Shown here piece after piece: positions 1 to 64,000 of a stretch of DNA of 64,000 nucleotides (positions within the stretch are counted from its first letter, which is position 1; the number at the start of each line of letters is the position of its first letter). Both the position numbers and the translations under genes were made by a program. Origin of the DNA: Nocardioides yefusunii (GTDB taxonomy: Bacteria; Actinomycetota; Actinomycetes; Propionibacteriales; Nocardioidaceae). The notes beneath the pieces are model-generated. The model made no database searches and was not told the origin of the DNA. It worked only from the letters and a program-made list of their open reading frames with translations. The stretch lies in assembly GCF_004014875.1 (NCBI RefSeq), contig NZ_CP034929.1, positions 2,604,001 through 2,668,000 on the forward strand, in the 5' to 3' direction.

Positions 1-1012
1 GGAAATCGTTCTCGAAGTCGAGGATGTTGCGGATGTTGGCACCGCGGAACGCATAGATCGACTGGTCGGCGTCACCGACGACCATCAGCTCGGCCGGGCC
101 GATTCCGCCGCCCGCCGAGGCTCCGCCCACGAGGTCGCCCTCGGCGGTCAGCTTCGGGTCCGCGCAGAGCTCGTGGATCAGCGCGTACTGGGCATGGTTG
201 GTGTCCTGGTACTCGTCGACCAGCACGTGACGGAACCGGCGACGGTAGAACTCACGCACGTCGGGGAACGCCCGGAACAGGCCGACGGTGGCCATGATCA
301 GGTCGTCGAAGTCCATCGCGTTGGCTGCGCGCAGACGCGCCTGGTAGGCGCGGTACGCCTTGACGTAGGTCTCCTCGAACGCGTTGGTGGTCGACTTCGC
401 GGCCTCGTCGACGTCGACCAGTTCGTTCTTGCGGTCGCTGATCCAGTTGAGCACCGCGTTGGGCTGGTACTTCTTCGGGTCGAGCTCGAGCTCCTTGAGC
501 ACCATCGTCATCAGACGCTTGGAGTCGGAGGAGTCGTAGATGGTGAACGACGACGTGAAGCCGAGCTTGTCGACCTCCTTGCGCAGGATCCGCACGCAGG
601 CCGAGTGGAACGTCGAGACCCACATCAACCGGGCCCGACGGCCGACCAGTTCCTCGACGCGCTCGCGCATCTCGGCGGCAGCCTTGTTGGTGAAGGTGAT
701 CGCGAGGATCGAGCCCGGGTGGGCGCCACGCTGCGCGACCGTCCAGGCGATCCGGCGGGTCAGCACGCGGGTCTTGCCCGAGCCGGCGCCGGCGACCACG
801 AGCAGCGGCTTGCCCGCGTGCACCACGGCCTCACGCTGGGGCTCGTTGAGGCCCTCCAGCAGTTCCTCCGGAGTGGCCGCACGGGTACGCACCGGAGCCT
901 CGTGGCCAGCACTGTCGGACGGGGCCCACCCGGACGCCGCAGGGCGTTCGGGAGCGTCGTCCTTCGCGGCGGAGAGGTGTTCGAGTCCGGGGATCATGAA
1001 GGGGTTGCTCAT
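1..1012 (-). CDS. pcrA: ATP-dependent DNA helicase PcrA/UvrD, N-terminal part (runs off the window)
   Basis: Superfamily 1 3'-5' DNA helicase for repair and replication restart. About 337 of the usual ~750 residues are present; the 3' end lies beyond position 1. Visible in order: a ~50-residue non-conserved N-terminus, a Q-motif region (LNEPQREAV), Walker A (AGAGSGKT), motif Ia ([15 protein letters not shown]), motif II ([10 protein letters not shown]) and motif III ([15 protein letters not shown]). The start is the ATG at 1012 ([12 protein letters not shown]). A TANNNT box (TAGGCT) ends 8 nt before it and there is no Shine-Dalgarno sequence, so the mRNA is probably leaderless. The nearest upstream gene on the same strand ends at 1170, beyond a strong hairpin, so pcrA probably has its own promoter. 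UvrD versus PcrA cannot be settled from the N-terminus, but actinobacteria usually call this one PcrA. Confidence 0.93.
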
Positions 1013-1020
1013 CGGGATCA

Positions 1021-1026
1021 AGCCTA
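1021..1026 (-). promoter_or_regulatory. -10 box of pcrA (leaderless)
   Basis: TAGGCT on the minus strand, 8 nt before the pcrA ATG. The spacing puts the transcription start at or next to the start codon. No convincing -35 box is visible. Confidence 0.5.
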
Positions 1027-1108
1027 CGGCCCGGCACCGACACTGCGGGTCCCGAGACGCGGCCGACGCCCCGACGACTCAGCCCCCGACGACTCTGCCC
1101 GGGAACGA

Positions 1109-1143
1109 CGGACGGCGTCGCAGCCAGGCTGCGACGCCGTCCG
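1109..1143 (-). terminator. Hairpin after the small membrane protein gene
   Basis: Perfect 17-bp inverted repeat (1109-1125 with 1127-1143) around a single base. It lies 26 nt after the stop codon of the leftward gene at 1170-1529. There is no T-tract, as is common for intrinsic-type terminators in high-GC actinobacteria. Confidence 0.7.
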
Positions 1144-1169
1144 GAGAAGAGGGGTGTGGTGAGGTGGGA

Positions 1170-1529
1170 TCAGAAGGTGTGCGGGGAGCTCATGAAGACC
1201 GCGACGCCCATCGCGGCGACCGTGGCGAGCAGGATCACGCCGTAGAGACCGTTGGAGATCTTCGGCTTGCGCAGGTTGGCCATCACCAGTGCGGTGGCGA
1301 CCAGGGCCAGGAGGAGCTTGATCCCGATCTTCATGTGGTTGACGTCGGCGTCGCCGGCCTCGAGGACACCGACGAGCGCGAGACCGGCGACCAGGGCCAG
1401 GCCGGAACCGTCGCGCATCAGCCAGGTGACCTTCTTCTCCGGCTCGCGGGCCTGGATGAGCAGACCACCGAGGAGGGCAGCGAAGCCGAGCAGGTGAACG
1501 AAGAGGAGAACGAGCCGCAGGATGTCCAT
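1170..1529 (-). CDS. Small integral membrane protein, function unknown
   Basis: 119 residues, almost entirely hydrophobic, with about four predicted membrane segments (residues ~1-22, 37-53, 66-82, 95-113) and short polar loops (REPEKK, RKPKISN). I do not recognise a characterised family; similar small four-helix proteins are common in Nocardioides-type genomes. The start chosen is the ATG at 1529 (MDILRLVLLF), not an upstream codon, because a TAGATT box ends exactly 7 nt before it. It lies between the response regulator and pcrA but is not obviously tied to either. Confidence 0.75.
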   Translation of the reverse strand: MDILRLVLLFVHLLGFAALLGGLLIQAREPEKKVTWLMRDGSGLALVAGLALVGVLEAGDADVNHMKIGIKLLLALVATALVMANLRKPKISNGLYGVILLATVAAMGVAVFMSSPHTF

Positions 1530-1536
1530 GCGGCGG

Positions 1537-1542
1537 AATCTA
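1537..1542 (-). promoter_or_regulatory. -10 box of the small membrane protein gene (leaderless)
   Basis: TAGATT on the minus strand, 7 nt before the ATG at 1529. It supports that start over the upstream in-frame codon at 1568. Confidence 0.5.
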
Positions 1543-1571
1543 CCGGGCGACCCGATCAAGGTCCGCACCGC

Positions 1572-2228
1572 TCAGAGCAGGCGGCGGTCCGAGGCCCACT
1601 TGGTGAGTTCGTGACGCGAGGAGAGCTGGAGCTTGCGGAGCACCGCGCTCATGTGGGTCTCGACGGTCTTGACCGAGATGAACAGCTCCTTGGCGACCTC
1701 CTTGTAGGCGTAGCCGCGGGCGATCAGCCGCATCACCTCGCGTTCCCGTTCGGAGAGCCGGTCGAGGTCCTCGTCGACGGCCGCCACCGGCACCGACCCG
1801 GCGAAGGCGTCGAGCACGAACCCGGCCAGGCGCGGCGAGAAGACCGCGTCGCCCTCCGCGACCCGACCGATCGCGTCCACGAGCTCGGGACCGGTGATCG
1901 TCTTGGTGACGTAGCCGCGGGCGCCGCCACGGATGGTCCCGATGACGTCCTCGGCGGCGTCGGAGACACTGAGCGCGAGGAAGCGCGGGGCGTCGGGCAG
2001 GTGTGCGGTCCGGCGCATCACCTCCACGCCACCACCGCCGGGGAGATGCACGTCGAGCAGCACCACGTCGGGACGTGCTGCCGCGACCGCTGCGACCGCG
2101 GTGTCGACGTCCTCGGCCTCGGCGACCACCTCGACCCGACCCACGCCGGTCTGCCCGAGCTCGGCGCGCACTCCGGTGCGGAACATCGCGTGGTCGTCGA
2201 CGACCAGGACCTTGACGGGGGCGTCCAT
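1572..2228 (-). CDS. LuxR/NarL-family response regulator
   Basis: 218 residues. The receiver domain (about 1-120) has the acidic pair VVDDH, the phospho-acceptor in VVLLDVHLP (about Asp54) and the conserved Lys in GYVTKT. The C-terminal GerE/LuxR helix-turn-helix (about 150-215) shows LSEREREVMRLIARG and SVKTVETHM. The ATG at 2228 overlaps the last base of the kinase stop codon (TGATG), so the two are translationally coupled and form a cognate two-component system. A likely target is the divergent PspC/LiaF-like operon starting at 3698, by analogy with LiaSR/VraSR envelope-stress systems; that link is inferred. Confidence 0.92.
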   Translation of the reverse strand: MDAPVKVLVVDDHAMFRTGVRAELGQTGVGRVEVVAEAEDVDTAVAAVAAARPDVVLLDVHLPGGGGVEVMRRTAHLPDAPRFLALSVSDAAEDVIGTIRGGARGYVTKTITGPELVDAIGRVAEGDAVFSPRLAGFVLDAFAGSVPVAAVDEDLDRLSEREREVMRLIARGYAYKEVAKELFISVKTVETHMSAVLRKLQLSSRHELTKWASDRRLL

Positions 2229-3523
2229 CAGTTCTTCTCCTCGTGGGTGGGGCTGGTGACAGGGGCGAGCGGGACCACGATCCGCACCTCGGTGCCGTCC
2301 CCGGGCGTCGAGCGGACGCTGGCCCGTCCGCCGTGCCGTTCGATCCTGCCGATGATGCTGCCACTGACCCCCATCCGGTCGGCGGCCACACCCGCCGGGT
2401 CGAAACCGACACCGCGGTCGCGGACGAAGACCTCCACCTCGTGCGCACCGCACTCGGCGTAGACGTCGACCCGCTCCACCCCTGCGTGCTTGACGACGTT
2501 GGTGAGTGCCTCACCGACCGCCTGCACCACCGGACGGACCACCGTCGCGACGTCGCAGTCACCCACGGCGACGAGGTCGACGACGAGGCCGTGGTCGTCC
2601 TCGAACTTCGCCGCGAGGTCACGCAACGCTCCGGCGAGGGTGGCGTCGTCGAGGGAGTCGCCGGTGTAGAGCCAGGCCCGCAGGTCGCGTTCCTGACGGC
2701 GCGCCAACCGGGTCACCTGGGTCGGGTCGGAGGCGTTGCGCTGGATCAGCGCGAGGGTCTGCAGGACGGAGTCGTGCAGGTGTGCAGCCATGTCGGCACG
2801 CTCCTGGGTGCGGATGCGTTCGGCGCGTTCGGCACCCAGGTCGGAAGCCAGCCGCAGCAGCCAGGGCGCGGCGACCACGACGACACCGACGATGCCGAGC
2901 ACAGTCGCGATCCACACCTCGCGCGCCATCGCCAGGCCCGAACTGCCGACCGCGAAGATCGAGACCGCGACCAGCACCAGCGCGGCACCCGCGGCGATCC
3001 GGGCCCATCCGGCGCGGGTGTCGGCACCGATGACGGCACGGACCGGGTCGATCCGACCGTCGACGTCGAACCAGCGCTGCTTCTGCGCCTCGTCAGCCTG
3101 ACGCCACAACAACGCCACGCCCAGCCCGGCCACCAGCAACGGCACCAGGACCGAGAACGACCCGAGCATCACCTGCAACGCCAGGATCAGACCGATGCCC
3201 GCCACCACCAGCGACCCGACGGGACCGACGTCGCCGAGCAGGCGCTGCGCCATCGGACGACGTCCCTGACGGGACGCCCCCTCCAGTCCGGGCGTGGACC
3301 GCTCGAACGAGGCGTCGGAGGGGACCAACATCCAGAGCGCGCCGTAGAGGACCAGACCGGCTCCGTTGAACAGCATCGCGACGACGAACCCGATGCGGGC
3401 CCACTGCACCGGCACGCCCAGGTGCGCCGCGAGACCGGAGGCGACACCCCCGAGCCACGTCTCGGCACTCGCGCGGGTCATCCGACGAGCGCCGAGCGGT
3501 GGGTGCAGTTCCTGGGTGGTCAC
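2228..3523 (-). CDS. PspC-domain sensor histidine kinase (HisKA_3 type)
   Basis: 431 residues from the GTG at 3523 (VTTQELHPPL). Order: PspC domain (~15-70, WLGGVASGLAAHLGV), further membrane helices up to about residue 230, then a HisKA_3 dimerisation helix with the phospho-acceptor His in AAHLHDSVLQTLALIQ (about His248), and a GHKL ATPase with N-box EALTNVVKHAG and G-box DRGVGFDP. The architecture matches actinobacterial kinases that sense envelope stress with a PspC-type membrane module. The start is uncertain: an ATG at 3481 would remove 14 residues, but the N-terminal extension is conserved in style and a GACGAT box lies 6 nt before the GTG. It is co-translated with the regulator and divergent from a second PspC gene. 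Confidence 0.88.
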   Translation of the reverse strand: MTTQELHPPLGARRMTRASAETWLGGVASGLAAHLGVPVQWARIGFVVAMLFNGAGLVLYGALWMLVPSDASFERSTPGLEGASRQGRRPMAQRLLGDVGPVGSLVVAGIGLILALQVMLGSFSVLVPLLVAGLGVALLWRQADEAQKQRWFDVDGRIDPVRAVIGADTRAGWARIAAGAALVLVAVSIFAVGSSGLAMAREVWIATVLGIVGVVVVAAPWLLRLASDLGAERAERIRTQERADMAAHLHDSVLQTLALIQRNASDPTQVTRLARRQERDLRAWLYTGDSLDDATLAGALRDLAAKFEDDHGLVVDLVAVGDCDVATVVRPVVQAVGEALTNVVKHAGVERVDVYAECGAHEVEVFVRDRGVGFDPAGVAADRMGVSGSIIGRIERHGGRASVRSTPGDGTEVRIVVPLAPVTSPTHEEKN

Positions 3524-3620
3524 GGACCCATCGTCGCAGCCGCCCGCGACGGGATCCATGAGGGGCGACCCCGGTCGCACCCTGAACCGACCCCCGGGTG
3601 CACGGGCTGGCTCCCCGGCA

Positions 3621-3653
3621 CGGACCGGGGTCGGACCGGGGTCGGACCGGGGT
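3621..3653. repeat. Three perfect 11-bp tandem repeats in the divergent PspC region
   Basis: The unit CGGACCGGGGT occurs three times head to tail (3621-3631, 3632-3642, 3643-3653). It lies 45 bp before the ATG of the PspC/LiaF-like gene and 98 bp before the kinase start. Repeats of about one helical turn upstream of a target gene suit cooperative binding by a regulator such as the adjacent LuxR-type protein. That role is inferred. Confidence 0.6.
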
Positions 3654-3697
3654 CGTCCCCGATACCGCTGGCCGCGTCGACGGCGCAGGCTTGAGCC

Positions 3698-5131
3698 ATG
3701 GACACGAACATCCCTCCCGCTGCCGGACACACCGGCCAGCACCCCGGCGAGGCCGGCCCCCGCGTCACGTGGGACGACGTCAAGGACGTCCGTCGCTTGC
3801 GACGTTCCCGCGACGACCGCACCGTGGCCGGCGTGGCCGGTGGTCTGGCCCGTCACCTCGACGTCGACCCGCTGCTGCTGCGGATCGGTTTCGTCGTCCT
3901 GACGATCTTCGGTGGCGCCGGGATCGTGCTGTACCTCGGTCTCTGGCTGGTGGTCCCCGAAGAGAGCACCGACCGTGCGACCGTGGCGCTCGACGCCCGC
4001 CGCCGCGACAGGGCGCTGGTCGTCGTGGTCGTCCTGGCGGCCCTGGCACTCGTCGGCGGCTGGGGCATCTCCGGCACCCCCTGGCCGTGGATCCTGGCGC
4101 TGTTCGCCGCCGGAGGGTTCCTGTTCGGCAAGATGCGCGACTCCTCCCGACCGGACGCTGATGCGAAGGTGGCCCAGTTCCGCCAGCCGGACGAGTTCCG
4201 CCAGCCGGATGCGTTCCGCCAGCCGGACGAGTTCGCCCGACCGAGCGAGTTCGGTCAGGCGGCCGAACCGCAGGCGACACCGGACGTGACCGTCCCGCTC
4301 ACCACCTACGGTCCCGTTCCTTCCGCTGGTGCCCCACAGCCCGCTCCACAGCCCGCCCCACAGCCCGCCCCACAGCCCGCACCGTACGGCGCGCCGTACG
4401 CCGGAGTCGTGCCCCCGGCCCGAGCCCCTCGTCCTCTGCGGCAGTCTCGCCGTGACGACCCGCGTCGTCGTGGCCCGGTGCTCTTCTGGATCGTCCTGGC
4501 GCTCGCGGCCCTCGGGGTGGGGTTCCTGGGTTGCGTGCAGCTCTCCGGCGTCGACGTCCCCGCTTCCGCCTACCCGGCGTTGGTGACCGCCCTGGCCGCT
4601 GCGGGTCTGCTGCTGGGGTCGTTCTGGGGACGCGCCGGGGGCCTGATCGCCCTCGGTGTCGTCGCCGGCGTGACCACCGCGTCGATGAGCTCCGTCGAGC
4701 AGTACCCGCGCACTGACGTCCACCTCGTCCCGGCCACGTCCGGCGACGTCCTGGACTCGTACGACTTCAAGGCCGGCACCTTCGTCCTGGACCTCAGCGC
4801 GGTCCGCAACCCCTCCGCACTGGTGGGCCGGGAGATCGCGGTGGCCGGGGGCGTCGGCGAGATCGAGATCGTGGTCCCCGGCGGAGTCGGGGTGGACGTG
4901 GTCACCAACGTCGGCGTCGGCGAGGCACGGGTGTTCGGCAACACCGGCGCCGGGCTCGGCGTCGCCCGGACGGACGCCTCCTACCTGACCGACGACCACG
5001 AGGGCTCCGAGGTCTTCTGGCTCACGGTCGACCTGGGAGTGGGCGAGGTGATCGTCCGCGAGGCGGATGCCCCCGCCCCCGCCTCCGTCCCTGCCACGGC
5101 CCCCACCCCTGACGCACTCGAGGAGAACTGA
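3698..5131 (+). CDS. PspC-domain / LiaF-like membrane protein
   Basis: 477 residues. PspC domain at about 36-90 (RTVAGVAGGLARHLDVDPLLL), more membrane helices at ~106-122, 128-145, 261-280, 294-309 and 313-328, and a C-terminal soluble beta-rich domain (~330-477) with GGVGEIEIVVPGGVGVDV, typical of the DUF2154/LiaF 'cell wall-active antibiotics response' fold. The linker carries two low-complexity repeats: three FRQPD units (161-178) and four PQPA units (213-228). In Firmicutes, LiaF-type proteins restrain a LiaS-type kinase. The divergent PspC kinase and its regulator make the same relation plausible here. The ATG at 3698 is the only good start. It is followed 2 bp later by a small membrane gene. 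Confidence 0.88.
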   Translation: MDTNIPPAAGHTGQHPGEAGPRVTWDDVKDVRRLRRSRDDRTVAGVAGGLARHLDVDPLLLRIGFVVLTIFGGAGIVLYLGLWLVVPEESTDRATVALDARRRDRALVVVVVLAALALVGGWGISGTPWPWILALFAAGGFLFGKMRDSSRPDADAKVAQFRQPDEFRQPDAFRQPDEFARPSEFGQAAEPQATPDVTVPLTTYGPVPSAGAPQPAPQPAPQPAPQPAPYGAPYAGVVPPARAPRPLRQSRRDDPRRRGPVLFWIVLALAALGVGFLGCVQLSGVDVPASAYPALVTALAAAGLLLGSFWGRAGGLIALGVVAGVTTASMSSVEQYPRTDVHLVPATSGDVLDSYDFKAGTFVLDLSAVRNPSALVGREIAVAGGVGEIEIVVPGGVGVDVVTNVGVGEARVFGNTGAGLGVARTDASYLTDDHEGSEVFWLTVDLGVGEVIVREADAPAPASVPATAPTPDALEEN

Positions 5132-5133
5132 CG

Positions 5134-5439
5134 ATGAACGCACCCGACCACCAGCACCACCAGGATCCCCAGCACACGGTGTTCCTCGACGACGTCCTGA
5201 GCGACGTCGACGAACCGGTCGCCCTGCAGGAATCCACCGGGGGTCTCCACCCACTGCACGTCAACCACCTCGTGTGGGGTCTGGTGCTGGCCGGCCTCCT
5301 GGTGGTGTGGGGTCTGGCCACGACCGAGGTGCTCCCCACCGACGACCTGCGCTGGCTGCTGCCAGTTCCGTGGCTCGTGGCGGGTGGCGCGGGTCTGGTG
5401 GCGGCCGTGCTGGGGTCACGACGACGCACTCACCCCTGA
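5134..5439 (+). CDS. Small two-helix membrane protein, partner of the PspC gene
   Basis: 101 residues. The N-terminus is His/Asp-rich (NAPDHQHHQDPQH), followed by two hydrophobic segments (about residues 45-62 and 73-92) and a basic end (GSRRRTHP). No family is recognised. Its ATG lies 2 nt after the stop of the PspC/LiaF-like gene, and AGGAG near the end of that gene serves as ribosome-binding site. The two are therefore an operon and probably share an envelope function. Confidence 0.75.
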   Translation: MNAPDHQHHQDPQHTVFLDDVLSDVDEPVALQESTGGLHPLHVNHLVWGLVLAGLLVVWGLATTEVLPTDDLRWLLPVPWLVAGGAGLVAAVLGSRRRTHP

Positions 5440-5487
5440 GCCCACCTCGCGCTCTCGCACCGCCCACCCCGCTCACTCGCTCGCTGC

Positions 5488-5547
5488 CGCAATTGTCGGA
5501 TTGATGCCGCGCCGCCGGCGTGTCACCGCATCAATCCGACAATTGCG
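5488..5547. repeat. Perfect 20-bp inverted repeat with a 20-bp spacer
   Basis: Arms 5488-5507 and 5528-5547 are exact reverse complements and contain GCAATTGTCGGATTGATGC. The arms are clearly less GC-rich than the surroundings. It sits 48 bp after the PspC operon and 165 bp before the LLM oxidoreductase. It could be a terminator for the operon, an operator, or a mobile intergenic palindrome. No T-tract follows. Confidence 0.7.
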
Positions 5548-5712
5548 CGGGCAGCACAGCGCAGGCACCGACCGGCGAGCGCCGGATGCACCCCTTCCCA
5601 AGAGCCCTCGACCTCGCTAGGTTGCAACTCGTTGCACAGCCCGATTGGCCGTGCACCCGCGCGCAGCATCCTTCGCTGCGTCCAGCACCCAGCGATCCGG
5701 ATCGAGGTCACC

Positions 5713-6753
5713 GTGAAGCTCTCCACCTTCCTGCAGTACGCCGGCAACCCCCGCGAGGCAGCCGACACCGTCGTCTCCTACGAGCAGGCCGGTCTCGACG
5801 CCGTCTTCGTGGCCGAGGCGTACGGCTTCGACTCCCCCACACTGATGGGCTACCTCGCGGCGAAGACCGAACGGATCGAGATCGGCTCGGCGATCCTCAA
5901 CATCTACTCCCGCACCCCCGGCGCCCTGCTGCAGACCGCCGCCGGTCTCGACAACGTCTCCGGCGGACGCGCGATCCTCGGCCTCGGCGCGTCGGGTCCT
6001 CAGGTGATCGAGGGCTTCCACGGCGTTCCCTACCGCAAGCCGCTGGCCCGTACCGGCGAGATCGTCGACCTGGTGCGTCGTGGCCTCAAGCGTGAACCCC
6101 TCACCAACGAGGGCGAGTTCCACCTGCCACTGGACAAGGAACACGGCGCCGTCACCGGGCTGGGCAAGGCACTGAAGCTCCTGACCCGTCCCGAACGCGA
6201 CTCCATCCCGATCTACATCGCCGCGCTGGGCGAGAAGTCGGTCGAACAGACCGCCGAGATCGCCGACGGCTGGATCCCGCACCTCTACCACCCCGAGAAG
6301 GCACACCTGGTGTGGGGCAAGTCCCTGGAAGCAGGCAAGACCAAGCGCCAGGAGGGTCTGGGCCCGCTGGAGGTCCTGGCCGGTGGCGTGGTCGCGATCG
6401 GCGAGGGCGAGGAGGTCAAGAAGGCCCTCGACCTGGTCCGCCCGATGTTCGCGCTCTACGTCGGCGGCATGGGCGCACGCGGCAAGAACTTCTACAACGA
6501 CGTCGCGGTGGCCTACGGCTACGAGGACGCCGCCAAGGAGATCCAGGACCTCTACCTCGACGGCAAGAAGGACGAGGCCGCGGCCGCCGTGCCGCAGGAA
6601 TGGCTGGAGGCAGCCAACTTCGTCGGGCCCGAGGGCTACGTGAAGGAGCGGATCGCTGCGTTCCGCGAGTCCGGCGTCACCAACCTCAACATCACCCCGG
6701 CCGGCCCGGACCCGGTCGCCACGATCGCACGGATGAAGGAACTCATCGCCTGA
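5713..6753 (+). CDS. LLM-class F420-dependent oxidoreductase
   Basis: 346 residues, bacterial luciferase-like TIM barrel using F420 (less likely FMN). It shows the family start (KLSTFLQYAGNPREAADTV), VFVAEAYGFDSPT, the ILNIYSRTPG strand, GLGASGPQVIEGFHG, and a C-terminal EWLEAANFVGPEGYVKERIAAF with NLNITPAG. The substrate cannot be predicted. The GTG at 5713 was chosen because homologues begin at this point and GAGGT lies 4 nt upstream; the longer reading frame from a TTG at 5632 would add an unlike sequence. It is monocistronic, with a strong hairpin behind it. A possible -10 (TAGGTT) lies at 5618-5623. Confidence 0.88.
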   Translation: MKLSTFLQYAGNPREAADTVVSYEQAGLDAVFVAEAYGFDSPTLMGYLAAKTERIEIGSAILNIYSRTPGALLQTAAGLDNVSGGRAILGLGASGPQVIEGFHGVPYRKPLARTGEIVDLVRRGLKREPLTNEGEFHLPLDKEHGAVTGLGKALKLLTRPERDSIPIYIAALGEKSVEQTAEIADGWIPHLYHPEKAHLVWGKSLEAGKTKRQEGLGPLEVLAGGVVAIGEGEEVKKALDLVRPMFALYVGGMGARGKNFYNDVAVAYGYEDAAKEIQDLYLDGKKDEAAAAVPQEWLEAANFVGPEGYVKERIAAFRESGVTNLNITPAGPDPVATIARMKELIA

Positions 6754-6784
6754 CCCTGGACCCCACCCTGTCGCCAGGACCGAT

Positions 6785-6822
6785 GGCGAGGCCCCGCGAG
6801 CACCAGTTCGCGGGGCCTCGCC
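6785..6822 (+). terminator. Hairpin after the LLM oxidoreductase gene
   Basis: Perfect 15-bp inverted repeat (6785-6799 with 6808-6822) and an 8-nt loop, 31 nt after the stop codon at 6753. No T-tract. Confidence 0.75.
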
Positions 6823-6962
6823 GCGTCCACGAGAGCCCCCGAATGTGACACCTGCCCCCCGGAACTGATGAGTAGCGTCTGATATCGGAACGAGACCGCT
6901 CAGGGGTTCACGGAAATCAACGACGTCACGAGAGTGGGTGCCAGGTCCACGAGAGGGAGAAA

Positions 6963-8858
6963 ATGACCGACGTACTGACCGAACGCGCACGCATCCTCGC
7001 CAAGCTCGAGGGCCGCAGTCTCGTCGATGCCCTCGCCGACACCGCTCGACGCTGGCCCGAGCAGCCGGCCTACTCCGACCGCCACCACGTTCCCACAGAG
7101 CCCGTCGAGGGCCGGCCTGCCGGGTGGCGCACCCTTGCCTGGGCCGAGACCCGGGAACGCGCCCTTGACGTGGCTGCAGGGCTCGTCGCCCTCGGCGTCG
7201 CCCCCGGAGACCCGGTCGCGATCATGGCCACCAACCGGATCGAACACGTCCTGGCCGACATCGGGGCCGTGCATGCCGGCGCCGTCCCGATGTCGATCTA
7301 CAACACCCTGTCGCCCGAACAGGTCTCCTACGTCGCCGAGCACTCCGGCACGACGCTGGCGGTGCTCGAGAACGCCGATCACCTCGCCCGCTGGGCCCAC
7401 GTGCTCGCCGACCGCCCCGACACGATCGTCGTCGTGATCGAGGAGGACGACCTCCCCGACGGCGACACCTTCCTGACCTGGGGCGAACTCGCCGCTGCCG
7501 GGGCCGCCCATCGTCGCGACGACGCGTCGTACCTCGACGACGCCCTCACGACGGTCACCGCCGACTCCACCGCCACGATCCTGTACACCTCCGGCACCAC
7601 CGGTAACCCCAAGGGTGTCGCCCTGACCCACACGAACGTGCTCTACGAGGCGTACTCGACGATGGAGGCGGCCGGCCTCGTCGGGGCCCAGCAGGTCCAG
7701 GTCTCCTACCTGCCGCTGGCCCACATCGCCGAACGTGTGCTGGGCGTCTACGGTCCCACCCTGCTGGGCAACCACCAGTACTGCATCGGCGACCCCGCCC
7801 AGCTCCTCGCCACGCTCGGCGAGGTGCACCCCACGGCGTTCTTCGGCGTCCCTCGGGTGTGGGAGAAGATCCAGACCGGGATCCGCGCGAAGCTCGCGGC
7901 TGACCCCGACCCCGAGAACGTCGCGATGGTGCAGGGCGCCATGGCGGCGGGGCTGGCATGGGTGCAGGCGCAGGAGACCGGAGGCGTGATGACGCCGGAG
8001 ATCCAGAGCGCCTACGAGCAGGCCGACGCCGCGATCCTCGGGTTCCTCAAGGCTCTGCTGGGTCTGGACCGCGCCGTGTGGTGTGCCTCGGCCTCGGCAC
8101 CGATGCCGTTGGAGACCGCCAAGTTCATGGCCGGTCTGGGGCTCAAGGTCTACGACGTCTACGGCATGACCGAGACGTGCGGGGCCGTGACCGTCAACGG
8201 TCCAGGGGCGTTCCGGCTCGGTTCGGTCGGACGCCCGACGCCGGGCATGGAGGTGAAGCTCGGCGACCATGGCGAGGTCCTGGTCCGGGGACCGGTCAAC
8301 ACCCCCGGTTACCACCGCAACCCCGAGGCGACGGCGACGCTCTACGACGCTGACGGCTGGGTGCACACCGGCGACATCGGGACCCTCGACGCCGATGGCT
8401 TCTTCTCGATCATCGATCGCAAGAAGGAACTCATCATCACCTCCCACGGCAAGAACGTCGCCCCGTCCAACGTCGAGAACCTCCTCAAGGAGTCGCCGCT
8501 GGTGGGGCACGCCTTGGTGTACGGCGACTCCCGCCCGTTCCTGGTCGCGGTGCTGACGTTGGACGGTGAGGTCGCCCCGGTCGTGGCCGAGCGGATGGGG
8601 TTGGCCTTCACCGACCTCGCCGACCTCGCCACCCGCCCGGAGATCATCACGATGGTCCGCGCGGCCGTGGACGCCGCGAACGCCCGACTCTCCCGGCCCG
8701 AACAGGTCAAGGCGTTCGAGCTGCTCGGGACCGAGTGGACGGCCGAGTCGGAGGAGCTGACCCCGTCGTTGAAGTTGAAGCGACGCGTCGTGCACTCCAA
8801 GTACGCCGAGGCGATCGATCGTCTCTATGTGCAGGCCGAGGCCTCAGGGAACCTCTGA
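6963..8858 (+). CDS. Long-chain acyl-CoA synthetase (AMP-forming), FadD15 type
   Basis: 631 residues. Activates fatty acids to acyl-CoA through an acyl-adenylate. Motifs: P-loop LYTSGTTGNPKG (~200), the adenylation motif VYGMTETCG (~400), a hinge region GDIGTLDADGFFSIIDRKKELI, and the C-terminal Lys region SLKLKRR. There is no membrane segment, as in bacterial FadD15-like ligases that feed beta-oxidation or phospholipid synthesis. The ATG at 6963 has GAGGGAG just upstream. It is monocistronic: the gene behind it is convergent, with 19 bp between stop codons. Confidence 0.93.
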   Translation: MTDVLTERARILAKLEGRSLVDALADTARRWPEQPAYSDRHHVPTEPVEGRPAGWRTLAWAETRERALDVAAGLVALGVAPGDPVAIMATNRIEHVLADIGAVHAGAVPMSIYNTLSPEQVSYVAEHSGTTLAVLENADHLARWAHVLADRPDTIVVVIEEDDLPDGDTFLTWGELAAAGAAHRRDDASYLDDALTTVTADSTATILYTSGTTGNPKGVALTHTNVLYEAYSTMEAAGLVGAQQVQVSYLPLAHIAERVLGVYGPTLLGNHQYCIGDPAQLLATLGEVHPTAFFGVPRVWEKIQTGIRAKLAADPDPENVAMVQGAMAAGLAWVQAQETGGVMTPEIQSAYEQADAAILGFLKALLGLDRAVWCASASAPMPLETAKFMAGLGLKVYDVYGMTETCGAVTVNGPGAFRLGSVGRPTPGMEVKLGDHGEVLVRGPVNTPGYHRNPEATATLYDADGWVHTGDIGTLDADGFFSIIDRKKELIITSHGKNVAPSNVENLLKESPLVGHALVYGDSRPFLVAVLTLDGEVAPVVAERMGLAFTDLADLATRPEIITMVRAAVDAANARLSRPEQVKAFELLGTEWTAESEELTPSLKLKRRVVHSKYAEAIDRLYVQAEASGNL

Positions 8859-8877
8859 CCCCGCTCAACGATCCGGC

Positions 8878-9939
8878 TCAGTACAGGCCGAGCTCGGCAC
8901 AGTGGTCCATGACGTCACCGGCACAGATCTGCTCGATGCTCCACGTCCGGTCACGCACGACGGTGTTCGCCACCGTCGTCCGCGTGACCGGGCCGGGGGT
9001 GAGGATGACTGAGGCGACTCCCCGGTGGTCGACGACGTCGAGGTCGGGATTGTCGCGGGGGTCGTCGCCGGCCAGCAGGTCGACGGCGAGAGCGGCCGCC
9101 TGTTCGGCCATCTCGGTGGGGTGCGTGTGCACTGTCATGCCCTGCTTTCCTGCCACGACGCGGCGCACGGCACTGAGGTCGGCGTCGCGCCCGGTGACGT
9201 AGGGCCAGGCGTCGCCCGTGACCCCGAGGTCGCTGAGCGCAGAGACCACCCCAGCGGCCTGGCCGTCGTCGCCCCCGATGACGGCGTCGACCTTGCCCAC
9301 GGCGGACGCGTTCGCCCGCACGAAGGCGGTGGCCTCCGTCCCCGCCCGGGTGGTGGGGGTGAGGGTGGCACGGACGGTGGCTCCGCGGGAGGTGAGCACG
9401 TCGTTGACCGCTGCCGCCTGCGCCTCCGCGTCCGGGTCGTCGGCGGGGCCCCTCAGCACCAGGACCGACGCCGATGCCCCGGAGGGCTTCTTCGCTGCCA
9501 CCGCGTCGAGTGCAGTCTCTGCAGCCAGCGTGCCGGCCACGGCAGCATCGACGGAGACGAAGTGGGCCGCACCCTCGACGAACCTGTCGTAGGCGATGAC
9601 GGAGACGTCCGGGTGCTCGGTGACGAGAGTGGCTGCAGCCGCGGCGTCGACGGCGTTGAGGACGACCACCTTCGCGCCGGCGTCGACGAGTTCGGAGAAC
9701 TGCTCGGCCTGACGCTCGGCGCTCCCTTCGGCGTTGCGGGTCTGGTAGACGCAGCCGATGCAGAGCTCCTCCAGCTCGGCGCGGAAGGCTGGTTCGTCGA
9801 GTTCGCTCCAGCGCTGGCCCTCGTCGGAGGCGAGCAGGAACCCGACGTACGCAGGGTCGTCACCGGAGCAACCGCTGGCCCCTGCTGCTGCGAACATCGC
9901 GGTCAGGGCCAGTGCGGTCCGTGTGCCGAGCAGGTGCAT
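8878..9939 (-). CDS. Sugar-binding lipoprotein, periplasmic binding protein type 1 (XylF-like)
   Basis: 353 residues. The N-terminal signal peptide ends in a lipobox (AAAGASGC, Cys ~24), so the protein is anchored outside the membrane. The rest matches the type-1 periplasmic-binding fold of xylose/ribose binding proteins: VGFLLASDEGQRW, an ERQAEQFSELVDAGAKVVVLNAVD strand-helix, VIAYDRFV, the VDAVIGGDDGQAAGVVSAL segment and GKQGMTVH. Two short-spaced cysteines (CIGC) lie near residue 60. No ABC permease or ATPase is nearby, so it is an orphan that may share a transporter encoded elsewhere or act as a sensor. The start is ATG 9939 with AGGA upstream. Confidence 0.85.
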   Translation of the reverse strand: MHLLGTRTALALTAMFAAAGASGCSGDDPAYVGFLLASDEGQRWSELDEPAFRAELEELCIGCVYQTRNAEGSAERQAEQFSELVDAGAKVVVLNAVDAAAAATLVTEHPDVSVIAYDRFVEGAAHFVSVDAAVAGTLAAETALDAVAAKKPSGASASVLVLRGPADDPDAEAQAAAVNDVLTSRGATVRATLTPTTRAGTEATAFVRANASAVGKVDAVIGGDDGQAAGVVSALSDLGVTGDAWPYVTGRDADLSAVRRVVAGKQGMTVHTHPTEMAEQAAALAVDLLAGDDPRDNPDLDVVDHRGVASVILTPGPVTRTTVANTVVRDRTWSIEQICAGDVMDHCAELGLY

Positions 9940-10207
9940 GGCTCACGATCCTGTCAGATTCCCGGGCCCCGGGACCGCGACGGCGGCGGACGTTCCCGGA
10001 ACGTGACCCGTCCACGCGGCCCGTCCCCCATGTGAGGGAGATTGCCCCGTGCTCGGCGGGGTACGGAGGCGTGCGCCACCGTTCCTCCGCGCACCGCCGG
10101 CGTCCCCGGACCGCCGGTCGGGACGCGAGCGCTGGCGCTCATGCTCACCTCTAGCGTTCGGGCAGCGCCCGGGACCGCGGGTGGCTCGAAGACCTCGGGG
10201 GAACAAC

Positions 10208-11356
10208 GTGAGCAACAGGAACGACCCACCCATCGGACTGCCCCTCGAGCCTCCGCCGCCCGCGCCTCCGGGCCACCTCCCCTTCGGGACGCCCGGCACC
10301 GCCGGTGCTCCTCCCACCCCACCCAACGGCTTCACCTCCCTGGCATCGATCCCCCGACAGGCCGACGGACGGGGTGGCGAGCTCGCGTCGTCCTCGCCCC
10401 GGGCCGCCCAGCCCACGGACCCCTTCGCCGACGAACCGCAGGTACCCCCAACCGCTTCCCCGCGCCCGCACGGTGAGGTGTCGCTCAGCGATCTCCTCGA
10501 CGCAGAACCCGCGACCCGGCCCGTGAGCGCGGATCCGTCCGTGTCGGTCTCCATCGGGGCAACGGCGACGCCCCGGTCGACGTTCCTCGTCCTGCTCGCA
10601 CCGCTACTGTCGGCGCTCGCGGTGGGTGTTCACTACGCGCTGACGCAGAGCACGCTCGACTGGTGGTGGGGCGACCTCGCCGTGGGCGCCGTCCTCCTGG
10701 CGTTGGGCGTCGCGGGGGCCGTCAGCGTGCGCCGACAGGTGGCAGGGATCTACCTGGCCACCGCTCTCGTGCTGCCCTTCGCCCTGGGGGCAGTGGGGCA
10801 TCTCGCGGTGCACCAGCAGCTCACCTCGCCTTCCGACGCCGTCCCCGGGACGTCGTCCCGCGCTGCCGTCTCGAGCACCGACCTGCCGCTCACTGCGATC
10901 GCCGCAGCAACCGCCGTCGCCACGCCGATGGGTGGAACCGCGACCGTCCAGGGCTACGAGGTGAAGATGGTCATGGGCCTGTGCGGGGTGCCGTGGATCG
11001 AGATCGAGCCGCGTGGGTCCGAGGCCTCGGCCACGCGCACCCCGGCCGCTGCAGGGACGGAGTTCTGCCAGCTCACGTCGTCGTGGACCAACGCGACCTC
11101 GGAGCCCCTCGACACCCGCCCCCTCGACTCGCTGCGTCGGGTCCACACCGCAGCAGGGCTCACCCACACCGCCACCAGCGACGACGAAGCCCTCTCCGTC
11201 GCGAGCAACCGCTCGCTGCACGACGGCACGGTGAACGCGGGCGAGACGGTGACCCACCGCACCGTCGTCTCCGTGCCGCTCGGCAGCAGGGTCGGGTGGG
11301 CGCTCGCGGCCGGCGCCGAGCAGGGGGACGCCGTCGTCGCCTTCGCCCTGAGCTGA
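10208..11356 (+). CDS. Membrane protein with proline-rich N-terminus and extracellular C-terminal domain, unknown function
   Basis: 382 residues from the GTG at 10208, which has GGGGGAA upstream; earlier in-frame codons add only an arginine-rich non-coding-like stretch. Residues 1-130 are Pro/Ala-rich and probably disordered (PPPPAPPG near the start). Three hydrophobic helices follow (~136-155, 160-178, 183-206). The C-terminal half (~225-382) has Cys-Gly (LCGVPW) and a second Cys (EFCQLTSSWTNAT), suggesting a disulfide-stabilised beta domain outside the cell, like DUF4352-type domains of actinobacterial membrane proteins. No enzyme motif is seen. It is divergent from the sugar-binding lipoprotein. 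Confidence 0.7.
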   Translation: MSNRNDPPIGLPLEPPPPAPPGHLPFGTPGTAGAPPTPPNGFTSLASIPRQADGRGGELASSSPRAAQPTDPFADEPQVPPTASPRPHGEVSLSDLLDAEPATRPVSADPSVSVSIGATATPRSTFLVLLAPLLSALAVGVHYALTQSTLDWWWGDLAVGAVLLALGVAGAVSVRRQVAGIYLATALVLPFALGAVGHLAVHQQLTSPSDAVPGTSSRAAVSSTDLPLTAIAAATAVATPMGGTATVQGYEVKMVMGLCGVPWIEIEPRGSEASATRTPAAAGTEFCQLTSSWTNATSEPLDTRPLDSLRRVHTAAGLTHTATSDDEALSVASNRSLHDGTVNAGETVTHRTVVSVPLGSRVGWALAAGAEQGDAVVAFALS

Positions 11357-11469
11357 CCCGCCGCGGCTCCCCGCGCGCCGACGAACCCCCGCCGGGCGGT
11401 GCTCATCCTGCTTGGGTGAGATGCCCGACGACGGGCTCGCAGGCCGTCCACGACGGGTCCGGACGGGGC

Positions 11470-11475
11470 TACGTT
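11470..11475 (+). promoter_or_regulatory. -10 box of the HdeD-like gene (leaderless)
   Basis: TACGTT, 7 nt before the ATG at 11483, with no Shine-Dalgarno sequence between. Confidence 0.5.
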
Positions 11476-11482
11476 CCGAGGC

Positions 11483-12271
11483 ATGGATACCTCGGTGCGG
11501 CTGTCGTGGAAGTGGCTCGTCGGGCAGGGAGCGCTCGTCCTGCTGCTCGGCATCGCCGCGATCTTCTTCCCCGCCGGCACCGCAGTGGCGTTCGCGTTCC
11601 TGTGGGGAGCCTGGGCACTGCTGGACTCGGCCGCCTCGTTCACGGCGGCGTTCTCCCGTGGCGCCCCGGCCTGGGCCCGCGTCCTCGGGATCGTGATCGG
11701 CGTCGTCGCCCTGCTGGCCGCCGTCTTCGCGATCCTGCGGCCGTTCTACACCCTGGGCATCCTCACCTGGCTGCTCGGCATCTGGCTGTTGGCCCGCGGT
11801 GTCGTCGAGCTGGTCTCGGTGCTCCGCCCCAACCCGTGGCAGGCCCGCCTCATGCTGGCCGCCTCCGCCGTGCTCGACATCGTGCTCGGCATCCTGTTCT
11901 TCCTCAACCCCGGCCGCGGTGTCGTCTCGCTGATCATCGTCTTCGGAGTCCTGGCGATGATCTGGGGCATCACCACCCTGATCGCCGGACTCGTGCTCCG
12001 CAGCCACGGCAACCGCCCCGAGGCCGTCGACCTGACTGCCGACGGCTCCGGGTGGGGCGCCGCCATGGCACGGTCGTCGGGGGCCCCTGCCACACGTGCC
12101 ACGACGCCCGGCCGCCACACTGCTCCGGTCCCCACCGACGCCCCGTCACCCACCCCGTCGCCTGTCGCGTCCGAAGTGGCTCCCGGACTGGACCCCGGGG
12201 TCTCCCCTGAGGCAACGACCGACCTCCCCGACGACCTCCCCGAGCCGCCGGCCCGTCCGGCCACCTCCTGA
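11483..12271 (+). CDS. HdeD/DUF308-family membrane protein
   Basis: 262 residues. Six hydrophobic helices in three pairs, the usual HdeD layout: GALVLLLGIAAIFFPAGTAV, AFLWGAWALLDSAASF, LGIVIGVVALLAAVFAI, ILTWLLGIWLLARGVVEL, ASAVLDIVLGILFFLNP and IVFGVLAMIWGITTLIAGL. The last ~80 residues are a soluble Pro/Thr-rich tail. HdeD proteins are linked to acid resistance in enterobacteria; the actinobacterial role is unknown. The following SulP gene starts 54 bp downstream in the same direction, so co-transcription is likely. Confidence 0.85.
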   Translation: MDTSVRLSWKWLVGQGALVLLLGIAAIFFPAGTAVAFAFLWGAWALLDSAASFTAAFSRGAPAWARVLGIVIGVVALLAAVFAILRPFYTLGILTWLLGIWLLARGVVELVSVLRPNPWQARLMLAASAVLDIVLGILFFLNPGRGVVSLIIVFGVLAMIWGITTLIAGLVLRSHGNRPEAVDLTADGSGWGAAMARSSGAPATRATTPGRHTAPVPTDAPSPTPSPVASEVAPGLDPGVSPEATTDLPDDLPEPPARPATS

Positions 12272-12325
12272 CCGGCATGCCGCTGAGCACCGGGTGAGGG
12301 CGACAGCGCAAGCGACAGGACGACG

Positions 12326-14101
12326 GTGAGCGCCGCTGGGCCGGAACGTTCCGGCGAACGACGACACCCCGACCCCAGGGGCAGGGTCCGACTGCTCCCG
12401 GGACTGAACCGCTCCAACGCGGCTCGCGAACTGCTCGCCGGGCTCACGTTGGTGGCGATCTCGGTTCCGCTCAACATCGGCTACGCCCAGATCGCCGGAC
12501 TTCCACCGTCGTCGGGTCTGTACGCCCTGATCGTCCCGTCCCTGCTGTTCGCCCTGTTGGCCTCGACCCGACAGGTGGTGGTGGCCCCCGACGCCGCCGC
12601 TGCCGCGATGGTCGGCGCCTCCTTGGTGGGGACCGGCGCCGCGGCCGGCACCGACGACCTCGCCGTCCTCGCTGCCGCGCAGGCAGTGTTGGGCGGTCTG
12701 CTGTTCCTGGTCTGCGCCAAGCTCAAGTTGGGTTTCGTGGGCCGGTACCTGTCGCGGCCGGTTCTGGTGGGGTTCATCGCAGGCCTCGCCGCGCAGGTGA
12801 TGCTGGGGCAGGTGGCCAAGATGCTGGGCCTCAAGCTCGAACGGGAGGGGTTCTTCCCCCAGGTGGGCGAGCTCGTCTCCTCCCTCGAGGGCACCCACCT
12901 GACGTCCGTGCTGCTCTCGCTGGGTTGTCTCGCCGTCCTTCTCGGCGGACGACGATGGCGACGACGCTTCCCGTGGGCGCTGGTGGTGATGGTGGGCACC
13001 ACCGTCCTGACCGCTGCGCTGGGACTCGCCGATCACGGCGTCTCGGTGCTGGGCGAGGTGCCGTCCGGGCTCCCGTCGTTCGCGTTCCCCGCCGTGGGTT
13101 GGTCGGCCTGGGTGGCGCTGTTCCCGGCCGCTTGCGCCCTCACCGCCGTGACCATGGCCGAGGGTCTCCTCGTCTCCCGCAGCTACGCCCTGACTCACCA
13201 CCACCCGGTGAACCTCGACCGGGACCTTGCCGCCTTCGGCGCCGCGAACATCGGCTCCGGCCTCAGCGGCGGGTTCACGATCGGCTCCTCGACGTCCCGC
13301 ACCGCAGCGATGGACGAGGCCGGTGCCCGGACCCAGCTTCCTCTGGTGGTGCTGGCGGTGGTCTCGGTGCTGCTGCTGGCCTTCGGCACCGGCCTGCTCG
13401 CACTGGTCCCCTCCCCCGCGATCGGTGCGACGGTCGCTGTCGCCGTCCTCGAGCTCCTGGGGATCGGCACCTTGGCTGATCTGGCCCGGCGGTCCCCCGA
13501 CGAGTGCACCGTCGCGGTGGTGTGCCTGCTGGGAGTGCTCGTGCTGGGGCCGGTCGCCGGGCTGTCGGTGGCGTTCTTCCTGGCCCTGCTCAACTTGGTG
13601 CGCCGCTCGTCGAGCAGTCCCGGGGTCGTCCTGGTGGATCCCCGCACCGACGGCCATCCCACTGAGTCCGGCTCTGACTCCGGCCACGGCTCCACCTCCA
13701 CCTCCGGCACCGGTGGCTCTGCGGGCAGCGACGTGGTCGACGGCAGTGTGGTGCTGCGGATCGGTGGCAGCATCCACTTCGCCAACGCCGACGCCCTCGA
13801 CGAACAGGTGCGTGCTGTGGCAGCCCGCGAGGACGTGACCCGGATCCTGCTCGATCTCAGCGTCACCTCCGACGTCGACGTCACCGGAGCCGAGCGGCTC
13901 TCCGCGTGCGTCGCGGCAGTCACCCGAGGCGGTGTTCGAGTGGAACTGACCCGGATCGGCGACCCGCTGTCACGGCGACTGACCCGTCTCGGACTCTTCG
14001 ACGACCTCGTGCGGCACCCCACCAACCGAGCCGCACTGGCTCCTGACTCTCTCGCTCCTGGCCCTCTGACTCCGGACGACGAAACCGACCCCGACCGGTG
14101 A
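12326..14101 (+). CDS. SulP-family inorganic anion transporter with STAS domain
   Basis: 591 residues. N-terminal SulP/SLC26 transport domain with about 11-14 helices, including the signature GYAQIAGLPPSSGLYALIVP, VAPDAAAAAMVG, and the motif NIGSGLSGGFTIGSSTSRTA; then a Gly/Ser-rich linker (~452-468) and a C-terminal STAS domain (~470-560, LDLSVTSDVDVTGAERL). Substrate could be sulfate, bicarbonate or another anion. No carbonic anhydrase fusion or neighbour is seen. The start is GTG at 12326 after AGGA. It is convergent with the lipoprotein gene, and a hairpin overlaps its stop codon. Confidence 0.9.
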   Translation: MSAAGPERSGERRHPDPRGRVRLLPGLNRSNAARELLAGLTLVAISVPLNIGYAQIAGLPPSSGLYALIVPSLLFALLASTRQVVVAPDAAAAAMVGASLVGTGAAAGTDDLAVLAAAQAVLGGLLFLVCAKLKLGFVGRYLSRPVLVGFIAGLAAQVMLGQVAKMLGLKLEREGFFPQVGELVSSLEGTHLTSVLLSLGCLAVLLGGRRWRRRFPWALVVMVGTTVLTAALGLADHGVSVLGEVPSGLPSFAFPAVGWSAWVALFPAACALTAVTMAEGLLVSRSYALTHHHPVNLDRDLAAFGAANIGSGLSGGFTIGSSTSRTAAMDEAGARTQLPLVVLAVVSVLLLAFGTGLLALVPSPAIGATVAVAVLELLGIGTLADLARRSPDECTVAVVCLLGVLVLGPVAGLSVAFFLALLNLVRRSSSSPGVVLVDPRTDGHPTESGSDSGHGSTSTSGTGGSAGSDVVDGSVVLRIGGSIHFANADALDEQVRAVAAREDVTRILLDLSVTSDVDVTGAERLSACVAAVTRGGVRVELTRIGDPLSRRLTRLGLFDDLVRHPTNRAALAPDSLAPGPLTPDDETDPDR

Positions 14102-14115
14102 GGTCGGAGTCGGTT
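14083..14115 (+). terminator. Hairpin overlapping the SulP stop codon
   Basis: 14-bp inverted repeat (14083-14096 with 14102-14115, one mismatch, 5-nt loop). The TGA of the SulP gene lies in the loop. Confidence 0.6.
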
Positions 14116-14155
14116 CGCCGCTGACCCGCTCAGGCACGAGTCAGAGTCAGGTCCT

Positions 14156-14623
14156 TCAGCCGCAGTCGAGGCCGGAGAGCGCCGAGGCGCGGGCGTCCTG
14201 GAGACGTTGCACCTCGTCGACCAGCGTCTGGCCCGCTTCGGGGACGGTGGCGTCGTCGGGGACGTCGTCCAGGGCGTCGGTGAAGTCGTCCCACGCGTCG
14301 TCGACCTTCTTCCACGCGTCCTCGTTGGTCTTCTCCAAGGAGTCCTCGAGACGGTCGACGCCCTTCTCGATCGCTTCCTTGGCGGTGCGCCACTCGTCGA
14401 CGGTGGAGGTCGAGGAGAGGTTCGCTCGGGCGGACTCGATCGTGGAGCGCAGGGTCTCGGCGTCGCCGCACGCCTCGGCCTTGTTCTCCGCCGACTTCTC
14501 GTCGTCCGAGCCGCAGGCGCTCAAGCCGAACGCCAGGGTGAGCACGGCCATCGCACCCACGGCACGGTGGACCGCGCGGGGCCGTGGATCGGGACGGGAC
14601 GTGTCGTGAACGGTGTGCTGCAT
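14156..14623 (-). CDS. Small secreted lipoprotein, helical, unknown function
   Basis: 155 residues. A basic N-terminus, a hydrophobic segment and a lipobox (FGLSAC, Cys ~37) mark a lipoprotein. The mature part is charged and mainly helical, rich in Glu/Lys/Asp (ENKAEACGD, DAWKKVDDAWDDF), with conserved-looking cysteines at the start and the end (LDCG). The ATG at 14623 follows GGAGG by 5 nt; a GTG one codon earlier is too close to it. Such proteins occur across actinobacteria without known role. Confidence 0.75.
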   Translation of the reverse strand: MQHTVHDTSRPDPRPRAVHRAVGAMAVLTLAFGLSACGSDDEKSAENKAEACGDAETLRSTIESARANLSSTSTVDEWRTAKEAIEKGVDRLEDSLEKTNEDAWKKVDDAWDDFTDALDDVPDDATVPEAGQTLVDEVQRLQDARASALSGLDCG

Positions 14624-14647
14624 CACTACCTCCAGTGGTGGGACGGG

Positions 14648-15589
14648 TCAGTCGACCGGGACCGGGGCGGGCAACTGCCACGTCCCGTCGGCGATCTCGG
14701 GGCGGGGACGGTAGAGCCGGACCAGGTAGTTCCAGCCCTCCGGTGTGGGGAGGACGTTGGGGACGTCGTCGGGGAAGTCACCGAACCGGACGGTGACGCC
14801 GCCGTCGGCGTCCTTCACCGCGGTGATGTCGTTGACGCTGTAGGCGTTGCGGTCGTTGGGGACGAAGAAACCGGCTGAGTCGTACATCGAGATCGACCAG
14901 AAGCCGTCGACCGGGACGTCGGCCAGACGCAGCTCGTAGCCTCCCTCCCCCGGCCCGAGGACACCGACGTACTGGGCCTCCGAGGACGGCAGTCCTCCCC
15001 ATCCGGCGGCGGAGCCGAGCAGGTGTCGCACCGGCTGGACCTCCTCGCGTCTGCCGAACATGTGGTCGAAGCCGCTGAGGCCGTTGGCGAGTTCGAGCAG
15101 GTGGCTGCGGGTGGCGTCGAAGCTGGTGGCGTCGTACTCGGGGCCGACGAACGGTTCGGCGGAGGCGGCCGTGATCACGCAGGCGTCCTGGATCCGGTGC
15201 ACCTCGTCGAGGTCGGCGGCGTCGGCGGGGTCAGCCAGGACGCGGACCGCGAGACAGACCCACCGGGAGCCGTGGCGTTCCTCGTCGAGGGTGTGGGTAC
15301 CGGCCTCGTGCAGGACCTCGGTGACGAAGTGGTTCTCGTCGACCACCATCACCGAGACGTACCGCTGGCCGACCTCGGGCACGGTGAGAGTGGCTCCGCC
15401 ACGCAGGTCGACGACGCCGAAGCTGTAGAGGGTGTCCCGGTTGAGCCGGACCACCAGTTGGTTGTCGACGGGGCTGGGGGTGCGCACGTGGTTGAAGGCG
15501 TTGACCCCGCCGGCCTCGCGCTGCAGGTCCTCGAACATCCGCGCCGTCTCCGCGACGACGAAGTTGTCGACGTTGACCTTCACTGCCAT
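14648..15589 (-). CDS. DUF1254/DUF1214-domain protein
   Basis: 313 residues, no signal peptide. The N-terminal part carries the DUF1254 pattern (NAFNHVRTPSPVDNQLVVRLNRDTLYSFGVVDL) and the C-terminal part the DUF1214 pattern (GFWSISMYDSAGFFVPNDRNAYSVNDI). This two-domain family is widespread and of unknown biochemical role, often annotated as a putative exported or structural protein. The ATG at 15589 has AGGGGG upstream. It lies 24 bp before the small lipoprotein gene on the same strand, so the two may be co-transcribed. Confidence 0.85.
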   Translation of the reverse strand: MAVKVNVDNFVVAETARMFEDLQREAGGVNAFNHVRTPSPVDNQLVVRLNRDTLYSFGVVDLRGGATLTVPEVGQRYVSVMVVDENHFVTEVLHEAGTHTLDEERHGSRWVCLAVRVLADPADAADLDEVHRIQDACVITAASAEPFVGPEYDATSFDATRSHLLELANGLSGFDHMFGRREEVQPVRHLLGSAAGWGGLPSSEAQYVGVLGPGEGGYELRLADVPVDGFWSISMYDSAGFFVPNDRNAYSVNDITAVKDADGGVTVRFGDFPDDVPNVLPTPEGWNYLVRLYRPRPEIADGTWQLPAPVPVD

Positions 15590-15706
15590 GGAACCCCCTG
15601 GGATCGTGTGCTGAGCGCCGGGACCGGCCTGCTCCGACGCTAGGTCCGGTGCCCCTCACGGGGCTGCCGGTCACTGGCCACGACGATCGCTTTCACCCCC
15701 ACGGCA

Positions 15707-15750
15707 TGAGCCCCTCGTGCGGACCACGACGCAGGTGGTGGAGGGGCTCA
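15707..15750 (-). terminator. Hairpin overlapping the MalT-like stop codon
   Basis: 10-bp perfect outer stem TGAGCCCCTC / GAGGGGCTCA (15707-15716 with 15741-15750), with a further 5-bp pair inside. The right arm includes the stop codon at 15748-15750. Confidence 0.6.
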
Positions 15751-18384
15751 GGTCGCGTCGGCCAGACGGACCGCTTCACGACGCGTGGCCACGTTGAACT
15801 TGCGGTAGATGGAGCGCTGGTGGGTCTTCACGGTGTTGACCGAGACGTGCAGCGCTGCGGCGATCTCGGCATTGGTGAGGGTGCCGCGCATGTACTCCAG
15901 GATCTCGCGTTCGCGCGAGGAGAGTCCGCCCACCGGCGAGGAGGCGTCCACGCTGGTGTTGCCCGCCAGGCAGTGCGCCACGTACTCGGGGTGAGCGGTG
16001 CCGCGGGCCGCGTGGGCTGCGAGCAGCGGCCTGAGCCCGGGCTGGGTGAGGTCGAAGGCCCGGCCGAGTCTGGCCGGAGCTCCCAGGTCGAGGGCGCGTT
16101 CCAGCAGCCGGTGGGCCGATTCAGTCTCGCCGCGGCGGCGCTGCACGAGCGCGTTCACGACCAGGGCACCGGTCTGGACGTAGAGCGGCTGCCGCTCCAG
16201 CGGGGAGAGCCTGCGCAGCGCGTCGACGGTGTCCCCGAGTTGGCCCATGCGGTGCAGCATCACCGCGGACTCCAGCGCGATCACCGGCACGTTGGCGCGG
16301 TCGGCTGCCTGCCGCAGCAGTGGCACCACCTGGGAGGCTCCAGCTCCCTGCGCGACCAGGATCTTGGCTCGTGCGACGAGCGCGTAGTGGGCCCACGGGA
16401 CGCCGTGTGCGTCGGCGTCGGGGATGTCGCGGCGGGCTTGGTCGGCCCGACGGATCCGTCGCGGGTCACCGATGGAGCAGGCCACCCAGACCTGGAGCAC
16501 CCGGGCGAGGGGGGCGTAGGCGACCCGGCCGTGGTCGGCGATGACAGCGCCGAACTTCTGTTCCGCGATGGTCAGGTCGCCGCGCCAGAACCCGATCCAC
16601 CCTTCGGTGAAGTCGGTGAGGCCGCCGTCGTAGACCTCCCAGATGTCCGCGCCGGCCACCTTGCGTCCGCCCAAGGTCCGGAGTTCCTCCTCCGCCGCCT
16701 CGAAGTCGCCCAGGAAAGCGGCCGCGAACCCGGCGTTGGCGCGGGCCCGGCGTTCCAGGACCGACGCATGAGCCTCAGAGGCGAGACGGGCCGAGGTCCG
16801 GAGCAGGTCCAGGGCCCGCAGCGGTGCCCGGCGCAAACGCAGTTCGGCCCACCCGAGCAGGAAGACGGTGACAGCGTGCTCGGGGCGCCCCGGGACGACG
16901 TCGGTGCGCAGGAGGTCACGGACCTCGTCGCAGGCGCGCTCCAGCTCATTACCCTCGTTGGCCCCCATCAGGCTCATCTGGGCCAGGGCCAACCGGTCCC
17001 GTGCGACGCCGGGGACGGCAGCTGCCCGAGCACTGTCGACGAGCATCGCGGCCAGTTCGTGGTCGCCACCCAGTTGGGCGAGGGCTGCCTCGAGCACGAG
17101 GACGACGGTCTCCCCCCGTTGGTCAGGGTCGAGCGCAGCGATGCTGTCGCGGAGCACCGCGAGGTCTCCCTCGACGAGCAGGGAGAGCCAGTGATCTCCC
17201 AGGAGTGCCCGGACCAGGTCCACCTGGTCGGCGCAGCAGGCGACGTCGAGGGCCGCGACCGGGTCGTCGTGCCAGAGCACCTGCACCGCAGCACGGGCGC
17301 CCTGCACGAAATCGCTGGGACGGGAGGCACGGAAGAGCTCGCGGCATTCCCGGGCGACTCGGGCGTGCCAGCGGTAGCTGACCCGACCGGTGCGGTCGGA
17401 GACGCGGGTCAGGAAGAGGCCGCGGTCGAGGAGTTCACCGAGCAGTGCCTGCGTCTCGGGCAGTCCGGAGACCTGACGTGCCGCCTCGGTGTCGAAGCGT
17501 TCCAGCAGCGAGGTGCTGAGCACGAGGGTGACCAGGTCGGCGGGGAGTTTGGCGAGGATCTCGTGCTGGATGTAGTCGCGCATCGGCTCCCCGGCCATCG
17601 GGAGGACGACGCCGGGCGCGAGGAGTTCGAGCCCCACCGCGACCGGCCAGCCTCCCGTACCGGTGTGGATGCTCTCGATGACGTCGGCGTCGAGCTCGCG
17701 GTCCAGCGCGCGGGAGACCGACAGCACCTCGTCGCGGGTCATGCGGAGTTCGTCGGAGGTGACCAGCCCGATCATGCCCGCGACCCTGCGCCGGACGAGG
17801 GAGGGGTCCGGGGTGTGGGAGGTGACGACGACGCAGAGGTTGCGTGGGGCGGCGTCGAGGAGCAGCGCCAGTGGTCCGTGGTCGAGAATGCCGGGAGCGT
17901 GATGGACGTCGTCGACGATGAGGACGACCCGCTCGGGTGCCCTCTCGAGTGCCTCGATCCACCGTGTGACGGCGCCGGCCGCCGTGCCCACGTCGCCTAC
18001 CGAGCCGGCGAGCTGCTCGAACCCGGGACGTCCCCGGACCGCGTCCGCGAGCGACCGGCTGATCCCGCTGGCGAGGCGTTGGGGGTTGCGGGTGTGGCTG
18101 TTGACCGACACCCAGGCCGTCGGAGCACTGCGGTGCGCGGCCCAGTGCGCCAGCGCCGTCGTCTTGCCGAACCCTCCCGGCGCTACCACCTCGATCACCT
18201 CGTGCCGCACGGCCGCGGCGTCGAGCAGTTCGTCGAGGCGACCTCTGGGAACGAACCAGTTCCCCGGTTCGGGTGCACGGAGGGCTGACCACGGGACGGC
18301 CATTCCTCCGCTTGTCGGCGGTGCGACGGTCTGCGTGTTCTCGGTGCTGTGTCCCCCCACGTCCATGAACATGACGCTAATCAC
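15748..18384 (-). CDS. LuxR-family transcriptional regulator, MalT-like (AAA ATPase plus GerE HTH)
   Basis: 878 residues. N-terminal signal-transduction ATPase with Walker A APGGFGKTT (~69) and Walker B VVLIVDDVHH, a long helical TPR-like middle (~400-780), and a C-terminal LuxR helix-turn-helix (LSSREREILEYMRG ... NTVKTHQRSIYRKFNV). This is the MalT/LAL architecture: an ATP-dependent activator that responds to a small inducer. The target is unknown; the nearest candidates are the DUF1254 gene downstream and the Sap-like gene upstream. Several starts are possible (GTG 18384, ATG 18372, ATG 18366). A TAGCGT box ends 7 nt before 18366, which favours the shortest form. Confidence 0.88.
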   Translation of the reverse strand: MISVMFMDVGGHSTENTQTVAPPTSGGMAVPWSALRAPEPGNWFVPRGRLDELLDAAAVRHEVIEVVAPGGFGKTTALAHWAAHRSAPTAWVSVNSHTRNPQRLASGISRSLADAVRGRPGFEQLAGSVGDVGTAAGAVTRWIEALERAPERVVLIVDDVHHAPGILDHGPLALLLDAAPRNLCVVVTSHTPDPSLVRRRVAGMIGLVTSDELRMTRDEVLSVSRALDRELDADVIESIHTGTGGWPVAVGLELLAPGVVLPMAGEPMRDYIQHEILAKLPADLVTLVLSTSLLERFDTEAARQVSGLPETQALLGELLDRGLFLTRVSDRTGRVSYRWHARVARECRELFRASRPSDFVQGARAAVQVLWHDDPVAALDVACCADQVDLVRALLGDHWLSLLVEGDLAVLRDSIAALDPDQRGETVVLVLEAALAQLGGDHELAAMLVDSARAAAVPGVARDRLALAQMSLMGANEGNELERACDEVRDLLRTDVVPGRPEHAVTVFLLGWAELRLRRAPLRALDLLRTSARLASEAHASVLERRARANAGFAAAFLGDFEAAEEELRTLGGRKVAGADIWEVYDGGLTDFTEGWIGFWRGDLTIAEQKFGAVIADHGRVAYAPLARVLQVWVACSIGDPRRIRRADQARRDIPDADAHGVPWAHYALVARAKILVAQGAGASQVVPLLRQAADRANVPVIALESAVMLHRMGQLGDTVDALRRLSPLERQPLYVQTGALVVNALVQRRRGETESAHRLLERALDLGAPARLGRAFDLTQPGLRPLLAAHAARGTAHPEYVAHCLAGNTSVDASSPVGGLSSREREILEYMRGTLTNAEIAAALHVSVNTVKTHQRSIYRKFNVATRREAVRLADAT

Positions 18385-18461
18385 TCACGTGACGACGAAA
18401 CGTGATCTCAACCACTCGTTGTCACATCGTTGCTTGTCGGAGTACAAGCCGCAACAACGGC

Positions 18462-19169
18462 TCAGAGGCCGGTGATTCCGTTGCCGACGATGATCATCCC
18501 GAAGACCACCAGCAGTGTGCCGACCACCACGTTGTTGTACGCGACCAGCCACTTCTTCAACCTCTGCAACGGCACCGCGGTACGACTCGGCGCCAGCACC
18601 TGGAGCAGCACCGGTAGCCCCACCGAGGCCGAGGCGACCAGCACGAAGGCGACGTCACCGGCTGCGGTCGTGGCGAGAGGGGCGCCGTTGCTGCTCAGCG
18701 CGTCGGCCGCAGCCAGGCCGAGACCGATGTTCTTGGGATTGAGGGCAGCCAGGGCGGCCGCGAGCGCGAAAGCGCGCGCCAGGGGCAGGCTGTCGACGGC
18801 CGCCATCCAACCCGGTAGCGCGTCGTCGCCGCCGGGACGACGCAGCGTCCTGACCGCGAGCGCCAGCAGCAGGGCCCCCAGCACGATCCGGGTCACGGCG
18901 GCGGGAGTGCCGGCAGCGCCCTCCGGGGTCGTCACCTCCGACAGCAGGGACGCCACCACGGCGAGGACACTCACCCCGACGATCCAACCGAGAAGGAAGA
19001 CCGGGGCTGCCGTACGCGCCCGCGGTGACATCAGCAGCAGCACCACGGCGATCACCGGCACCGGGCTGAGAGCGATTCCCACCGCGTGCGGCAGCACCGC
19101 ACCGATCACCTCGGCCAGGCCCGGCGTCCTACCGGCGGCGTCCATCTCTGTCGGGTCCACGGCCCTCAT
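18462..19169 (-). CDS. Sap/GAP-family membrane transporter (LysE-like)
   Basis: 235 residues with six predicted helices. The family pattern is PHAVGIALSPVPVIAVVLLL near the start, LLGWIVGVSVLAVV, the central cytoplasmic loop (RTLRRPGGDDALPGW), AALAALNPKNIGLGLAA and a final pair of helices. The mycobacterial relative Sap takes part in sulfolipid-1 export, and other members export glycopeptidolipids. The substrate here is unknown and no lipid biosynthesis cluster is adjacent. The start may be ATG 19169 or an internal ATG (MDAAGRTPG). Confidence 0.82.
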   Translation of the reverse strand: MRAVDPTEMDAAGRTPGLAEVIGAVLPHAVGIALSPVPVIAVVLLLMSPRARTAAPVFLLGWIVGVSVLAVVASLLSEVTTPEGAAGTPAAVTRIVLGALLLALAVRTLRRPGGDDALPGWMAAVDSLPLARAFALAAALAALNPKNIGLGLAAADALSSNGAPLATTAAGDVAFVLVASASVGLPVLLQVLAPSRTAVPLQRLKKWLVAYNNVVVGTLLVVFGMIIVGNGITGL

Positions 19170-19342
19170 CGTGGTGGGTCAAGGGGCCCGCTCGCCCTGC
19201 CCGACGTGTGCCCACGCACGCATTCATCCTGACGGGGTGAAACGACCGCCGCACCACGCACGTCTCGGCGGCACCCGACCCGCACCGACCCACCGTCGGC
19301 CGAGACTCGGAGCACCAGACACCCCGTGACCCGAGGAGTTCC

Positions 19343-20467
19343 ATGACCGGCCTTCCGCTGACCGTCGGCACCGATCTCGCGACCGGCGAACCGTTCACAC
19401 TGGACGGCTCGCGCTTCAACCGACACACGTTCTGGTGCGGGCAGTCGGGCTCGGGCAAGACGTACGCGTTGGGCGTCGTCCTCGAACAGCTCCTCCTGCA
19501 GACCGGCCTCCCGGTGCTGGTGCTGGACCCCAACTCCGACTTCGTCCACCTCGGTGACCCGGTGCCGGAGACTCCCCCGCAGACCGCGGCACGCATCCGG
19601 GCCCTCGACGTCCGCGTCCACCGGCGCACCGGCCTGGGGATGTACGACCTCGTGGTGCGGATCGCCGACATGGACGTCGCGTCCCGGGCCGCCGTGCTCC
19701 GCCTCGACCCGGTCGCCGACGCCGAGGAGTTCCACGTCCTGCGCCAGCTGGAGAGTGAGTTCGGACCCCAGGACGGCCCCGCGATGCTGGAGGCCCTGGC
19801 CGGTTCCGAGGAACCCGCCCGTCGGGCGCTGCTGCGCCGCATGACCAACCTCGGGATCCCGGACTGGGACGTCTGGGCGCGCGGCGCCGTGGGACTGGAG
19901 CGGGTCGTGGACGAGCGGCCAGACCTGGTGGTCGCCGACATCGGCGGGTTCCGGATCGCCGACGAGGGCGCGGCGACTGCGCTGGCCGTCCTCGACTCCC
20001 TGTGGCGGGACCGGGAACGACGACGGCCACTGCTGATCGTGATCGACGAGGCACACAACCTGTGCCCGGCCGAACCGACGACGCCACTGGCGAAGGCGCT
20101 GGTGGAACGGTTGGTCCAGATCGCCGCCGAGGGCCGCAAGTACGGGCTGTGGCTGCTGCTCTCCACCCAGCGCCCCTCGAAGATCCACCCTCAGGTGCTG
20201 TCGCAGTGCGACAACCTCGCTCTGTTGAAGACGAACGCCCCGGCCGACCTGGCCCATCTGGCGGAGTTCTTCGGCGGGGTGCCGCCCGAGCTGCTCGACG
20301 CCTCCCCCACCTCCACGCAGGGCCAGGCCTTGTTCTCCGGTGGGTTCGCGCCGCGCCCCACCCGGGTGCAGATGGCCGACCGGCTCACCCGTCAGGGCGG
20401 CTCCGACGTCAAGGTCCCGCCCGTGCGCCTCACCGACGCGCACCCTTCTCCCACCCCTCCTGCCTGA
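19343..20467 (+). CDS. HerA-like/DUF87 ATP-binding protein
   Basis: 374 residues. Walker A GQSGSGKT (~33-40), Walker B LLIVIDEAHN (~225-234), then a HerA/FtsK-like sensor region (RKYGLWLLLSTQRPSKIHPQVLSQCDN) and an arginine-finger-like end. HerA-class ATPases are hexameric DNA translocases. In archaea they pair with the NurA nuclease; in bacteria, stand-alone ones are common in defence or conjugation loci and also as uncharacterised housekeeping genes. No NurA or relaxase is adjacent. The ATG at 19343 has GAGGAG 5 nt upstream. It is followed after 9 bp by a small membrane gene. Confidence 0.83.
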   Translation: MTGLPLTVGTDLATGEPFTLDGSRFNRHTFWCGQSGSGKTYALGVVLEQLLLQTGLPVLVLDPNSDFVHLGDPVPETPPQTAARIRALDVRVHRRTGLGMYDLVVRIADMDVASRAAVLRLDPVADAEEFHVLRQLESEFGPQDGPAMLEALAGSEEPARRALLRRMTNLGIPDWDVWARGAVGLERVVDERPDLVVADIGGFRIADEGAATALAVLDSLWRDRERRRPLLIVIDEAHNLCPAEPTTPLAKALVERLVQIAAEGRKYGLWLLLSTQRPSKIHPQVLSQCDNLALLKTNAPADLAHLAEFFGGVPPELLDASPTSTQGQALFSGGFAPRPTRVQMADRLTRQGGSDVKVPPVRLTDAHPSPTPPA

Positions 20468-20476
20468 GGAGCTCCC

Positions 20477-20887
20477 ATGATCCGACTCCTGATCAGCGCC
20501 GCCCTGTTCCTGGCCGCGGCAGCCATCGGTCTGCTGGCCGCCGACCAGGTCGTCGACGGGGTCGACGTCAGCGCCTCGGGCTTCGTCGTGATGGTGGTGC
20601 TCTACGCAATCGTGCAGAGCGTCCTGACGCCGTTCGTCACGAAGGTGGCGGCCACGAAGGCGCCGGTGCTGCTGGGCGGCACCAGTCTGGTGTCGACGTT
20701 CATCGCACTGGTGGTCGCGACCCTGTTCGGGGACGCCCTGACCATCTCCGGCGGAATCGGGACGTGGATCGCGGCCACCGTCATCGTGTGGGTCGTGACC
20801 GCGATCGCTTCCCTGCTGCTGCCGTGGGCGCTGGTGAAGGCAGGCGTGGAGAAAGCCCGGCCGCGACGGGCCGCACGCCGGGCCTGA
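20477..20887 (+). CDS. Holin-like small membrane protein (four helices)
   Basis: 136 residues, four hydrophobic helices (about 3-20, 34-52, 67-85, 92-116) and a basic tail (KARPRRAARRA). The pattern resembles the phage-holin-family (DUF4233/holin 4-like) proteins encoded in many actinobacterial chromosomes outside prophages. The GAGGAG at 20466-20471 precedes the ATG. It lies 9 bp after the HerA-like gene and is probably co-transcribed. No other phage gene is near, so a lysis role is not supported. Confidence 0.75.
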   Translation: MIRLLISAALFLAAAAIGLLAADQVVDGVDVSASGFVVMVVLYAIVQSVLTPFVTKVAATKAPVLLGGTSLVSTFIALVVATLFGDALTISGGIGTWIAATVIVWVVTAIASLLLPWALVKAGVEKARPRRAARRA

Positions 20888-20900
20888 GGATCAGGCCGGG
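20878..20900. terminator. Hairpin made from two facing stop codons
   Basis: GGCCTGA and TCAGGCC (20881-20887 with 20891-20897) form the core of a short stem. The arms contain the stop codons of the convergent genes on either side, which are 3 bp apart. Confidence 0.45.
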
Positions 20901-21445
20901 CGGGTGCTCTCGCGGCCCAGGCCGGTACGCACGACGTGGACGGCGTCAGCCATGATCCGACGCACCACCTTGAACTCGGCGGGGGTCCACTTCAGGGCGT
21001 ACTCGTCCAGGCCGAAGGCGTAGGGGACGGTCGCCTTGGTGATCTTCTCGTGGCAGATGTCGGCCATCGTCCCGGAGTCGTGGAACGGGATGCCGAGGGT
21101 GTGGGAGACGTCGGTGGCGAAGTTCCACAGGTCCATCGCGGAGTGCGGCTCCACGGGGTGACGGTCGTTCTCGAGGCGACGCTGGGCGCCGGTGAAGTCC
21201 ATCAGGGTGTTCTGCTCCGAGTCGATGCCGGAGTCCCAGTCGATCTTCCAGTCGGCGTCGCCGGCGAACGAGACTGCCTCCTCGACCGTGTCCCAGGTGA
21301 GGAGACGGCCGTCGTGGGCGGCGAGGATCTCGCGGTCCCCTTCACCCTTGCCCCACCAGACGACGGTGTCGCGGTCGTCGAAGCGGATCAGGACCGCCTG
21401 CCCGGGGGACGGCAGGACATCAGGGGACGTGACGGGGGAAGCCAT
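20891..21445 (-). CDS. Conserved hypothetical protein, soluble
   Basis: 184 residues. I do not recognise it. It is acidic and soluble with no signal peptide or helix-rich membrane region. Features: AVLIRFDDRDTVVWWGKGEGD near the start, two Trp-rich strands, NTLMDFTGAQRRLEN, and SAMDLWNFATDVSHTLGI. The sequence composition suggests a mixed alpha/beta fold. The ATG at 21445 (MASPVTSPD) was chosen over a codon at 21484; a GACAAT box 6 nt upstream suggests a leaderless start. It is divergent from the NYN gene with 100 bp between. Confidence 0.65.
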   Translation of the reverse strand: MASPVTSPDVLPSPGQAVLIRFDDRDTVVWWGKGEGDREILAAHDGRLLTWDTVEEAVSFAGDADWKIDWDSGIDSEQNTLMDFTGAQRRLENDRHPVEPHSAMDLWNFATDVSHTLGIPFHDSGTMADICHEKITKATVPYAFGLDEYALKWTPAEFKVVRRIMADAVHVVRTGLGRESTRPA

Positions 21446-21533
21446 GGGTCCATTGTCCGTGATCGGACAAGTTCGTGCAGGCATGACCGCTCAGGAACAT
21501 TCCGGACGGACGTCGCCACGCCGCACCAGTGCC

Positions 21534-21539
21534 TAGAGT
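21534..21539 (+). promoter_or_regulatory. -10 box of the NYN gene (leaderless)
   Basis: TAGAGT, 6 nt before the ATG at 21546. Confidence 0.45.
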
Positions 21540-21545
21540 GCCGCC

Positions 21546-22373
21546 ATGACCTTCCCGACCGACGGGCGGCTGGCCGTCCTCATCGACGCCGACAATGCCC
21601 AGCCCAGCAAGTGCGACGCCTTGATGGAGGAGGTCGCCACACTCGGGACTGCCACGGTACGGCGGATCTACGGCGACTGGACGACCCCGCAACTGGGTGG
21701 TTGGAAGGAGGCCGCCAACCGGCACGCGATCCAGCCGATGCAGCAGTTCGCCTACACGAAGGGGAAGAACTCCACCGACAGTGCGTTGATCATCGACGCC
21801 ATGGACCTGCTCTACGGCGACCGTCTCGACGGGTTCGTGCTGGTCTCCTCCGACTCCGACTTCACCCGGTTGGCGGCGAGGCTGCGTGAGTCCGGCAAGA
21901 CGGTCTACGGCGTCGGAGAGCGCCGCACCCCCGAGGCGTTCCGCGCCGCCTGCGACCGGTTCATCTACGTCGACGTCCTCGGGGTGCAGACCGATGCGCA
22001 CACCGACGCCCCCACCGCCGAGGAGACGCCCGCGATCAAGGCACCCGGACGGTCCCCGGCCCGCACGGATGCCCCTCCCGCACACCAGGCACCTCCCAAG
22101 GCACCGACCGGGCGTCGCACCACCAAGGAACTCCGCAGCGACACCTCGTTGGTGCGGCTGCTGCGTGGTGCCGTGGCCTCGGCCTCCGACGACGACGGGT
22201 GGGCCAACCTGGGCGCGGTCGGGAGCACCGCAGCCAAGCAGTCCCCCGACTTCGACCCCCGCAACTGGGGCTACGCCAAGCTCGTCGACCTCGTCACCGC
22301 CGTGGGTTTCTTCGAGGTGCGTCGTCCGGGGACGGGCGGCGGCCCCGTCGAGGTGCGCACGACGAAGAAGTGA
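21546..22373 (+). CDS. NYN (PIN-like) ribonuclease with C-terminal OST-HTH/LOTUS domain
   Basis: 275 residues. The N-terminal NYN domain (1-145) has the catalytic acids of the PIN/FLAP fold: AVLIDADNAQPS, the strand GFVLVSSDSDFTRLAARL, and KNSTDSALIIDAMDLL. A Pro/Ala-rich linker (~150-195) leads to an OST-HTH/LOTUS domain (~200-270, SLVRLLRGAVASASDDDGWANLGAVG ... NWGYAKLVDLV), which binds RNA or G-quadruplex nucleic acid in characterised homologues. The predicted role is a nuclease acting on RNA. The bacterial targets of NYN-LOTUS proteins are not known. It is convergent with guaA. Confidence 0.87.
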   Translation: MTFPTDGRLAVLIDADNAQPSKCDALMEEVATLGTATVRRIYGDWTTPQLGGWKEAANRHAIQPMQQFAYTKGKNSTDSALIIDAMDLLYGDRLDGFVLVSSDSDFTRLAARLRESGKTVYGVGERRTPEAFRAACDRFIYVDVLGVQTDAHTDAPTAEETPAIKAPGRSPARTDAPPAHQAPPKAPTGRRTTKELRSDTSLVRLLRGAVASASDDDGWANLGAVGSTAAKQSPDFDPRNWGYAKLVDLVTAVGFFEVRRPGTGGGPVEVRTTKK

Positions 22374-22413
22374 CCTCGACTCTGTTGGTCCGCATTGCGC
22401 TCCCCCGGACGCA

Positions 22414-22451
22414 CGACGGCCCCCGTACTCGTAGGAGTACGGGGGCCGTCG
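22414..22451. terminator. Bidirectional terminator between the NYN gene and guaA
   Basis: Perfect 17-bp inverted repeat (22414-22430 with 22435-22451), loop GTAG. It lies 40 nt after the NYN stop and 13 nt after the guaA stop on the other strand. Confidence 0.8.
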
Positions 22452-22464
22452 CATCAGGAGTGGA

Positions 22465-24039
22465 TCACTCCCACTCGATGGTGCCCGGGGGCTTCGAGGT
22501 GATGTCGACCGTCACACGGTTGACGTCCTTGACCTCGTTGGTGATGCGGGTCGAGATGCGCTCGAGCAGCTCGTAGGGCAGGCGTGCCCAGTCAGCCGTC
22601 ATGGCGTCCTCGGAGGTGACGGGACGCAGCACGATCGGGTGACCGTAGGTGCGGCCGTCGCCCTGGACGCCGACCGAACGGACGTCGGCGAGCAGCACGA
22701 CCGGCATCTGCCAGATCGTGTCGTCGAGACCCGACTTGGTGAGCTCCTCGCGGGCGATCGCGTCGGCCTCACGCAGCAGGTCGAGGCGGTCCTTGGTGAC
22801 CTCACCGATGATGCGGATACCGAGGCCGGGGCCCGGGAACGGCTGACGCTTGACGATCTCCTGCGGCAGACCCAGCTGGGCACCGACCGCGCGGACCTCG
22901 TCCTTGAAGAGGGTGCGGAGCGGCTCGACGAGCTCGAACTCCATGTCCTCGGGCAGGCCACCCACGTTGTGGTGCGACTTGATCGTCGAGGTGCCGGAGC
23001 CGTGGCCCGACTCGACGACGTCCGGGTACAGGGTGCCCTGGACCAGGAAGCCGACGGTGGTGCCCTCGGGGGCGGCGGCGATGATGTCGGCCTGCGCCTT
23101 CTCGAAGGTGCGGATGAACTCGCGGCCGATGATCTTGCGCTTGGCCTCGGGCTCGGAGACACCGGCCAGAGCGGTCAGGAACTGCTCCTCGGCGTCGACG
23201 ACGACGAGCTTGGCGCCGGTCGCAGCAACGAAGTCGCGCTCGATCTGCTCGGTCTCGTCCTTGCGCATCAGGCCGTGGTCGACGTAGACGCAGGTGAGGC
23301 GGTCACCGATGGCCTTGGTGACGATGGCGGCCGCGACGGCGGAGTCGACACCACCGGACAGGCCACAGATGGCGCGACCGGTCTCGCCGATCTGCTCCTT
23401 GATCCGCGCGATCTGCTCCTCGGCGATGTTGCCGATGGTCCAGGTCTTGCGGCAGCCGGCGATGTTCCAGAGGAAGTGCTCCAGGACGCGCTGGCCGTGG
23501 TCGGAGTGCAGCACCTCGGGGTGCCACTGGACACCGGCGAAGCCACGCTCGACGTTCTCGAACGCGGCCACCGGGGTGCCCTCGGTCGAGGCGAGGACGG
23601 TGAAGCCCTCAGGGGCCTGGGAGACGGAGTCGCCGTGCGACATCCACACGTTGTGGGCCACCGGCATGTCGGCCAGCAGCGTGCCCGGCTCGGAGATGGT
23701 GACCGGGGTGCGGCCGTACTCGCGGTAGCCGTTGTTGTCGACGGTGCCACCGAGGCCCTGGGCCATCAGCTGGAAGCCGTAGCACATGCCGAAGACCGGC
23801 AGGTCGGCCTCGAACAGCGAGGTGTCGATCGACGGGGCACCCTCGGCGTAGACGCTGGAGGGGCCTCCGGAGAGGATGATCGCCTTCGGCTTCTTCGCCA
23901 GCATCTCTTCGACCGGCAGCGTGTGCGGCACGATCTCGGAGTAGACGCGCGCCTCGCGGACTCGGCGGGCGATCAGCTGGGCGTACTGGGCACCGAAGTC
24001 GACCACGAGAACAAGATCGTGCTCAGAGGTCGCAGACAT
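22465..24039 (-). CDS. guaA: GMP synthase (glutamine-hydrolysing)
   Basis: 524 residues. Converts XMP to GMP with ATP and glutamine. N-terminal class I glutamine amidotransferase with catalytic Cys in [11 protein letters not shown] (~85) and the His-x-Glu of WHPEVLHSD (~175); ATP pyrophosphatase domain with P-loop [13 protein letters not shown] (~230); C-terminal dimerisation domain ending [11 protein letters not shown]. Full length for the family. The ATG at 24039 has TAGGAT ending 7 nt upstream and no Shine-Dalgarno sequence, so it is probably leaderless. It forms the end of a purine block with guaB3 and guaB on the same strand, interrupted by choD-gabD2 and glpD. Confidence 0.97.
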
Positions 24040-24046
24040 GCCCCTG

Positions 24047-24052
24047 ATCCTA
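24047..24052 (-). promoter_or_regulatory. -10 box of guaA (leaderless)
   Basis: TAGGAT on the minus strand, 7 nt before the ATG. The same CGATAGGATCA string occurs at the glmS start. Confidence 0.55.
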
Positions 24053-24140
24053 TCGGCCGAGGGCCGTTCGCCTCACCTTCGGGCGTCCGCCGAGGGCGAC
24101 GGCTCGGTCACACCGCACGTCAGCGGTGCTCTTCCCCCGG

Positions 24141-24268
24141 AAATAGCATCAGGACCCGACCGGGAGGGAGGGTTGGTCGGGTCCTGATCGTCCTCGCGGA
24201 TCTAAGTCTGCGTCGGGACGACAGTCCGGGCATCAAAAGGGAGGGAGAGAAGCCCGGACCGGCAGCAC
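24141..24268 (-). ncRNA. Predicted small RNA with two C-rich-loop hairpins (6C-like)
   Basis: In the 344-bp gap between choD and guaA. A minus-strand promoter (-35 GTGACA, 17-bp spacer, -10 GATAGT) points to a start near 24268. The transcript folds into hairpin 1 (8-bp stem 24252-24259 with 24224-24231, loop containing CUCUCCCUCCC) and hairpin 2 (14-bp perfect stem 24175-24188 with 24148-24161, loop AACCCUCCCUCCC), followed by GCUAUUU, so hairpin 2 also serves as terminator. Both loops carry CUCCCUCCC, complementary to Shine-Dalgarno-like GGGAGGGAG. The design matches what is known of the actinobacterial 6C RNA family. Assignment to that family is inferred from the layout, not from an alignment. 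Confidence 0.65.
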
Positions 24269-24272
24269 GTCA

Positions 24273-24301
24273 ACTATCTCTCAGACAGCCAGCGTTGTCA
24301 C
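24273..24301 (-). promoter_or_regulatory. Promoter of the predicted small RNA
   Basis: -35 GTGACA (24296-24301) and -10 GATAGT (24273-24278) on the minus strand with a 17-bp spacer. This is one of the few places in the window with a near-consensus -35 box. The region just upstream is unusually AT-rich. Confidence 0.55.
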
Positions 24302-24349
24302 CCAAACAAGGTAAAGAAACCCTGAATTGCGACCAAGTTTTGGCCTCTT

Positions 24350-24387
24350 GTGACCTACCTGACACCCCACGTGGGTGAGCAGGTCAC
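24350..24387 (-). terminator. Possible terminator at the end of choD
   Basis: Interrupted inverted repeat: GTGACCT / AGGTCAC (24350-24356 with 24381-24387) plus an inner CACCC / GGGTG pair. The right arm overlaps the choD stop codon. Confidence 0.4.
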
Positions 24388-26126
24388 CTGACCTCCACGA
24401 TCGGCAACCTGAGAGCGCCAGGGGCGGCCTCCGGAACGGCCGGAGAGATCGGGGCTACCGGGGCGATCGACCGGTAGGGCTCCCCCAGCGCCGGACGCGG
24501 GTCCGACTCCCCCTTGTTGGGCCAGAACGCCATCGCACGCTCCGCCTGGGCGGTGATCGTCAACGACGGGTTGACTCCCAGGTTGGCCGAGATCGCCGAC
24601 CCGTCCACGACATGCAGACCGGGATGGCCGAACATCCGCTGGTACGGGTCGACGACGCCCGCCTCCGGGGAGTCGCCGATGGCGCAGCCACCGATGAAGT
24701 GGGCCGTCATCGGGCGGTCGAACGGTTCGCCGATGGTGCCGCCAGGCGTCCCACCCATGACCTCGCCCGAGCGACGGGCAGCCTCGTACCCCTGCGGGAT
24801 GAACGACGGGTTGGGTTCGCCGTGGCCCTGGATGCTCGACATCCGCGTCCCGAACGGGGTGCGGACCGGCACGGTGGTGATCGAGTTGTCGCGGGTCTGC
24901 ATCACGAGTGCGATCACCGCACGTTCGGACCAGTGTCTGAGGTCGTAGAGGTCACGGGCCTTCGACCGGTGGGCCCACATCTCCTTGGCCCAGGTCCAGA
25001 CCCGCTTCTCCCCCGGTTTCGGCTCGGCGAGGACGGTCTGGAGCATCGCCATCGCATTGGAGCCCTTGCCGTAGCGCACCGGTTCGACGTGGGTCTCGTC
25101 GTCGGGATGGAACGACGACGTGATCGCGACCCCGTAGGAGTAGTCGACGCCGGAGTCCTTGGGTGCGATCGCCCCGAGGATCGCCTCGGAGTTGGTGCGG
25201 GTCAGCACCCCGAGCCGGTCGGAGACGTGCGGGAGGTCGCCGGAGACCTTCAGCTGGTGCAGCAGCTTCTGGGTGCCCAACGACGCCGCGGAGAAGATGA
25301 CCTGGTCGGCGGTGAACGTCTTCGTCGCCCCGTGCCGCCCACGCCCCAGGCGTGACAGCTTGGCCTTGGTCCAGCGCGCTGTGACCTCGTACCCGCCGCC
25401 GTCCGCCTCGCTGCGCGGGCGCACCCGGGTGACGGTGGTGAGCGGGTGCACCTGCGCGCCGAGGTTCTCGGCCAGGTGCAGGTAGTTCTTGACGAGGGTG
25501 TTCTTGGCGTTGTGACGGCAGCCCGTCATGCACTCACCGCACGCGGTGCAGGTGCGACGCTTCGGACCGGCCCCGCCGAAGAACGGGTCCTCGACCTCGG
25601 TGCCTCGTGCTTGGTCGGGGCGGCCGAAGAAGACGCCCACCGGGGTGGCGTGGAAGCTCTCCCCCACGCCCATCTCCTGGGCGACCTTCTCCATGACGTC
25701 GTCCGACGGGGTGCGCCACGGGTTGGTGACGACGCCCAGCATCCGCTTGGCCTGGTCGTAGTAGGGGGCGAGCTCGCGCTTCCAGTCAGTGATGTGGGCC
25801 CACTGCGGGTCCCGGTAGAACGCGTCGAGCGGCTCGTAGAGCGTGTTGGCGTACACCAACGAGCCGCCGCCGACGCCGGCTCCGGCGAGGATCAGACAGT
25901 CACGGAGCAGGCTGATGCGTTGGATGCCGTACAGGCCGGCCGCTGGGAGGAACAGGTAGCGCTTCAGGTCGAAGGAGGTGTCGGGGAAGTCGTCGTCGGA
26001 GAAGCGGGCTCCCGCCTCGAGCACCCCGACGGAGTACCCCTTCTCGCTCAGACGCAGTGCACTGACCGACCCACCGAACCCCGACCCGATGACGAGCACG
26101 TCGTAGTGCTTCTTCGGGGTTTCCAT
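24384..26126 (-). CDS. choD: ChoD-type GMC oxidoreductase (putative cholesterol oxidase)
   Basis: 580 residues. FAD-binding GMC oxidoreductase. Visible: Rossmann motif VIGSGFGGSVSALRLSEKG at residue ~11, LILAGAGVGGGSLVYANTLY, and the C-terminal GMC signature around HFIGGCAIG and the end GSAISANLGVNPSLTITAQ. It also has a four-Cys cluster CTACGECMTGCRHNAKNT (~190), which looks like a ferredoxin-type motif and is present in mycobacterial ChoD. The whole sequence strongly resembles Mycobacterium tuberculosis ChoD. True cholesterol oxidase activity is unproven for this subfamily. Its start is 3 bp after the gabD2 stop, so the two form an operon. In mycobacteria choD also neighbours guaB3 and guaB2. 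Confidence 0.9.
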   Translation of the reverse strand: METPKKHYDVLVIGSGFGGSVSALRLSEKGYSVGVLEAGARFSDDDFPDTSFDLKRYLFLPAAGLYGIQRISLLRDCLILAGAGVGGGSLVYANTLYEPLDAFYRDPQWAHITDWKRELAPYYDQAKRMLGVVTNPWRTPSDDVMEKVAQEMGVGESFHATPVGVFFGRPDQARGTEVEDPFFGGAGPKRRTCTACGECMTGCRHNAKNTLVKNYLHLAENLGAQVHPLTTVTRVRPRSEADGGGYEVTARWTKAKLSRLGRGRHGATKTFTADQVIFSAASLGTQKLLHQLKVSGDLPHVSDRLGVLTRTNSEAILGAIAPKDSGVDYSYGVAITSSFHPDDETHVEPVRYGKGSNAMAMLQTVLAEPKPGEKRVWTWAKEMWAHRSKARDLYDLRHWSERAVIALVMQTRDNSITTVPVRTPFGTRMSSIQGHGEPNPSFIPQGYEAARRSGEVMGGTPGGTIGEPFDRPMTAHFIGGCAIGDSPEAGVVDPYQRMFGHPGLHVVDGSAISANLGVNPSLTITAQAERAMAFWPNKGESDPRPALGEPYRSIAPVAPISPAVPEAAPGALRLPIVEVR

Positions 26127-26129
26127 GCG

Positions 26130-27746
26130 TCAGGCCCGCCCGACCTTCTTCAACATGCGCAGTGCGGTGGTCATCACCTTCGCGTACGTCTCCTCGCTCA
26201 GGCCCAGCGGCGGAGTGATCGCCACCAGGCGTTGGGTGCCCACCGACTGGGTCTCGGTGTAGCGCCAGATGCCTTCGGCACCCTGGCGACGGCCGATGCC
26301 GGACTCACGCATCCCGCCCATCGGGGCGGCCAGCGAACCGAACGCGGCGCCGTAGGGCTCGTTGACGTTGACCGTGCCGGCCTTGATCCGGGCTCCCAGC
26401 GCCCGGCCCCGGCGTCCGTCGCGGGTGTAGACCGAGGCGTTGAGGCCGTAGCGGCCCTCGTTGATGCCGTCGACGACCTCGTCCTCGGTCGCGAAGGAGT
26501 GGATCGCCACGAGCGGACCGAACGTCTCCGTGGCGTAGCAGGTCATGTCGGGCGTGACGCCGGTGAGGATCGTCGGTTCGAAGTAGTAGGGGCCCAGCTC
26601 AGGACGGTGCTTGCCGCCGGTGAGGACGGTGGCGCCCTTCGCGACCGCGTCGTCGAAGTGGGCCTGGACGGTGGCGAGCTGTTGGGCACTGATCAGCGTG
26701 CCCATGTCGACCTCCCAGCCCAGCGACGCGCCCAGCGTCAGGGCCTGCGTGCGGGCCACGAACCGCTCGACGAAACGGTCGAAGACCGACGCGTGGGCGT
26801 AGATGCGCTCCATCGAGATGCAGAGCTGGCCCGAGTTGGAGAACGCTCCACGCACCGCACCCTCGGCAGCTCGCTCGATGTTGGCGTCGTGCAGGACGGC
26901 CATCGCGTTCTTGCCGCCCAGTTCGAGCGAACACCCGATCAGACGCTCGGCGCACTGGGTGGCGATCACCTTGCCGGTCTTCGTGGAGCCGGTGAAGCAG
27001 ACGTAGTCGGCCTGGGCGATCAGTGGCGTCCCGACGTCGGCTCCCTGGCCGGCCACGACCTGCCACAGGTCGGCCGGGAAACCGGCCTCCTTGAGCAGAC
27101 GCGCGCCTAGCAGGGCGGTGAGAATGGTCTGGGCGTCGGGCTTGGCGACCACCGCGTTGCCTGCGGCCAGCGCCGGGATGCCGTCGCAGAGCGCCAGCGT
27201 GAACGGGTAGTTCCACGGCGAGATGATCCCGACGACACCCTTGGGCGAGCGGTTCACCTGGACGTGGGTGAGCACCGGGAACATGCCCGGCACCCGGGTG
27301 GTGCGCAGGTGCTGTTCGGTGGTGCGGCCGTAGTAACGCGCCGTCATCGCCAGGTGCGCGACCTCGAGGAACGCGTCCTTGCGGGCCTTGCCCGACTCCA
27401 GCACCACGAGGTCGCAGATCTCGTCACGGTGGTCGAGGATCACGTCGTGCAGACGCAGCAGCAGTCGCTGCCGGTCGTCGACGGAGACCAGGGCCCAGGC
27501 GCGCTGCGCGGCACGTGCCCGGTCGAACGCCTCCTCGACGTCGGCCGGATCGCTCTGCGGAACGGTGGCGATGGGCCGTCCGTCCAGCGGCGAGAAGTGC
27601 TGGTGGGTGCGCCCGGACGTGCTCGGCACCCTGCCCAGCAGCGCCTCGACGTACTCCGGTTCCAGAGCCCAGGTGGCGCTCGGGTCGTGCTCAGGGTCAC
27701 GCGGTCCGTCGGTGAGAGGACCGGAGGGGTTCTGGCTCGGCGTCAT
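26130..27746 (-). CDS. gabD2: Succinate-semialdehyde dehydrogenase (NADP+), GabD2 type
   Basis: 538 residues. Aldehyde dehydrogenase superfamily: VVGIISPWNYPF (~170), the NAD-binding KTGKVIATQCAERL, catalytic Glu in CSLELGGKNAM (~280) and catalytic Cys in NSGQLCISMERIY (~315). It resembles mycobacterial GabD2, which oxidises succinate semialdehyde to succinate; a role as a general long-chain aldehyde dehydrogenase is also possible. It is the first gene of an operon with choD. A TATTCT box ends 7 nt before the ATG at 27746, so the transcript is probably leaderless. Confidence 0.92.
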   Translation of the reverse strand: MTPSQNPSGPLTDGPRDPEHDPSATWALEPEYVEALLGRVPSTSGRTHQHFSPLDGRPIATVPQSDPADVEEAFDRARAAQRAWALVSVDDRQRLLLRLHDVILDHRDEICDLVVLESGKARKDAFLEVAHLAMTARYYGRTTEQHLRTTRVPGMFPVLTHVQVNRSPKGVVGIISPWNYPFTLALCDGIPALAAGNAVVAKPDAQTILTALLGARLLKEAGFPADLWQVVAGQGADVGTPLIAQADYVCFTGSTKTGKVIATQCAERLIGCSLELGGKNAMAVLHDANIERAAEGAVRGAFSNSGQLCISMERIYAHASVFDRFVERFVARTQALTLGASLGWEVDMGTLISAQQLATVQAHFDDAVAKGATVLTGGKHRPELGPYYFEPTILTGVTPDMTCYATETFGPLVAIHSFATEDEVVDGINEGRYGLNASVYTRDGRRGRALGARIKAGTVNVNEPYGAAFGSLAAPMGGMRESGIGRRQGAEGIWRYTETQSVGTQRLVAITPPLGLSEETYAKVMTTALRMLKKVGRA

Positions 27747-27753
27747 ACCGGCG

Positions 27754-27759
27754 AGAATA
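27754..27759 (-). promoter_or_regulatory. -10 box of gabD2-choD (leaderless)
   Basis: TATTCT on the minus strand, 7 nt before the gabD2 ATG. Confidence 0.55.
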
Positions 27760-27831
27760 TGTGACCCAGGACGCAGCGGCTACCCCACGGTAGGTGAATA
27801 AAACCCCTGCCCAGAGGCCTGGAAACGGGGT

Positions 27832-29544
27832 TCAGACGATGTCGGGCGCCTGCACCCGGGCCTCGTCGGCCTCAGTGTCGGTGGCCTTGGACTGGCTGAG
27901 GCGTTCGGCCTCCACCCGACGCAGCCAGTGGTCGACCTCCGCCTCCGTCTCCGCCTCGTCCCAACCGAGCTCTGTCGCCATCAGCTCCGCCACCCGGCGG
28001 GCGCTGCGGGTGCCACGGTCGAACGTCTCGATCGAGATCCTGGTCCGGCGTGCGAGCACGTCGTCGAGGTGACGGGCTCCCTCGTGCGTCACCGCGTAGA
28101 CGACCTCCGCAGCCAGGTACTCGTCGGCGTGCTCCAACGGCTCCCCCAGTTCGGGACGCTCGGCCACCAGCGCCATCACCTCGTCCACCAGCCCGCCGTA
28201 GCGACCCAGCAGCCGGTCGACCCGCCCGACGTCGAGGCAGGAGGAACGCGCGATCGCGACCCGCTGGTTGGTGCGGGCCTCGTACCCGTAGGCACCCACC
28301 AACGGCACCCGGTCCGTGATCGAGGGCCGGACGTGCTCGAACGACTCGGTCGCGACGTCGACGGCGTCGCGCGCCATCACCCGGTAGGTGGTCAGCTTGC
28401 CGCCGGCGATCAGCACCAGCCCCGGGACCGGGGAGACAGTGGTGTGCTCGCGCGAGAGCTTGGTGGTCTCGGCCTCCTCGCCGGCCTTGCGCATCGGCTT
28501 GAGCAGCGGACGCAGGCCCGCGTAGACGCCCTCGACGTCGTCGTGGTCGAGGGGCACCTTGAGCAGTTGGTTGACCTCGGCGAGCAGGTAGTCGATGTCG
28601 GTGCGCGACGCCGCCGGGTGCGCGAGGTCGAGGTCCCACGGGGTGTCGGTGGTGCCGATGATCCAGTGCCGGCCCCACGGGATCACGAAGAGCACCGAGT
28701 ACTTGGTCTTCGTGATGAACCCGGCCTCGGAGCGGATCCGATCACGCGGGACGACGAGGTGGATGCCCTTGGAGGCGTCGACGTCGAGCGCACCCTCGCC
28801 GCCCATCATCTCCTGGATCTGGTCGGTCCAGACCCCGGCTGCGTTGATGACGGTGCGGGCCCGGACCTCGAAGTCGACACCGTTCTCCAGGTCCCGGGCG
28901 CTGACCCCGACGACGCGTCCGTCCTCGCGCAGGAAGCCGGTGACCTTGGTGCGGGTCGCGACGTGCGCGCCGTTGTTGGCTGCCGTGCGGGCGATCGTCA
29001 TCACCAGCCGGGCGTCGTCGACCTGGGCGTCGTAGTACTGGATCGCACCGTGCAGCTCATCGGTGCGGATGTCGGGCGCGATCCGCTCCAGCTGCTTGCG
29101 GAAGAGGTGCTTGTGCCGCGGGACGCCGGTGTCGTACCTGCCTGCCATCGCCATCGCGTCGTAGAGCGCGATCCCCGAGCCGACGTACGGGCGCTCATAG
29201 GCCTTGGCCAGCGGGTACAGGAACGGCACCGGCCGCACCAGGTGCGGCGCGAGCCGGGTGAGCAGCAGACCGCGTTCCTCCAACGCCTCCTTGACCAGGG
29301 CGAAGTCGAACATCTCCAGGTAGCGCAGGCCGCCGTGGACCAACTTCGACGACCTGCTCGACGTGCCCGAGGCGAGGTCGCGCTGCTCGATCAGCCCCAC
29401 CTCGAGGCCACGGGTGACGGCATCCAGCGCAGCCCCCGCGCCGACCACTCCCCCGCCCACCACGAGGACGTCGAGGTCGCCCTCGGACATCGCGGCCAGG
29501 GCAGCGGAACGGGAGTCAGGGTTCAGCGCGATCTGACGGCTCAT
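27832..29544 (-). CDS. glpD: FAD-dependent glycerol-3-phosphate dehydrogenase
   Basis: 570 residues. Oxidises sn-glycerol 3-phosphate to dihydroxyacetone phosphate and passes electrons to quinone at the membrane. FAD motif VLVVGGGVVGAGAALDAVTRG (~28), GTSSRSSKLVHGGLRYLE, the substrate region WGRHWIIGTTDTPWD, GGKLTTYRVMARDA and a C-terminal helical domain (CCD-like, ~440-560). The ATG at 29544 has GGGGTG upstream; the adjacent GTG at 29547 is less likely. No glpK or glpF is adjacent. The downstream gap to gabD2 is 85 bp. Confidence 0.95.
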   Translation of the reverse strand: MSRQIALNPDSRSAALAAMSEGDLDVLVVGGGVVGAGAALDAVTRGLEVGLIEQRDLASGTSSRSSKLVHGGLRYLEMFDFALVKEALEERGLLLTRLAPHLVRPVPFLYPLAKAYERPYVGSGIALYDAMAMAGRYDTGVPRHKHLFRKQLERIAPDIRTDELHGAIQYYDAQVDDARLVMTIARTAANNGAHVATRTKVTGFLREDGRVVGVSARDLENGVDFEVRARTVINAAGVWTDQIQEMMGGEGALDVDASKGIHLVVPRDRIRSEAGFITKTKYSVLFVIPWGRHWIIGTTDTPWDLDLAHPAASRTDIDYLLAEVNQLLKVPLDHDDVEGVYAGLRPLLKPMRKAGEEAETTKLSREHTTVSPVPGLVLIAGGKLTTYRVMARDAVDVATESFEHVRPSITDRVPLVGAYGYEARTNQRVAIARSSCLDVGRVDRLLGRYGGLVDEVMALVAERPELGEPLEHADEYLAAEVVYAVTHEGARHLDDVLARRTRISIETFDRGTRSARRVAELMATELGWDEAETEAEVDHWLRRVEAERLSQSKATDTEADEARVQAPDIV

Positions 29545-29631
29545 CACCCCAGTGTGTCAGCCCGAGGTGTCTCGTGGGTGAACGACTTTTCTCGCCCTCC
29601 CGGTCGCCCCTCCCGCTCACTCCTGGGACGC

Positions 29632-29669
29632 GACGACGCCGCCACCCCGAGCGGGGTGACGGCGTCGTC
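29632..29669 (-). terminator. Terminator after guaB3
   Basis: 17-bp stem (29632-29648 with 29653-29669), 4-nt loop GAGC, 15 nt after the guaB3 stop. The single imperfect pair becomes G-U only in the minus-strand RNA, which supports that direction. Confidence 0.75.
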
Positions 29670-29684
29670 AGGCGTTCGGTGTCG

Positions 29685-30791
29685 TCAGTGGACGACGACC
29701 TCCACGCGCTGGAACTCCTTGACCTCGGTGTAACCCGTGGTCGCCATCGAACGACGCAGCGCACCGATCAGGTTCATGGTGCCGTCCGCGACGTGCGACG
29801 GGCCGACCATGATCTGCTCCAGCGTGCCGACCGGCTCGAACTCGACGCGCTGACCGCGCGGCAGCTCACGGTGGGTGGCTTCGGAGCCCCAATGGAAACC
29901 GCGACCGGGAGCGTCGGTGGCACGAGCCAGCGGCGAACCGATCATGACGGCGTCCGCGCCACAGGCGATCGCCTTGGCGATGTCACCGGAGGTGCCGATC
30001 GAACCGTCGGCGATGACGTGGACGTAACGGCCGCCCGACTCGTCCATGTAGTCGCGGCGGGCAGCGGCGACGTCGGAGACGGCGGTGGCCATCGGGACGG
30101 AGACACCCAGGACCGAGCGGGTGGTGTGCGCGGCACCGCCACCGAAGCCGACCAGGACACCGGCAGCACCGGTGCGCATCAGGTGCAGCGCGGCGGTGTA
30201 GGTGGCGCAGCCACCGACGATGACGGGGACGTCGAGCTCGTAGATGAACTCCTTGAGGTTCAGCGGCTCCGACTCCGAGGAGACGTGCTCGGCCGAGACC
30301 GTGGTGCCGCGGATGACGAACATGTCGACACCGGCAGCCACGACGGCCGGGGCGAACTCCTTGGTGCGCTGCGGCGAGAGCGAACCGGCGACAGTCACGC
30401 CGGCCTCGCGCATCTCCTTGAGACGAGCGGTGATGAGCTCGGCCTTGATCGGCTCGGCGTAGAGCTCCTGCAGACGACGGGTCGCCTCGACGCCACGGAG
30501 CTGACCCAGCTCCTCGAGCAGCGGGGTCGGGTCCTCGTAGCGGGTCCAGAGGCCCTCGAGGTCCAGCACGCCCAGGCCACCGAGGCGGCCGAACTCGATC
30601 GCGCTCGCCGGCGACATGACGGAGTCCATGGGCGCGGCCAGCACGGGGATGTCGAAGCGGTAGGCGTCGATCTGCCAGGCGGTCGAGACCTCCTTCGGGT
30701 CCCGGGTGCGGCGCGACGGCACGATCGCCACGTCGTCGAATGCGTACGCGCGGCGTGCGCGCTTGTTCTTGCCGATCTCGATCTCGGTCAC
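29685..30791 (-). CDS. guaB3: GuaB3-family IMP dehydrogenase-related protein
   Basis: 368 residues from the GTG at 30791. IMPDH/GMPR TIM barrel without CBS domains: FDDVAIVPSRRTRDPKEVSTAW at the start, PVLAAPMDSVMSPASAIEFG, VPVIVGGCATYTAALHLM with the loop Cys, GVLVGFGGGAAHTT and GDIAKAIACGADAVMIGSPLA. In mycobacteria GuaB3 lacks IMPDH activity. A cyanobacterial GuaB3 has been reported as a GMP reductase, so this gene may work in GMP recycling rather than synthesis. It lies 127 bp after guaB with a hairpin between. Confidence 0.92.
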   Translation of the reverse strand: MTEIEIGKNKRARRAYAFDDVAIVPSRRTRDPKEVSTAWQIDAYRFDIPVLAAPMDSVMSPASAIEFGRLGGLGVLDLEGLWTRYEDPTPLLEELGQLRGVEATRRLQELYAEPIKAELITARLKEMREAGVTVAGSLSPQRTKEFAPAVVAAGVDMFVIRGTTVSAEHVSSESEPLNLKEFIYELDVPVIVGGCATYTAALHLMRTGAAGVLVGFGGGAAHTTRSVLGVSVPMATAVSDVAAARRDYMDESGGRYVHVIADGSIGTSGDIAKAIACGADAVMIGSPLARATDAPGRGFHWGSEATHRELPRGQRVEFEPVGTLEQIMVGPSHVADGTMNLIGALRRSMATTGYTEVKEFQRVEVVVH

Positions 30792-30864
30792 GTCTCTCAG
30801 TCTTCCATGGGTGAGGCGCCGGTGGGCCGCTGTGCGGTGGGTCGGCGCCGCGAGTGTTCGACAA

Positions 30865-30904
30865 GCCGAACGGCCGGGAGGTTCACACCACCCGGCCGGT
30901 CGGC
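30865..30904 (-). terminator. Terminator after guaB
   Basis: 14-bp stem with one mismatch (30865-30878 with 30891-30904), continued by a 3-bp inner pair, 15 nt after the guaB stop. Confidence 0.7.
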
Positions 30905-30918
30905 TCTGCGAGTACGGC

Positions 30919-32469
<1,551 letters not shown>

Positions 32470-32546
32470 TCATTCCTGCCCGGCAGGTGGCGCGCCTCAC
32501 CGCCGACCCGCCGCGGACGAAGCGGGCCAGATCACCATCCACCCTC

Positions 32547-32552
32547 TAATGT
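32547..32552 (+). promoter_or_regulatory. Possible -10 box of the GT39-like gene
   Basis: TAATGT, 42 nt before the ATG at 32595. A GGAGAAG ribosome-binding site lies in between, so this transcript would have a leader. No clear -35. Confidence 0.3.
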
Positions 32553-32594
32553 CAGCGCGGGCGCCCCTGCCCCCCGCTGAGATCGGAGAAGCAC

Positions 32595-34178
32595 ATGAGG
32601 TCACGCGTGCTGCTCGTCGGCGCCGTGCTGCTCGCGTTCCTGGGCCGCTACAACGGCCTGTTCTGGCCGCTCCGTCCTGACGAATCGGGCTTCCTGATGG
32701 TCGCCCGGTCCTGGGCTCCCACCGCCGACAGCCTCTACGGCCCCTACTTCGTGGACCGCCCCCCACTACTGATCGCACTGATCAAGGCCGTCGACGCCGT
32801 CGGTGGCCCCTACGCGTTGCGCTGGTTGGGCGCGCTGGGCGCCGCAGCCGCGGTGCTCCTGACGGTCGCGCTCGTGCGCGAGGTCGCACGCCACGCACGC
32901 GCCGACGGCCCGTCGGTGCCGGAGCGCGCCGTCGAACGGGTCGCGCTGGTCTGCGCATGGCTCACCGCGGCTGCGCTCGTCTCCCCCCAGATCGACGCCA
33001 TCGCCGCGAAGGGCGAACTCCTGGGCGTCCCCCTGATCCTCGCCGGGATGGTGCTGACGCTGCGTGCGGTGCGCGCCGCACGAGGCCGCGACGCCGTCCT
33101 GCTGGCCTTCGCCGCCGGGGTGCTCGGCATGGTCTCGGTGGGGCTCAAGCAGAGCCTGTTCAGTTCCCTCGTCCTCGCCGGTGTACTCGGTGTCGTACTG
33201 CTCCTGCTGCGAGAGATCAGTTGGCATCGCGCGCTCGGCCTGGCGGCCGGGCTCGGAGTCGGCGCGCTGGTCCCCGTCGTCGCCACCGTCGCGTGGGCCG
33301 TCGCCGCCGGCGTGGACCTGTCGGTGCTCGAGTACGCCGTGATGTCGTTCCGCTCCGACGCCTCCGCGGTGATCATGGAGACCCCGAGCGCGAGCAACCA
33401 ACGTCGTGCCGGCCAGCTCGTGGAACGTTTCCTGGTCTGCGGCCTCGGCATCGCGACCGTCTGGGCGTTGCTGGGTTCCTGGCTGGCGTGGGGACGGTTC
33501 CGGGCCCTGACGGTGGCCGCCGCCGCGACCCTGCTCCTGGACTGCGTCGTCGTCGGGCTCAGCGGCAGCTTCTGGTCGGCGTACCTGTTCACCCTGATCC
33601 CGTCCACGGTCCTGCTCTGGGCCTGCGTCCTGCTCGCGGCCGCCGCCCGCACCGTCGACGCTCCCCCGGCCCACTGGCGCCTCGCCCGTCGCCACCTGCC
33701 CACCGCACTGTCCGCGTACGCCGTCGTGATGGCGGTCTTCTCCTTGACCGTCTGGACCTGGACGCACGTGTGGAACGGTGCACCGCCGGCCGAAGACCTC
33801 AACGGCGACGCCATCGCGGCAGCCTCGGCGCCGGGCGACACGATGACCGTCTACGCCGGCCGCGCCGACCTGCAGTGGGCCAGCGGACTGCCCTCGCCCT
33901 ACATGCACCTGTGGTCGCTCCCGATGCGCACCATGGACCCCGAGCTCGCGCAACTGAAGACACTGCTGGCAGGCCCCGACGCCCCGGAGTGGTTCGCGAT
34001 CCAGATCCCGCTGGGGTCGTGGAACGGGTTGGGGCGCGACCACATCCACGACGTCCTGAAGGAGAACTACCGGACCGTGCCCGGCACCTGCGGTCAGGTC
34101 CGGCTGATGCGTCACGTGGATGCTGCTCCGGTGGCACCGTTCGACCTCGACTGCACGACGCCGTCGCGCCTGCGCTGA
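32595..34178 (+). CDS. GT39/ArnT-like membrane glycosyltransferase
   Basis: 527 residues with about eleven hydrophobic segments. The N-terminal loop LRPDESGFLMVARSW carries the Asp-Glu typical of GT-C fold enzymes that use polyprenyl-phosphate sugars, followed by FVDRPPLLIALIKAV, a pattern common in bacterial GT39/GT83-like proteins. The C-terminal ~120 residues are extracytoplasmic (ADLQWASGLPSPYMHLWSLPM). The acceptor (protein, lipid or polysaccharide) is unknown. ATG 32595 has GGAGAAG upstream. It is divergent from guaB and convergent with the MBL hydrolase. Confidence 0.8.
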   Translation: MRSRVLLVGAVLLAFLGRYNGLFWPLRPDESGFLMVARSWAPTADSLYGPYFVDRPPLLIALIKAVDAVGGPYALRWLGALGAAAAVLLTVALVREVARHARADGPSVPERAVERVALVCAWLTAAALVSPQIDAIAAKGELLGVPLILAGMVLTLRAVRAARGRDAVLLAFAAGVLGMVSVGLKQSLFSSLVLAGVLGVVLLLLREISWHRALGLAAGLGVGALVPVVATVAWAVAAGVDLSVLEYAVMSFRSDASAVIMETPSASNQRRAGQLVERFLVCGLGIATVWALLGSWLAWGRFRALTVAAAATLLLDCVVVGLSGSFWSAYLFTLIPSTVLLWACVLLAAAARTVDAPPAHWRLARRHLPTALSAYAVVMAVFSLTVWTWTHVWNGAPPAEDLNGDAIAAASAPGDTMTVYAGRADLQWASGLPSPYMHLWSLPMRTMDPELAQLKTLLAGPDAPEWFAIQIPLGSWNGLGRDHIHDVLKENYRTVPGTCGQVRLMRHVDAAPVAPFDLDCTTPSRLR

Positions 34179-34193
34179 GGTTCGCCACGCCGT

Positions 34194-34237
34194 ACGACGA
34201 CGGCCCGCCACCGGTGAGGGTGGCGGGCCGTCGTCGT
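34194..34237. terminator. Bidirectional terminator between GT39-like and MBL genes
   Basis: Perfect 19-bp inverted repeat (34194-34212 with 34219-34237) and a 6-nt loop, 15 nt after the GT39-like stop and 33 nt after the MBL gene stop. Confidence 0.85.
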
Positions 34238-34270
34238 CGAGCGGGGGATGCGGCGAGCGCCGCACTGGGC

Positions 34271-34900
34271 TCAGTCGCGGCCCAGGGCCGCAGCCTCCGC
34301 ACCGATGGTGGTGTCGTCACCGTGACCGGTGTGGACGACGGTCTCCTCGGGCAGCGCGAACAACGTCGCGCGAATCGAGGCCTCGATGGTGGGACGGTCG
34401 CTGTGCGAACGGCCCGTGGCACCGGGGCCACCGTTGAAGAGGGTGTCGCCGGTGAAGACGCAGCCCAGTTCCTCGGCGTAGAGGCAGACCGCACCGGGGG
34501 CGTGGCCCGGGGTGTGGAGGACCTTGAGGGTGGTGCCGGCCACCGTGATCTCCTGGCCGTCGGCGAGGTCGACGTCCCAGAGGTTCTCGGTGTGGGTGAG
34601 GTCCCAGAGGACCTTGTCGGCCGGGTGCAGCAGGATCGGCGCGGTGACCCGCTCGCGCAGCGCCGGAGCCACGCGGACGTGGTCGTCGTGGGCGTGGGTG
34701 CAGACGATCGCCTTCACGGTGCGGTCGCCGACGATCGCCATGATCGCGTCGACGTCGTGGGGAGCGTCGATGACGATGCACTCGGAGTCGTCACCGACGA
34801 CCCAGACGTTGTTGTCGACGTCGAAGGTCTCCCCGTCGAGGGAGAACGTGCCGGAGACGACGCCGTGGTCGACGCGAACCTTGCCAGCAGCGGCGGTCAC
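34271..34900 (-). CDS. MBL-fold metallo-hydrolase, partner of mscR
   Basis: 209 residues. Metallo-beta-lactamase fold with the metal ligands in CTHAHDDHV (~70), [11 protein letters not shown] (~130) and [11 protein letters not shown] (~150), and a last His in [13 protein letters not shown]; the layout matches the glyoxalase II/persulfide dioxygenase branch. GTGA overlap: its GTG start (34900) overlaps the mscR stop. In mycobacteria the mscR gene (Rv2259) is followed by an MBL gene (Rv2260) in the same way, so hydrolysis of the S-formylmycothiol product is a reasonable role; this is inferred. Confidence 0.87.
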
Positions 34901-36015
34901 AGGATCACGACCGAACGGAGCACGCTCTGCTCACCGCTGCCGTGGTGCATCTTGGTGAACGCGGCCTCGACGTCGTCGATGCCGATCTCCTCGGTGACGA
35001 ACGCGTCGAGGTCGAGGCGACCCTGCAGGTACAGGTCGGTGAGCATCGGGAAGTCGCGGCTGGGCAGGCAGTCGCCGTACCAGGAGGACTTCAGCGAGCC
35101 GCCACGACCGAAGACGTCGATCAGCGGGATCGAGGGGACCTTCATGTCCGGCGTCGGGACTCCGACCAGGACGACGGTGCCGGCCAGGTCGCGGGCGTAG
35201 AAGGCCTGCTCCCAGGTCTCGGGACGGCCGACGGCCTCGATCACGACGTCAGCACCCTCGGCACCGTTCGCGCCGACGATCTCCTTGATCGCGGCGACCG
35301 GGTCGGTGTTCTTCGAGTTGACCGTGTGGGTGGCACCCATGGTGAGGGCCTGCTCCAGCTTCCGGTCGTCGATGTCGACGGCGATGATCTTCGCCGCACC
35401 CGCGAGCGCGGAACCGGCGATCGCGGCCATCCCGACGCCACCGCAACCGATGACGGCGACGGTGTCGCCACGGCCGACGTTGCCGGTGTTGATGGCGGCA
35501 CCCAGGCCTGCCATCACGCCGCAGCCCAGCAGGCCCACGGCTGCCGGACGAGCGGTCGGGTCGACCTTGGTGCACTGACCGGCAGCGACCAAGGTCTTCT
35601 CCGCGAACGCTCCGATGCCCAGGGCCGGCGACAACTCGGTGCCGGCCATCGGGCCGTCGGCCAGCGTCATCTTCTGGGTCGCGTTGGCGGTGTTGAAGCA
35701 GTACTGCTGCTCGCCGCGGTTGCAGGCACGGCAGTTGCCGCAGACCGCACGCCAGTTGAGGACGACGAAGTCTCCGGGCGCGACGTCGGTGACGCCTTCA
35801 CCGACGGACTCCACGATGCCTGCGGCTTCGTGGCCGAGCAGGAAGGGGAACTCGTCGTTGATGCCGCCCTGACGGTAGTGGAGGTCGGTGTGGCACACGC
35901 CGCAGGCCTGCACCTTCACGACTGCCTCACCCGGGCCGGGGGCCGGGACGTTGATGGTGACGACGCTGACGGGAGCGTCCTTCTCGAGAGCGACGACGGC
36001 CTTGACCTGCTGCAT
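34897..36015 (-). CDS. mscR: S-(hydroxymethyl)mycothiol dehydrogenase
   Basis: 372 residues. Zinc-dependent medium-chain alcohol dehydrogenase. Catalytic zinc ligands in [14 protein letters not shown] and [15 protein letters not shown]; structural zinc cysteines in [15 protein letters not shown]; Rossmann motif [16 protein letters not shown]. The close similarity to the mycothiol-dependent formaldehyde dehydrogenase family (MscR/AdhE2) and the MBL partner indicate detoxification of formaldehyde, and possibly of S-nitrosomycothiol. ATG 36015 has ACGGAG upstream. A perfect 58-bp palindrome lies 69 bp before the start. Confidence 0.92.
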
Positions 36016-36083
36016 GCAGTGGACTCCGTTTCAGTTCGGGGTGACGGGGCCACCAGCCTGTCATGTCCCTCCCTCCGAGCACC

Positions 36084-36141
36084 CCACGGGACGTCATCAC
36101 ATCTGGTCGCCGGGGCGACCAGATGTGATGACGTCCCGTGG
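36084..36141. repeat. Perfect 58-bp palindrome (28-bp arms, 2-nt centre)
   Basis: Arms 36084-36111 and 36114-36141 are exact reverse complements, beginning CCACGGGACGTCATCACATC. It lies between the groEL terminator and the mscR start, so it is either in the mscR promoter region or a mobile intergenic palindrome. Too long and too perfect for an ordinary terminator; groEL already has a hairpin closer to its stop. Confidence 0.85.
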
Positions 36142-36167
36142 CGGCGAGGGCGTGGGCCGCAACGGCA

Positions 36168-36212
36168 GGAGGCCCGCCACCCCCGAGACGAACTCAGGGG
36201 TGACGGGCCTCC
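36168..36212 (-). terminator. Terminator after groEL
   Basis: 16-bp stem (36168-36183 with 36197-36212), loop 13 nt, ending 18 nt after the groEL stop. The single imperfect pair is G-U in the minus-strand RNA. Confidence 0.7.
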
Positions 36213-36229
36213 GTGCGTGGAGCGTGTGA

Positions 36230-37930
<1,701 letters not shown>

Positions 37931-37971
37931 TCACCGGTGCCTGGCCTGCGTGACGCCCGTCCACGTGGAAA

Positions 37972-38268
37972 TCAGGAAACGATCGCGAGGATGTCGCGAG
38001 CGGACAGGATGAGGAACTCCTGGCCGGCGTACTTGACCTCGGTGCCGCCGTACTTGCTGAAGATGACCTTGTCACCCAGCGCGACGTCGAGCGGAATGCG
38101 CTCGGTGCCGGACTCGTTGAAGCGGCCGGGACCGACGGCGACGACCTCGCCCTCCTGCGGCTTCTCCTTGGCGGTGTCCGGGATGACCAGGCCGGAAGCC
38201 GTGGTCTGCTCGGCCTCCAGGGCCTTGACGACGATCCGGTCCTCGAGGGGCTTGATGTTGACCGACAC
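37972..38268 (-). CDS. groES: 10 kDa co-chaperonin GroES
   Basis: 98 residues from the GTG at 38268 ([15 protein letters not shown]), the normal GroES length. Mobile loop [19 protein letters not shown] and the roof segment VVAVGPGRF are clear. GGAGG lies 8 nt before the GTG; the upstream in-frame GTG at 38292 would add an unusual octapeptide. First gene of groES-groEL, under HrcA-type control through two CIRCE elements. Confidence 0.96.
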
Positions 38269-38370
38269 GATGTCGACCTCCACTTTCTCCACGTATGTCT
38301 GTGTGTGCAGGGATGTCTGCCACCGATGTCAGGCCCGCGCCGTCGCGGGGGTCGCAGGCCTGTACGGCGA

Positions 38371-38397
38371 TTGGCACCCTCATGGCGAGAGTGCCAA
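38371..38397. promoter_or_regulatory. CIRCE element 1 (HrcA operator)
   Basis: TTGGCACCC, 9-bp spacer, GAGTGCCAA. One mismatch to a perfect 9-bp inverted repeat. It lies downstream of the second CIRCE in the groES leader direction, 103 bp before the groES GTG. Confidence 0.85.
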
Positions 38398-38405
38398 TTC
38401 AGACG

Positions 38406-38432
38406 TTAGCACTCACTCAAACCGAGTGCCAG
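38406..38432. promoter_or_regulatory. CIRCE element 2 (HrcA operator) over the groES promoter
   Basis: TTAGCACTC, 9-bp spacer, GAGTGCCAG; close to consensus TTAGCACTC-N9-GAGTGCTAA. On the minus strand a -35-like CTGGCA lies at its edge with a -10-like region at the other arm, so HrcA binding would cover the promoter. Confidence 0.9.
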
Positions 38433-38513
38433 AACCTCCCTGCAAACTCCCGTCGAAGTCTCCGCGCTCCGCGGGCGACGCGCCGGGCCCGGGCAGGTGC
38501 GAGGATGTGCCTC

Positions 38514-39713
38514 GTGGAACTCGAGACCTTCGCCTGGCTGCTCACCGACGACGGGCAGCGCCTGCTGGAGACGGCAGCGCACGCCCTCGCCGACGCGAGC
38601 GGGGACGCTCTGGCCGCGAACGCCGCGGTCCGCAAGGTCGAGCCCGACCCCGAGCGCTCCGCCGCCGCCATGACCCAGGTGTCCCTGCGAGTGAAGGGCG
38701 TCGCGAAGTTCGGCGAGGACGCCCTGAAGATGTACTTCACCCCTGACGGCCTCGAGCAGGCCACGCGCTGGCGGGTCGCGGCCCATCGCGCCGGGCGTCT
38801 GGCCGCTGCTCAGCCCTCCAGCGTCATCGACCTGGGCTGCTCGATCGGTGGCGACCTGATCGCGACCGCCCGTGCCGGGATGACCGCGGCCGGCGTCGAC
38901 CTCGACCCGATTCGCGTGGCCGTGGCCCGCGCCAATCTCGACGCTCTGGGACTGGAAGGTGCCGTCCAGGTCGCCGACGGCACGGGCCTGGACCTGTCTG
39001 GCTTCGGCACTGCGTTCGCCGATCCGGCCCGCCGAGGCGCCCGAGGACGCGTCTTCGACGAGAACGGCTGGACCCCGCCGTGGCCGTTCGTCCAGGACCT
39101 GCTGGCCGAGCGTCGGGCTGCGACCGCTGTCGTGAAGGTCGCCCCCGGCATCGGCCACGACCTCGTGCCCGACGGCGTCGAGGCCGAGTGGGTCTCCGAG
39201 GACGGCGAGGTGAAGGAGGCCGCCCTGTGGTCGCCGCGTCTGGCCACCGCTTCCCGTCGCGCCACCGTCATCTCCTCCGCCGGCGGACTCGCCACCCTGA
39301 CCGAGGAGGACGACCCCTACCAGGGCGAACCGCGTCCGGTCCGCGAGGTCGGCCGCTGGCTCTACGAGCCCGACGGCGCCGTGATCCGCGCCGGACTCGT
39401 CACCGCCGTGGCCGCGATGACCGAGGGCGGACTGCTCGACGAACACATCGCCTACGTGACCTCCGATGCCGGTTTCGCGGGCCCGTTCATGAAGTCCTAC
39501 GAGGTCATGGACGAACTCCCCTACCGGGAGAAGCAGCTCAAGGCCGCCCTGGCCGAACGCAACGTCGGACGCCTGACGATCAAGAAGCGCGGCGTCGACG
39601 TCGTGCCGGAGCAGTTGCGCAAGCGCCTTCAGCTCAAGGGCTCCGAGGAGGCGACGATCGTCGTCACTCGGATCGCCGGCGTGGGTCGCGTGCTGCTGGT
39701 CCGCCCGGCCTGA
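38514..39713 (+). CDS. SAM-dependent methyltransferase with THUMP-like domain
   Basis: 399 residues. An N-terminal helical part (~1-95), a class I methyltransferase fold with motif I VIDLGCSIGGDLIATARAG (~100) and GVDLDPIRVAVARANL, FADPARRGARGRVF where a catalytic-type motif is expected, and a C-terminal THUMP-like domain (~300-399) ending VVTRIAGVGRVLLVRPA. Family of probable rRNA or tRNA methyltransferases, unassigned. GTG 38514 chosen with GAGG 9 nt upstream; ATG 38505 adds three residues. It is divergent from groES and shares the CIRCE intergenic region. Confidence 0.87.
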   Translation: MELETFAWLLTDDGQRLLETAAHALADASGDALAANAAVRKVEPDPERSAAAMTQVSLRVKGVAKFGEDALKMYFTPDGLEQATRWRVAAHRAGRLAAAQPSSVIDLGCSIGGDLIATARAGMTAAGVDLDPIRVAVARANLDALGLEGAVQVADGTGLDLSGFGTAFADPARRGARGRVFDENGWTPPWPFVQDLLAERRAATAVVKVAPGIGHDLVPDGVEAEWVSEDGEVKEAALWSPRLATASRRATVISSAGGLATLTEEDDPYQGEPRPVREVGRWLYEPDGAVIRAGLVTAVAAMTEGGLLDEHIAYVTSDAGFAGPFMKSYEVMDELPYREKQLKAALAERNVGRLTIKKRGVDVVPEQLRKRLQLKGSEEATIVVTRIAGVGRVLLVRPA

Positions 39714-39732
39714 TCCCCCACCGCGCGCTGCC

Positions 39733-39780
39733 GGACGTCATAGGGATCGGGGCCCATGGCCCTCGATTCCTATGACGTCC
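39733..39780 (+). repeat. 48-bp inverted repeat after the methyltransferase gene
   Basis: 20 consecutive pairs (39733-39752 with 39761-39780), two of them G-T in plus-strand reading, around CCCATGGC. In plus-strand RNA all pairs hold, so it can terminate the methyltransferase transcript. The outer GGACGTCAT is shared with the 58-bp palindrome at 36084-36141. Confidence 0.65.
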
Positions 39781-39834
39781 CGAGGGGTCGTGCGGGGATG
39801 TGTGGCAACCCTCGGGCGCACCGACCCCTGAATG

Positions 39835-39878
39835 CACTCAGGGCCCGGGACCTCGTGGAGCGGTCCGGACCCTGAGTG
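39835..39878. repeat. Imperfect inverted repeat
   Basis: CACTCAGGG (39835-39843) pairs with CCCTGAGTG (39870-39878), and the GC-rich inner part continues with mismatches. No gene association is certain. Confidence 0.45.
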
Positions 39879-40017
39879 TGACTCCCTCCGCGTACCCGAA
39901 GGGTGACCACCGACTCCGCGACGATGCGGTGGCCGAGTGTCCATCGCGTACGGCCAGTCAACCGGCAGCGACAGGTGAACCGTACACCCGATCTACGACA
40001 ATGAGTAGTAGGACACG

Positions 40018-40035
40018 CTGTGGGGCGCCCCACAG
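40018..40035 (-). terminator. 18-bp perfect palindrome after tsaD
   Basis: CTGTGGGGCGCCCCACAG, 12 nt after the tsaD stop. It is likely the terminator of the long leftward operon, although it has no loop-forming spacer. Confidence 0.5.
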
Positions 40036-40047
40036 GACGGGGAAACG

Positions 40048-41124
40048 TCAGGCCAGGACCTGCGTCACCGGCTGCGAGGAGTCGGCCGGCAGATCGAGCA
40101 GGGAAGGCGTGCGACCACGCGCGACCATCTCGGCGCCGAGCGCGGCGACCATCGCGCCGTTGTCGGTGCACAGGCCCGGACGCGGGACACGGACGGTGAT
40201 GCCCTTCGCGGCGGCGCGTTCGGTGGCCATCGCCCGCAGACGCGTGTTGGAGGCGACTCCGCCCCCGATCACGATGTGCTCGATGCCCTCGGTGACCGCG
40301 GCGTCGAGCGCCTTGCGGACCAAGACGTCACACACGGCCTCCTGGAACGACGCGGCCACGTCGGCGACGTCGACGTGCTCACCGGCGCGCTGCTTCGCCT
40401 CGACCCAGCGGGCCACGGCGGTCTTGAGGCCGGAGAACGAGAAGTCGTAACGGTGACGCTCCAGGTCGCGCTTGGCGGTGAGGCCACGCGGGAACTGGAT
40501 CGCGACGCTGTTGCCGGACTGCGCGGTGCGGTCGATCACCGGGCCACCGGGGAAACCGAGGCCGAGCAGGCGCGCGACCTTGTCGAACGCCTCGCCGGCG
40601 GCGTCGTCGATGGTGGCACCCATCGGGTCGACGCCGAGGGTGATGTCAGTGACCTTGAGCAGGCTGGAGTGGCCACCCGAGACCAGCATCGCCAGGGCCG
40701 GCTCCGGCAACGCGCCGTGCTGGAGCTGGTCGACGGCGACGTGCGCGGCGAGGTGGTTGACGCCGTAGATCGGCTTGCCGAGGCTCCAGGCCAGCGACTT
40801 CGCGGCCGCGACGCCGACGAGCAGCGCACCGGCCAGGCCGGGACCCGACGTCACCGAGATCGCGTCGACGTCGGCGAGCTTGATCCCGGCGGTCTCGCAG
40901 GCACGCTCGATCGTGGGAACCATCGCCTCCAGGTGGGCACGGCTCGCGACTTCGGGGACGACGCCACCGAAGCGGACGTGCTCCTCGACGCTGGTCGCGA
41001 CCGCGTCGGCCAGCAGCGTGTGACCACGGACGATGCCGATGCCGGTCTCGTCGCAGGAGGTCTCGATGCCGAGGACCAGCGGTCCGTCGGTGCGGACCTC
41101 TCCGGGGGCCAGTACGTCACTCAT
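40048..41124 (-). CDS. tsaD: tRNA threonylcarbamoyladenosine biosynthesis protein TsaD
   Basis: 358 residues. Transfers threonylcarbamoyl to A37 of ANN-reading tRNAs. Kae1/ASKHA fold: [16 protein letters not shown] (phosphate 1 region), metal-binding His pair in [51 protein letters not shown] and [12 protein letters not shown]. Its start overlaps the rimI end by 8 bp. Clustered with tsaB and tsaE on the same strand, completing three parts of the t6A complex in one operon; tsaC lies outside the window. Confidence 0.96.
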
Positions 41125-41650
41125 GGGTCAAGTCTCCCTCGCCCGCGGGCATGCGGGTCTCGTCGTACGTGTCGTTCTCGTCGAGCGGCAACTCCAGGAC
41201 GAGTGCGTCCGAGCCGTCGCGGTAGTAGCCGGGACGTCGGTCGATCTCGACGTACCCGAGACGGGTGTAGAAGGCGCGGGCGCCGGTGTTGGCCTCGCTG
41301 ACCTCGAGCAGCACGCGTTCGGCGCCCTCGGTGCGGGCGTCCGCGGCGGCGGCGTGGTGCAGAGCCAGCGCCACTCCCCCACGTCGTGCCGCGGGGACGA
41401 CGCCGATCCGGAGCAGGTCGACGAAGTCGCCCAAGGTCTGGGTGAGGACGTAGCCGGACACCGGGCCCTGGGGTGCACGGCCGCCCACGACGTGCAGGCG
41501 GCGGCCGTAGCCGGCCACCAGGTCACGCAGTGCGTCGGCGTCCCAGGCGTCGTCGAACAGCTCAGCCTCGAGCGCGACGAGCCCCACCAGGACCTCGTCG
41601 ACGTCGGCCGGAGAAACCAGCCGCACGCCGGACACAGCAGCGCCGCTCAC
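41117..41650 (-). CDS. rimI: Ribosomal-protein-alanine N-acetyltransferase RimI (GNAT)
   Basis: 177 residues. GNAT fold with acetyl-CoA loop [21 protein letters not shown] and the [21 protein letters not shown] motif typical of RimI, which acetylates the N-terminus of S18 in enterobacteria; actinobacterial RimI often sits between tsaB and tsaD as here. GTG start at 41650 overlaps the tsaB stop by 4 bp. Confidence 0.9.
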
Positions 41651-42285
41651 AGCAGCGAGCGCGTCGCCTTGGGCGACACCACGGCGTCAGGACGACGCAG
41701 GTAGAGCGGGTCGGGGTCGAGCAGTTCAGCACGCTCACCGGCGACCGCGCGGGCCAACCAACCGGCTGAGGGCATCAGCGGACCCACGGCGTTCGGGAAC
41801 GCCTCGGGGTACAGGTGCGCGCCCTCACCGACCACGGGCAGCGTGGTCGCGGCGTCGGCAGGCTTCAGGACGGCAGGGCCGTCGACGCGGACGCCGGCGG
41901 AGTAGGAGGCCACGTAGACCTCCTTGCGCCGTGCGTCGGTGGCGACCAGGAAGTCACCCTCCACGACGCCGGAGTCGAAGGCCTCGATCGCGAGGACGTC
42001 GAGGGAGCAGACCGCGTAGACCGGGATGTCGAGGGCGAAGCCCATCGTGCGGGCCGCGACCAGACCGACCCGGAGGCCGGTGAACGGTCCGGGCCCGGCA
42101 CCGACGGCGATCGCGGTCAGGTCGGCCGGGGTCAGACCGGCCTCGCGGACCACCTCGTCGATCATCGGCTGCAGGTGTTCGCCGTGCTTCATGGGGCGTT
42201 CGGAGGAGCGTTCGGCGACCACCGAGGTGCCGTCGTGCAGTGCGACCGTGACCAGCGGGGTCGCGGTGTCGAAGGCGATGAGCAT
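41647..42285 (-). CDS. tsaB: t6A biosynthesis protein TsaB
   Basis: 212 residues. ASKHA-fold partner of TsaD: LIAFDTATPLVTVALHDG at the start, AIAVGAGPGPFTGLRVGLVAARTMGFAL in the core, and DARRKEVYVASYSAG. The C-terminus is shorter than TsaD and lacks the metal site, as expected. ATG 42285 starts 56 bp after the GNAT-TsaE fusion. Confidence 0.93.
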   Translation of the reverse strand: MLIAFDTATPLVTVALHDGTSVVAERSSERPMKHGEHLQPMIDEVVREAGLTPADLTAIAVGAGPGPFTGLRVGLVAARTMGFALDIPVYAVCSLDVLAIEAFDSGVVEGDFLVATDARRKEVYVASYSAGVRVDGPAVLKPADAATTLPVVGEGAHLYPEAFPNAVGPLMPSAGWLARAVAGERAELLDPDPLYLRRPDAVVSPKATRSLL

Positions 42286-42341
42286 GCTTCGAGGTTACTT
42301 CTGCTGCGCGCCTCGGCGTCAGTCCGCGGCGAGGGGCGCGC

Positions 42342-43319
42342 TCAGGCCGAGCGCACCCACGTGAGCGTCACCACGCGCGGGTCGAGGTCCTCGAGACCCT
42401 CGACGTCGGCTGCGGCGTCGGCGTCGTCCTGGGCAGCGGTCTCGGCGATGTCCATCTCTCCGACGGCGCGGGTCACGGTCACCTCGAGCCGACGGTCGGC
42501 CAGTCCCTCGGCCACGCCGGCTCCCCACTCGACCACGGTGACGGCGTCGTCGAAGGAGGTGTCGAGGTCGAGGTCGTCGAGCTCGTCGACGCCGCCGAGG
42601 CGGTAGGCGTCGACGTGGACCAGCGCCGGACCGTCCACCAGCGAGGGGTGGACGCGGGCGATCACGAAGGTGGGCGAGGTGATGCCGGACCGGACCTGGA
42701 GGCCCTCGCCCAGGCCCTGGGTGAAGGTGGTCTTCCCAGCGCCGAGGCCACCGGTGAGGACCAACAGGTCGCCGCGCTCCAGCAGGCGTCCGACGTTCTC
42801 GCCGAGGTCGCGCATCGCGTACGCGTCGGTGACGACGTGGCGCTCGGGCAGGGCCAGGTGCAGCTCGACGTGCGGGGATGTGCGGGAGTGCTCCACGAAA
42901 CCGTGGTGCTCCCAGAAGACGACGTTGGACGCGATCTCCTCGCGGGCCAGCACCACCATCGTGCGCTGCGCGGGGCACGCCTCGACGGCAGCCTGCACCA
43001 GGGTGGAGGCGACGCCGTGGCCCTGGGCGTCGGGACGCACCGAGACCCGCCGCAGGTGCACGACGTCGTCGCGGACGTCGAGGATCAGGCTGCCGACGAT
43101 CCGGCCGTCCTGGACGGCCACGATGCCGTTGGCGCGGCCGAGCATCGCAGCGACCTCGGCGTCGGAGTCGCCGAGCGCGGCGGTCGGCGGGTCCAGGGGA
43201 GGTCGGGACGCGAACGCCGCGAGGATGCACGCGTGCACCTCGGCAGCCGCCTCCGCTCCCACCCGACGGGTGAGCACGGGGACGGACGGAGCCGACAGGT
43301 CGGTGGTGATGGCGTTCAG
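42342..43319 (-). CDS. tsaE: Fusion of a GNAT acetyltransferase and TsaE ATPase
   Basis: 325 residues. Residues ~15-150 are a GNAT domain (RRVSVRPDAQGHGVASTLV as the acetyl-CoA loop, FWEHHGFVE near its end); residues ~160-325 are TsaE, the ATPase of the t6A complex (Walker A LTGGLGAGKTTFTQ at 188-201, SPTFVIARVH, VHVDAYRLG, VTVVEWGAGV). The best start is a rare CTG at 43319: AAGGAG lies 6 nt before it and no ATG fits; GTG 43277 is the alternative and would trim 14 residues. First of the tsaE-tsaB-rimI-tsaD set. Confidence 0.85.
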   Translation of the reverse strand: MNAITTDLSAPSVPVLTRRVGAEAAAEVHACILAAFASRPPLDPPTAALGDSDAEVAAMLGRANGIVAVQDGRIVGSLILDVRDDVVHLRRVSVRPDAQGHGVASTLVQAAVEACPAQRTMVVLAREEIASNVVFWEHHGFVEHSRTSPHVELHLALPERHVVTDAYAMRDLGENVGRLLERGDLLVLTGGLGAGKTTFTQGLGEGLQVRSGITSPTFVIARVHPSLVDGPALVHVDAYRLGGVDELDDLDLDTSFDDAVTVVEWGAGVAEGLADRRLEVTVTRAVGEMDIAETAAQDDADAAADVEGLEDLDPRVVTLTWVRSA

Positions 43320-43408
43320 CGGAAGCTCCTTCGTCGTCCCGGGCAGGTGGTCCGTGCCCGGTCCTCCGGCGCGCGCCGGAGAGGGGGACGTGCAAGGACC
43401 TGGTGTGG

Positions 43409-44590
43409 TCAGCCGGCGCGCCCGGGGCGCCTGCTGCGTCCATTCTCGCGCGCCGGGGGTGCAGCTCGGGTAATCAGGTGGTCGAGTTCGCGGTCGACGT
43501 CGCTGTGACGCTCCATCAACACCATGTGCCCTGCGCCGTGAGCCTCGTAGAGCTCCGAGCCGGGGATCCGGGCGTGCAGCTTGCGTTGGTGGCCGATCGA
43601 GGTGAGCCGGTCGGCGGTGCCACCGACGATCGTCACCGGCACCTTGGTGAAGCCGTCGAGGTTCTCGAAGAGGTTCAGGGAGACGAACGTCGGGTAGAAC
43701 GCAGCGACCACCTCGAACGGCGTGGCGTCGATCATGTCGAAGACGAACTCGGCCCAACTGCGCGGCACCTCGTCACCGAAGGAGTAGCGGTCGGTGATGC
43801 GACGGGCCAACGGGATCCCTGAGGAACGGAGCCGGTCGACGAACCCGTGGCCACGGTCCAGGACCTTGACGGCCCGGTTCACCGCCCCGCTGGTCAGTGC
43901 ACCCACCGGCGCGAGCGGGAAGAGGATGCGTCCCGGGTCCATGCCGCCCGCGGTGGTGGCGACCAGTGCGGCGCCCACGACCTTCTCCCCGAACAGGTCG
44001 GGGAACTGCGCAGCGAGGGAGACCACCGTCATGCCGCCCATCGAGTGGCCCACCACCACCGCCCGCCCCGGACAGGTGGTCGCGATGACGCGTTCGAGGT
44101 CGCGGCCCAGCTGCTCGATCGTGCAGTGCTCGGGCGCCGAACGCGCCGAACGACCGTGTGATCGCTGGTCGTAGAAGACGGTGCGGACCCGGCCGCGCAG
44201 ATGTCGGCGCTGGAAGTGCCAGGCGTCCTGGTTGAGGGTGAATCCGTGGGCGAAGACGACCGTGACGTCCTCGGGCCATCCGGACTCCCCGGCGAGTGCG
44301 GGGTCCACCTCGTCGACCTCGACGTGCAGGTCGATGCCGTCCTCGGTGACGACGTTGAGCACCTGACCGCGCAGGCTGCCGAACGTCAGGCCGTCCTCGG
44401 CGTCGTGGTTCCCACCGAAGAGCAGGTCGGGGTTGTCGACGCCCGGCTGCGGCACGTTCTCCGCCGCCGGCATCTCGCCCTCCCGGAGGCTGGCCTGCAC
44501 CCGCTGGTAGGCGACCGCACTCGCGGTGGCTCCCGCCGCCAGGCCCAACGACCCGGCCGCGACCCGCAGTGCTCTACCTCTGATGCTCAT
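43409..44590 (-). CDS. Alpha/beta hydrolase, membrane-anchored
   Basis: 393 residues. A short N-terminal hydrophobic segment (~8-28) suggests an anchor or signal. Alpha/beta-hydrolase core: VVFAHGFTLNQDAWHFQRRHL (oxyanion region), nucleophile elbow VVGHSMGGMT (Ser ~171), the acid near TIVGGTADRLTS and the catalytic His in GAGHMVLME. The substrate is unknown. It lies between alr and tsaE in the same operon order as in mycobacteria, where a similar hydrolase follows alr. ATG 44590 has GAGAGGGG upstream. Confidence 0.88.
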   Translation of the reverse strand: MSIRGRALRVAAGSLGLAAGATASAVAYQRVQASLREGEMPAAENVPQPGVDNPDLLFGGNHDAEDGLTFGSLRGQVLNVVTEDGIDLHVEVDEVDPALAGESGWPEDVTVVFAHGFTLNQDAWHFQRRHLRGRVRTVFYDQRSHGRSARSAPEHCTIEQLGRDLERVIATTCPGRAVVVGHSMGGMTVVSLAAQFPDLFGEKVVGAALVATTAGGMDPGRILFPLAPVGALTSGAVNRAVKVLDRGHGFVDRLRSSGIPLARRITDRYSFGDEVPRSWAEFVFDMIDATPFEVVAAFYPTFVSLNLFENLDGFTKVPVTIVGGTADRLTSIGHQRKLHARIPGSELYEAHGAGHMVLMERHSDVDRELDHLITRAAPPARENGRSRRPGRAG

Positions 44591-44617
44591 CGGTGGCCCC
44601 TCTCAGTGGACGGTCTC

Positions 44618-45856
44618 TCAACGGTGGGACGTCGCGGACCCTCCGACATGACGCCGAACGAGCCGTCCGCCCAGTCTGCTCACGACCTCGTAGTTGATGG
44701 TGCCGATTGCTGCAGCCCAGTCGTCGGCAGTCGGTTCGCCGTGCGTCCCCGGCCCGAGGAGCACGAACTCGCTGCCTGCGGCGGGGGTGTCGCCCTCGAG
44801 ATCGACGACGATCTGGTCCATGCAGACCTTGCCGCGGACCGGACGACGCCTGCCGTCCACCCAGACCTCGGCCCCCGGGGACGCAGCGCGCGGGATGCCG
44901 TCGGCATAGCCCACCGGGACCAGCCCGAGGGTGGTGGCGCGGCCGGCGGTCCAGGCGTGCCCGTAGGAGACGCCCTGGCCGGCGGGAATCTCCTTGACCA
45001 TCGCGAGGCGACCACGGACCGTCATCGCAGGGCGCAGGCCGATGGCCGGCATGACGCCGGGGGCGGCGTCGAGTCCGTACAGGGCGATGCCGCAACGGAC
45101 GAGGTCGTGCCGGAGCTCCGGGCGCAGCACGGCGGCGGCGGAGTTGGCGACGTGACGGACCTCCAGAGCCAGTCCTGCCTGCTCCGCGACGGCCACGGCA
45201 CGGTCGAAGACGGCTGCCTGCAGGTCGGTGACGGGGTTCTCGGGCTCGTCGCTGGCCACCAGGTGTGACCAGACCCCGACCGCGTGCAGCGATCCGGCGT
45301 CCTGGGCCTTCTTGGCGGCGGCGACGAGGGCCGGCCACTCCGGTTCGCGGGCACCGCCGCGGGAGAGGCCGGTGTCGATCTTGAGGTGGACGCGGGCCAC
45401 GCATCCCAGACGTTCGGCGGTCTCTGCGACCTGCGCGACCTGCGCGGGGGTGTAGACCGCGACGTCGACGTCGGCGTCCAGGACGGCGGTGTAGTCGTCT
45501 CCGGGGGCGAAGACCCAGCACAGGAGGCGTCCGGTGTCGCCGTCGGCACGCAACGTCAGCGCCTCCTCGGCGGTGGCCACGCCCAGCCAGGGCGCTCCGG
45601 CACGACGCGCTGCGGCAGCCACTTCGAGCATGCCGTGGCCGTAGGCGTCGGCCTTGACCACGGCCATGAAGGCGGCCGGTGCGACGAGGGCGGAGAGGAC
45701 GCGGGTGTTGTGCTCGATCGCGTCGAGGTCGACGACGATCTCGGCGCGCGCGCCCGCTGCCCCGGGGCCGGTGCCCTGAACCGCTCCCTCGTCCGATCCC
45801 GGCGCCGATCCCGGCGTGGAGACGCGGCGGGTGGGGTGCGGTGCGGTGGCGCTCAT
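44618..45856 (-). CDS. alr: Alanine racemase
   Basis: 412 residues. PLP enzyme making D-alanine for peptidoglycan. PLP-lysine motif VVKADAYGHGMLEVA (~65), a fold-type III barrel with HLKIDTGLSRGG, and the C-terminal domain with catalytic Tyr in PAGQGVSYGHAW. ATG 45856 follows the nnr stop by 5 bp and has GGGAG upstream. N-terminal ~35 residues are a Pro/Gly-rich extension. Confidence 0.95.
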   Translation of the reverse strand: MSATAPHPTRRVSTPGSAPGSDEGAVQGTGPGAAGARAEIVVDLDAIEHNTRVLSALVAPAAFMAVVKADAYGHGMLEVAAAARRAGAPWLGVATAEEALTLRADGDTGRLLCWVFAPGDDYTAVLDADVDVAVYTPAQVAQVAETAERLGCVARVHLKIDTGLSRGGAREPEWPALVAAAKKAQDAGSLHAVGVWSHLVASDEPENPVTDLQAAVFDRAVAVAEQAGLALEVRHVANSAAAVLRPELRHDLVRCGIALYGLDAAPGVMPAIGLRPAMTVRGRLAMVKEIPAGQGVSYGHAWTAGRATTLGLVPVGYADGIPRAASPGAEVWVDGRRRPVRGKVCMDQIVVDLEGDTPAAGSEFVLLGPGTHGEPTADDWAAAIGTINYEVVSRLGGRLVRRHVGGSATSHR

Positions 45857-45861
45857 GGTCT

Positions 45862-47298
45862 CTACTCTCCCACCCTCGCCATCAGAGCACGCGACACCTC
45901 GCGGATCGCGTGAGGCAGGTCACCCGCAGTGAACGGGCCGCCCAACTCTTCTGCGGCGCGTCCGTGCAGCCAGGCCCCCATCGCGGCGGCGTCGGGCAGT
46001 GGCAGACCGGTGGCGGCCAGGGCTGCGACGAGCCCCGCGAGCACGTCACCGGACCCGGCGGTGCCCAGCCACGGGTTGCCGGTGGTGTTGACCCAGGACC
46101 GGCCCTGCGGCGTGACGACGAGGGTGCGTGCCCCCTTGAGCAGGACCGTCACCTCGTGCCGAGCGACCGCCGCCCGGGCGTGGTGGAGCGGGCGGGCCTC
46201 CACGTCGGCGCGATCTGCGTCGAGCAGGACGGCGAGTTCTCCGGCGTGGGGAGTCAGGACGACGTCGTGGCCGTGTCCGGGGGCAAACAGGTCGCGGGCA
46301 TGGATGACGGCGTCGGCGTCGACGACCACCGGCACCCCGTCCGCCAGCGCTGCCTGCAACGCTGCGCGGGCACCGTCTCCGCCTCCGGACCCGACCGCCC
46401 AGGCCTGGACGCGTCCCGCACCGACGACCTCGGGGAATCGACGGCGCACCTCGGCGGTCACGGCGTCGTCGCCGACGTACCTGACCATCCCGGCCAGCCC
46501 GACGGCCGCGCCGGCGACGCAGAGCACCCCGGCGCCGGGGTACTGCGCCGAACCAGCTCGCACACCGACGACACCACGGGTGTACTTGTGGTCGCCCGCT
46601 GACGGGACCCGGAGTGCGGCGGCGACGTCCGCGGCCTCCCAGACTCCGATCTCGGCGTCCTCGGGGAGGGTCTCGTCCAGCCCGATGTCGACCAGGTGCA
46701 CCTCACCGCAGGCGCGGGCCGCGGGGTCGACGAGGGTGGCGACCTTGTGGGTGCCGAAGGTGACGGTCGCCTCGGCACGGACGTGAAGGTCGGGGGTCTC
46801 ACCGGTGTCGGGGTCGACGCCGGAGGGCAGGTCGACGGCGATCACCGGCACCCCGTGGGCCGCCAGCGTCGCGAACGTGACCGCGGCCTCGCTGCGCAAC
46901 CCCGGACGGCCTCCGATCCCGACGACGGCGTCCAGCGCCACGTCAGCCCATCCGGCCCACCCGGTGGGTTCTTCCGGGTCCGCGGCGCGACCGCCCGCAG
47001 CCTGCAGTGCGGCCAGACCGTCGGTGTGCACGTGCTCGCTCAGCGCCAGCCAGCGCACCGCCGCTCCCCGACGGGCCAACCAGGCGCCAGCGAACAGGGC
47101 GTCGCCACCGTTGTTGCCGGCACCGACCACCAGCAGCACCCGGGCACCTGCCAGACGCCCGCGGGCCCGCGTGATCCGGTCCGCGACGACGACGGCCAGG
47201 CCAGTCGCGGCACGCGCCATCAGGGCACCGTCCGGCCCACGACGAAGCAGGACGTCCTCCGCGGCTCGTACGTCGGCCACACGATGAGCGCTCACCAT
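45862..47298 (-). CDS. nnr: Bifunctional NAD(P)H-hydrate epimerase/dehydratase
   Basis: 478 residues. Repairs hydrated NAD(P)H. N-terminal YjeF_N epimerase (~1-205, LLVVGAGNNGGDALFAGAWLA and VDLPSGVDPDTGE) and C-terminal YjeF_C ADP-dependent dehydratase (~225-478, HKYTRGVVGVRAGSAQYPGA, DVVLTPHAGELAVLL, TAGSGDVLAGLVAALAA). ATG 47298; a TAGCGT box ends 6 nt before it. The next upstream gene ends 31 bp away, so nnr may have its own promoter inside the operon. Confidence 0.95.
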   Translation of the reverse strand: MVSAHRVADVRAAEDVLLRRGPDGALMARAATGLAVVVADRITRARGRLAGARVLLVVGAGNNGGDALFAGAWLARRGAAVRWLALSEHVHTDGLAALQAAGGRAADPEEPTGWAGWADVALDAVVGIGGRPGLRSEAAVTFATLAAHGVPVIAVDLPSGVDPDTGETPDLHVRAEATVTFGTHKVATLVDPAARACGEVHLVDIGLDETLPEDAEIGVWEAADVAAALRVPSAGDHKYTRGVVGVRAGSAQYPGAGVLCVAGAAVGLAGMVRYVGDDAVTAEVRRRFPEVVGAGRVQAWAVGSGGGDGARAALQAALADGVPVVVDADAVIHARDLFAPGHGHDVVLTPHAGELAVLLDADRADVEARPLHHARAAVARHEVTVLLKGARTLVVTPQGRSWVNTTGNPWLGTAGSGDVLAGLVAALAATGLPLPDAAAMGAWLHGRAAEELGGPFTAGDLPHAIREVSRALMARVGE

Positions 47299-47304
47299 GC
47301 GCTC

Positions 47305-47310
47305 ACGCTA
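47305..47310 (-). promoter_or_regulatory. -10 box of nnr (leaderless, within the operon)
   Basis: TAGCGT on the minus strand, 6 nt before the nnr ATG. Confidence 0.4.
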
Positions 47311-47329
47311 ACCGGACGCGCCGAGGAGG

Positions 47330-48097
47330 TCAGCGAGACAGGGGCCGCAGCACCCGCAGCGCACGGTCCAGGACCTCGATCATGGCGCGCAGTTGTTCGG
47401 CAGGAGCCAGGACGATCCTCACCAGCACGATCTCGTCGTTCATCCGACGCAGGGAGACGGCACTGCGGCGGTCGAGGAGGCATCGTCCACGTGCGGCAGG
47501 TTCGGCGTGGGCTCCGTGGACGGTGAGTCCCACGTCGTCGGGAGCTCCCGATCCGTCCCCGTCCCAGCGCCCCGGCCGGAACCCCGCTCCGTCGACGGCC
47601 GACTCCTGCAACCGGTCGACACCGAGGTTGCCCAGGATCCAGGCGAACTCCCGGGCCCCGTCGACCACGTCGGTGCGCGAGATCATCAGCCGAGCGCGCA
47701 GGGCCCTCGTCGCGTACAGAGCGGCACGAACGTCCATCACCCGCTCGGTCCCGGTGTAGGGCGGACCGGGCGCGTCCTCCATCCCAGTTCCGGGCAGCAC
47801 TTCGAGACCGGCGACGGCCTCGTCGAGCGCTCCTGCGAGGTCGACCGGACGTGCGTGTTCGGCGTCCAGACCCACGAAGCAGGAGACCGCGTTGAGCATC
47901 GCCATGCCCAGGACGCCCCAGCCGAGGCCGACGACCTCCTCCGCCGTGCTGTCACCTGCCGGCACCGCGCGTTCGGAGGCCTCCTCGATCACACGGACCG
48001 TCAGCTCCTCCACCGCGTTGGGCACGTCGATCCGGCCGGCCTCGAGATCGGACTGCACCTCACGGACGTGAGCCACCGCCTGCCACAACTCGTGCAC
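47330..48097 (-). CDS. Conserved hypothetical protein in the acpS-nnr interval
   Basis: 255 residues from the GTG at 48097, with GGAGG 6 nt upstream. I do not recognise it. It is soluble and helical in its first two thirds (VREVQSDLEAGRIDVPNAVEEL; HARPVDLAGALDEAVAGLEVLPG), with ALYATRALRARLMIS and a C-terminal arginine-rich part (ALRVLRPLSR). No motif for an enzyme is evident. The position between acpS and nnr on the same strand suggests co-transcription with cell-wall and repair genes. Confidence 0.65.
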   Translation of the reverse strand: MHELWQAVAHVREVQSDLEAGRIDVPNAVEELTVRVIEEASERAVPAGDSTAEEVVGLGWGVLGMAMLNAVSCFVGLDAEHARPVDLAGALDEAVAGLEVLPGTGMEDAPGPPYTGTERVMDVRAALYATRALRARLMISRTDVVDGAREFAWILGNLGVDRLQESAVDGAGFRPGRWDGDGSGAPDDVGLTVHGAHAEPAARGRCLLDRRSAVSLRRMNDEIVLVRIVLAPAEQLRAMIEVLDRALRVLRPLSR

Positions 48098-48220
48098 CAC
48101 GCACCTCCGAGGCCTAGGACTGGCCCCGTCCGGAGCCCGGCACGGGGCGAACCCCGTCCTTCGATCCTGCACCAGCCCGCCGGAGGTGAACAGGCCCCTG
48201 ACGAACCTCGTGCGGAGAGG

Positions 48221-48589
48221 TCAGCCTTCGAGAACGACCATCGCCTGGGACACCCCTGCGTCGTGCGTCAGCGAGAGATGAACACTGTTGACGCCGAGTT
48301 CGGCAGCGCGTGCGGCCACCGTCCCGCGCAACTCGAAGCGCGGCTGGCCAGACGGTTCGGTCACGACCTCGCAGTCGTGCCACTCCAACCCGGCAGGGGC
48401 ACCCAACGCCTTGGCGAGTGCCTCCTTGGCCGCGAACCGGGCCGCCAGGGAGTGGATCGGACGCAGGACACCGTCACGCGTCGACTCGGCCTGGGTGAAG
48501 ACCTTGTCGCGCAGCGCTGGGGTACGTTCCAACGACGCGCGGAACCGGTCGACGTCACAGACGTCGATGCCGATTCCGCGCACCGTCAT
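48221..48589 (-). CDS. acpS: Holo-[acyl-carrier-protein] synthase
   Basis: 122 residues. Transfers 4'-phosphopantetheine from CoA to ACP. Metal and substrate motifs: [12 protein letters not shown] (Asp) and the signature [12 protein letters not shown], with [16 protein letters not shown] near the end. Full length. ATG 48589 starts 21 bp after the glmS stop. Its need for CoA fits the nearby coaA gene. Confidence 0.95.
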
Positions 48590-48610
48590 GGAAGGAAGAG
48601 CCTCAGGACG

Positions 48611-50455
48611 TCACTCGACGGTGACGGACTTGGCGAGGTTGCGGGGCTGGTCGACGTCGTGACCCATCGCGGTGGCCAGTTCGCAGGCGAAGAGCTGCAG
48701 CGGGACGACGGCGACGAGCGGCTGGAGCAGCACCGGCACCTTGGGCAGACGGATGAACTCGTCGGCGTAGGGCGTGATCGCCTCGTCGTCGTGCTCGGCC
48801 AGGACGATGGTGGCCGCACCACGGGCACGGATCTCCTGGATCGCGGAGACCATCTTCTCGCGGAGCTGGTCGCGGCCCTTCGGCGGAACGATGCAGAAGA
48901 CCGGGAGGCCCTCCTCGATCAGCGCGATCGGGCCGTGCTTGAGCTCACCGGCGGCGAAGCCCTCGGCGTGGATGTAGGCCAGCTCCTTGAGCTTCAGCGC
49001 ACCCTCCAGCGCCACCGGGTAACCGGCGTGACGTCCCAGGAAGAGCACCGACTTCGTGTCCACGTGGTCGCGGGCGAACTGGTAGACCTTGTCGGCCTCG
49101 TCGAGGACGGTCTGGACGTGCGCGGGCATCGCCTCGAGCTGGTCCATGACGCCGTTGATCTCGTCGCCGTAGAGAGTGTTCTTCGTCTGGGCCAGGTACA
49201 GCGCGAGCAGGTAGCAGGCGACCAGCTGGGTGACGTAGCCCTTGGTGGAGGCGACACCGATCTCGGGGCCGGCGTAGGTGTAGATGACACCGTCGGACTC
49301 GCGCGGAATCGTGGAGCCGTTGGTGTTGCAGATCGCGAGGACCTTGGACTGCTGGGCGCGCGCGTGGCGGATCGCCTGCAGGGTGTCGGCGGTCTCACCG
49401 GACTGGCTGATCGCGACCACGAGCGTCGAGCGGGTCAGGATCGGGTCGCGGTAGCGGAACTCGCTGGCCAGTTCGACCTCGACCGAGATCCGGGTCCAGT
49501 GCTCGATCGCGTACTTGGCGACCATGCCCGCGTAGTACGAGGTGCCGGCAGCGATGATGATGATCTTGTCGATGCCCTGCAGCTCGGAAGCGTCGATCCG
49601 CATCTCGTCGAGCTGGAGCTTGCCCTCGGCGTCACGACGGCCCAGCAGGGCGTCGGCCACGGCGCGCGGCTGCTCGAAGATCTCCTTGCGCATGAACCAG
49701 TCGTAGCCGTCCTTCTCGGCGGCGGCGAGGTCCCAGTCGACGTGGTACTGCTTGCCCTCGGCCGGCTGCCCGTCGAACGTGGTGATCCTGACGCCGTCGC
49801 GGGAGATCGTGACGACCTGGTCCTGGCCCAGCTCGAGGGCCTCACGGGTGTGGTCGATGAACGCCGCGACGTCGGAGCCGAGGAAGTTCTCGCCCTCGCC
49901 CAGACCGACGACGAGCGGGGAGTTGCGACGTGCTGCGACCACGGTGTCGGGGTGCGCGGCGTCGATCGCGACGAGCGTGAACGCACCCTCCAGACGACGG
50001 CAGACGTTCTGCATCGCGGTGGTCAGGTCGTGGCCGGCGACGACCTCGGCCTCGAGCAGGTGCGCAGCGATCTCGGTGTCGGTCTCCGACAGCATCGTGC
50101 GACCGGCTGCGACCAGCTCGGCACGGAGCTCGGCGAAGTTCTCGATGATGCCGTTGTGGACCACCGCGAGACGGCCGCGGCTGCCCTGGTGCGGGTGCGC
50201 GTTGAGGTCGTTGGGGGCGCCGTGGGTGGCCCAGCGGGTGTGACCGATGCCGGCGGTGGCCGCGGGGAGCGGCGTCGCGGCGATCGAGGCCTCGAGGTTG
50301 GCGAGCTTGCCGGCGCGCTTGTCCGAGACGATCAGACCGTCCTTCGGCAGCGCGATCCCGGCCGAGTCATAACCCCGGTACTCCAGGCGGCGCAGTCCCT
50401 CGACCACGACGTCCTGTGCCTGCTTCTGTCCGACGTACCCCACGATTCCGCACAT
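48611..50455 (-). CDS. glmS: Glucosamine-6-phosphate synthase (isomerising)
   Basis: 614 residues. Makes glucosamine 6-phosphate from fructose 6-phosphate and glutamine, the first step to UDP-GlcNAc. Ntn glutaminase with catalytic Cys2 (MCGIVGYVG), [13 protein letters not shown], and two SIS isomerase domains (~290-425 and ~460-600; [18 protein letters not shown]). It ends LAKSVTVE as usual. Start ATG 50455; the ORF upstream is not conserved. A TAGGAT box ends 8 nt before it, so it is leaderless. No glmS ribozyme is present or possible in the 43-bp gap to coaA. Confidence 0.97.
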
Positions 50456-50463
50456 GGGCAGTG

Positions 50464-50469
50464 ATCCTA
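50464..50469 (-). promoter_or_regulatory. -10 box of glmS (leaderless)
   Basis: TAGGAT on the minus strand, 8 nt before the ATG, in the 43-bp divergent gap with coaA. Confidence 0.55.
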
Positions 50470-50486
50470 TCGGGGAGCGGCGCTGC

Positions 50487-50492
50487 AAGAAT
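50487..50492 (+). promoter_or_regulatory. Possible -10 box of coaA
   Basis: AAGAAT, 6 nt before the coaA GTG. It deviates from TANNNT at the first base, and there is no Shine-Dalgarno sequence. Confidence 0.3.
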
Positions 50493-50498
50493 ATCTGC

Positions 50499-51449
50499 GT
50501 GGCCATTTCCGAGGACTCCTCACCGTACGTCGAGCTCAACCGTACGGACTGGGCGGCGCTGGCGCCCGAGACCGTCAGCCCGTTGACCTCCGCGGAGGTC
50601 TCACGGTTGCGGGGCCTGGGCGACTCCCTCGACATCGGCGAGGTCGAGCAGGTCTACCTGCCACTGTCGAAGCTGCTCTCGATGTACGTCGAGAGCGCGG
50701 GCAAGCTGCACCGGCGCCAGACCGCCTTCCTGCAGCACCGTCAGCCGCCACGCACACCGTTCGTGATCGGCGTCGCCGGCTCGGTGGCGGTGGGCAAGTC
50801 GACCACCGCCCGTGTGCTGCAGCAGATGCTGGCGCACTGGCCCGAGCACCCCAACGTCGCGCTGGTGACCACCGACGGCTTCCTCTACCCCAACGCTGAG
50901 CTCGAGCGTCGCGGCCTGATGCAGCGCAAGGGCTTCCCTGAGTCCTACGACCAGCGTGCCCTGCTGAAGTTCGTCGTCGACATCAAGTCGGGTCGCGACG
51001 AGGTCCTGGCCCCCACCTACTCCCACCTCGTCTACGACGTCGTGGACGAGGAGAAGGTGATCGTCAACCGCCCCGACATCGTGATCGTCGAGGGCCTCAA
51101 CGTGCTCCAACCGGCCCGCGTCCGCGACGACGGACGTCCCTCGCTGGCGGTCAGCGACTTCTTCGACTTCTCCGTCTACGTCGACGCCGCGACCCACGAC
51201 ATTCGCACCTGGTACACCGAACGGTTCCTGAGACTGCGCGAGACGGCCTTCCAGGACCCCGACTCCTACTTCTTCAAGTACGCCGCCCTCACGCACGAGG
51301 AGGCCGTCACCGAGGCGCAGCGGATCTGGGACACCATCAACGGCCCCAACCTCAGCGACAACGTCCTGCCCACTCGCGGACGCGCCGACCTGGTGCTGCG
51401 CAAGGACTCCGACCACTCGGTCCGGTACGTCCGCCTGCGCAAGCTCTGA
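50499..51449 (+). CDS. coaA: Type I pantothenate kinase
   Basis: 316 residues from the GTG at 50499. Phosphorylates pantothenate, the first step of CoA synthesis. P-loop [21 protein letters not shown] (Walker A GSVAVGKS, ~93), [36 protein letters not shown] and [14 protein letters not shown] [14 protein letters not shown]. Length matches the bacterial PanK I family (~311). It is divergent from glmS and convergent with glmM. Confidence 0.95.
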
Positions 51450-51509
51450 GCCGCGCTCACACTCAGCGCCCCACGACGACACGCAGCGCAACGACACGCA
51501 CGACGACAG

Positions 51510-51539
51510 AGGGCCCGTCCGCATCGGCGGACGGGCCCT
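51510..51539. terminator. Bidirectional terminator between coaA and glmM
   Basis: 13-bp perfect stem (51510-51522 with 51527-51539), loop ATCG, followed on the plus strand by TCTC. It lies 60 nt after the coaA stop and 29 nt after the glmM stop. Confidence 0.75.
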
Positions 51540-51568
51540 TCTCGCTCCCCGGGGCGGGAGCCGTGGTC

Positions 51569-52912
51569 TCAGAGCGCGAGCTGCTCGGCGACGACCTTCG
51601 CCAGACGGTCGGCGACGTCGCTGGCCTCGAGGTCGGTGGGGGCCTCGACCATGACGCGCACCAGCGGCTCGGTGCCGGAGGGGCGCAGCAGGATCCGACC
51701 GCGGCTGCCCAGAGCAGCCTCCTCGGCCATCACTGCGGCGGCCAGCGTCGGGTCGGTGTCGGCGCGGGCCTTGTCGACGCCCTTGACGTTGACGAGCACC
51801 TGCGGGAGCTGGGTCATGACCGCGGCGAGTTCCTGCAGGGAACGGCCGGTCTCGACCATGCGCTCCACCAGGTGCAGCGCGGTGAGCGTGCCGTCTCCGG
51901 TGGTGGCGTGGTCAGAGAGGATCACGTGGCCCGACTGCTCACCGCCGAGGTTGAAGCCGTGCTTCTTCATGGCCTCGAGGACGTAGCGGTCCCCGACCTT
52001 GGTCTGGTGCACGGTGACGCCGTTGGCCTCCATGGCCTGGACGAAACCGAGGTTGCTCATGACGGTGGCCACGACGGTGTCGTGGGCGAGGCGGCCCTGC
52101 TCCTTGAGCGCGAGCGCGAGGATCGCGAGGATCTGGTCGCCGTCGACGACGTTGCCCTCGTGGTCCACCGCGAGGCAGCGGTCGGCGTCGCCGTCGAGCG
52201 CGAATCCGGCGTCGGCGCCGTTGGCGACGACTGCGGAGCGCAGGTTCTCGATGTGCGTGGAGCCGCAGTTGTCGTTGATGTTGGTGCCGTCGGGCGAGGC
52301 GTGGATCGCGACGACGTCGGCGCCGGCGTCACGCAGGGCCTGCGGTGCGACCACCGAAGCGGCGCCTTCGGCGCAGTCGACGACGACCTTCACGCCGGCC
52401 AGCGGACGACTCAGCGTGGAGACCAGGTGGGCGGCGTACTCGTCGACGGCGGTGAGGTGGGTCTTGACCCGCCCGACCGCGGCACCGATCGGCCACTCGC
52501 GCTCCTCGCCGAGGTCGGCCTCGATGGCGTCCTCGTGGGAGTCCTCGAGCTTGATGCCGCCCGCGAGCAGGAACTTGATGCCGTTGTCGGGCATCGCGTT
52601 GTGCGAGGCCGAGAGCATGACGCCCAGGTCCGCGCCGAGGGTGCGGGTCAGGTGGGCGACACCCGGGGTGGGCAGCTCGCCCAGCAGCAGGACGTCGACG
52701 CCCGAGGACGCCAGACCTGCGACCACCGCTGCTTCGAGGAACTGTCCCGAGACGCGGGTGTCGCGGCCGACCACGGCGACCGGGCGGACGTCGGATGCGC
52801 TCCGCTCCCCCAGTACCTTGGCCGCCGAGACGGAGAGGTCGAGGGCGAGTTGGGCGGTGAGCTGGTCGTTCGCGAGACCGCGAACGCCGTCAGTGCCGAA
52901 GAGTCGTGCCAT
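51569..52912 (-). CDS. glmM: Phosphoglucosamine mutase
   Basis: 447 residues. Converts glucosamine 6-phosphate to glucosamine 1-phosphate after glmS. Phospho-serine loop [15 protein letters not shown] (Ser ~101), metal-binding DGDADRC, sugar-binding [10 protein letters not shown] and phosphate-binding [15 protein letters not shown] 52912; the TTG at 52918 is unlikely. A TATTCT box ends 8 nt upstream, so it is leaderless. Separated from rplM-rpsI by a terminator. Confidence 0.96.
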
Positions 52913-52920
52913 GGACAACG

Positions 52921-52926
52921 AGAATA
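52921..52926 (-). promoter_or_regulatory. -10 box of glmM (leaderless)
   Basis: TATTCT on the minus strand, 8 nt before the ATG at 52912. The same hexamer and spacing class as gabD2. Confidence 0.55.
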
Positions 52927-53040
52927 GTCCTGCACCCCGGGCCTCGACCCATCGGGGAGATCACCGTTCACTCACGTTCACGAGGTGCGCCCGAGTGACA
53001 TGCGCGCGGCGACCACGAGGCGACGACCACGAAATGCGGA

Positions 53041-53072
53041 ACACCCCGCCGTGGCGAACCACGACGGGGTGT
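53041..53072 (-). terminator. Terminator of the rplM-rpsI operon
   Basis: 14-bp stem (53041-53054 with 53059-53072) with one pair that is G-U in minus-strand RNA, 33 nt after the rpsI stop. Confidence 0.7.
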
Positions 53073-53105
53073 CCTGTCCCAGCCCCGAGGGGCGAGGAGC
53101 TTCGA

Positions 53106-53618
53106 TCAGCGCTTGGAGAACTGCGAAGCCTTGCGGGCCTTCTTGAGACCGGCCTTCTTGCGCTCGACGACGCGAGCGTCGCGGGTCAGGAGACCAGCCT
53201 TCTTGAGGGTCGCGCGGTTTGCCTCGACGTCGACGTCGTTCAGCGAGCGGGCCACGCCGAGGCGCAGGGCGCCGGCCTGACCGGCGATGCCGCCACCGTG
53301 GACGCGAGCCAGCACGTCGAAACGGCCCTCGACGCCCAGGGCGACGAACGGCTCGTTGGCGATCTGCTGGTGCAGCTTGTTCGGGAAGTAGTCATCCATC
53401 GTGCGACCGTTGATGGTCCACACGCCGGTGCCCGGGACGATGCGAACGCGGGCGACAGCCTCCTTGCGACGGCCGGTGGCCGCAGCGGGGGCGATGGTCG
53501 CAGCGCGAAGCGGAGCGTCCTCGGACGGAGCGGACTCCGACGAGTACGCGATGCCCTCAGCGTTGGTCTCGAAGGTCTCCTCGACCTCGGTCACGGTGTT
53601 CTCGGTGGTCTCAGCCAC
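53106..53618 (-). CDS. rpsI: 30S ribosomal protein S9
   Basis: 170 residues. The C-terminal ~125 residues are standard S9 ([54 protein letters not shown]). The N-terminal ~45 residues are an acidic extension ([15 protein letters not shown]) that is common in actinobacterial S9 and longer than in most bacteria. GTG start at 53618 with GAGGA upstream. It follows rplM by 27 bp. Confidence 0.97.
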
Positions 53619-53645
53619 GGTAAATCCTCACTCGTCCTTCGGAAA

Positions 53646-54089
53646 TTACTGGGAGACCTGGGAGATCTCGAAAGCCTTGGCCTGCTGGGCCGCGTGCGGG
53701 TGCTCAGGGCCCGAGTAGACCTTGAGCTTCTTGAGCATCTGGCGGCCCAGGCGGTTCTTGGGGAGCATGCCCCAGACAGCCTTCTCGATCGCCTTGCGAG
53801 CGTCGTTCTCGAGGACCTCACCAATGGGGGTCGCGGTCAGACCACCCGGGAAACCCGAGTGGCGGTACGACATCTTGGTGGTCTTCTTGTTGCCGGAAAG
53901 GGCAACCTTCTCCGCGTTGACGATGATGACGAAGTCACCCATGTCCATGTGCGGAGCAAACGTGGGCTTGTGCTTGCCACGCAGGAGGTTGGCGGCCTGG
54001 ACGGAGAGACGTCCAAGAACCACGTCAGTAGCGTCGATGACGAGCCACTCACGCTGGATGTCAGCGGGCTTCGGGCTGTACGTGCGCAC
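53646..54089 (-). CDS. rplM: 50S ribosomal protein L13
   Basis: 147 residues from the GTG at 54089 ([15 protein letters not shown]), exactly the normal L13 length; the longer frame to 54149 is not conserved. Landmarks: [43 protein letters not shown] and [21 protein letters not shown]. Preceded by a long leader of about 155 nt with its own promoter. Confidence 0.97.
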
Positions 54090-54254
54090 GGCGAGAACCT
54101 TCTCGTTCGTAGGTACCGGGCGGAGGAGTCCGACCGGAGGTGTTGACACGGCTTCTGACGAACACTGCCCGGAACACAGTCCGGGTCTGCACCGTTCGGC
54201 CGTCCGGACGTTGATCCGGGCGTCTTCATGGCGCGGCAGGAGTCGCGACCTACG

Positions 54255-54283
54255 AGTGTACGCACCCAGAGAGAGGGCAACAA
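54255..54283 (-). promoter_or_regulatory. Promoter of rplM-rpsI
   Basis: Minus strand: -35 TTGTTG (54278-54283), 17-bp spacer, -10 TACACT (54255-54260). Confidence 0.5.
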
Positions 54284-54365
54284 ATCACCAGTTCAAGGGA
54301 TGTCAAGTCGACACCTCGGAACCCACTGGAATGACCCCGACTTATGTGGTTCGGGACGGGACGAC

Positions 54366-54371
54366 TAGGTT
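54366..54371 (+). promoter_or_regulatory. Possible -10 box of gltA
   Basis: TAGGTT, 45 nt before the gltA GTG; -35-like TTATGT 18 bp upstream. AAGGAG at 54405-54410 is a strong ribosome-binding site. Confidence 0.4.
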
Positions 54372-54416
54372 GGGCCAGTACCCGAAGACGTGAACAACCC
54401 GCGCTAAGGAGCCGAC

Positions 54417-55751
<1,335 letters not shown>

Positions 55752-55768
55752 TCGGCTCCCGGCTCGGT

Positions 55769-55809
55769 CGGAACGCCCGCCACGACTTCACGTCGCGGCG
55801 GGCGTTCCG
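55769..55809 (+). terminator. Terminator after gltA
   Basis: 18-bp stem with one mismatch (55769-55786 with 55792-55809), 17 nt after the stop, followed by CATTTCC. Confidence 0.75.
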
Positions 55810-55929
55810 CATTTCCGGCCCGCACCCACGCCTCGCCCACACCGCGCGCACATGCCCGGGGCGTGACTCTTCTGAATCGCCCAGCGCGTTCTCAGGCAGT
55901 TCCCAGCCTCGGGAGGCAGAGTAGGTGTC

Positions 55930-57510
55930 ATGAACGAGCAGCCCCCGTACGACCCGACGCAGGACCGGCCCACTCCCCCGCCGAACTACTTCGGCGACGA
56001 GGGCCAGGCCTCCCCCCAGCAGAACCGGCACGGCGTCGAGGAGACCCGACCGATCGCCGCGCAGCCGGCCACCACGGCCCAGGCACCCCGCGTGATCCCG
56101 CCGGCCGCTGCCGCCGCCGCGCTCGCCGAAGCACAGGTCGCCCAGGCCCACGCCGCTCCGGCCCCTCAACGCCCCCAGCCCGTGACGCAGCCCGTGACGC
56201 AGTCGGTCGAGCACACCGCCGTCCTGGGGACCTCCTGGGACCCGTACAGCCAGGGTGAGGCGGCCCGTGCCGCAGCCGAGGCCACCGCGAAGGCCCCGAA
56301 GAAGCGCCGCGGTGCCGCAGCCGGTATCGCGCTGGGCTCCCTCGTCCTCGGTGCCGTCGCCGGTTTCGGTGGCGCAGCGCTCTACGACGCCATCGACGAC
56401 GACGCGTCCTCCACCTCCGGAATCACCTCGTCCTCGGCCAACGTCATCGACCAGGGCCGTTCCGACGCCGGCACCGGCACCGTCGAGTCCGTTGCCGCGA
56501 AGGTTCTGCCTTCCGTCGTGCAGATCGAGGTCGCGGGTTCGAGCGGCTCGGGCACCGGCTCCGGCATCGTGCTCTCCGAGGACGGGCGGATCCTGACCAA
56601 CAACCACGTCGTCGACGGCATGGGCGCCGACGCCACCGTCCGGGTCGCGTTCAACGACGGCACCCGCGCGAAGGCGAAGATCCTCGGCACCGACCCGCTC
56701 ACCGACACCGCCGTGATCCAGGCAGAGGGCGTCTCCGGACTCACCCCGGCCACCATCGGCAAGTCCTCCAACCTGCAGGTCGGTCAGCAGGTCGTCGCGA
56801 TCGGCGCCCCGTACGGTCTCACCTCGACGGTGACCTCGGGCATCGTGAGCGCCCTGGACCGCCCGGTCAACGTCGGTTCGGCGGACTCCGCGGGCAACTC
56901 CACCACCTACCCCGCGATCCAGACCGACGCCGCGATCAACCCCGGCAACTCCGGTGGTCCGCTGGTCGACATGACCGGGTCGGTGGTCGGCATCAACTCC
57001 TCGATCCGTACCGCCGGGTCCGGAGCCACCGACAGCTCCTCGGCCGGATCGATCGGCCTGGGCTTCTCGATCCCGATGGACCCGATGATGGCGATCATCG
57101 ACCAGATGTCGAAGGGCGAGACCCCCACCCACGCACGTCTGGGCATCACGGTCACCAACCCCGACAGCGCCTCGGCCGAGATCGGCGCACTCGTCGACAA
57201 GGTCACCGAGGACTCCGCCGCGGCCAAGGGTGGCCTGAAGGCGAAGGACGTCATCACGAAGGTCGACGACAACGTCATCGACTCCTCCGACGACCTCGTC
57301 GCGACCGTGCGCACCTACCGCCCCGGCGACAAGGTCACCGTCACCTACCTGCGTGACGGCAAGGAGGCCACCGCGTCGGTGACCCTGGCCAGCGACGAAG
57401 GCCAGGTCGCCTCGACCCCGCAGGACGAGTCCGACGACCAGGGTGCGGAGCAGAACGGCCCGCAGCAGTTGCCGAACGGCGGCTGGGGCTCCTTCCCCTG
57501 GAGCCGCTGA
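55930..57510 (+). CDS. HtrA-like serine protease with PDZ domain, membrane-anchored
   Basis: 526 residues. Cytoplasmic Pro/Gln/Ala-rich N-terminus (~1-120), one transmembrane helix (~135-155), then an extracytoplasmic trypsin-like domain with His in LTNNHVVDG, Asp in TDTAVIQ and Ser in NPGNSGGPLVD, and a PDZ domain (~395-485, AAKGGLKAKDVITKVDDNVI). It is a PepD/HtrA-type protease for envelope protein quality control. ATG 55930; a YANNNT-like CAGAGT lies 7 nt before it. The end is Gln/Gly-rich. Terminated by a hairpin shared with tetR. Confidence 0.93.
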   Translation: MNEQPPYDPTQDRPTPPPNYFGDEGQASPQQNRHGVEETRPIAAQPATTAQAPRVIPPAAAAAALAEAQVAQAHAAPAPQRPQPVTQPVTQSVEHTAVLGTSWDPYSQGEAARAAAEATAKAPKKRRGAAAGIALGSLVLGAVAGFGGAALYDAIDDDASSTSGITSSSANVIDQGRSDAGTGTVESVAAKVLPSVVQIEVAGSSGSGTGSGIVLSEDGRILTNNHVVDGMGADATVRVAFNDGTRAKAKILGTDPLTDTAVIQAEGVSGLTPATIGKSSNLQVGQQVVAIGAPYGLTSTVTSGIVSALDRPVNVGSADSAGNSTTYPAIQTDAAINPGNSGGPLVDMTGSVVGINSSIRTAGSGATDSSSAGSIGLGFSIPMDPMMAIIDQMSKGETPTHARLGITVTNPDSASAEIGALVDKVTEDSAAAKGGLKAKDVITKVDDNVIDSSDDLVATVRTYRPGDKVTVTYLRDGKEATASVTLASDEGQVASTPQDESDDQGAEQNGPQQLPNGGWGSFPWSR

Positions 57511-57609
57511 CCAGGTAAACCAGATCTCGGCCCGCCACGGGTCGTACGAGCCGACGACGCTGGCGCCACACCACCGATCGGCTCTCCTCAGCAGTCACGT
57601 GTCGAGGAG

Positions 57610-57650
57610 CGAGGGGCCGCCCACCGCAGCATGCGGTGGGCGGCCCCTCG
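57610..57650. terminator. Bidirectional terminator between the htrA-like gene and tetR
   Basis: Perfect 19-bp stem (57610-57628 with 57632-57650) with a 3-nt loop. It is 5 nt after the tetR stop and 100 nt after the protease stop. Confidence 0.85.
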
Positions 57651-57655
57651 TCATG

Positions 57656-58288
57656 TCAGCGGGTGGGAACGCCCACCATCCGGAGCACCAGTGCACGGTG
57701 GTGCTCCGCGAGGTCACGGGGAGTCCATCCGGCATCGGTCTCGAACCACCGGGCCACGTCGATCCCCAGCGACAGGATCGCGGCCGCGGTCATCGCGACC
57801 GATCCGACGGTGAAGGCACCGGCGTCGACGCCGCTCTGCACCAGGGCGCGCACCTGGGCGTCCATCGAGCGCCGCATCGAACGTACTTCACGCAGGTGCT
57901 CGGGCGAGAGCGAGGTGAGCTCGTAGTTCACGACGCGGGCCACGGTGTGGTTGACGGCGTGGTGTTCGACGAAGTCCACGACGAGGCGCTCCAGCGCAGC
58001 CACCGGGTCATCCGTCGAGGCGATCGCCCCCTCCACGATCGCCAGGGTCTGGGCGTGTCCGGTGGAGGAGATCAGGTGCAGCACCTCCTCCTTGGAGCGG
58101 TGGTGGACGTACAGCGCGGCCGGACTCATGCCAGCCCGCGAGGCGATGTCGCGGGTGGTCGTGCCGTGGAACCCCTTGGCCGCGAACGCTTCCACGGCAG
58201 CGTGGTAGAGGCGCGCCCGGGCGCCGCTCAGCTCCAGACCGTACGGGGCCGTCGTGGTGCTCTCGGAACCGTTGACGTCGACGTTCAC
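57656..58288 (-). CDS. TetR-family transcriptional regulator
   Basis: 210 residues. N-terminal helix-turn-helix (~22-68: LYHAAVEAFAAKGFHGTTTRDIASRAGMSPAALYVHHRSKEE, given here by key parts FAAKGFHGTTTRDIA and SPAALYVHH) and a helical ligand-binding part typical of regulators of acyl-CoA or sterol catabolism (FVEHHAVNHTVARVVNYEL). GTG 58288 with a leaderless -10 box 7 nt upstream. It is divergent from the SDR-phosphotransferase-dehydrogenase operon, and a palindrome lies in the promoter, so autoregulation and repression of that operon by acyl-CoA-type ligands is likely. Confidence 0.9.
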   Translation of the reverse strand: MNVDVNGSESTTTAPYGLELSGARARLYHAAVEAFAAKGFHGTTTRDIASRAGMSPAALYVHHRSKEEVLHLISSTGHAQTLAIVEGAIASTDDPVAALERLVVDFVEHHAVNHTVARVVNYELTSLSPEHLREVRSMRRSMDAQVRALVQSGVDAGAFTVGSVAMTAAAILSLGIDVARWFETDAGWTPRDLAEHHRALVLRMVGVPTR

Positions 58289-58295
58289 GAGTGGG

Positions 58296-58325
58296 AATGT
58301 AGCCCCTGAGCGAGCGCTTAGTCAC
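58296..58325 (-). promoter_or_regulatory. Promoter of tetR (leaderless)
   Basis: Minus strand: -35 GTGACT (58320-58325), 18-bp spacer, -10 TACATT (58296-58301), 7 nt before the GTG. The operator at 58306-58321 fills the spacer. Confidence 0.55.
58306..58321. promoter_or_regulatory. TetR-type operator between tetR and the SDR operon
   Basis: CTGAGCG-AG-CGCTTAG, a 16-bp near-perfect palindrome (one mismatched pair between arms) of the AGCG...CGCT type bound by TetR regulators of fatty acid and acyl-CoA catabolism. It sits 41 bp before the SDR start, and inside the tetR promoter spacer. Confidence 0.75.
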
Positions 58326-58362
58326 GGGCGGGTCCACCTGCCCACCACCCTGGGGAGGGAAC

Positions 58363-59115
58363 GTGCGAGGACTGGACGGCAAGGTCGCCGTGGTCACCGG
58401 AGCGAGTCGCGGAATCGGCCTCGGCATCGCCGAACGCCTGGTCGCCGAGGGCGTGAAGGTCGTGATCACGGCCCGGAAGGCGGACGCCCTCGCCGAGGCC
58501 GTCGCGCATCTCGGCGGACCCGAGGTGGCCTTGGGCGTGGCCGGCAACGCCGCGGACGCCGCACACCGTGACGAGGTGGTGCAGCGGGCGCTGGAGACCT
58601 TCGGACGCCTCGACCTCCTGGTCAACAACACCGGCATCAACCCCGCCTACGGCCCGTTGGTCGATCTCGACCTCGACGCGGCCCGCAAGATCCTCGAGAC
58701 CAACGCCGTCACCGGTCTGGCCTGGGTCCAGGCCACCCACCGGGCGTGGATGGCCGAGCACGGCGGTGCGGTCGTCAACGTCTCCTCCGTGGCGGGCCTC
58801 AAGCCGGCGCACGGGATCGCGTTCTACGGCGCCAGCAAGGCGACCGTCATCAGCCTCACCGAGTCGTTGGCCGTCGAACTCGGGCCCGTGGTCCGGGTCA
58901 ACGGTGTCGCACCCGCGGTGGTGAAGACCCGCTTCGCCGCAGCACTGTACGAAGGCAAGGAGGCCGAGGTGGCCGACACCTACCCCATGAAGCGGTTGGG
59001 CACGCCGGAGGACATCGCCGCCGCCGTCGCGTTCCTGCTCTCCGACGACGCCGGATGGATCACCGGCCAGACCGTCACCGTCGACGGTGGGCTCACGCTC
59101 ACCGGTGGCGTGTGA
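58363..59115 (+). CDS. Short-chain dehydrogenase/reductase (FabG-like)
   Basis: 250 residues. Classical SDR: cofactor motif VTGASRGIGLGIAERL (~12-20), NNTGINPAYG, catalytic Ser-Tyr-Lys in VNVSSVAGLKPAHGIAFYGASKATV (Tyr ~152), and GWITGQTVTVDGG near the end. The likely step is oxidation of a hydroxyacyl-CoA or reduction of a ketoacyl-CoA. GTG 58363 with GGGGAGGGA upstream. First gene of an operon with a phosphotransferase and acyl-CoA dehydrogenase. Confidence 0.93.
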   Translation: MRGLDGKVAVVTGASRGIGLGIAERLVAEGVKVVITARKADALAEAVAHLGGPEVALGVAGNAADAAHRDEVVQRALETFGRLDLLVNNTGINPAYGPLVDLDLDAARKILETNAVTGLAWVQATHRAWMAEHGGAVVNVSSVAGLKPAHGIAFYGASKATVISLTESLAVELGPVVRVNGVAPAVVKTRFAAALYEGKEAEVADTYPMKRLGTPEDIAAAVAFLLSDDAGWITGQTVTVDGGLTLTGGV

Positions 59116-59125
59116 GGAGGACCTG

Positions 59126-60238
59126 ATGACCACCCCACCCCCGCCCGCCGACGCATCGGCCGGCACTGACGTCCCCGGACTGGACCTCGCCGCGTTCGGT
59201 GCCTGGTTCGCCACGCACGGCGACACCGAGGTCGACCACGACGACACCACCGTCTGGTCGGCCCAGCTGATCACCGGCGGCAAGTCCAACCTCACCTACA
59301 CCGTCTCCGACGGCACCCACGAGTGGATCCTGCGGCGTCCCCCGCTCGGCCACGTCCAGGCCACCGCCCACGACATGGCGCGTGAGTACCGGGTGATGAG
59401 CGCCCTGGCCCCCACCGCAGTACCGGTCCCAGGCACCGTCGGGCTCTGCACCGACCCGACGGTGATGGGCGCCAATTTCTACGTCATGGAGAAGGTCGAG
59501 GGCGTCCCCTACCGCAGCGTCGACGAACTGGTGCGCTTCTCCCCCGAGACCACCGCCCGGCTGGGCGACACCATGGTGCGGGTCCTCGCCGACCTGCACG
59601 GCGTCGATCCCGCCTCTGTCGCCCTGAGCGACTTCGGGCGGCCCGCAGGCTTCCTCACCCGACAGGTGAAGCGGTGGGGCCGGCAGTTGGAGGGGTCACG
59701 CACCCGCGACCTCCCCGACGCCGACGCGCTGCTGCTGCACCTGCTCGACCACGTCCCCGCCGGCGACGCCGACCGTGACGCGCGCAGTGCCTCGATCGTC
59801 CACGGCGACTACCGCCTCGACAATCTCCTCGCCGTGCCCACCGACGACGAGCCGGTCAAGGCCGTCGTCGACTGGGAGATGTCGACGTTGGGCGACCCGC
59901 TCACCGACCTCGCGCTGCTGCTCGTCTACGACCGGGTGGCGCACATGGTGCCTGCTCTCGGGATCAGTGACGTCGCCGACGCCCCCGGCTACCCCTCGGG
60001 AGCCGAGATCGTCGAGAAGTACGCACAGCTGCGCGGACTCGACTCCGACGCGATCGCGCACTCCATGCAGTTCCACCTGGGCCTGGCCCACTTCAAGCTC
60101 GCCGTGATCCTCGAGGGGATCAACCGCCGCTACCTCGACGGCCAGACCGTCGGCGACGGCTTCGCCACCATCGGCACCGCCGTCGAGCCGCTGCTGGCCG
60201 CCGGACTGGCCGCCGCCCGAGGAGAGGAGACCCTCTGA
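59126..60238 (+). CDS. Phosphotransferase family protein (aminoglycoside-phosphotransferase fold, ACAD10/LvaA-like)
   Basis: 370 residues. APH/choline-kinase-like kinase fold: FVTHG-like N-lobe with LITGGKSNLTYTV, ILRRPPLGHVQATAHDM, LADLHGVDP, the Brenner motif IVHGDYRLDNLL and the metal-binding VVDWEMSTLGDPLTDLALLL. Proteins of this subfamily occur beside or fused to acyl-CoA dehydrogenases (ACAD10/11) and include LvaA, which phosphorylates 4-hydroxyacyl-CoA. The start codon ATG 59126 has GGAGG 5 nt upstream. TGATG overlap with the acyl-CoA dehydrogenase gene. Confidence 0.9.
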   Translation: MTTPPPPADASAGTDVPGLDLAAFGAWFATHGDTEVDHDDTTVWSAQLITGGKSNLTYTVSDGTHEWILRRPPLGHVQATAHDMAREYRVMSALAPTAVPVPGTVGLCTDPTVMGANFYVMEKVEGVPYRSVDELVRFSPETTARLGDTMVRVLADLHGVDPASVALSDFGRPAGFLTRQVKRWGRQLEGSRTRDLPDADALLLHLLDHVPAGDADRDARSASIVHGDYRLDNLLAVPTDDEPVKAVVDWEMSTLGDPLTDLALLLVYDRVAHMVPALGISDVADAPGYPSGAEIVEKYAQLRGLDSDAIAHSMQFHLGLAHFKLAVILEGINRRYLDGQTVGDGFATIGTAVEPLLAAGLAAARGEETL

Positions 60239-61479
60239 TGCAGTTCGGTTTCGACGACCGCACCCAGGCCCTGGTCGCGGAGATGCGCGACTTCTTCGAC
60301 ACCCACGTCCTGGCGTCGGAGAAGGTCTTCGGTGAGCAGCTCGACGCACTCGATGACCGCTTCGCGTTCACCCGGACCCAGGTGGTGCGCGACCTCCAGG
60401 CCGAGGCCCGTGCGCGGGGGCTGTGGAACCTCTTCCTCCCCGCCGGCAGCGACCCCGACGGTCTGGGTGCCGGCCTGACCAACCTGCAGTACGCCCCGCT
60501 GGCGGAGATCTCGGGGGCCAGCCCCAACCTCGGGCCGGTCGCGATGAACTGCGCGGCGCCCGACACCGGCAACATGGAGGTGCTGCACCTCTTCGGCACG
60601 CCGGAGCAGAAGGAGCGCTGGCTGACGCCGCTGCTGGCCGGCGAGATCCGTTCGGCGTTCGCGATGACCGAACCCGACGTCGCCTCCTCCGACGCCACCA
60701 ACGTCCAACTCTCGATCACCCGCGACGGCGACGAGTACGTGATCAACGGCCGCAAGTGGTGGATCACCGGAGCGATGAACCCCGACTGCACCGTGTTCAT
60801 CGTGATGGGGAAGACCGATCCCGACGCGGCCCGGCACCGCCAGCAGTCGATGGTGCTGGTCCCCCGCGACACCCCCGGTCTCACGGTGCTGCGGCCGATG
60901 GAGGTCTTCGGTTGGGACGACCACGAGCACGGTGGTCACGCCGAACTCGTCTTCACCGACGTCCGGGTCCCGGCCTCCCACCTGATCGGTGAGGAGGGCG
61001 GCGGGTTCGCGATCGCCCAGGCCCGGTTGGGGCCGGGGCGTATCCACCACTGCATGCGCACCATCGGGATCGCCGAACGTGCCCTGTCGCTGATGTGTGC
61101 CCGGGTCGACGAACGGGTCGCGTTCGGACGTCCGATCTCCGAGCAGGGGGTCGTGCGGGACTGGATCGCCACCGCTCGGATCGAGATCGAGCAGCTGCGT
61201 CTGCTCACCTTGAAGACAGCATGGTTGATGGACACCGTCGGCACCCGAGGCGCACACACCGAGATCCAGGCGATCAAGATCGCTGTGCCACGCACGGTCC
61301 AGAAGATCCTGGACAACGCGATCCAGGCCCACGGCGCCGGGGGCGTCAGCCAGGACTTCCCGCTCTCGATGATGCACGCCGGGGTTCGTACGTTGCGTCT
61401 CGCGGACGGCCCCGACGAGGTCCACGTGAACTCGTTGGCGAAGGCAGAACTGAAGCGGCAGGCCGCTGCTCGGGGGTGA
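60238..61479 (+). CDS. Acyl-CoA dehydrogenase (ACAD10/11 / LvaC-like)
   Basis: 413 residues. FAD acyl-CoA dehydrogenase fold: an N-terminal helical part, AFAMTEPDVASSDATNVQ (FAD-binding strand), GRKWWITGAMNPDC, RIHHCMRTIGIAERALSLM, and QAHGAGGVSQDFPLS near the end. Its translational coupling to a phosphotransferase points to the branch that eliminates a phosphorylated hydroxyl from an acyl-CoA, rather than ordinary beta-oxidation. The start ATG 60238 overlaps the previous stop by one base. Confidence 0.92.
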   Translation: MQFGFDDRTQALVAEMRDFFDTHVLASEKVFGEQLDALDDRFAFTRTQVVRDLQAEARARGLWNLFLPAGSDPDGLGAGLTNLQYAPLAEISGASPNLGPVAMNCAAPDTGNMEVLHLFGTPEQKERWLTPLLAGEIRSAFAMTEPDVASSDATNVQLSITRDGDEYVINGRKWWITGAMNPDCTVFIVMGKTDPDAARHRQQSMVLVPRDTPGLTVLRPMEVFGWDDHEHGGHAELVFTDVRVPASHLIGEEGGGFAIAQARLGPGRIHHCMRTIGIAERALSLMCARVDERVAFGRPISEQGVVRDWIATARIEIEQLRLLTLKTAWLMDTVGTRGAHTEIQAIKIAVPRTVQKILDNAIQAHGAGGVSQDFPLSMMHAGVRTLRLADGPDEVHVNSLAKAELKRQAAARG

Positions 61480-61553
61480 GAAAGAGTCGTCTCGCAGACC
61501 GAAACCTGCCGACTCCTCCCACATCACCGCCCAGAAGAGCGTTGGATGTACCC

Positions 61554-62864
61554 ATGAAGCGTCAGTCATGGGGGCCCTCCGTTCGTCGCGTGGTGCTCCG
61601 CACCGCTGCCGGCATCGCGTCTAAGTTGTCACGTGGCGGCGGCGGCATCGACCTCTCGGCGATCAAGCGATTCCCCGAGCACACGCACTTCGTCCTGCAG
61701 CGCAACGCCGTGGACCCGGTGCCGCGGCTCGCCGAGGTGCGTGCCGCCGAGCCGGTGCACAAGGTCGCCAGCATCCTCGGGATGGACGTCTGGCTCGTCA
61801 CCGGTGACGACGCCGCCCGCGAGACGCTGGTCAACTCCGACGACCTGCGCAACGACCTGCGTGACCTGCTCGGCAAGCGCACGCGGAGTGCGGCCGAGCA
61901 GGTCGGCGGTCTGGGCATGACCGACGCCCCTGACCACACCCGCCTGCGCAAAATGCTGACCCCAGAGTTCACCAAGCGTCGTCTGGCACGCCTGGAGCCC
62001 GCGATCAACGAGGTCGTCAAGCGTTCCCTCGACGACATGGCGGCGGCCGGACCGGTCGTCGACCTGGTCGACATGTTCGGTTTCCAGATCCCCTACCAGG
62101 TGATCTGCGACCTCCTGGGCCTGCCTGAGGTGGACCGCGACGCGTTCCGGGCCCTGGGCGCCGCGCGCTTCGACCTCTCCCAGGGCGGCGTCGGCAGCTT
62201 CGACGCGGCCAAGAGCACCCGTGAGTTCCTGATCGACCTGTGCGAGCGTCAGAAGACCGAGCGCACCATCCACCCCGACGGTCTTCTCGCCGGAATCATC
62301 GACTCCTACGGCGGGGACTTCGACGCGGTGGAGGTCGGCGGTCTCGCCGACGGCGTCTTCATCGGCGGGTACGAGACCTCGGCCTCGATGCTGTCACTGG
62401 GCACCTACGTCCTGCTCCAGAACCCGGAGTACTACTCCCTGCTCCGCACCGGTTCGGAGGAGGAGGTCGCGGCCGTCGTCGAGGAACTCCTCCGTTATGT
62501 GTGCCCGGTGCAGGTGGCATTCCCCCGCTTCGCTCGCCGAGACTTCACTCTCGCCGGGGTGCGGATCCGTCAGGGTGACGTGGTGCTGACCAGTCTGGCC
62601 GGTTCCAACCGTGACGACACCGCGCACGCTGCCGGGGACTCCTTCGACCCGACCCTGCCGAGCGCCGGGCATCTTGCCTTCGGCCACGGTCTGCACCGCT
62701 GCGTCGGCGCCGAGTTGGCGCGGATGGAGCTGCGTCAGGCGCTGCGTGCGCTCGCGACGCAGTTCCCCGATCTCTCGCTCGCGGTCTCCCCCGACGAGCT
62801 CGTCTTCTCCCCGCTCTCCGCGGTCTACTCGGTGGAGGCCCTGCCGGTGCGCCTGCAGGCCTGA
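61554..62864 (+). CDS. Cytochrome P450
   Basis: 436 residues. Soluble bacterial P450: I-helix GGYETSASML (~265), ExxR in EELLRYV, heme loop FGHGLHRCVGAELARMEL with the proximal Cys. ATG 61554 (MKRQSWGPS); the sequence before it is not conserved. It starts 74 bp after the acyl-CoA dehydrogenase in the same direction and could be part of the same transcript. A substrate related to a hydroxylated fatty acid or alicyclic compound would fit the operon; this is inferred. Convergent with the reductase, 31 bp between stops. Confidence 0.92.
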   Translation: MKRQSWGPSVRRVVLRTAAGIASKLSRGGGGIDLSAIKRFPEHTHFVLQRNAVDPVPRLAEVRAAEPVHKVASILGMDVWLVTGDDAARETLVNSDDLRNDLRDLLGKRTRSAAEQVGGLGMTDAPDHTRLRKMLTPEFTKRRLARLEPAINEVVKRSLDDMAAAGPVVDLVDMFGFQIPYQVICDLLGLPEVDRDAFRALGAARFDLSQGGVGSFDAAKSTREFLIDLCERQKTERTIHPDGLLAGIIDSYGGDFDAVEVGGLADGVFIGGYETSASMLSLGTYVLLQNPEYYSLLRTGSEEEVAAVVEELLRYVCPVQVAFPRFARRDFTLAGVRIRQGDVVLTSLAGSNRDDTAHAAGDSFDPTLPSAGHLAFGHGLHRCVGAELARMELRQALRALATQFPDLSLAVSPDELVFSPLSAVYSVEALPVRLQA

Positions 62865-62895
62865 TCCCACGTCGGGCGCAGCACGCAGAGTCGTC

Positions 62896-64000
62896 TCAGA
62901 GACGTTCGGCGAGGCGGCGAGCGGCGATCTGCACGATCTCCCACGCCGTCGCCACCGGCGGGGCGTAGGCGAGGTCCATCCAGGCGAGGTCGTCGACGGT
63001 GCCACCGAAGTGGAGCACCGCAGCAGCGGTGTCGATCCGCTTCCCAGCTCCCTGCCCACCGACGATCTCGACCGACAGCAGACGACGGGTGGTCCGGTCG
63101 GCACCGACCCGGACCGCGATCGGTCGGGCCTCGGGCATGTACCCGGTGGCAGTGGTGCCTTCGGTGGTGAGGAAGACGGCGTCCCACGCCAGGTCAGCGG
63201 CAGCGTCGCTCAGTTGGGCGTCAAGGATGCCGGTCCGGGCGATCTCGACGTGGACGTCGCCGTGGGCGAAGCGGGTGATGGAGGTGCCCAGCGCTCCGGG
63301 GAACCGGGCGACGGGCTCGAGACCAGCGATGCTGCGGACGATGTTCTCCCCCGCCTGGCGTCCGGCCTTGTTGGCGTGGGTGCCGAGCGGAGCGAAGGTG
63401 CGGTGGCCGCTCTCGGCGATCACCTCGCAGCAGTCGCCGGCCGACCACGCGATGCCCGACTGGTCCGCGGCGTCGATCCGGCCGAACGCGTCGGGGTGCA
63501 GGGCCCGTCGTCGTCCGTGCAGCAACGTCTCGTCGTCGATGAATCCCGTGGCGGGAACGACGCCGATCGCGAGGACGACGTGGTCGGCAGCGACCGTGGC
63601 GTCGTCGAGCACGACGCCCGTGACGCGCCCGTCCTCGTGCGCCAGTCCCCGCACCTCGGAGTGCTCACGCAGGTCGACGCCGGCGGCGCGCAGTGCGGCG
63701 GCGACACGGGCGGTGGTCTCGGCGGAGAACGAGCTCAGGACGCGGGAACGGGTCAGCATCGTGACCTGCAGGCCCCGCCGGAGCGCGGCCTCAGCCATCT
63801 CGACACCGATGTACCCACCGCCGGCGACGACGGCCCGTTGACCGGGTTCGAGCGCGGCCGCCCAGGCAGCGGCGTCGTCGAGGGTCTTGGCGTGGCGGAC
63901 CCCGTCGAGCAGGTGCCCGTCGTGCAGTGCCCATGCCGGCGTCACCGGTGCAGCACCGGTGGCGACCATGACGTGGTCGAAGGCGAGGGTGCCGCGCGTC
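62896..64000 (-). CDS. FAD/NAD-linked oxidoreductase (pyridine nucleotide-disulfide family), C-terminal part
   Basis: About 368 residues visible; the N-terminus lies beyond position 64000. NAD-binding motif VVAGGGYIGVEMAEAAL, the family signature VLAIGVVPATGFIDDE, GDCCEVIAESG, PLGTHANKAGRQAGENI and the C-terminal dimerisation domain (DAVFLTTEGTTATGYMPEARPI). The pattern of LGTHANKAGR and the AGK-rich dimer domain resembles CoA-disulfide reductase/NADH oxidase-like enzymes. An N-terminal FAD motif and active-site Cys would be upstream and cannot be seen. Confidence 0.85.
   Translation of the reverse strand, partial: TRGTLAFDHVMVATGAAPVTPAWALHDGHLLDGVRHAKTLDDAAAWAAALEPGQRAVVAGGGYIGVEMAEAALRRGLQVTMLTRSRVLSSFSAETTARVAAALRAAGVDLREHSEVRGLAHEDGRVTGVVLDDATVAADHVVLAIGVVPATGFIDDETLLHGRRRALHPDAFGRIDAADQSGIAWSAGDCCEVIAESGHRTFAPLGTHANKAGRQAGENIVRSIAGLEPVARFPGALGTSITRFAHGDVHVEIARTGILDAQLSDAAADLAWDAVFLTTEGTTATGYMPEARPIAVRVGADRTTRRLLSVEIVGGQGAGKRIDTAAAVLHFGGTVDDLAWMDLAYAPPVATAWEIVQIAARRLAERL

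Follow-up and report, generated by a model that had tools for sequence, protein, structure and literature searches.

The choD-guaA interval and its predicted RNA

In the stretch of Nocardioides yefusunii DNA analyzed here (64,000 nt; hereafter, the window), a small RNA is predicted on the minus strand between guaA and a choD-like gene. Its start and end are predicted positions. All features listed below lie on the minus strand; the evidence for each is given in parentheses.

22465..24039, minus: guaA, GMP synthase, neighbor (NCBIfam PRK00074.1, 762 bits, cut-off 400)
24047..24052, minus: TAGGAT, −10-like box, 7 nt before the guaA start codon (sequence)
24141..24268, minus: predicted small RNA, 128 nt, three hairpins (match to covariance model R1)
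24141..24147, minus: GCUAUUU tail 3' of the terminator-like hairpin (sequence)
24148..24161, minus: stem 3, 3' arm (sequence, fold)
24162..24170, minus: loop 3 motif CUCCCUCCC (exact in 126/133 loci)
24175..24188, minus: stem 3, 5' arm, of a perfect 14-bp hairpin (sequence, fold)
24189..24220, minus: middle hairpin CGUCC/GGACG, arms 24220-24216 and 24193-24189 (fold and helix 2 covariation)
24224..24231, minus: stem 1, 3' arm; stem length 8 bp (sequence, fold)
24239..24247, minus: loop 1 motif CUCCCUCCC (exact in 120/133 loci)
24252..24259, minus: stem 1, 5' arm, GUCCGGGC (sequence, fold, stem 1 covariation)
24273..24278, minus: GATAGT, −10-like (sequence reading and sigma-70-like site scan)
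24296..24301, minus: GTGACA, −35-like, sigma-70 type (sequence reading and sigma-70-like site scan)
24384..26126, minus: choD-like cholesterol oxidase/GMC oxidoreductase, neighbor (NCBIfam CholsOxChoxAB, 563 bits, below the cut-off of 850)

An earlier note, made from the sequence alone, had described a minus-strand promoter, two hairpins with a shared C-rich loop motif, and a short 3' tail at this place, and each of these elements was recovered. The promoter, GTGACA and GATAGT separated by 17 bp (24301-24296 and 24278-24273), was the sole sigma-70-like site between 23900 and 24500, with 9 of 12 matches (shuffles: mean 0.0, standard deviation 0.1). The 8-bp and the perfect 14-bp hairpin are both present, CUCCCUCCC occupies both loops (24247-24239 and 24170-24162), and GCUAUUU (24147-24141) follows the second of the two hairpins; among relatives, the commonest form of this tail is GCAUUUC (29/133 loci). 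The middle hairpin (24220-24189), with its 5-bp stem, had been overlooked in that reading.

The R1 match at the window RNA scored 94.8 bits (E 1.2e-16), with the window sequence (L001) itself among the 24 sequences from which the model was built. Folding of the 146-nt stretch 24275-24130 gave −64.2 kcal/mol (z = −3.04), and none of 200 shuffles was equally stable. A mechanical terminator scan, which accepts loops of 3 to 8 nt and needs five T in eight, found none at the last hairpin because its loop measures 13 nt and few T follow downstream. The plus-strand open reading frame that overlaps the RNA (22639-24378) had no NCBIfam match.

Distribution, structure, and independence from guaA

Whole-genome searches with R1, some of whose 24 source sequences came from a few of the genomes searched, yielded a match in 186/196 Nocardioides genomes and in 169 of the 175 of good quality. 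Five of the ten genomes without a match are near complete (G122, G154, G159, G180, and G214). Across the order, 104/293 genomes matched, every one belonging to the Nocardioidaceae and together covering six genera: 84/85 Nocardioides genomes and 20/38 genomes of other genera of the family. A second model, R2, built from 62 sequences, matched 30/394 genomes class-wide, again in Nocardioidaceae only, five of them genomes missed by R1. The closest named relatives of the window GuaA carry the label Nocardioides. When 80 of 317 guaA loci were retained, all from named genomes, R1 matched 15 at an E value of at most 1e-4 (13/13 Nocardioides, one Marmoricola, and one Aeromicrobium); most of these 15 were already part of R1, with the Aeromicrobium locus lying outside it. 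The RNA is widespread in Nocardioidaceae. Two R1 matches were found in only two genomes among those tabulated. G065 has two RNA matches, and the second copy in G101 (L161) has its own promoter of the BldN type described below, in a 3.4-kb stretch holding neither guaA nor choD.

For comparative analysis, 146 model hits were reduced to 135 unique sequences and then to 133 by removal of two antisense hits (L169 minus and L195 plus), which overlie true hits and both remain in the 79-row model-fitted alignment. The compensatory changes in related genomes that the earlier note had proposed as a check were observed as two-sided pair changes in all three stems. In a MAFFT alignment, 11/27 pairs had two-sided changes and 93.0% of pair cells were standard, the structure tested having been derived from one of the sequences in that alignment. 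Model-fitted alignments, which lean towards the structure tested, had such changes at 16/27 and 23/27 pairs, with all three helices contributing. When partners were slid by one column as a control, pairing fell to about half and covariation was far lower.

While the stems vary, CUCCCUCCC is exact in loop 1 of 120 and in loop 3 of 126 of the 133 loci, and its mean unpaired probability in the predicted ensemble was 0.84 (loop 1) and 0.98 (loop 3) over 124 loci, in 2 of which the two motif copies were found side by side. The motif is gone from one loop or both in some loci (for example, from loop 1 in L148, L153, and L160) and is altered in both loops of L165 and L167. The spacing between the loops falls into all three classes modulo 3 (51, 41, and 32 of 124 loci); therefore, no reading frame is conserved. 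A coding interpretation, for which a short open reading frame is available in single genomes, was rejected for this reason.

The predicted RNA is a selected RNA gene, and these comparisons demonstrate computationally its existence, structure, covariation, and loop constancy. Chance hairpin formation in GC-rich DNA could be argued from the high GC content and from a single-sequence fold z score of only −3.04; retention in 186/196 genomes and covariation in every stem have already refuted it, and its probability is negligible.

In 108/133 loci, guaA follows the RNA on the same strand, with its start no more than 40 nt away in 24 of the 108; as the RNA also ends in a terminator-like hairpin, it could be read as a cis-acting leader or attenuator of guaA. 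However, RNA and guaA point in opposite directions in 13/133 loci, with the BldN-type site still in front of the RNA, which is therefore not the leader of guaA. These inverted loci (L025, L029, L141, L146 to L152, L154, L155, and L159) come mostly from other Nocardioidaceae genera. The remaining 12 loci have no guaA in the fetched stretch, partly owing to contig or stretch ends. Between RNA and guaA lie 17 to 1431 nt, with more than 500 nt in 10/108 loci, and the extra copy L161 has no guaA beside it at all. Furthermore, guaA has a −10 box of its own: TAGGCT, TAGACT, TAGGAT, or TAGAAT stands 6 to 7 nt before the start codon in 78/119 loci, compared with 3/4840 random places, a count in which real loci were allowed several guaA start codons and random places one position. 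Some of the remaining guaA loci carry similar boxes outside the search pattern, such as TACGAT. This spacing points to a leaderless guaA transcript made from a promoter of its own. The leader reading was rejected on the grounds of inversion, distance, and the −10 box, and we regard it as very improbable; independence of the RNA from guaA is a computational observation.

The BldN-type promoter and the presence of bldN

The BldN site has been published as CGTAACN16CGTTGA (PMC2375139). Upstream of stem 1, CGTAAC and CGTTG were matched at 10 or more of these 11 bases, with a permitted spacer of 15 to 17 nt, in 127/133 loci; the spacer was 16 nt in 120 of the 127. The occurrence of the published sigma-BldN site before these RNA loci is new here. 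Letter-shuffled upstream sequence reached at least 10/11 in 4/2850 draws. Genome-wide, such sites numbered 5 to 13 in six genomes with bldN (reversed control, 0 to 3) and 1 to 3 in four genomes without it (reversed control, 0 to 3). The promoter consensus of the Nocardioidaceae RNA is common to the sigma-BldN regulon of Streptomyces (bldM, rsbN, and the chaplins). Transcription of the RNA, and the sigma factor that would be used in any one species, are predicted from sequence. Among the matches listed in a search of the open-licence literature, no title or abstract mentioned a small RNA under BldN.

In Streptomyces, BldN is known for regulating aerial growth. In G003, a 259-amino-acid ECF sigma factor had as its best PDB match chain A of 6dxo (E 9.8e-49; next match, 7e-14), listed as 'RNA polymerase ECF-subfamily sigma factor'; we take 6dxo to be the BldN-RsbN complex. 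A bldN ortholog with at least 53% identity (E 1.9e-65 or better) was found in 55/60 Nocardioidaceae genomes, a hand-chosen set that includes all known whole genomes with a lost promoter. In 29 of 30 loci (the best 30 of the 55), a BldN-type site lies 7 to 97 nt 3' of the bldN stop codon, before a gene that we took by eye as the anti-sigma gene. The same arrangement, with a site before rsbN, occurs in Streptomyces; in S. venezuelae, rsbN adjoins bldN, and its promoter depends on BldN (PMC4255298). Counting against a ready assignment, that review recognized convincing BldN proteins in morphologically complex genera alone, with others less than 40% identical.

Further sites were noted elsewhere. 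In two genomes, a BldN-type site also occurs about 13 kb from bldN (L312 and L314); in L312 it precedes a gene that by eye resembles a secreted lytic transglycosylase, and in L314 the script chose another frame. In L320, L321, L322, and L325, a conserved ABC ATPase gene, by eye of the Mce type, is preceded by a palindrome-like CGTAAC...GTTGTTAC, and L316 has only the CGTAAC...CGTTG part before such a gene. The palindrome-like form is perhaps a transcription-factor site and not a BldN promoter.

No bldN ortholog was found in the window genome (G000; best score, 43.5 bits) or in G023, G083, and G204, all at least 99% complete, and these four genomes appear to have lost the sigma factor. Their RNA promoters score 6 to 8 of 11 against the BldN site, inside the shuffled range, the window RNA reaching 8/11 at best. 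In loci with bldN, 51/52 scored at least 10/11, and one scored 9. G016 lacks bldN yet has a BldN-type site, in a genome that is 87% complete. Altogether, 57 of the 60 loci were scored, as three share their core sequence with others. The association between bldN and the site gave a Fisher p of 6e-5, a value uncorrected for kinship and with G016 entered as a counterexample.

L024, a fifth site-less locus, lies outside the set tested for bldN. By eye, each of the five shows an NATNNT hexamer at nearly the same distance from stem 1 (to within about 4 nt): GATAGT (window), CATAGT (L002), CATCAT (L024), CATGAT (L177), and CATGAT (L197); L002 retains CGTAAT-16-CATAGT. A quickly built 34-row tree groups four of the five in a supported clade with L001 apart, and a single clade for all five was not rejected (p 0.08). 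One or two promoter-loss events are therefore indicated, and the association of promoter loss with bldN loss is thus suggestive and not many times independent. The link between the promoter motif in relatives and bldN is a computational observation; in the window's lineage, a sigma-70-like promoter would have replaced the BldN site.

Relation to 6C and other C-loop RNAs, and proposed function

The earlier note had proposed a 6C homologue or a similar anti-Shine-Dalgarno RNA. The evidence strongly supports its central claim of an independently promoted small RNA carrying two C-rich loops, and of the two identities the second fits best. The RF01066 covariance scan that the note had called for gave no match between 24000 and 24400 up to an E value of 10, none at the gathering score in the whole window, and none up to an E value of 1 in the loci of 16 relatives. 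The window genome has three weak RF01066 hits elsewhere (E 0.55 to 6.5), of which the best (L093) was read as an ordinary terminator-like hairpin. Although RF01066 finds 6C in 16/198 genomes of the phylum, it found none at an E value of at most 0.001 in 39 whole genomes (25 Nocardioides and 14 others of the order); in that search, the control matched in Corynebacterium glutamicum only, and below the cut-off, with the first pass scoring part of the candidates, and therefore its reach is limited.

A highly diverged or relocated 6C, truly homologous to RF01066, would share with this RNA an actinobacterial host and two C-loop hairpins of which the last is terminator-like. Given the RF01066 result in those 39 genomes, this may be the sole RNA of that kind there. 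R1 also scores 12/16 6C loci at E values of 2e-5 to 0.14 (49 kb searched), although shared form alone could give such scores. In addition to the failed RF01066 matches at the locus and in its relatives, several differences count against homology. 6C has two hairpins, whereas the Nocardioides RNA has an extra middle one; in 14/16 6C loci, both loops contain an unbroken run of at least six C (by eye), compared with CUCCCUCCC here; and none of the 16 6C loci has a BldN-type site within the preceding 60 nt (by eye), whereas most Nocardioidaceae loci have one. Likewise, 6C lies close to Ms1 in mycobacteria (PMC9569102), whereas the window RNA sits in the choD-guaA interval. The Streptomyces RNA scr3558 has been identified as 6C (PMC8539372). 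Overall, we consider homology unlikely and classify the RNA as a family apart from 6C, though alike in working type. Rfam, the RNA family library searched, does not contain the Nocardioides RNA, and no prior description was found among the matches listed in the open-licence literature.

By its form, the RNA would be of the anti-Shine-Dalgarno type. Across 12 genomes, GGGAGGGAG was counted 442 times and its reversed control 386 times, the RNA's own sites being included in both; complementary 9-mer sites thus had no clear genome-wide excess in these genomes. Together with a motif that is near constant in both copies, this would suit loops that bind a protein, as a sponge or scaffold, and not mRNAs. 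However, tested RNAs of the same form pair with mRNA, and in mycobacterial B11 (6C), either loop suffices to repress an mRNA whose 5' untranslated region contains six G (PMC10470900); protein binding is in our judgment distinctly unlikely. Feedback on rsbN was considered as well and received no support, as the predicted energy of duplexes between the loop and the presumed start region of rsbN varied from −5.0 to −16.2 kcal/mol over 30 loci, in a set where some open reading frame starts are likely misplaced.

The explanation that we favor combines a non-coding RNA gene, sigma-BldN ancestry, a promoter switch, a terminator hairpin, and anti-Shine-Dalgarno loops, and we assign it as a whole a probability of about 0.78. 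In this explanation, a free-standing gene of roughly 100 to 135 nt, widespread in Nocardioidaceae, would ancestrally have been read by RNA polymerase carrying sigma-BldN; the lineage of the window would have lost bldN, and a sigma-70-like promoter would now drive the RNA. The transcript would fold into three hairpins, the last acting as the terminator, and hairpins 1 and 3 would display the same single-stranded CUCCCUCCC in their loops. The most likely partners of this motif would be purine-rich ribosome-binding sites of the GGGAGG type on several mRNAs, whose translation it would block, a mode of action reported for B11 (PMC10470900) and proposed for alpha-r14 (PMC10746234). A more specific version, in which a new small-RNA family is a core sigma-BldN target that stands in for 6C in Nocardioides and was kept through promoter replacement after bldN loss, seems to us somewhat favored by the evidence.

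If true, BldN, a developmental sigma factor, would gain a post-transcriptional arm outside Streptomyces. A strongly conserved RNA that shares the promoter type of the anti-sigma gene offers a direct handle on BldN outside that genus, and the natural promoter change in bldN-less genomes provides a ready test of whether the amount of RNA or its timing by BldN is what counts.

With this RNA, a further lineage joins those that have multi-hairpin, C-loop RNAs resembling anti-Shine-Dalgarno regulators, suggesting recurrent origins of the form. The alphaproteobacterial alpha-r14 or cuckoo RNAs (RF02344; NfeR1, CcsR) likewise have three hairpins with a conserved loop motif and varying stems, described for alpha-r14 as an ultraconserved anti-Shine-Dalgarno motif, CCUCCUCCC, on freely varying stems (PMC10746234). 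In alpha-r14, CCUCCUCCC occurs in all three hairpins, compared with CUCCCUCCC in two of three here, and an RpoHI/RpoHII promoter serves the CcsR operon (PMC10253847), compared with the BldN-type site of the Nocardioidaceae RNA. RF02344 was the nearest Rfam model in 4/16 relatives scanned (E 0.001 to 0.84), with a best score among the 16 of 38.8 bits against a gathering score of 58.8. It had no match listed at the window locus up to an E value of 10 and none in six whole genomes, in which the control matched nowhere either, so that this last result carries no weight. The likeness to RNAs of another phylum is most likely convergent. Within Streptomyces, scr5583 is a conserved small RNA with a C-rich (67%) terminal loop (PMC3765725); it resembles the Nocardioides RNA in its conservation and C-rich loop, a likeness drawn by description alone, and is described with one loop. 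Its level peaks during aerial growth and sporulation in two species and during vegetative growth in a third (PMC3765725).
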